DNA of 32,489 nt from Ectocarpus siliculosus (taxonomy: Eukaryota; Sar; Phaeophyceae; Ectocarpales; Ectocarpaceae), in NCBI GenBank assembly GCA_000310025.1, contig FN649730.1, positions 1,560,365 through 1,592,853 of the forward strand. Reading direction: 5' to 3'. The position numbers were made by a program, and so were the translations under genes. Each line of letters starts with the position of its first letter. The first letter of the stretch is position 1. Positions 1 to 32,489 of the stretch are shown in pieces. The notes beneath the pieces were generated by a model, which worked only from the letters and a program-made list of their open reading frames with translations, did no database searches and was not told where the DNA came from.

Positions 1-2074
1 GATGCATGGCCGAGGACCTATCAAAGGATTCACATCGCGAGTCGAAACACCCCCCCCCCCCCCCCCCCACCCACTCCCTTTCTGTCGAAGGTGGGGGGTA
101 GGAGAGGATGTTGCGAGTGAGGACTCACTTAGAAGAGGCCCCAAATTACTTCTGTGACTCGGAGTTGGTGGAACCATTGCCACGTAAGAACAAAATGGCA
201 AACAATTCACGTACCGGGACAGAGGTTTTGGAGTATAATTACGCACGCGAAGCCCTCCAACAAATGTGCGAAACCCATTTCATCTACGGGCGGCACGCTT
301 TTACCAACTTGGACCTCTGAACAAATGAAGGATAGGAGACACCAGAGCAAAGGTATCGCCACCACGGCAGCAACGAAAGAAATCACCGTGTCGATATGCT
401 GCCGTGCGGGTTGTTCAACATGATGATTGTTTTGGGGAATATACCCCAGATGAAGTCAAGAAAGAGTGAAGAAGAAAGCGAATAGATGAAAGAATCAACA
501 GGTGAACGATGCCTAAGCATCATCATCATCACGGAACTTGACAAGTGGTTTGGCGAGAGGATGGGCGTGCAGACGAAATGTAAATAGCACGGATCCCTGG
601 GTGTCGGTACGACCGCAGTAGCTCGACACAAATATACGCGTGGGCGTATGTGTATGTTGTCCCTTCTCGCGGTTTCTACCGTAAGTTCTTCTTCTTGGTG
701 CTGGCCCGGCGTGCTCGTTACCGACAGCACTTAGTGTGGGTTGACGTTGCAAGAATTCATACTTGTACGCACAGAGACCGGAGTGGTCTCTGCTGGTTCT
801 TTCCCGCTGTGGGCGTGTGGTATGCGCGAGTTGCAGCTCCCAGGCTCTCGCCTGATGTGTGTTGGTCTGTGAACTTGTTTGTTCGACTGCGGTGCCCAGG
901 AATAGCGGCGAAATTGCCGAAACTACTCAAAAATAGACAAGGCGCCAAAGTAGGCTCCAAGTAAAATAGAGACAGCTGATTGACGGACGTCAACTTACGT
1001 CTGTCCCGATGGCTTTTTTTGCTGCCTTGCCCTGCGCCCTCAACATGGGAAGAACAATAATATCATATGTTTTGATGCTTTGGGCTTGACGGGGTCGGAG
1101 CAGAAGACGGAGACTCTCCTGGTGTGGACACCAAGAACATGTCTGCCAGGGCTGGGGATCGCGGCAGCGGACTACCAAGAACACATGAGTCGACCACTTC
1201 CGACACCTGGACGGGCTTACCACCGAAAACTGGCGATCTCACGCGACACATCAACCGTCGCAGCAGCGTCGTTAGAGGACGCTTCTCAACATGAGGTCCA
1301 CCGCAAATCCTTTCGACCAGCTAATATTGTCATTGTGAGACCCAAAGGTGGGTTTGTTGAAGGTATTGGTTATGGAGGAAATATGGTTCGGGGGCATGGT
1401 GTGGGGTCCTCGCAACAATCCTTACTGGTAAGCTTCCCCTGTCCAACAAAAGGGAGCGGCATGCAGGCTGAATAGAAAGTTGTTGAAATCAACACTGCAA
1501 TGAAAACTTGCCGACTCAGCCGTAGATCTCGAAACGAAGGGCTGTTATTTTGGAAACAAAGCCAATAGAGAAACTGAAATTCTTTAAGGAATAAAATTAC
1601 ATGATCTTGATGCCCGCACTCCAGAGTGATCGTTTCTACAACTGTTCACCTTTCAGAGTGGTTGGATTGTCGGCTGCCGGCTGCCGAAACGCTGTGCGAC
1701 GCTGCGGTTCGGCTGAACCCCGGACCTTGCGCTTGCTTCTTCTTGCCTGCCGTGAGTCGTCCGACACAGCAAAGAATTGGTCTGTTGATGACGCAAGCGC
1801 CATCTCTGAAAGATTACCCTGGGCCTACCTAAAACCTCAGCCCACTTCCAACGCCCAGTACAGCCCAGCCCTATCCAACGTATTTGACCACAAAAGGTGA
1901 ACAAGCTAACAACAGTTGATTTCTTGTGCGGGAATGGGCAACGGAGATATGGATATGGGTACAAGGACCACAATGTACCCAAGAAACAGATCAAACCTAG
2001 CGTGCATTGGCTTCAACGTGATGAATTCGCCCCGTCCTGGCACAAAGTTGGCCATGCGTTAGTCGATACATGTA
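1..2074. other. Intergenic stretch, no recognisable gene
   Basis: All six frames were read. Open frames of up to about 130 codons occur (for example 1080-1475 plus), but none has a recognisable domain, a consistent set of splice sites or an evident coding bias. The stretch holds a pure C homopolymer near its left end and ends at the left terminal repeat of a MITE. I see no RNA gene. Confidence 0.5.
50..68. repeat. Poly-C homopolymer (19 nt)
   Basis: An uninterrupted run of 19 C residues followed by a C-rich flank. Runs of this length are prone to length errors in sequencing and to slippage in vivo. Confidence 0.9.
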
Positions 2075-2265
2075 CAGTGGTGGTCCCGATATACTGCTGT
2101 GTAGAGACAGGCAAACATCACCGCGGTACATTGGGACAGCGCACTATTGAGGGTTGGGGAACACATAGATATTAGTATTGTAGCCAAATCCCGTCACAAG
2201 AGATTACCGCGGCGTGTATCGGGACCCGCACTACTCGGGACTGCGGTATGCCCGGACCACCACTG
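2075..2265. mobile_element. MITE with TA target duplication, Tc1/mariner-like ends
   Basis: The left end starts CAGTGGTGGTCC directly after a TA (2073-2074). The right end is its exact reverse complement, GGACCACCACTG, directly followed by TA (2266-2267). The ends stay recognisably complementary for about 28 bp with some mismatches (ATACTGC on the left against ATACCGC on the right). At 191 bp the element has no room for a transposase, so it would be non-autonomous. A TA duplication and a CAGTG-type terminus are typical of Tc1/mariner (Stowaway-like) elements; the family assignment is inferred from the ends only. Confidence 0.7.
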
Positions 2266-2267
2266 TA

Positions 2268-4101
2268 TGAGCCGCAGGTCGTGCAGATGGTGCTGCAAAG
2301 TTAATTGAGCGTCGGCCGTTCAAAAATCTGTACGCCCTCTCCATCACTAGCACATCGGTGCAACGAGTATCAACTACTTCCCGTCATGAACGCTAGCCCA
2401 CCTTCTCTTTCTTTTCCTGCTGTTGCACCTGCTCCTCTTGCTCTTCGTCCTTCTCGTGCTTCATTTTCCCCTACTCTTCCTCCTCCACCACCACCACCTC
2501 CCCCATGTCCTCCCCCCCCCCCCACCCCCCAACCGTGCTCCTCCCCACCATCCATCTTGGGATTGGCCTGTTAACGTCGCCTAACTAGCACGGCTACCAT
2601 GTTGTGTGCGAGAAACAAGGTAACAAGGCAAGTCCCCACAAATCTACACCGAAATCGAACTTCATGCTCCGACCGTTTTTCTGGCTCTGTTGCCTCGACC
2701 TAGTCCCAAGGGTCACAAGGTCTGCATCAACATACAACCTTTTAAGATTACTACGTAGGTGGCGATACAGTACCCGAAAGTCGTTACGACCTATATCTTA
2801 CCAAGCACATGTCGACCTGCTGACGGTCATAAGCCGGTGTGGGTGGTGGCGTCTTCCGCCAAACGGGGGTAATCGGGCACAAAGGTAAGTCAATACCATG
2901 AACATCCGGTACAGCTGCACGTTGGTCTTGCCACATGGTCAAGACGTTTAGCAGGCATGCGAATCGTCGACGCAGCCGGCCAAGCCCCAACCCTCACTCA
3001 AACAAATGGCACCCCTAGACACCAGACATCCCTGGGATACCTACCGCGTCTTCGTGCCTCTCCTGAATGGTGCTTCCCACCCACAGCGCCGTGGTGTGAT
3101 GATTGGTGTTCCTGCCCTGTATCGTCCGTGCCGTGTGGTGTGCAGTGGTCCTCCTCTTCGTCTTCGGACATGTCTGACTCGCAGTGCTGCACGACGGAAG
3201 CACGAGAGGCATGAACGGGATCCACACGAGGACAAGGGGAGTCTCCAAAAGCAGCATGTCACTGGAGGTTCTCCATGTTGCGTGCCCGGATTCCCCCTTC
3301 CATCTGTGGGTAGTTGATGGGGGGGAGATGCCGAAGTTCCGACGCGATGCCGAATAGTATATTCCCGCGTAACGGTACGCACAACCTCACTTTGACTTCC
3401 ACAAGAATATCACCAGTCTAGGCTTTCACACCAACAGATGACATGGAGCCTGCATGTAGCATGACACGGATTGCAACAAGCAAGGCATGGGTGGAACCTG
3501 CCGCAGTGAAGGTTTCGAAAAATACGGTCATACAGATGAAACGGAAGAACCACGGGCTGTCCTTCACCACGCCAAAACCACCCTCAATATCCTCTCGTTG
3601 GTTTCCCGGCCCTATGCTTACCGTTGCCCATGCTGCCCTTGTTGTCACCGTACGGCATTGTCCTGAATGAGGTGGCCGAAACAACAGAAACACTCAGGTG
3701 GTAAACAAGGGCCAGCCAAAGGGTGAGGCATTGGATGCGCCATTTGCACCTATCAACACCTAACTCCTCGGACAATCCTATACATATGATTGGTCATCTT
3801 GCCCCGCAGTCATCACACACGTTCTGTTAATACAATGCATTTGCATACTACGCTCTCAAGCGTTTTTTTTTTTTGTTGTCTTCACTTCAAATCGGCGCTC
3901 ACAGCTCTTATAGTGCCATTTACTCCAACCCGTGGTCACACAGAAGAGCCCCTCTCTACCCTCCCCTCCTGCGGTACTTTGCCTACGATTTTTAATGCGA
4001 GAAGAGTTCAGCACTCTCTTCCCTCTGTGTAAACACGAACTAGCTCTATCCACTAAGCCAGGAGCGGAAGCGAGAGAAAAACTCACTTTGCAAGAAAAGC
4101 T
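2268..4101. other. Intergenic stretch with C-rich low-complexity tract
   Basis: No recognisable gene. At about 2480-2540 there is a CCT/CCA/C-run tract whose translations in every frame are only poly-Pro, poly-Gly or similar. Open frames at 2957-3317 (plus) and 2998-3382 (minus) overlap each other in different frames, and neither resembles a known protein. Confidence 0.45.
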
Positions 4102-4174
4102 CGCTTACGCCGGGATTCGAACCCCTAAACTGACCTCTAGAAGGTTTCGAGGATACCAACTAGACCACGGGGGT
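4102..4174 (-). tRNA. tRNA-like sequence, probably a pseudogene or SINE head
   Basis: Read on the minus strand this is a 73-nt unit with both internal RNA polymerase III promoter boxes at tRNA spacing: A box TGGTCTAGTTGG (4156-4167) and B box GGTTCGAATCC (4113-4123). A T4 run (4095-4098) just past the 3' end could terminate transcription. However, the 7-nt acceptor ends pair at only about 3 of 7 positions, the T stem has two mismatches, and the D and anticodon stems do not close well. The anticodon would read TCT (Arg) if the canonical length is kept, but this is unreliable. It is best taken as a decayed tRNA or the tRNA-derived head of a SINE. Confidence 0.5.
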
Positions 4175-4249
4175 GGTAGGAAAACAAAATAGCGGCACAG
4201 TATATTTGCCAAGCGTTCAGTGACGCAAATGAGCCACCCAAGCGCACAC

Positions 4250-4580
4250 CTTTCCTTCGCGACCGGCAGCTTGATATCTACTTCAACGGCTGCAGCTGCG
4301 GCTTTGGCCGCCGCTTCTTTTCCCGCTCGGGTTGCCGATACAGCTGCCGCCGCCTCCTTTGCTGCCTCCGCCGCCTTCGAGACCTTGGGCGGCCGTCATC
4401 GCCATGCTGGCTGCTTGCGACACCCTTGCCGTTACTCCAGGTATGAGGAAGGGTGCCAACACCGACCGTGGCAGCCAGGACCTCTTCATCAACGGCTCGA
4501 AGGCTGGAGAACGTGAGCCTAAGCCTCTCCGAAGCATCCGTCAATCGTTGTCTTGCCGCCGCCATACCTCGTCGATCTTC
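4250..4580 (-). CDS. Two possible exons of an Ala-rich helical protein (unrecognised)
   Basis: I do not recognise this protein. Candidate exon 4467-4580 (38 codons, phase 0 at both ends) follows a good pyrimidine-rich acceptor ending GCTGCAG and encodes an amphipathic, Arg/Glu/Leu-rich segment (RQRLTDASERLRL, then RAVDEEVLAAT). Candidate exon 4250-4383 (134 nt) begins after an AAG acceptor in the matching phase and encodes Lys/Glu/Ala-rich heptad-like sequence (VSKAAEAAKEAAAA, later VEVDIKLPVAKE), ending at a GTGTGC donor. The intron between them would be 83 nt. The composition suggests a coiled coil. I found no first or last exon, and Ala-rich open frames arise easily in GC-rich repeats, so this model is weak. 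Confidence 0.28.
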
Positions 4581-6528
4581 CTGCAGCGATGGCGATGGAG
4601 GGGAGGGTGCGTGTGTGCGCAAAAGGGACACACCTTTGCTTCGAAAATGTTAGCGCCAATGTGACGGGGTGGGTAGCGGCGGTACTGGTAAAAGTGTGTT
4701 AGCCACTACATTGTGCTCTAGAAACAAGAGGGGGGCCCTAGAGAGCAGACCATAGGGTATGCCGCCTCGACAGGGGGACAGATATCATCAAAGGGGGTTC
4801 CCCACAACTTTGTTTCACGTGTAGGAAGAACCCTTCGAAAGTTTATTAACACACGCCTGCCTGTGCCTCGGGCTCTTGCCCAACACGGCGAGTCTTCCGC
4901 TGGAGCGAGTTTTGTGCACAGTAAGCCCCGCGCCTGACCCTCACTTTGGGCGGAAATTGTGTCACACGGGCCTTCCTTTGAACAGCCCATTTTTCTGAAA
5001 TTTGTTCTTTCGTGGCCAATCATCAATCCCCGCATTTTTCGCAGCAACATCAGCTTCACAAGCGAAACATAGGAACATTGGCTGTGGTGTGTCCTTTGTA
5101 TGAATTAGTTGACGACGAAATGGGATTGCTGCAGCGGCCCCTTGTTCCCACCCGGCTGTGGGGCCGCAGGGACATTGCATAGGGAGCAGGACAGTCACCG
5201 CTGTAGTAGTACCGGCGGCAGAGCCGTTGCGCCCGGGCACAAATTTCGGAGATGAGCGGACAAAAAAACACCGATGAGAAAGTGCAGGTAGGTCTGATTA
5301 CTGCCAACATGGCAAAAAAAAGGAACCGAAGCCGCCGCCCCCCTTCTCGCCCTTCTACGGGGCTGACGAGACCTTGCAAGGAAAGCAGGGCAATCACTGC
5401 TATCAATGACGCAGAAATAGTAGCAAGAGCTGGTGGAGTCAAGCAATGTCACCCAAAAGTCAGTTCATGAGAAGAAAACGCAAGAAAAAACCATTCCCAC
5501 ACAACACCATTTGAGCTTTTTCCACCGTCGTGCCTCGCCCCGGCTCCCACACCCTAGACAGACCACCCCCTCGCATCCTCTCCCTCCTAGCAGTTCTCCC
5601 ACCAGAGCTCGCTCCCTAGGTGCTCGCCCAGTAGACGGCAGTGGGCCTCTGCGTCCTTGATCCGCCCGTCGCGACCGAATCGGCTGGTTGTGTGCTACTG
5701 TTTGTGTGGCCACCACACTTCTGTTTTTGCTTGACAGGCGGGGGACGTTTTGGACCCGTGCGACTACCCGATCATAGGATGCCGACTGAGCGGCGATGGC
5801 GTACTCGTTTTTGGAACGGTTTCTTGTGTGACTCGGATAGAAACGAGAGCTGTGTTTTCGTCGGTGACGATTTTCGTTATAGGTTCGCACGTTCGCGTCA
5901 GCAGGGGAAGAAGGCCGAAATTTGCTCGAGTTTAAAGGGTTTGATAGGTTAGAACCCGCCGATTGAACAAAATGACAGACAAAAACACGTATAAGTCCTG
6001 TTCACGGGCGTTTGCTGAACCGCAAGAGCCAGTTAGTCCATGGCATCGAGTATTCCGGGTTCTCTTCTCGCTGCTTTTGATATCAAGTCAAAACAATATT
6101 TGGCGCCGTCAACCGCAAAAGCGAAAAAAAAAAATGTTCGGCCAAAAACGAACGAATAATCGGCCCACGCGTATACACCAAAGAGGGGGGTCAGGCGCAA
6201 GGCTAACAGTGGTGCGACTGACGGCATGCACCAGGCCATTAACGCCTGCACGGCATGAAGAATACCTGAGGACTTCGATACTGCCGTCTGTCTGCGTGAA
6301 ACTCCGTTCGCCTAGTGCTTTCGAGGTGGGCATCACACATTCCGCCTCTGCGATCTCCTATCGTATTGATGCGTGGTTGATTTTCAATATTCGGATCGGT
6401 CTTCCCGATGATCATTACCTAGTTTAGCCTTCCGGCAATAAAATAAAAAACATCTTAACAATATATAGGTGCGTAATGGGCACACATCCACTCGTTGATT
6501 TGATTACTAACCCCCAGTGTGAATCACC
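4581..6528. other. Intergenic stretch, no recognisable gene
   Basis: The longest open frame (5963-6427 plus, 154 codons) has no recognisable domain and no convincing splice or start context. The stretch directly precedes the possible copia LTR. Confidence 0.45.
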
Positions 6529-6726
6529 TGTTGGGTGTACTCAGCACTAGATACGGATCTACGGAGATCTCGAGGGTTTCCTGTATCTTCTTGGTATGTG
6601 TTACTGGAAGGGCGTACCCCCTTCTGGTGTGCAGGGGTTTTTGCCCTGCTGTTCACTCGTTAATGACAAGGTCTTGAGCCAACCTTCTGCCCACAGCCTC
6701 TGACGGTAGGCACCCGCTACCCAACA
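6529..6726 (+). repeat. Possible 5' LTR of a copia-type element
   Basis: The 198-bp segment starts TGTTGGGT and ends ACCCAACA, a perfect 8-bp terminal inversion with the TG...CA ends usual for LTRs, and it sits just upstream of the gag-like ORF. I could not find a second copy downstream, the sequence after its end does not look like a typical primer binding site, and the flanking bases do not match as a target duplication of a solo LTR. A short direct repeat (CGTCACAGTTTGGAGCT) occurs twice about 47 bp apart between this segment and the ORF (about 6791 and 6838). Confidence 0.4.
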
Positions 6727-6845
6727 CGATATATCGAGGAAGGATCCTGCGGGTGTCGGTATTGGTGTGGAGCTACGTATAAGCGGATTCGTCACAGTTT
6801 GGAGCTTCCGGCGCGGCACTTTTTATATCCCGCGTTCGTCACAGT

Positions 6846-8124
6846 TTGGAGCTCGCGGTCGTGTGCTTTGTGTTTGATATGTCATCGGGAAGGAGATGGA
6901 CTCATTTGAGGCGGCGGAACTCAAAGCCGAACTTGCCCTACCAGAGGGCAGAGTCGCAAATGCCGTGCGGGCACGGCAGGTGGCAACAAGTTCAGCGGAT
7001 ACATCCGTCGCTGGATTTCAAGGATGCGGTGCGACTACGCAGCCGCAGCAACAGCAGCAGGAGTTCGAATACGGCAGTTTCCAGCAGCAGCAGGACCGGG
7101 GGAATCAGCGGTGGATACCCCGCGGGAATTTTCTGTCGCAGCAACAGCAGCTGGCTCAAGGTGCAAGGAGCCAGCAGCAGGAGGAGCAGCGCCAACCGTT
7201 TGTCCGCAGCAGCGGGACCCCCAGGACACGACGTGGATGCAGCGCAATCGCGCAGCAGCCGCCGCAGCCGCGAGGTGATCCTCCTTGCCAGCACCAGGAA
7301 CAGCAACGGCAACAACACGGTGTATGGGGCTTTCAACAGCCACAGCAATCACAACAGCAGCAGGGCGGTGTATGGGGCTCTCGACAGTCGCAACGGGCAC
7401 AGGCGCAGATTTTCCCCGCTTGCATGCTGCGTCTGCGTGTTTCCCGCCGGCACGCTCAGGTGTATCGAGATTCATGGGTACCATGGGCACCTTCCACGCT
7501 TCCCCATCGGGCGAGATGGTGTTCAACCGTCGTTCGCCGCGGCCGGAGGAGCGGGAGCTTGTGAACAGCAATGGCCAGAGGCTTCGGGTATCGTTCTTTG
7601 GTGACTTGACGCTACTGTTCCACTGCACGCAGAACGTTCTTCTCACTTTGAAGGACGTTGCTGTCGTTCCGGAGCTGGCATATGCCCTCATTTCCTTCAC
7701 CAAGGTGCAGAGGAGACAGGACGTCATCCTGAGCAGCAAGGGTGTGTCGCTCATGGGGCGAAGCATCCAGTTTGAGAACTTCAGCAACGGCAACTTCATC
7801 CAGGGTACTCGTGTTTTGCCTGCTGACTTCCCGTCTTGTGCGGTAGCCGCTATGCCATCTTTACCGGTGGCTACGGCATCTCCCCCTGGAGGGTGGCTTC
7901 GTCCAGGGGCATTGGCGGCGTCTCCAGTGCCAGCAGTGCCGACCGAACCGCATTCCCCAGCATTGGTGGAGGAGTCAGGTGCCAGACAAGAGCGCGCCCA
8001 TCGCGGATTCCGAGCGGTTGGCGGCGGGCTCCACGGCGGAAGATACTGCGGCGGAGGCACCAGCGGTGACGATAGCGACGGAGCCGCGCTCCCCAGCAGT
8101 GGTGGATCGGAAGTTTTGTGGTAG
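6846..8124 (+). mobile_element. Broken Ty1/copia-type retrotransposon (gag-like and protease region)
   Basis: The open frame 6896-7564 encodes a Gln-rich gag-like product starting MDSFEAAELKAELALPEG, with CAG/CAA-rich stretches. The frame 7285-8124 then takes over and, from about 7510 to 7830, encodes a segment typical of the copia protease-to-integrase junction: NGQRL, FFGDLTLLF, LTLKDVAVVPELAYALISF. In the family this follows the aspartic protease D-[ST]-G motif; here only a DSW remnant remains, in the other frame (about 7468), so the two halves are out of frame. No integrase, reverse transcriptase or RNase H domain follows; the downstream 8.1-8.7 kb is only GC-rich repetitive sequence. This is a dead or severely truncated copy. 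The overlap of frames makes exact limits uncertain. Confidence 0.7.
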
Positions 8125-10994
8125 CTGGTGTGAGGAGGTGGAATTCACGAGCGCGAGCAGCACCGACAGCGCCAACGAGAGCGAGGACAGCTGTGACGGA
8201 GCAGCAGCGGTCTACGGGATCGGCGACAGCGGCAGTGATGTTGCCTTGGGCGCGGAGGAGCTGACCTGTGGTGACCGGCGGGCGTCCACTCACCCTTTCG
8301 ATCCCGGCACCGTGTTTGCAGGGGTTCGAGACGCCGGCACTGTGCGTGCAGGAAGCGCCGACGGCAGTGATGGTGGACAATACGCCGAGGAGGTCGGCGA
8401 CCGGAGGAGGAGCAGCGGCAGCAGCGATGACGGGCTCGATGTGGTCTGGTTTGGGGCACTGCTGCGCCCGTTCGACCCGGGCAAACGGCCACTGCTGAGG
8501 TCGAGCAGAGGGGGCCGGTGCTGAGGGTCGACACCCCTTTTGACCGTGGACAGATGTTGGGGTGGCGAAGGCTGCGGCGCATGCGGTTGCGACCGGAGCA
8601 GCGGAGGATCTGATGGCGAGACCGGCGCGAGGCGCCGAGACGTGTTGGCGGAAATTTGAAGATCTGGACCGAGGCGAGCAGCAAGCGGTTTGACGGGCTT
8701 GCTGCGGCGGGTTATTTCAGGTTTTTGGTTTTGATTTGTGCGGTTTCTGTACGTAATTTCTAGTTTTGGTTGACATTCCAATACGCATACATCCCCTCCT
8801 GGTGAGGAATTACGGCTGAAACCCGAAACCTACTTCAATAAACGGCCTCTAACCTGCAATCCGATACTTCCAGGCGTTTGCCCTTGGTTTGCGACTCACC
8901 ATGGAAGATGAATAGGAAGGATGGCAGTGGGAGAGACCAGACAGCTCGTCCTCGATCTGCCGGAGAATACCACGCTACCGCGGGGGGGTGTCGTGTACCA
9001 CAGCGTAGGTCTGTTTGGTCATGCACCCGAATGTCACACGAACCGAAAATTGGGAGAGCACGTATTCCATTACGCGGAGGCTGTTTTCAACGGGTGGGCA
9101 TCTCTGGCCACATTGCCCTCTCGCCTGGGACGTGGTGAAGTGGAGTGGGGGCTTGGGGAGCGAGAAAAGGGAAGGCGTATTTGTTTGTGACACGCCTGCT
9201 CTCATTTTCTCGGGAGCTGACTGGAATGTTGATCTCGGCCAATCAGTGCCTCGTAATCCTGGCGATAAAGAAAACGATACAAAATGACAAAGCAACATAG
9301 CCCGCTCACTTGTTCTCATGTCCAGGGCAAACTGCCTTGCCGCCGGCTTGACCTACTGTCTTCCTTCGCAGACATGTCGAGGACTTCGTAGCATACATAC
9401 GCGGAAACCCTTCCGGCGCCTTCCCTGCACACACGTGTGTGGGCGGCTGGAAAAAAAACGCATATTATAGATAGACGCAACGGCTGCGGAAAACTGACTG
9501 AGTGGTTCGTCAGCGGCCCAGAACGACAGGCAGTGTAATGTACAGCGTCGCGAGATCGGATCCTTTCGCGGGGCCTCTTTTGTGGGCGATATTCCTCGCT
9601 TGGAATTGCCGCTCTTAAACGTTTGTTCGATAATCCCAGTATCACTTGTGCGCTTGTGGCTTCCCCGGAAGAGGTGAGAGCTTGCTTTCTCACGTACCAA
9701 GGTGATCGTCACCCCGCCGCATGACAGGTTGCAGGGGAAAGGCCCCCAAATACATGCTATGAGAGTCTACGTAGCGAGGCATCCGCCATTCTGTGGTCGA
9801 AAAGCAGAAACCTATTGCAGCCGTCAACATCGCGTAAAACGGTTGTCCGGACTCCCCATTTCTGGGCGTTCGAATTTCACTTTGCTGCCACCCTCCATGT
9901 TCTTCTCTGAGTCCACTGCATAGTTGAATGCAGACTTGCACCGTTGTCAAGCAACTCATTCATCCCAGAGTATGCGCACGTAACGCACCCACTTGATCAC
10001 GCGCGTCACCTCAATCCCAACGGGAACGTAAGCACCTTCAACGGAGAAGCTGAACCCATCGGAAACAGCATATTCCGCTGCCCCGTCCCTGCCAACACCT
10101 CCGGACTCGTCATCGTTACCTGAGCACAGACGAGCCATCTCCACGCGTGGTCCATCGACGGCGCCAGTAGCCAACTGCTTTTGCATGGTATTGAAGTCAT
10201 CTCACTCAGGGGCTAGCCCTACTGCTAAGGGAGTAGAGAGGTGATGGTGTCTTTTCAAAGAATATTTCTGTTGCGAGTGCGCATGGACAACAATGATTTC
10301 GCGTCCCACAGCCATGCCCTGCCGTTGCGCGTTGTTGTATCCGGCGCCCAAATGTCTTTGGATCGAACGGAATTGTCGCAAGACCTTTACATTTACCAGA
10401 TAGTGTACAAGCTGAACGGGTATTTAAAGCGGGCGTAAAGCACCAGACCTCCATTGCATTTGTGTCTAAACTGATTTCACATTCGTCAACTCCACACACC
10501 CAGAAACTCTGATGCCGGACGCGAATATTCTGGCTGAATTCTGCAAGTTCATCCCTCGTCACGCGCTTCGATAGACTACAATACAAAACTCTCTACGCGT
10601 TCAAATGCTCTCCGAAAGTATTATGCTGTCATGGAAAATAATCTGAGCAACGGTAGCGCAAGGCAGCCACCGCAACGATCTTCCATACCACTTCCCATGT
10701 CCGCGCCGACACATTGCTATTATTCTCGGTCCTAACCCCCGCGCTCGGTGATTGACATGATTGTCTTCACGGTCTTGGTCGACCCCGATTCACTTCTTTG
10801 GGCTTAGGGTCATCCGAAAATCGGTTCACATCGGCCCACCGCATACACATCCCTTCGACTCCAGAATCGTCCTCCCGACCAAAAAAGGTTCGGCTATACT
10901 GCAGACCCAGTATTATGTAGCTCGTCTACGTCTGACGATGAAACTGCCTGTGCAAATCCATGTGCCTCCTCAAATGATGGGCTGCCCGGCGGCA
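8125..10994. other. Stretch without recognisable gene between copia remnant and HECT pseudogene
   Basis: The first 600 bases continue the GC-rich, repetitive texture of the copia remnant (overlapping open frames on both strands rich in Gly/Ser/Asp or Arg/Pro). From about 8.8 to 10.99 kb I see unrelated low-information sequence. Minus-strand frames at 9956-10186 and 10206-10586 look moderately protein-like but match nothing I know, and they lie downstream of the HECT stop codon. Confidence 0.4.
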
Positions 10995-12530
10995 TTATCT
11001 TAGCCCGAAACCCTCGCACTCCGTGATGGTTCTCCTCAGGAGCCTCGTCAATGTTTTCTCTCCCGAGTACTCTGGTTGTTGAAGCACGTGCGGGCCGTGG
11101 GACGCTGGTCCGAGTCCGATCCCGCCCGCTGGATCTGTTCCGGCAGGGGAGGGAATTCGGGAAAGGAATTTCATTCACGCGTCATGATCCCCCTGTCGTT
11201 GCTACTGCTATCCCCGACTACACCTCTTGTCGTGACGTCTACTAGCAGCGCATCCAGGACTGCGTTGGGATGGTGAGAGAACGACCGCGTTTCCTCTCCA
11301 ACAGCGAGAGGCGTCCTCGTTGGTTTGGTAGGTGCGGGTGTTAACAGTCTAACTGAGCAAAGACCGGAACAGTTCTAAGGTGAAGACAACAACGACAACA
11401 ACAACCAGTCTCAGTTCACATTAAGCGACGGCCTCTTTCGACTGAAGAGTTCCGGTCCGGGGTCACACACCAGAGTGAATTCACTCTGAAACGTATGAAA
11501 GCAGCAGACAGTTGTCCTTCCCGGAAAACATTTCATCCGCATCAGTCGGGATTTACTGAAGGGAATGATGCAATACACGTCGGTTTCGGATATGTACATT
11601 AGTGCGCTTCGACTACAAAAAGAATAGCTGCCCGCGAACACGCGCAACAGGCAGGACGCAAGCCGTAGAGGCACCCCTCTGGCGACCAAGCGTTGGTTGC
11701 AGCAAGTAAACCATTAACTGCACGCACTGTGAAGAGGAGGGACGGTACGGATTTTCACAAGGCAAGGCAGCACACGAATCGTTTGTGTAATTAGGCCCAT
11801 GGGTTCGTACTCTGAACAATGCCGGGTGGCAGGTAGAAGGTCGACCAAACCCCTTGGTACAATGAGGCCTAAGCACAGGACGCCGCCATATGTGCGGCAC
11901 CATCTTTTACGCACCGGCTGTGCCTCCTTGAGTGCGCCTTGACTTGGAAACGTTCGAGAACCCAGACCCCTGACCCCTGACCGCTGGCCCCATAACAGTC
12001 GAGTGGAAAAACAAACAAACCTTCGTGTACCAAAAAACACTTATGAGAGGCAAAGTTCCGCACCTTGAACGTCAGCTCACCTAGCCCACCGAGTGCATCC
12101 TGAACGACAAAGGACACACGACAATAACGAGCACGGTGCAGGACAACGGGTCAAGCGACGTTCAACCAACCCAACTCGAAAAAAATAAAACCGTTCGACA
12201 GATGAGGGTCAAGCGACGTCAAACGCTCGTCCCTGCGGACGACGTAACAAAATAATAAGAACACCGCCACGGATGGGCCTAGGGAAAATGAAAAATGCCG
12301 GTGACCGATTCGCGATGCGGTCGGTGTTGGATGTACTCACAGCATTGACAGATTATTGCAACCGAGGAACTTTCCGAGAAGATGGAGCAGGGAATTTTGG
12401 GGGTTCTGCACTTGTGATAAATTGGGGGAATGGTGGTACCATCTTTGCCGCATATTGTTGTTTGCTGGGTATGCGTGTCTGCAACGGTGTTGGCCACGTG
12501 CCCTTGGATAATTCATCTTCCTTTTCCCGG

Positions 12531-12673
12531 CTATCACGCTCTGGGCTATCACGCCCGTGTCCATACTACATATCCACCAGCTATCACGCTGCCAGGCTGT
12601 CACGCCTCTAGGCTATCACGCCATCACAACAGCTATCACAACACCAGCGTCAACACATCAGAGCTATCACGCT
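12531..12673. repeat. Degenerate tandem repeat, CTATCACGC unit
   Basis: CTATCACGCY recurs at 12531, 12546, 12581, 12613 and 12664, with variants CTGTCACGCC at 12597 and CTATCACAAC at 12633. Spacing is irregular (15-35 bp). The array lies inside the last long intron of the HECT pseudogene. Confidence 0.75.
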
Positions 12674-14572
12674 CCGGAACATCACAGATGCGGCGGGTTA
12701 CCACACCCGTGGCAGTTTACTGTATTTTATCGCTGTCGGCAAACCGCCGCGCGGTTCTTTTATTTTTGCCGTCTACAATTGCGCCGGGCGCACCAAGCTA
12801 TCCAACAGTCGGAATACAGGGGAGAGCTACAGGAAAGCGCTGAACATTCCGTGCAGCTTAACTCAAACCGCCAATAAAAAAATGTAGTACGACACATACA
12901 TGCCTCTAGAGACGAGGAATATGAGCGTGGAGGGAATCAAATGTTGTTTGTGATACATGCGACATGGGCACCATGCTTTCATGCCACAATGAGGCAAGTC
13001 CAGACACGTGACTAGCGCGCCGCAAGATACGATTCACCTTGTTCACGCAGTTTTGTCGAAGCGCGCGACATCTATGTCAACACCGACGACGATGGTTACG
13101 ACGACCGCGGCCACGATCATGCCCTGGACACTGCACACCATCACCGCCCCCGCTGTTCTAACCCGATCACACAGCGAAGCGGGAGGAGGATATCACTGCC
13201 CCAAAACATCCTAATCCTGTCTGTCGACCCTCCCAGAGCTGCACCCTCGAAGGAAAGTTCTAGAAACAACAAGAAACGGATTCTAACTGCAGTCAAAGCT
13301 GACCTTCCGCACAACACGACACGGAATCTGCACATCAAAAGCTGACCTCCTTTGAGCCCGTGACAAACATGAGGAGGTGCCGTTGCTCCTCGGCGGGCAT
13401 CCGCCCCACGGCACGCCAGAAAGCCAGTATGGTGCAGTGGTCCTTCCCGTAGCCCCCGTCATACTCGGTGGTCTTGGCGAGCTTGTCGAAGTCGAGCTCG
13501 GACGTTCCCGTGACGAGAACTTCGAGCTCCTCAGCCCTGACATTCGGCAACAACAAAAAAAGGCGCGGTTGAGAAAAAACACAACTCGGGACGGTGGCTG
13601 GCGCACACAAGAGAGAAGGTTGTGCAGGAGGGGTGTGACCGCGAATTTTTTTCCTCGCGTATCGGTGGTGATAGGACACCACGTACCAATTTCCAAAAAA
13701 GACCAGGAACGATAGTGTCACAAAGATGCTGTCGTGTCCCATTAGACCTTTCCGCCTGCATTTAACCCACCAGCGGGGGGTCACAGTCCGGAGGAATGCA
13801 GACCGAAGCAAACGCGAAATATTCGGAAATCTGTCACCATTCGTATGAATAACGATATTAAAGCCGCCCCGGACATGACCCTAAGGAAGCCTTCCTTGAA
13901 GTGGTCCATCTGCCGCGAGCCCGCCCCGACCAGGAGAAGCTGCGCGTCAAGTTCCGCGTAACTCTCCTTGTCTCGCTTGTCACCGGGATATTCGCGCCCC
14001 CCTCCAGCAAGTTGTGGCTGCGCTCCATCCCCAGGTCATCCCAAGTTACCTGTGTGCACGGTGGTAGCCACGGACAACACAACCGAGAAACGGAAAAAAG
14101 GACGTTTACAGGAAGGACGAAAGCGAGTCGCAGGGCGTGTAACAAGGAACTACCCGAGATGCTACATGCGAGTGGACACCAAAACGGCAAACCGATAGGA
14201 CCGTGGTTGGCACGTGAAATTTATTGGTAGATTACCTAGAACAAGCGAACTTCACGAACACGGCAAGTTTAGCTTCAAGTTTCACTTAGCCCGAAGGAAA
14301 CCGGATCTCCGCCATGGCCACAAGAAGACTGAAACGCCTTCAGTGTTACATGGCGTGCCATGCCGCGGGGGGCCTTGGCTCTGCCCCAGAGCACGCTCTA
14401 CCATTGGCGGCGCATCCGAACCCGCCACAAACTACAAGACGATGGGGCAACCAGCCTGAACACGCCCACTCAATATTCTTATTCTTGTAGCATGTTTTCG
14501 GCGTAAACAACGGAAATCCTTGCGGTATCAGTTTCTGATACAAGAGTCATGACCTACAAGAAGCGTGGCATA

Positions 14573-14765
14573 CTCACACGCACACATTTACATACGTACA
14601 CATTTCCGGCGAGAAGACTGATGGCAAGCAACTGATGCTTCAAAGAGCACAACATACATACGCACACATGGGCACGCGTAAGCACTCATCCTCTAATACC
14701 ACTCGCTGACTCTCTCACTCACACTCACTCACTTCTTCCTTCGCTTATCACAATTCGCTCACTCA
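14573..14765. repeat. Microsatellite-like CA and CACT tracts
   Basis: Imperfect CACACG/CATACA runs (about 14573-14670) are followed by CTCACTCACACTCACTCAC and similar CACT repeats (about 14703-14765). No coding potential; intronic with respect to the HECT pseudogene. Confidence 0.7.
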
Positions 14766-15530
14766 GCGACCAACCCACCCCACTCGTTCATTCATGCACC
14801 ATTCGCCTTCCTTCCGATTGTTGCAAATTCCGGTACAGTTCGCTAATCCCATACCACACCAAGGTCGCGGTCAATCCCGGTACGTACAATATGCTGTCGA
14901 ATGGCAAGTTTTCAGCTCACATGTATTCAGCTCGTTCTAGACATCTCGAAGGATGGTCTCCTGTGGTTAGCTTCATCCAAACCTTCCAACATGCACCCGT
15001 ATGCACCCAAACTGGCCGTGCGTAGATAGATGCGATTCTCCAAGCAACAAGTATAACAAGTCGCGGATGTTTCCCGCCTACCACATAGTACGAGGCTGGT
15101 ACATCATACAACTCGCGGTGCAGCGGCCAGCAAAACAACATAATCTTGCCATGTCACACATACGGGAAAAAAACAGTCTTCAGCCAAGGGTGCCGGGAAA
15201 AAATGTTTTCTGAGGGGGTACACTAAAATCAAGTAAAACAAATGATCCAAAAAACTACCAGAGTATTTTTTTAACTTTTCTCGCAATATTACGGCACCAC
15301 TGCTGTTTTTTTTTTCATTTCGACCTCTCTAGGACGTAGGTGTCGTTCACTTTTCTGTGGGCACCCTTGCTTCAGCACCAAAAATGTTGCTGCCCTCGGC
15401 AAACCAAGCCCCAACAGGGCGGAGGTTCTAAAAATCGCAGATTGGTCACGTCTCTCACATCATGACCAAATTGCCAATTTCACCTGGACTCATAACCCAG
15501 GATGGAAATGAGCTCCTTGTAGACTATACC

Positions 15531-15570
15531 CTTGAAGAAGAAAAAAAAAAGGCGGCGGCGGCCAGCACAC
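15531..15570 (-). other. Possible 40-nt intron or GCC/T-run insertion in the HECT exon
   Basis: On the minus strand this segment starts GTGTGCTGG, runs through (GCC)n and a T10/CTTCTT pyrimidine tract, and ends CAAG, so it looks like a very short GT-AG intron. Removing it would put the flanks out of frame (a TAG follows at once), whereas reading through keeps the frame open and inserts about a dozen residues including a run of Phe. It replaces the loop after LSLE where other HECT proteins have about seven residues before the YK-L segment. Confidence 0.45.
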
Positions 15571-15796
15571 CCCTCTAGCGAGAGCTGCTCCCCGAGGATC
15601 TGTTTGAACGCCATGAGCGGCAGGGGCACGTCCAAGATCACCCCCGAGTAGACCGCGAGCCCCACCAACAGACCGACCAGCCCGTACTCCTCGTCGGCCC
15701 GGACGCAGTCCTTGTTGAACCACAGCACCCGGCCCTTCTCTCCCGCCGGCACGAACATGCCGGAGGACTGATCGAACAGCTGGGTTGGGGACAGGT

Positions 15797-18700
15797 CTGG
15801 GGGTGACATTTCAAGGGCGATCGGCCCCTTGATCCAGCGCAGGGACTCAAGGCGCTCGTGGGGGGAATGGGATTGGTGCACCAAGAGGTTGGTCGCCGCA
15901 ATAGCAGGAAAAAGATCTCGGTTCGTGGTTAAGGCTGGTAGTCTGTTGTCTAGGTTGTGTTGGTCGTCATGGCTCCGCCGGTGATATTTCTGCACGAAAA
16001 CTGTACGACGCCCCATAATGGTCAGCCATGAACAATCTCCCACACTACTCAGTTTTCCTAAACCGCCCATGGGAGACCCATGAGCCACCCATGGGCACTT
16101 CATGGCCGCCCAGACCCCCCCCTGCTTGCTACTCGGAAGCACAATTAGTTCTGGCGAACAGGACCCCGGCTGGCTGTTCAACCGCCGCACACAACAGGAC
16201 GAAGCAAACAACGATGCCTCGAGGTCTTGTCCGCTGTAGTGAGCGAAAGCTGCTGAAACTCGGGGAGGCATCATCATTCGCGATGCTCTACCAAGTTATG
16301 CCTCGGTTGTCGCACGTCGTACACCGTAGCTCGAGATCGTCTTTTCAGACCCGGTCGGGCAAGGGGTGCCGGAAGCTAATGAAAATGACACGAAAGGAAA
16401 AACTTAGGAATACTGCTTTGATGCGAACACATTGCCCATTTCAAAGGAAAATTTCACGATCGGACTGCCAACACGGCTAATCCCTCATCAAGCAAGGCAG
16501 TGAATCTCATTCACACAAACCGTTAATCTTGTAGCTGCATGGGACAGATCGGAGAGATGCTGCTCTAGTCGCACGGGAGTGAGTCGCGTTTTCCCTCCAT
16601 TTTGATGCACACAGCTCCGACACGCACGCACGCACCCACTTTCTAGCGTGCAACAAGCGGATACCTCGAGTGGGCCTCAGGCGACTCGCTGAGCTGCTCA
16701 AGACAAAAGCCTAAAATGTATTGGTTTTCATTTTCTATCGCGCTGGACCCTCTGGCGATCACAATATCGCTTACCGTATACTCGTCCTACAGAATTATTG
16801 CAGAACAGCGACACATGCATGTTACGTCGTCCATCTTCGTCGTGTGTGGCCAGCCTATTTGACTTCATGGACATTCAGAGATAGGTGTTCACGGGACACC
16901 AGTCGGGACAAACAAACATTTTTGTGTGATGTGTCCTCGAAGAGTGATTGACCCCCTCTGGGGCGTCCAAGTATATGCCGAAGGGTGGTGTAAAACTGAC
17001 GCCAGGAGAACAAGTTGGACGGCAAAGAACACCCCAACGGTAATAACATGTATCATACGCAGACAGCAATCAACCCTCCTCGCGTCACACCACCCCCAGC
17101 GTTGTATTTTGTCTCTCTCGCTCTAACTGCTGTCTCTCTGGCTTAAAACAGTTCGTATGCAGACCGGCAATCTCGTGTTCACTCCTACGCGCCCTCCGAA
17201 CCATAAAACGTGGCCTTCATCGGCGTTGCATGGTCCTCAGGGGTTGGCCGGGGGAATGAGTGCCTTTGGCACAATCCGAAGTGGGCAGCAGTATCACTAC
17301 TCAACAGCGAGATCTACAAGCTGCAACCGCAGTCCACAGGAAGCAACAGGCAGATAGGCAGACAGGCAGGCGAGAAGCCCTTCCTATTCCACAAAATGTA
17401 TTATTAAATAGGACAACATAGCAACATCCTTTGGCGAAAACAACCAGTTGGTGCTAAATAGCAACATTTCGAACCTAGGTACTTTTTTATGCCCTGCTGC
17501 GCTTCCAGACTACCGCTACGTAAAGTTCCAGGCGCCGCCGCCGCTGACGGCGCGCCTGTATGCTCCCGCGTCCATTCGCTTTTTAGCTTTACCCGTCTCC
17601 GCTCACTTCCCCCAAGCACGGGACGACGCCCATCGTGCACAATTTAGGAGCGTACAATCGCGGGCTCCTTCCTCCAAACAATGTGCCACAACCCTCTCGT
17701 TCGGTTCACACACACACGCGCGTGGACCGCTTTTGAGGACAGGCATCAGCGCACCAAAGGGAAGACCGAGGAAAATCACAATGCAGTAGTTAGGACGCTG
17801 CGATGTTGTGCAAAATTGAGATCGGTATCGAGAAGCCATTCGTGTGCCACAGGAACAGCCTTCTTCACTGAAACACCAAAAACGGACGGCAACACGCGCG
17901 TCATGACTGTAAAATATGCTCTTCATGACGTCCACGGATAACTAGTTACCCGTTTAGAACTTTGTTCTGTTTTTCGACAAATGAGCGGCATCTCTGCACG
18001 CACGACACGTGCAGCCTCATGCAATAAGTACACGCTATCGGGCCGCTACCAACACCCGCCAAGATCATATACATGGCTCGACCAAAATAAGAAATAATTC
18101 CGGCAGGACATTGCAAGAGAGGAAGCGCAGCAACGCTTGTCCGGTACACGACCTACCCGACGTATGCTACCCGGCCGGTGTTCCTCGGCAGTCTGCATGT
18201 TACGCGTTCGAAAGCTCCAAACACACCCAGACAAGAGGCAGACCCCGCGCAAGGAAGACCACCGTGGATCTCACCGGAACCCCCAATGCATTGCTTGTAA
18301 AATATTGATATTGCTCACGACTGTTTCCCATTAGACTCGAAAGGCACGCCTAAACCACGCCTGATCGCTCGGAAGCGCGCGGGAGAGTCGACCGAGAGCA
18401 GTCGTTGTCGAGATGCCTAATCTAATCGGTCGAGGCACCGATCGCTTTGCTCCGACAGTGACTCTTCGCCTAGGAAAACGTCGGACTTAAAATGCCGGCC
18501 TTACATGGGTCCTGGCAAGCCAAATGCCAGAGTTCCTCCTCTCCTGTACTCGACAGAGGTCTCAACAGAGGCGTGTTTTTGGAGGGAGCGGCTTTATCTT
18601 CTGGCATATTTGCCGACAAAGGCCAACAACACAAAAAAAACACATTGGGCGGAGGTAGCCGATGACTATTGGAAACGAGTACCACACTCTACGAGCTATG

Positions 18701-19364
18701 GCCTGCCAGGACACGGGTGGAAGTCGAACCCCCTTGTGGAGCAAATACCCCCCCCCTATGTGCTGCGGAGCGTCCTTGCCGTAGTACATTTCACGACCGC
18801 CCCCATGAAGCTTATCGCCGAGAAAACCCTTGAAACAAGGGCACCGCCGGTGAAAAGGACGCCTGTGATGGGAGGCGCAGGGGGGGAGGGGGAGGGGTAC
18901 AACCGGCTCAAAGTCGTGATGTGTCGCTTGCACGAGGAAAAGTATAGCTCCGCGACTGATTGCAAATGAAAAACAAAGACAACGAATGCATCACAATTGG
19001 CTGAAGTGCATTATTCGTGAGTGCCCAGGGAGAACAGACGGCCGTCCAGAATAAACAGGGTGACGAAAAAAACAAAAGAAACACACCCCATCAATGAAGG
19101 CTCTGCAAAATGTTGCAACACGCGGCATACATATGCATGAACGTTCTATCATAGAACCCACACAAACTGCGTGGTACGCCATGTTTCCGTATGTCAGCCA
19201 TCACCTGCGCTACTAACGGGCCACCTACCATCCCATCCCGCTTACAGCGCTGGGCGTTCAAATTTAGCGGGAATGAGCACGCGGCGCGTGATGTTTCCAA
19301 ACGCATGGGCACCGCAACGTAAATGACGGCCTTCTCCACCGGGGGATACGGCTTCGTTTGTAAC
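15797..19364. other. No recognisable gene between HECT fragment and CK2-beta
   Basis: I searched the minus strand here for the upstream half of the HECT domain (the GE-G-D-GG---EF segment) and found nothing. Open frames of 150 codons exist on the plus strand (16028-16480 and 18505-18969) without recognisable domains. Short palindromic CCCATGGG motifs occur near 16068 and 16088. Confidence 0.45.
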
Positions 19365-19575
19365 TCACAAATGCACTGCAGCCACACACAAACTCCTAAA
19401 CCCAACGCTAAGAATCAACCTCAAGGGTAAGCTAGACCAAACATCTGAGTGGTGCGGTAGGTCGTTCCACAGAGCACTAAAGCCCCCGCGAAGATTACCG
19501 CGGGCGCACCCTAGATCAAGGGGACCACAAGTGGCCAACGCTTCGCGACCCTGTCTGGCATTTTCTCAAAAGATT
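19365..19575 (-). mobile_element. Possible decayed non-LTR retrotransposon C-terminus
   Basis: An open minus-strand frame of about 65-70 codons, stop-bounded at both ends, contains REALATCGPLDLGCARGNLR and then GGFSALWNDLPHHSDVW. The WN-LP motif after a short hydrophobic strand resembles the tail that follows reverse transcriptase in many LINE ORF2 proteins. No RT motif is found upstream, so the match rests on one short motif and is weak. Confidence 0.25.
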
Positions 19576-19931
19576 ACTTCTTTGTCCCAGACCATAGGTG
19601 GCCAGTGTTGACATGAGCTAAAATGTGAAACACGAAACAGGTGTGGTAAACATATATAATATGCAGCACATGTTACCGAAACCCTGCTATCACGCGGAGG
19701 CGAGTCGGCTTGTTCTCATCTCGGGCAGCGTGAAAACGCAAGTCTTCCGCGTATCCGCAGGCAGTCGTATCCGGCCGACCCCGTACCAACGAGAAAGCAA
19801 CACGGCGGCGGTGTCTCTAGGTGCTATCAGGAAACAGGGCGGCTGCGCTTATTGGTCGCTCGACGAGCCTGTGGTTGACCTACAGTACAGAGGCAGCCGC
19901 CATCAACAACCACCTTCCCCACACCCCCTCA

Positions 19932-20070
19932 TCTCACCTCAAGTCATGCCGACAAGGGCAGACAGACCCCTCTCCCAACACGAAACCCTCACGCGCTGTG
20001 TCTCACCTCAAGCCATCCCCACAGAGGCAGACGCGTCTCTCATCACGAAACCCTCATGCGTTTTGTCTCC
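19932..20070. repeat. Tandem repeat of about 69 bp across the CK2-beta stop codon
   Basis: TCTCACCTCAAG starts at 19932 and again at 20001 (69 bp apart), and a shortened third unit start (TCTCC) follows at 20066. The ACGAAACCCTCA-CG block is also shared by both full units. The unit at 20001-20065 includes the last codons and TGA (20043-20045) of the CK2-beta reading frame; the other lies in its 3' flank. Confidence 0.75.
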
Positions 20071-22573
20071 CGGCCAGCGCCGCCACCGCTTCCGCCCGCG
20101 CCAGCGGTGGACCCGCCGCCGCCGCCTCCATCCCCAGCCCCAGCCCCAGCCCCAGCTTCGGCCTTCACGACCGGAGCCATCTCCTTCGACCCCGTTCTAC
20201 GCTCCACGACCGGCATCGCCGCCACCACCGCCTCCTCCTCCGCCAATCTCTCCTCCGCCCCAACGCTGCCACCGCCGCCGCCGCCGCCACCGCCGCTGCT
20301 GCCGCCACCGCTGCGCGGGCTTGTTGCTCTCTGCCCATCCCCGCCGTCCTCGCTTTTCGTGGCCGCCTCCGCCAGGGTAGCCAGGCCTCCGCTCCCGGCC
20401 CGGCGCCGCCCCCTTTCCTCTTCCCCGACCCCTTCCTTATCTCCGCAGCTGTTCCCATCGGGCACCACCGCCGGTCCCGAGCACGCCTCCCCGGGAAAAC
20501 CGCCTCGTTGTTGTTGTTGTTGCTGCTGTTGCTGCTCCGACTGGGCCCGATCGCTCGCCCCGCCGCGCCCTCCGTCGCCGGGCTGTTGGGCCGAAGAGCC
20601 GGGGGGACGACCGCTGCTGCCGCCGCCGCCAGGAGACTTGGATCTCTCCGCCCGCGAGCCGGTAGTACCGTTGTTGGAGGTGTTCCCGCCGCCGGCTCCA
20701 CCGGTCACTGTCCCTCGGCTGTAGAGGCGACACGCCACACCAGGATACGGGGTTAGTTCGTTCGTTCAATGGGCGAATCGGCTTGCCTGTTTACCGCACC
20801 CTGCAGCAGTGTTATCAATCCCACTTTGCCGCCGCCACCCGAGTCCGACAGTTGTACGACAGCGGTACTGCCGCACTACAAAAGACAGGTACACGGTGAG
20901 CGTGACATGCAGTTGACGAACACAATCTTCTTACCGCGGAGCCTGTTGCTACATCCAACTCTCTACGTTCAGAGTTAGAAAAGATATCCTGGCGAGGGGC
21001 TGGCGAGGCCGAGTAAATGTTTGTCAATCCCAACGCTGACAATGGTGGTTTAAAGGCAACAACAGTAACGACGATGACGACCGCAACAGCACCAAAAGCA
21101 GCGACTCACCTTGTTACAGAGTCGTCCTGGCTACCGTCTCCCGCCCTCCCCCTGCTGCTCTCCCCGTCCCCTTGCCGCGTGCCCTTCGAACGTGACCAAA
21201 CAACAAGCGCCAACACCAAGAACAGGCATGGTGCGTGCGGGTAAAAATCTCATTTAAGACCACTTACACTAGCAACACCAGCATCAAGCACGGTAGCAAC
21301 GACAACCAGAATTCAGAGTAGCTGCTAGATTTCACAGTAGCTGCTGCGTGAAAATGCCAATCGAAGCTTCGGAATACCCCCCCCTGGGTACCGTTACGGG
21401 GCTGAGCTGCAACCATCCGGTGAGCCAACCTTCGTCCAAAGCCACCGATCACCTGCAGCTTACCCAAGACCACAAAACAGGTCCCGGCCGATATTTCATT
21501 CTTAACCCTTAGCCGAATATTTTGACGCGCACCATGCGGCAGCAGAGGCAGAGAAAACATATCCACGGCGTGAACAAAAAAAAACACGTGAACAACCTGA
21601 ACTTCTCAAAACAGCTGATATGACGCAATATCACACGTCATGTATTGCCGGGACCCCCATTCCAAAAGAAGGTACCCGAAGCTGGCTGTCTGGAATCTCG
21701 TCCGAGTGGGCATCCACTACCGCATCATGGCCTTTGGAAGCGTTTTCCGTTCTTAGGCGCACCGACACTGGCTTTTCTGCACGGGTCAGCCGATTGGTGG
21801 GGTCGATGCTAAAACTAAAGGCACACGTACGCTGAACCGACGCTTTCCACACCAACGCCTCCACACACCTTCCCGCACGAGGAGCCGCCCCAGCCCTCCT
21901 GCCCCGCCGTCTCCGCCGCCCCGTCCGCGCGGGACTCCCTCTCCTGCTGGCGTCGCTTGTCTTTGCGGCCACCCCCGCCCCCCCCGCCCCACCAACCCAA
22001 CCAGGCGTGATTGTCAAGGAGCGGTGCCTANNNNNNNNNNNNNNNNNNNNNNNNNNNNNNNNNNNNNNNNNNNNNNNNNNNNNNNNNNNNNNNNNNNNNN
22101 NNNNNNNNNNNNNNNNNNNNNNNNNNNNNNACTCGCCAGACTTCCCGCTCCTCCGGTTCTTCTTCTTTCCTCTCCCGATGCTCTTCTCACTGTCACCGCC
22201 GCCGGCTGCCCCCTCCCGCCCGTCCTTGCCGCTCATGACCGCGGAGCCCGCGGAACCTTCCCCGGCCCCCGCGCCGCCACCGCCGGCCCACAACACCCCC
22301 TTCCCCCCCGTGCTGCCGCCGCCGCCCCCGGCTGCAGCGCCCCCCGCGGGAGCGCCACTTGCGTTAGCTCCCGACCCCGCGAAAGACGCCGATCCCGCTG
22401 CGCCCCCCGCTGTGGTAGTGATCCCGCTCCCCGCACCCCCCCCGGCTGATGTTGCGGTGCCTCTGCGGAGGTGCGCCGGAGCCGAGGAAGAGTTGGATGA
22501 GTTCGTCGCGGCGGCGGCGGCGGCAGCGGCGCCGGAACCGGCGGCGACTCCGCCGTTGTTGCCGCCGTTGGAG

Positions 22574-22621
<48 letters not shown>

Positions 22622-25600
22622 GAGGAGGCGGCTGTGGTGGAGTGCGGAAGTCGACGCTGCATGCACTTGGCGGATCTGAGAGGGGGGGATTGGAGGGGTG
22701 GAGGTTCATCATCAGAGATAGGTAGAGACAGACAGACAGACAGAGTGACTGACAGACAGACAGACAGACAGACAGGTCTACAGGCGTACAGCACACAAGT
22801 TCATCGGTCAGGCGGTGAGCGCGGTCGATGCAAACAAGACACACACACACAGAGACACCAACCAGCCCCTATAATAGCACCACTAAGGACCGCACTACTA
22901 TTGAAGGATACCCCTCCCCTGCGTGCGGTACTCACTTGTGAATCTTGAACCCGAAGATGAGGGGGGTGTAGCTAGACCTAGCAGGGTCCGGCACGAGCCT
23001 GTCGAACGTGATGAAGAACAGGTGTGCAAAGGAGGTGCCGAAGAATGCGCCATCCAACGCTGCAGAAGAAAAGAAAAAAAAGGGGAAAAAAAATAGAAAT
23101 TAGCCGGCCAAGCAGCTGGTTACTCTCCCGTTCACTGCAAAGACTCCCAATACATACCCTTCGACTGCTGCGGTATTACCTCGAAAGGGAAGTCTCTCTG
23201 TAGTACTACACATTGTGATGCAAAAAAAGGAGCCAACAGAAAAGACAATACCCAAGCCAGCAGAAATGTCACAACCCTGTGAAAGTGTAAAGTTTCGACA
23301 CACCTGAAAACATAGTGAAATTATCCCAAGCATGGAAACAAAGCGCGAGTTCGCACGCCATAAGTTGAGATACCAGGAGCAAACACTACTTGGAGGTGGC
23401 GTTATGTTTTGCGGCCATTCATATCCAGCTGGTAGGTTGGATGGATGGACCCTTCAGCGTAGTCTCCGCCCCCCCCCTCCTGTCCGGGGACCCGTGTGCA
23501 TACCGGTGTTCGCCAGAAGAAAAAAAAAACACACGAACGCTAAATGGAACCAGCAGTCTGGTCGCCGGTCAGCTGGAGAGCGAGCACTTCGAACAAAAGC
23601 AATAACCGAACAACACATGTCAACCGATCGACATGGCTTCCATGGCTTCCATGGACCGGCCGCTACGCGAAGGACACAGTGAAAACGCGGCGAGATTGGC
23701 GTCTTCGCCGTAATCAACCAATTGGGAGGAGGGTATCCAAAAGTGGCAATCAACTGTGAACAAAAGGGAAAAGTCGAACACGGCCGGGAAAAAGCCTCAT
23801 AAGTGCTGCAGTACGAGGGTTCATCGGGCGAGTTAGGTGCAGTTTCAAAACCAGAAGGGGCAACAAAAAAATTGAAACGAGTGACTGAATCAACGTCTTG
23901 CCAGCATCTACGTCATTTGCAGAACCGAGCATACCTTCCTTGCGCGGTAATAGGCGGAAAAAAACTTGAATACGCCAAAAGGGAAACCACAATGTAACCA
24001 TATCGGAGTGACTACACTGCGTCGCCGGGGAAAACAAGAAAGGGGTAAAAAACGGTGTTCGTAGATAAAATTGCTTGCTGGAGGTGTGTTGATGGTATAT
24101 TTGCGTCCTGTGGGAGGTGAGAGAGGGAATTGGCGCGGATGGGTGTCATGTCACTCACGTTCACCACCGTAGGGACTGACGGTGTTGTAAACGTCGCAGC
24201 ACCGCGGGCAGTAGAGTTTCACCGCCTCCTTCTTCGGTTCGTCGAAAATGCCCACCTGTTCGGATTCGGAGGGGAGAAACAGAAACGACAGAAATAGACA
24301 TGACAGATAAGCACAGGGGCAGGCAGGCAGGCAGGCAGACAGACAGACACACAGACAGACACACAGACTAGACACAGAAACACAGACGGACAGAAAGACG
24401 TCAATGTGTTGAAACCAAACACTCATGAATGGAAGAAAACACGGGACCTTCTGAAAACGTACAACTTAAGCACATGCTAGTCGGCATAATACAGAAGCAA
24501 AACTTCCGTGTGCAGTAGGCGCCCCCGGGCAACACGTTGCTCGTTGAGCACAAGCGCCACAAACCCAACGCAGGGCATCAGAAAGCAGAGGAAGTGACGT
24601 GATCATCGTGTGCCAAGCGCTACACTCGTGGACGCATCACACTCATAATTCGAAGCGATTTTCGCGTGCAGTCTCCCTTACCGGCACAACCGGTTGGTTC
24701 TTGCACATGGTCCTTGGACATCTCCCGAACTCTGCCAGGCGGTACTTCTTGTACTGCACAAAAAAAATAACAGGGCCATGGGCGGGGAGGGGGGAGGGGC
24801 GGGTCACTCCTTGAGGAATACACAAAAAGTCAAACGAAGTGGCACATCTTTGAGGAACGCTGCCTCTTTCGGACGATGCCGTAAAGAAATAAAATCGAGG
24901 GGTGTGGGGTGGGGTGGGGGGCACTTCATTCGGATACAAAAAAGATGCGGAACCTCTCCGGATGAGATGCTGTTCTCGAGGCCTTTCCAGCTTTGGGTGG
25001 GACACCTCGGCTAGTCTTGTCTTGGAGACGACCTTCGCTTCCCCGTCACTGTTTGGGAAAAAAAAACTGTTGTGGTTCCTAATGGATTGTTTCATAGCAC
25101 CTTAAATCATTGAGTGTTACCAACGTTTGGCGAACAAGGCCAACACATAGTTGTACCAATTGAATCTACAGTAGGTGGACCAAGCCACCTGCTACTAGTG
25201 CTCACGCCAATGGCGTGGACCACGCCCGTCCGACAAGACATCAAACCAACAACAACGTTATTTAGCACAAGCAACAACAGACGACGAGACGAACGACCTG
25301 CGTCACGCTACAACACACCATCGCTTCGAGGCCCCTTGCGGTGACGATGAAGCGAGCGTGAATCATGCCGTAGAGCATGAAGGCCGACTGAGCCACCACC
25401 GGGTCTTGGGGTTCATCCGCAGCTTCAAACAACGAAGAAAACGTGCACCGTAGAGAAAAAAAGAAAAAAAAAGTTGTCATGTTTTTTCCATGCACCAACC
25501 CAATGATCTGTCTCACGACGTAGGCTTCAAAGAGAAGGTAAGGTATTGTGAACAGAGGTGTGTATGACGACACGCGTTGCAACGAGGGCCCATGAAACGT

Positions 25601-26049
25601 ATCAGAGGCGGCTGCGTCTGGGGGTGCTGTTGGACATGGCGAGAAAACGAGAGTCAGCGATGCGGAATAAGCGAATGTGGAGATCAACAGCCTAAGAGGG
25701 TTGTTCCTTACCAGTTCGGTCCAGGATGATGTCCAGGCAGCCCTGGAAATTGGCGAAGTGGTGCCGCAGGCCGTACAGGTTGAACCCATCCTCGATGTAG
25801 CTTCTGTCCACCTCGCACAACATACCTGAAACAAGTTCATACGGCGTACATCGCAATGGAACGCCACAAAAGGCTGGTTTTCTTCCCACTCGCTGCAAAG
25901 AAATCAACACGTCCCTTCGAATGCGGTACTTTCTCGAACGGCCGTCTCTCTATTGATTGTATGTAATTTTCTCAAAAAAGAGATAGGAGAGCATGGAGCT
26001 TACAGACGCAGCCTGTGGTGCGCCAGATATGTTGCATGGCGAATGCCAT
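20043..26049 (-). CDS. CSNK2B: Casein kinase II regulatory (beta) subunit with long low-complexity tail
   Basis: CK2-beta dimerises through a zinc finger and docks two catalytic alpha subunits. Core exons (minus strand): 25712-25825 (CEVDRSYIEDGFNLYGL), 25319-25422 (FMLYGMIHARFIVTARGL), 24682-24753 (FGRCPRTMCKNQPVVP), 24159-24255 (KLYCPRCCDVYN), 22936-23059 (LDGAFFGTSFAHLFF, ending FGFKIH). The zinc ligands CPRTMC and CPRC are present. All introns are GT-AG and every phase matches. The acidic loop after LDIILD is shorter than in animals. The usual C-terminus (about 215 residues in total) is replaced: in phase, exon 22675 runs through KSAKCMQRRLPH into 15 Gln and Gly/Ala/Ser-rich sequence up to the gap at 22130, then 21869 to about 22027, 21110-21183, and 20043-20718 ending ETKRMRVS-stop. 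Visible codons exceed 660. Exon 1 (26004-26049, MAFAMQHIWRTTGCV) fits by phase but lacks the usual W--WFC motif, so the true start is unsure. Confidence 0.9.
22031..22130. other. Assembly gap (100 N)
   Basis: Exactly 100 N, the conventional size for a gap of unknown length. It interrupts the exon encoding the Gln/Gly-rich tail of CK2-beta, so the frame and any intron across it cannot be checked. On the far side the favoured minus frame begins with a TAG touching the gap, which could be a splice acceptor. Confidence 0.95.
22576..22620 (-). repeat. CAG repeat encoding 15 Gln in CK2-beta
   Basis: Fourteen pure CAG codons plus one CAA, read on the minus strand, giving an uninterrupted run of 15 Gln about 15 residues into the tail. 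A second run of nine Gln (CAG/CAA mixed) lies in the last exon at about 20507-20540. Confidence 0.9.
22726..22775. repeat. GACA microsatellite in CK2-beta intron
   Basis: GACAGACA units with one interruption (GAGTGACT), about 50 bp, lying in the intron between the last conserved-core exon and the polyQ exon. On the sense strand it reads as CTGT repeats upstream of the acceptor. Confidence 0.85.
23114..23206. repeat. Intronic interspersed repeat, copy A
   Basis: The segment starts AGCTGGTTACTCTCCC, continues with CACTGCAAAGA and CCCTTCGACTGC, then GCGGTA-T-CTCGAA and GTCTCTCT. The same order of blocks is found at 25872-25964, in the same orientation, in another intron of the same gene. The copies differ by many substitutions and small indels, so they are old. 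Confidence 0.6.
24318..24395. repeat. GGCA/GACA microsatellite in CK2-beta intron
   Basis: GGCAGGCA units grade into GACAGACA and CACAGACA units over about 78 bp, just upstream (sense strand) of the exon encoding the second zinc-finger half. It resembles the GACA tract at 22726. Confidence 0.85.
25872..25964. repeat. Intronic interspersed repeat, copy B
   Basis: Counterpart of copy A at 23114: GGCTGGTTTTCTTCCC, then CGCTGCAAAGA, CCCTTCGAATGCGGTACT, CTCGAACGG and GTCTCTCT. It lies in the first intron of the CK2-beta model. In sense orientation both copies contain a TTTGCAG that could act as a cryptic splice acceptor. Confidence 0.6.
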
Positions 26050-26060
26050 CGGAAGTAGCA

Positions 26061-29000
26061 CTGAAACCAGATGTTGCTCGGCACACATGTGGCATGAGCC
26101 AGCATCCGGTAGATGGACGAAATGGGATACACAAGTGTAAGACGGCACTACAGCACCGACATGTATAGTCAAGAGCGGCGTCTACCTGCCGCAGAAGGGG
26201 TGGGCTGAGAGGGTACAAGACTATGCCCACCCCCTTCACTTTTCTTGTTTTTCTTCCTGCACAAGGTGGATCTCGATCATCCCCGAGCGACCATAAACGT
26301 AGCGGGTCCCTTTTCTCTATTATCATTGCTAAGCGATCCATTCGCTGCAATGTTTTCATCATCTGGTGGATTATTCTTTCCCTTGGAGGTGCTGATTTCT
26401 GTCTGCTGTGTCCTTAATAGGGGCCATCTTCCCTCGATCGCAACCCCCTGCATGAGCTTGGCTCCCTTCGGCACTCCTCCCCCGCCCCCCTCCTGCAACA
26501 CCCTCGCGGAAACATCCATCTTTCATCAGTCGTATCGCGCTTTGCGACGCGCCGGCAACCGACGCGATATACCAGTCCATAGGGTTGGGTGGGAAAACGG
26601 GTCCGCTTAATGCAGTCACTCCGCCCTCCCAGAGGCTAGCGGCGAGGTCTGCACGTGAGCCGCGCGAGACCCAAGCAAATAGCGCTTCCGGATCTTGTCG
26701 ACTGTCCAGGGCAGTCTGCAGAGTCGCCGATGCTCTGCCCGCGCCTCTGTGGCATGTCCTAGCTTAAGCGCTTCGAGCCTTTGGCAGATCAGTCTAGATC
26801 GTCGCCAGAGAGTGGCCGATGCTCCTCAAAATGGCTTGCCGTAGGTCCGGTAAAACCCGCTTCGTTCCTTCGCGCCATCCACACCCTATACGCCGAGGAG
26901 CAAACGCTGAGAGGATACCCAAATAGGGGAACATCGTCGCGTCCAGAGTAACCTATCTGCCTTCTCTCTTGCCTCCCTCCCAAAGGCGGCGGAACCTCCC
27001 TCGTAGCAGCGATCTGCCGATGCACCGATCTGCTGCGTGTTCGGCGATACTGCTGCAGCAACATCTGGGAGAGCGCTTTCCTGTCAGGCCAGCTTCCTTC
27101 GCGCAGACGCCTTGACTTGCGTCACGCGCGCGTAGATCCGGTGGCGTACGACCAACCCCAACTCGAACCCAGCCGTTCCGCCCATCAGTGCTACGCGTGA
27201 ACCGGTAGGATCCTTCCGCCGAAAGCCTCAGGTGGCATGGACGTACCATAGATGCTTCTCAATGGCTACGCGTGCGCTTTAGCTGTGGGCGGGAAACCAG
27301 CCAGTCTTTGGGGGAGAGTGACGAAACGGTGCAGAGGCGTCGAACGCTTCCGAACCGCATCGGCATGTTTCTTCCCGTTCCATGGGCTACAAGAGCTCGT
27401 GAACCTCTCCATACACGCAATCGGGGCACGGCAGAATCCTTCCAGGAAAATTATTTGCAAGAGTCAGCAACCACCAGTCAGACTCCTATACAAGCACACA
27501 CTACCTCTTTGGCCTCCGTGACGCGCATTCCCGGGAAGTTTTTCCACCGCGCGTCTGATACTGACGTGTTTTCCCCCCATGACTTTCGCTACGTCGCGTG
27601 CTCCTAAGTGCACCGGATGGGATGGTGCGGCGTGAGGCCAAGCCAGAACGTCTCCTGTTTTCGCGGGTGCGTTTGTTGGACTACGACAACGGCAGAGTGC
27701 CTGATCTTCGTCTCTGGCCCTCTCCATTACTTGCTTCTGCTCTCCTCTGGGACGGCTTGTGCGCCTTCTTCTGCGGGTGTGCGTCCTAACTGGCATCGAC
27801 CATGCTAGGCGACTGACTAGCGAGACACGCGTCGTCCCACCGTAGGTAACATGACACAAGATACCACATCCCCTGGACCGATTTTCAAAGCGCGATTACT
27901 CCACGAGGAATAGCACTATTATAGTACTACGTCAAACTCGCAAAACACGTTATCGGAAAGCTCTCCACGATACGGTCCCAACGCCGCCATCTTCGGCACC
28001 GTTTCCGCTCTTTCTACGGAGAAATCGAGCTTTGGAAAATCGGTCCAGGGGGTGTGACGTCTTACGCAACCTACCGCAAGTGTGTGCCCGTGGACAAGAT
28101 GCTTCCTTGAATTATTCTTCCAAAACGGTGCGCCCACGTCTTTGGCTACATTTATGGCAGCAGGCGAAGAGTGATGTGGAAGAGGACAAGAGAGCAAGTA
28201 CGCACAGCCTCTGCTGCTGCCGCACCCGCGCTGCACGCATGACCTCGAGGTACGGCCACGGTTAAGCACACAACCTAATCATACGCGAGCGCGCAAGATA
28301 ATCACCATCACGATGGAAACTCGAGGTCGGTTCATCACCACATCTCTTCTGGACGTAGATTTTTCCGCCCTTCGGTATTATGTTTGGGTGGCACCAGCCG
28401 GGGTCGCCAGCAGGAAGGCCACAGAGGGATTTTGTCCATTTTCTACACCTGCTGCAGAAATATTCAGCCTTGCACTTTCCCTCGTCGGGCGTTGAGTTTG
28501 AATATTGTGCACACACGAAATCGTTGCCGATCGAATCGTTTGGGGTTTTGTAACTCGAGAAAAAGCATGCCGGTCTTCTTTGTGGCTTCGACGAGAATCG
28601 ATTTCACATCGAAACGTTGCGAAAGTTGTACTACCAAATGGCCCCGGGTTTGAACCGGAAAAATGCGGAGTGGTGGGCGTGAAGCACAGCAGAGGTATCG
28701 AGTGTCTCCCTGAGTTTATCGCTGGTCGACTACGGTTCTACTGCTGTTCCCTGAGCCGTGACCAAACAGACTCTTTCAAAAGACGCTGTGCGGCGGCTCA
28801 AAAGACAGGAGGGGTAACGGCCCGCTATGAGGATATACAAAAGTGGCACGCACGTACGATTCTCTACAACAGGCCATTGGTGGGGGACTCAGGGGTCGAA
28901 CACCGCCGTGATTGGCCAACCGGGAAACATAAGAAGAGGGTGTTCATGCTCGGAGAAGCGGAGATTGGCTATCCCGCGAAGAAACAATCGCGACAACGAA

Positions 29001-31092
29001 GAGAGATTGGTTTTTGGAAAAAGGAAAAGGCCCCGAGATCGAGACTGCTGTGCACTGCGCACCTCTCTTTGCACCCTACCACGACCTGACCTCATGTTGG
29101 CAGTTCCCTGACTGGGCCGAACGCGATTGGCGCACTGGTCGGGCGGATAGAAACTACACGCTTTTTCCGCTGCTGGGAAGCTGTAATCAATTGCATTCCG
29201 CTTCTGTGCGCCATCTCAACTTTTCGCGCCTGCTGGTGGCTCTCGCTTCTTGTTCTCACAGAATGAATGTGAGGTGCGGTCGAGAGCCAATTGCAGGTGG
29301 TGTGCCAAAGAGACTAGGGGACAACCCAATTTCATGGTTGCCAAAGGGCAACACACCGAGGATGAGGTGCGGGAAAAGCGGCTGATGGTTAGGTCCTGTG
29401 TGCATGCTGGCGTGTTTTCATAGCGCTTTCGTGCGGTCAACATTTGGCTAAACGCCGCACATGCTGACCACGTCACCCCGCGTCATCGATTCCGCCGCAT
29501 CTGGCTGTGGGGCGTATCGCTAACCTACGTTCGGTACCTGCCAGCTGCCCTTGTGCAGATAGCGTCAACACGACGCGAGCCCTCTTTGTCCAAGAGTCCT
29601 ACTGGAGCCCTCGTAATTGGGCTTTTCAAACCGAGCGCCAGGGTTAACGTGTAAAATAGGCCCTAAGCGCTTTCCCGAGCGACGGTCTGGCGATTCAAAA
29701 CCGCACACCACACAAAAAGCCCAAAGCCAAACACCCCCATGAACAAAACAGCAACAGGAGACAGCAGGAATGTTGTTTATGGAGGAGATGTGAGCGCAAG
29801 GATACCGCGGTGTGTGCGCTGCTGTTGTGCTACCTGCAGCACCGGGAGGGAGGCAGCGACGTAACAAAATGGGTGCGCGCCGGCTTTAAAAAAAGCATGA
29901 TAGAGTCCCTCTGGCTGTCTTTTCGGGGCGTTGCGTCGATGACGTGTCCTGTGTCACACAACGACCTCCACAAACGACTACGGACCAGATCGGAGAAAAA
30001 AGACCTTTCGAGATTCAGAATCTAAAATGTCGGCAGCCAGAGATGACGAGGCTTCATCGTGCAAGGCAACGCCGCTTCTATCAGCCTGCCGATCGCCTCG
30101 TACCAGGCCAAAGTCCTACGCTAGAGCGTCATAGGTGATCAGCACGTGCACAGGTCTCGCTAACCCCAAACTCGCACACCCCATGAAACGACACATGGGT
30201 GTGTCGCCTGCTGGGCGCTGGGGCCGGAAAGAGAAAAAAGAGCGCGCATATTTTTTTCGATATGACGCCGGGAGCAGCGGGGGCGGCCTTCGTTTGCCCG
30301 GAAAATCTTTACCGCTCAGCCTCCGGGGCAGATCTTCAGCGACTGCACGGATACTTCACTGCCTAGTGAGTGAATGTTGCCGCTTTCCCGCCCCAATGGG
30401 AATGCAGCGCTGGTGTTGTCTGCTGCCGCCGCAGCCGCCGCCCATACCTCTCTGTCGAGAGAATAACCTCCCCCCCCGCCCTCCGTGTAGCTCTGGAGCG
30501 CCTTTCCTCCTTCTACCGGGGCGAATGTTTCTAGCTGCAATGGGCGTCGTCGATTGGCAATGGTTCTTCTCGCTGCGTGTCTCACCTGATGTTGCTACCG
30601 GCCTCTCCTGGCGCAGCCCTTATCTCTCTCCCGCAGCGTGCGTGTCCTGCTTTGGTTGCTATTATTTTCATTTTGCGAAGGCCAAAAAAGCCAGGGGGCA
30701 CGCAGACGAATAACTTATGCCCCCTCCCTAGTTTTTATTTTTTTTTATCGTCACTGTGTGTCTGGGATGACGCATGACGTACGTACCTCGTATTGTTCTT
30801 GATCAACGCCGCTCCGTCGCGGCTCGATGGCAAAAGTGCAATAAAAGATGGCAGCCCGCGCACTTAATTATGGGAAACACGGCATAAGAACGTTTGTGTT
30901 TTTTTGTTCGCATCCTCTTCTATGCATATACTATGTCTAAACACACACTGCTGCTCACTGTCGGACAGAGAGAGATAGATGGAGAGAGACGTCTCTCCTG
31001 CGGCGACACCAAAAAAGGTATGCGTATGTAGACTGCGGTATTCAAGGGCGGCGGGGGGCGTGGCCTCCTGAGACCAAGACAGAGAACCCGAG
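26061..31092. other. Long stretch with no recognisable gene; may hold promoters of both flanking genes
   Basis: It lies between the 5' end of CK2-beta (minus) and the 5' end of the methyltransferase (plus), so the two genes diverge from here. A splice acceptor at 26061 suggests that a non-coding or coding first exon of CK2-beta is further right; I could not place it. Open frames of up to 194 codons (28505-29089 plus, 30135-30713 plus) have no recognisable domain. No TATA or other element could be assigned with confidence. Confidence 0.4.
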
Positions 31093-32457
31093 ATGAACAA
31101 GCCGGTGAACGCAGCAAGCAGTGTCCCTCCTGTCCTGTTCCTGGTGATAGCCAACATCTCCAAGCGCTGCAACATTCGCTCTCTCATCGCGTCGGCGGTG
31201 GCCTTTCAAGCAGAAATTCTCATTGGTGAGAAAGATGGTTGTTGCCAGAGACATTCAGAGATTCCGACACACGTATATGCATGGATCTCCTTCTCTCTAG
31301 TATCCATACGTTGGGGTTGCCTCGTGCGTGCCTTGCACTACGGAACTCGATCGAGAAGATGGCGTTGCCAAGTTGTACCTACACACGTCTTCTTGCCAAC
31401 AAAGATTGATTGATTGTTGGTGCCAACCTCCACAGCAACCACGAGCTGATGAGTCTGTACCCTTTTTTGTCTTGGGCACGGTTATACTACTCTGCTGCTG
31501 ACCTGGAGCAACTCCTATTTCAGCTTCCCGTGTCTTGTGTTGCGTAGTTTCGATTGTCTGTGAGCCCCGCAGTGTAGTTATGTACTAATTCATGACGGTA
31601 GTCTGCAGTGCGATACACCATCTGGTAGGCGCTGCTATAGACTTGAGCTCATGATTCATCCGTTTCGAACGGGGTAGTAAATATGTTTTCTGCGCAGCCG
31701 CTGGCCCCTTAAATCAGCAAGTGAGCCATCAGGGTCTTATGGATTGCTACGCGTGCGTGTAGACCTCAGCCCTACACGTGCAGTGGTTGGCCCCCCAAGA
31801 AATATACTGCCGGCTTTTCTTGTAGAAGAACCCCCCCCCCCTCCCTCCGCCCGTCTCTCCCTTCCGAGGGGATCGAAAGGATCAGTGAGCGTCAATCAAC
31901 ACCCTACACATGAGATGGAGAAAATAAACATAGTAGTGCAAAGGAGTCATGGTTACTGGAGACGACCGGTTGTACGTGCAGGAGCTTAATCGTGCCCAGC
32001 AGCCTGTTGTGCGTTTTCGGACTGTCTGCGTGATTCACCTCCTAATGTAAGCGAAGAAACCATGAGGTAACCCCTCCCCTTCTGCCTCCCACGGCGGATC
32101 ATATATATGCCAGCTCAGCCCCTCTTTTCCATCCCGCTTGTTTTGTTCACCGATATTCTCCCCGTCCCTCCTTCTTTCCCTCCCTCCCTCCCTCCCTCCC
32201 TCCCCCCCTCTCATTTCTCTTCTCGCACACGACGTTCTTCCTCATCAGTCGGCCAGCCGAAGTTCTCCATCGAGACGCACGCTCCGAGAGGCCTCCCCCC
32301 CGGGATAACCTTCACGAGGTTTTCGGACCTGCCGTCGTGCCGGGACTACGTGCACTCGAGAGGGGGCACGCTGATTGGCGTCGAGATCGGGGGGGGTGCG
32401 AGGAACATCGACGAGGAACCATTCCTGGGAACGTGCGCGTTCATGCCCGGAAACGAG
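31093..32457 (+). CDS. SpoU/TrmH-type RNA 2'-O-methyltransferase, 5' part
   Basis: SpoU (SPOUT) enzymes 2'-O-methylate riboses in tRNA or rRNA using S-adenosylmethionine bound in a C-terminal trefoil knot. Exon 31093-31225 starts at an ATG and encodes VPPVLFLVIANISKRCNIRS, then AVAFQAEILI. It joins by a GT-AG intron (phase 1) to exon 32249-32457, giving IVGQPKFSI across the junction, then FTRFSDLPSCRDYV, GGTLIGVEI, EEPFLGTCAFMPGNE. This follows the family order: motif 1 (N--------A-AF), the GVEI strand, and the start of motif 2, GNEG-GL. The second exon stops inside GNEG and the rest of the knot lies past the window. In motif 1 the usual Arg (as in NVGTLLRSA) is Ala here (NIRSLIASA), which is unusual. 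Substrate cannot be told. The first ATG is assumed to be the start; an upstream targeting exon cannot be excluded. Confidence 0.85.
32178..32205 (+). repeat. CCCT repeat forming a polypyrimidine tract
   Basis: Seven or so CCCT units followed by a C run, within a longer pyrimidine-only stretch, about 45 bp before the acceptor TCATCAG of the second methyltransferase exon. It probably doubles as the splicing polypyrimidine tract. Confidence 0.8.
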
Positions 32458-32463
32458 GCAAGT
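32458..32463 (+). other. Probable GC-AG intron donor in the methyltransferase gene
   Basis: The exon ends ...GGAAACGAG directly followed by GCAAGT, the strict consensus of GC-AG introns. The break falls within the family motif GNEG, exactly where the frame otherwise runs to a stop 9 bases later. There is no GT donor at this place. Confidence 0.65.
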
Positions 32464-32489
32464 ATTAGTTAGTTAGCGCCCGCGATTAA

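What the first reader, a model, noticed from the sequence alone, without database searches (positions are those of the whole stretch)
20043..22675. CK2-beta with a more than 450-residue Gln/Gly-rich C-terminal extension
CK2-beta is normally about 215 residues and very conserved. Here the conserved core ends at FGFKIH and the next exon enters, in exact phase, a tail with 15 Gln, Ala/Gly/Ser runs, a second polyQ, poly-Gly and a basic end (KRMRVS). Three further exons fit by splice phase (AAG|GTGTGT to 21183; ACA AG|GTGAGT to C CGA). The tail replaces the segment that contacts CK2-alpha in animal enzymes, so it could alter holoenzyme assembly or drive condensation. Known: CK2-beta core length and zinc finger. 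Inferred: tail belongs to the same mRNA.
Basis: partly seen in the sequence, partly recalled or inferred. Interest (0 to 1): 0.75.

Follow-up and report, generated by a model that had tools for sequence, protein, structure and literature searches.

The report
CK2-beta paralog with long disordered tail
This photosynthetic eukaryote keeps one ordinary regulatory subunit of the protein kinase CK2 and has two divergent copies, including this one, that probably carry hundreds of extra unstructured residues added after an otherwise intact kinase-binding core.

Summary
The sequence is as described. A CK2-beta gene lies on the minus strand. Its core (exons 25825-22936) matches Pfam CK_II_beta at 1.7e-58 and keeps four zinc cysteines. 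It ends FGFKIH AA|GTGAGT, a strong donor. The next exon, from 22675, continues in phase into a polyQ and Ala/Gly/Ser-rich frame that runs into an assembly gap; proposed later exons reach 20043.

The genome gives independent support. A second copy (contig C16) is sister to this one (99/98 in a five-row tree). It reads straight from FGFRVH into a stop-free 161-codon low-complexity tail, then a donor and a 223-codon frame. A third locus (C3) is the canonical CK2-beta (67% identical to Arabidopsis CKB1), so the tail belongs to a divergent pair, not to the conserved subunit.

The claim that the tail replaces the CK2-alpha contact is wrong: that contact is the hairpin R186-H193 plus helix alphaF; both regions are present and the tail begins after them.

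Open points: no transcript evidence; reading through the donor gives FGFKIHK-stop, a plant-like normal end; the gap hides one junction; acceptor and codon evidence is mixed; the N-terminal exon was not found; low-complexity frames are common in this genome.

The parts
25712..25825 (-). CK2-beta core exon (MLCEVDRSYIEDGFNLYG...ILDRT), phase-1 donor; its 5' boundary is uncertain
   Evidence: donor position and phase shared with paralog C16
25319..25422 (-). CK2-beta core exon (AADEPQDPVVAQSAFMLYGMIHARF...LEAM)
24682..24753 (-). CK2-beta core exon with first two zinc cysteines (FGRCPRTMCKNQPVVP)
24159..24255 (-). CK2-beta core exon with last two zinc cysteines (KLYCPRCCDVY)
22936..23059 (-). CK2-beta core exon ending in the CK2-alpha-binding hairpin LIFGFKIH
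   Evidence: hairpin role
22676..22935 (-). proposed 260-nt phase-2 intron; donor CAA|GTGAGT holds an in-frame TGA, so retention would give FGFKIHK-stop
   Evidence: donor rank 2 of 194, score reached by 0.39% of 16736 GTs
22131..22675 (-). tail exon 1: Q15, Ala/Gly/Ser runs, basic KKKNRRSGKSG; runs into the gap
22031..22130 (.). assembly gap (100 N) inside the tail
21869..22027 (-). proposed tail exon 2 (start uncertain), ...GGGGRKDKRRQQERESRADGAAE...CGK; donor AAG|GTGTGT
   Evidence: donor rank 4 of 194; start hidden by the gap
21110..21183 (-). proposed tail exon 3 (GTRQGDGESSRGRAGDGSQDDSVT), donor AAG|GTGAGT
   Evidence: donor rank 1 of 194, acceptor rank 20 of 187
20043..20718 (-). proposed last tail exon: second polyQ (20508-20534), poly-Gly, stop at 20043-20045
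   Evidence: acceptor rank 3 of 187
19932..20069 (.). 65-bp tandem repeat (2.1 copies) overlapping the last codons that encode KRMRVS

Best explanation
The locus is a divergent CK2-beta paralog. Its core folds and dimerises through the zinc finger and offers the normal hairpin to CK2-alpha. The mRNA then splices past the core into exons for a low-complexity, mostly disordered tail of at least 181 and probably about 480 residues. The tail is an added flexible arm: its basic clusters and runs would set location, partners or assembly state of a CK2 subpopulation, while the canonical C3 subunit does the general work. If the intron after FGFKIH is kept, translation stops one residue later and gives a plant-like short subunit, so the donor can act as a long/short switch. 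Shown: core, donor strength, phase, a sister paralog whose tail follows the core in one open frame, a canonical third copy. Inferred: that the tail exons are in this mRNA, that the core folds and binds CK2-alpha, and everything about tail function.
For: Core: Pfam 1.7e-58; PDB matches CKB1 6.8e-49 and human 8e-47, aligned through human H193; four zinc Cys invariant among five rows. Model donors rank 1, 2, 4 of 194; a score like the junction donor's is reached by 0.39% of 16736 GTs, training sites and true donors included. Exon 7 in the predicted frame has codon usage like the core (0.249 versus 0.284 bits per codon; other sense frames 0.07). Paralog C16: 161 stop-free codons directly after FGFRVH (14 of 2000 shuffles stop-free), then donor rank 1 of 63 and a 223-codon frame (38 of 2000). 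Of 181 GT[AG]AG[GT] motifs, 2 have a pyrimidine-rich phase-2 acceptor within 400 nt opening 180 or more codons: that C16 donor and one at window 8293 minus (the window CK2-beta donor was left out because of the gap). C5 and C16 are sisters, 99/98, and share a phase-1 donor after ILDRT and a phase-1 intron before DGA.
Against: No RNA data. FGFKIHK-TGA is a natural end (Arabidopsis CKB1 aligns to HK at 193 of 194). Exon 7 has its own in-frame ATG at 22662 (MQRRLP...). Acceptor 22675 ranks only 61 of 187. One antisense frame of exon 7 and two of the last exon are also stop-free with equal or better codon scores; the last exon's predicted frame is fourth of six. In C16 the tail codon scores are low: 0.053, and -0.015, the lowest of six frames. 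The second-best donor of that C16 stretch (8.2) lies 43 codons into its tail, so an inner splice is possible there. The tails of C5 and C16 are not convincingly alignable: exon 7 against C16's last exon beats 500 of 500 residue shuffles but is driven by runs; the other three pairs are equalled or beaten by 14, 22 and 369 of 500. The N-terminal exon was not found. The tree has five rows and long branches.
Confidence: 0.62

Rival explanations
1. The gene is a short, plant-like CK2-beta-like protein that stops at FGFKIHK-TGA; the downstream open frames are 3' UTR or a separate minus-strand gene, for example one starting at MQRRLP (22662).
For: TGA follows HK directly; CKB1 aligns to HK at 193 of 194; stop-free frames are cheap in this G+C-rich repeat (exon 7: 620 of 2000 shuffles); exon 7 has its own ATG; acceptor 22675 ranks 61 of 187.
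Against: Strong donor exactly there (rank 2 of 194), right phase, three model donors among the top four, and a sister paralog whose tail follows the core in one open frame.
Confidence: 0.23
2. The downstream low-complexity DNA codes on the plus strand (antisense Pro/Ala/Leu-rich frames) and the minus-strand tail frame is its mirror.
For: Plus-strand frames 21836-22948 (across the gap) and 19879-20724 are open; one antisense frame of exon 7 has codon score 0.26 with no stop, and two of the last exon 0.22 and 0.20.
Against: G+C-rich third positions make mirror frames expected; the three antisense frames of the C16 161-codon tail hold 2 stops each; plus-strand donors are weaker (2 of 135 GTs at 8.65 or more, none at 9.25; minus strand 4 and 2 of 193).
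Confidence: 0.07
3. The locus is a decaying duplicate: N-terminal exon lost, no working protein.
For: No convincing W..WFCGL..NE exon within 11.66 kb upstream: best scores 24.0 (WLWAFCVVCGFE, 29729) and 21.5, against 45 to 57 for the three paralog motifs, which are part of the profile; chance second-best scores in the paralog loci are 14 to 15. The genome search with the C16 N-terminus found residues 1-30 at C16 and C3 only.
Against: 170 core codons open with splice sites and the codon preference of conserved exons (0.284, GC3 0.78); structural residues conserved.
Confidence: 0.08

Closest known systems
Drosophila CK2-beta isoforms VIIa-d and VII-VI with alternative C-terminal tails (PMC5374408, passages)
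   Same: Conserved core plus variable C-terminus, some made by splicing; the review reports that the tails change function in vivo.
   Different: Tails there are about 15-20 residues; here 181 or more, low-complexity, in a separate divergent paralog.
Drosophila divergent CK2-beta paralogs: Stellate, CK2-beta', SSL/CK2-beta-tes (PMC5374408 passages; PMC3359341 one abstract passage)
   Same: Lineage-specific extra beta subunits beside a canonical one; the testis families are described as diverged and fast-evolving.
   Different: No long low-complexity tail is described in the passages I saw.
Arabidopsis CKB1 (PDB 9tfy; species name recalled) and human CK2-beta (1jwh, 3eed)
   Same: Core match, zinc cysteines, hairpin; CKB1 has the same FGFK-HK end.
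   Different: 48% and 45% identity over the core; chains of 194 and 215 residues, no long tail; the N-terminal motif of the genome's other copies was not found here.

Membership tests
CK2-beta (PF01214) | Match to the family profile over the core | tested here: met
   197.9 bits against cut-off 27, positions 14-182 of 182
CK2-beta (PF01214) | Four zinc-finger cysteines | tested here: met
   C84, C89, C112, C115 of the window protein; all four invariant columns in A1, five rows
CK2-beta (PF01214) | CK2-alpha-binding hairpin with Tyr188, Gly189, Phe190 | tested here: met
   LIFGFKIH: Gly and Phe190 kept, Tyr188 to Phe as in CKB1 (role)
CK2-beta (PF01214) | N-terminal helix W..WFCGLRGNE | tested here: not met
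   Not found in 11.66 kb upstream nor by genome search; a diverged or more distant exon is not excluded
CK2-beta (PF01214) | Acidic loop after ILD (human DLEPDEELEDN; its role recalled) | tested here: not met
   Window reads DRTAADEPQD; C16 DRTAREFLSAANSDD
CK2-beta (PF01214) | Dimerises and binds CK2-alpha | not testable with these tools
   needs biochemistry
Drosophila-type C-terminal splice isoforms | Alternative C-termini in real transcripts | not testable with these tools
   no RNA data held; only donor and acceptor strength and phase tested

The most novel reading that the evidence does not exclude
A divergent CK2-beta subfamily of this lineage has long disordered tails, and at this locus one splice donor with an in-frame TGA switches between a plant-like short subunit and a subunit with about 480 extra residues, so that intron retention sets where or in what assembly CK2 works.
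Probability: 0.25. Interest if true: 0.6.

Novelty: new variant of a known kind. Interest (0 to 1): 0.4.

Why it matters
CK2-beta is among the most conserved kinase subunits (recalled), and its C-terminus is where isoforms vary in flies. A genome with one canonical copy beside two diverged copies with very long tails would be a natural test of what an appended disordered arm does to CK2 targeting and assembly. It also warns against reading a low-complexity tail as a change of the CK2-alpha contact.

Tried and rejected
Search for outside relatives: a viral-contig scan with A1 gave 73 pattern matches and no confirmed relative. No eukaryote genome collection is held, so when the tail arose could not be dated.

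Alignment of the start of exon 7 with the paralogs' post-core DNA: no better than random pieces (698, 730 and 2265 of 2982 random pieces scored at least as high for C16, C12 and C3). C16 against C12 is weakly alike around an LQERxRR motif (39 of 2973). I do not claim homologous tails.

DNA copies of the tail elsewhere: exon 7 has 3 other short matches; the last exon has 45, all at query positions 399-527, the Gly-repeat stretch, one of them in the C16 paralog's own last exon. I found no sign of a dispersed element; the tool skips simple repeats and very common words.

Pfam on the window core plus exon 7, the last exon, and the two C16 tail pieces: no family over its cut-off beyond CK_II_beta; below cut-off at E up to 1 the window protein showed TFIIA (0.077), DUF4834 (0.26) and FAM171A1-2-B_C (0.96).

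Paper searches: 'CK2 beta' with 'C-terminal extension' and 'regulatory subunit', 0 papers; 'casein kinase II' with 'brown alga', 18 papers, 15 listed, none with CK2-beta in title or abstract start; 'CK2', 'regulatory subunit', 'Ckb1', 'C-terminal extension', 1 paper, on SnRK1; disordered-tail terms, 16 papers, 10 listed, none on CK2-beta tails by title or abstract start; five fungal terms, 0 papers. Searches for repeats in Ectocarpus proteins gave nothing I used. I infer only that these searches showed no description.

Organism: not named. It looks photosynthetic (87 chlorophyll-binding matches); brown alga is my guess from genome size, G+C and introns, not tested.

Dropped rows: 8 of 30 kinase exons were left out of codon training because of stops. 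The 30 loci are those cut out from 138 matches, and its frames are any of six, 150 codons or more. One search left out motifs near sequence ends or with N nearby, tried phase 2 only; for GTGAGT alone 1 of 51 passed, at window 8293.
Full report
What is there. The window lies in contig C5 of a 189.5 Mb eukaryotic genome. A CK2-beta gene runs on the minus strand. Five core exons (25825 to 22936) join in phase to a 170-residue core that matches Pfam CK_II_beta at 1.7e-58 and solved CK2-beta chains at 6.8e-49 (CKB1, 9tfy) and 8e-47 (human, 1jwh).

The core/tail junction. The core ends CAC AA|GTGAGT. Unspliced, it reads H-K-stop. Spliced to the AG at 22677-22676, it reads H-K-S-A-K-C-M-Q-R-R-L-P-H-S-T-T-A-A-S-S-Q15 and stays open for 181 codons to the gap. 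A donor matrix from 12 introns of the C5, C16 and C3 genes, candidates left out, ranks the junction donor 2nd and the two later donors 4th and 1st of 194 GTs in 23062-20045; the 3rd, at 20740, lies in the last proposed intron. Such scores are rare: 105 of 16736 GTs score 8.65 or more, and 0.39% reach 9.25, training sites and true donors included. Acceptors are less clear: ranks 3, 20 and 61 of 187 with a matrix of 10 sites.

Coding evidence in the tail is mixed. Exon 7 has codon preference close to the core (0.249 against 0.284) and above the other sense frames (0.07), but one antisense frame scores 0.26 without stops; the last exon's frame (0.156) is fourth of six, and two antisense frames there (0.22, 0.20) have no stop. 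Absence of stops is likely by chance in exon 7 (620 of 2000 shuffles) and less so in the last exon (85 of 2000).

The paralogs decide the weight. PF01214 gives 13 exon matches at four places: C5 (the window, 4), C16 (4), C3 (4) and C12 (1). In C16 the exon holding VDGAYFGTTF...RVFGFRVH runs on without a stop for 161 codons of Gly/Ala/Glu/Arg/Ser-rich sequence; 14 of 2000 shuffles match that. It ends at the best donor of 63, again overlapping an in-frame stop; a phase-2 acceptor at 6687 of the reversed locus (5th of 31 by the matrix) opens 223 more codons, which 38 of 2000 shuffles match. Against it: both C16 tail pieces have poor codon scores (0.053 and -0.015), and the second-best donor lies 43 codons into the tail. 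Among 181 donor-like motifs, two had a phase-2 continuation of 180 or more codons within 400 nt, one of them this C16 donor. C5 and C16 form a 99/98 pair in a five-row tree with long end branches (55% identity) and share a phase-1 donor after ILDRT and a phase-1 intron before DGA. C3, read from its exons with one short stretch not found, is 67% identical to CKB1, 59% to human, and ends YGFKIH plus a basic 38-residue tail. It is the canonical subunit.

What the tail does not do. The CK2-alpha contact is the hairpin R186-H193 (PMC5374420, passages) together with the area around helix alphaF of the other chain (PMC9608649, passages). Both regions are present here; in the second, human Met166 and Met169 are Leu and Ile. 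Human CK2-beta 1-193 ends exactly where this core ends, one Lys short, and has a crystal structure (3EED). So the tail starts after the contact and should not abolish it.

How it may work. Fly CK2-beta isoforms differ only in C-terminal tails of about 15-20 residues, and these change rescue ability (three of five rescue) and toxicity (two are dominant lethal); the CK2-beta C-terminus has also been linked to ring or filament assembly (PMC5374408, passages). By analogy, the long tail here may set partners, location or assembly state. The four tail pieces examined (two here, two in C16) are poor in hydrophobic residues (7-9%) and rich in A, G, S, Q, P and T (56-75%), so disorder is likely. The divergent pair also lacks the acidic loop after ILD, which suggests altered regulation. 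These are inferences.

How ordinary it is. Stretches of 100 residues with at least 60% A/G/S/Q/P/T occur in open frames (any of six) at 11 of 30 kinase loci sampled, and runs of six or more at 9 of 30. A low-complexity tail is therefore a common tendency of this genome. The unusual part is that it sits on a CK2-beta fold, twice, in a pair distinct from the canonical copy.

Verdict. The tail is probably real, the contact claim is wrong, and the gene is a divergent paralog. New variant of a known kind.

Noticed in passing
window 25826-32489 and L038 (5 kb further): No convincing exon for the CK2-beta N-terminus (W..WFCGL..NE) in 11.66 kb upstream; the recognisable core starts at MLCEVD with an ATG just after a possible acceptor.
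   Followed up: partly
L006 (C12), 2309-5208: Fourth CK2-beta locus looks degenerate: only one profile match, some core segments not seen, and an LQERRRRA motif resembling the C16 tail lies out of frame after the stop.
   Followed up: partly
window 19932-20069: A 65-bp tandem repeat overlaps the last codons of the tail, so KRMRVS lies inside a minisatellite unit.
   Followed up: no
window 7279-8124 (+): Open frame with a stretch (NVLLTLKDVAVVPELAYALISFTKVQ) resembling Copia-type retrotransposon polyproteins; label recalled, not searched.
   Followed up: no
window 8293 (-): The only other donor-like motif of 181 followed by a phase-2 acceptor and a frame of 180 or more codons (363); not examined.
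   Followed up: no
Ectocarpus papers PMC11057875 and PMC12592211 (passages): A casein kinase gametologue is sex-linked in brown algae; the passages do not say which kind, so a link to any locus here is untested.
   Followed up: no
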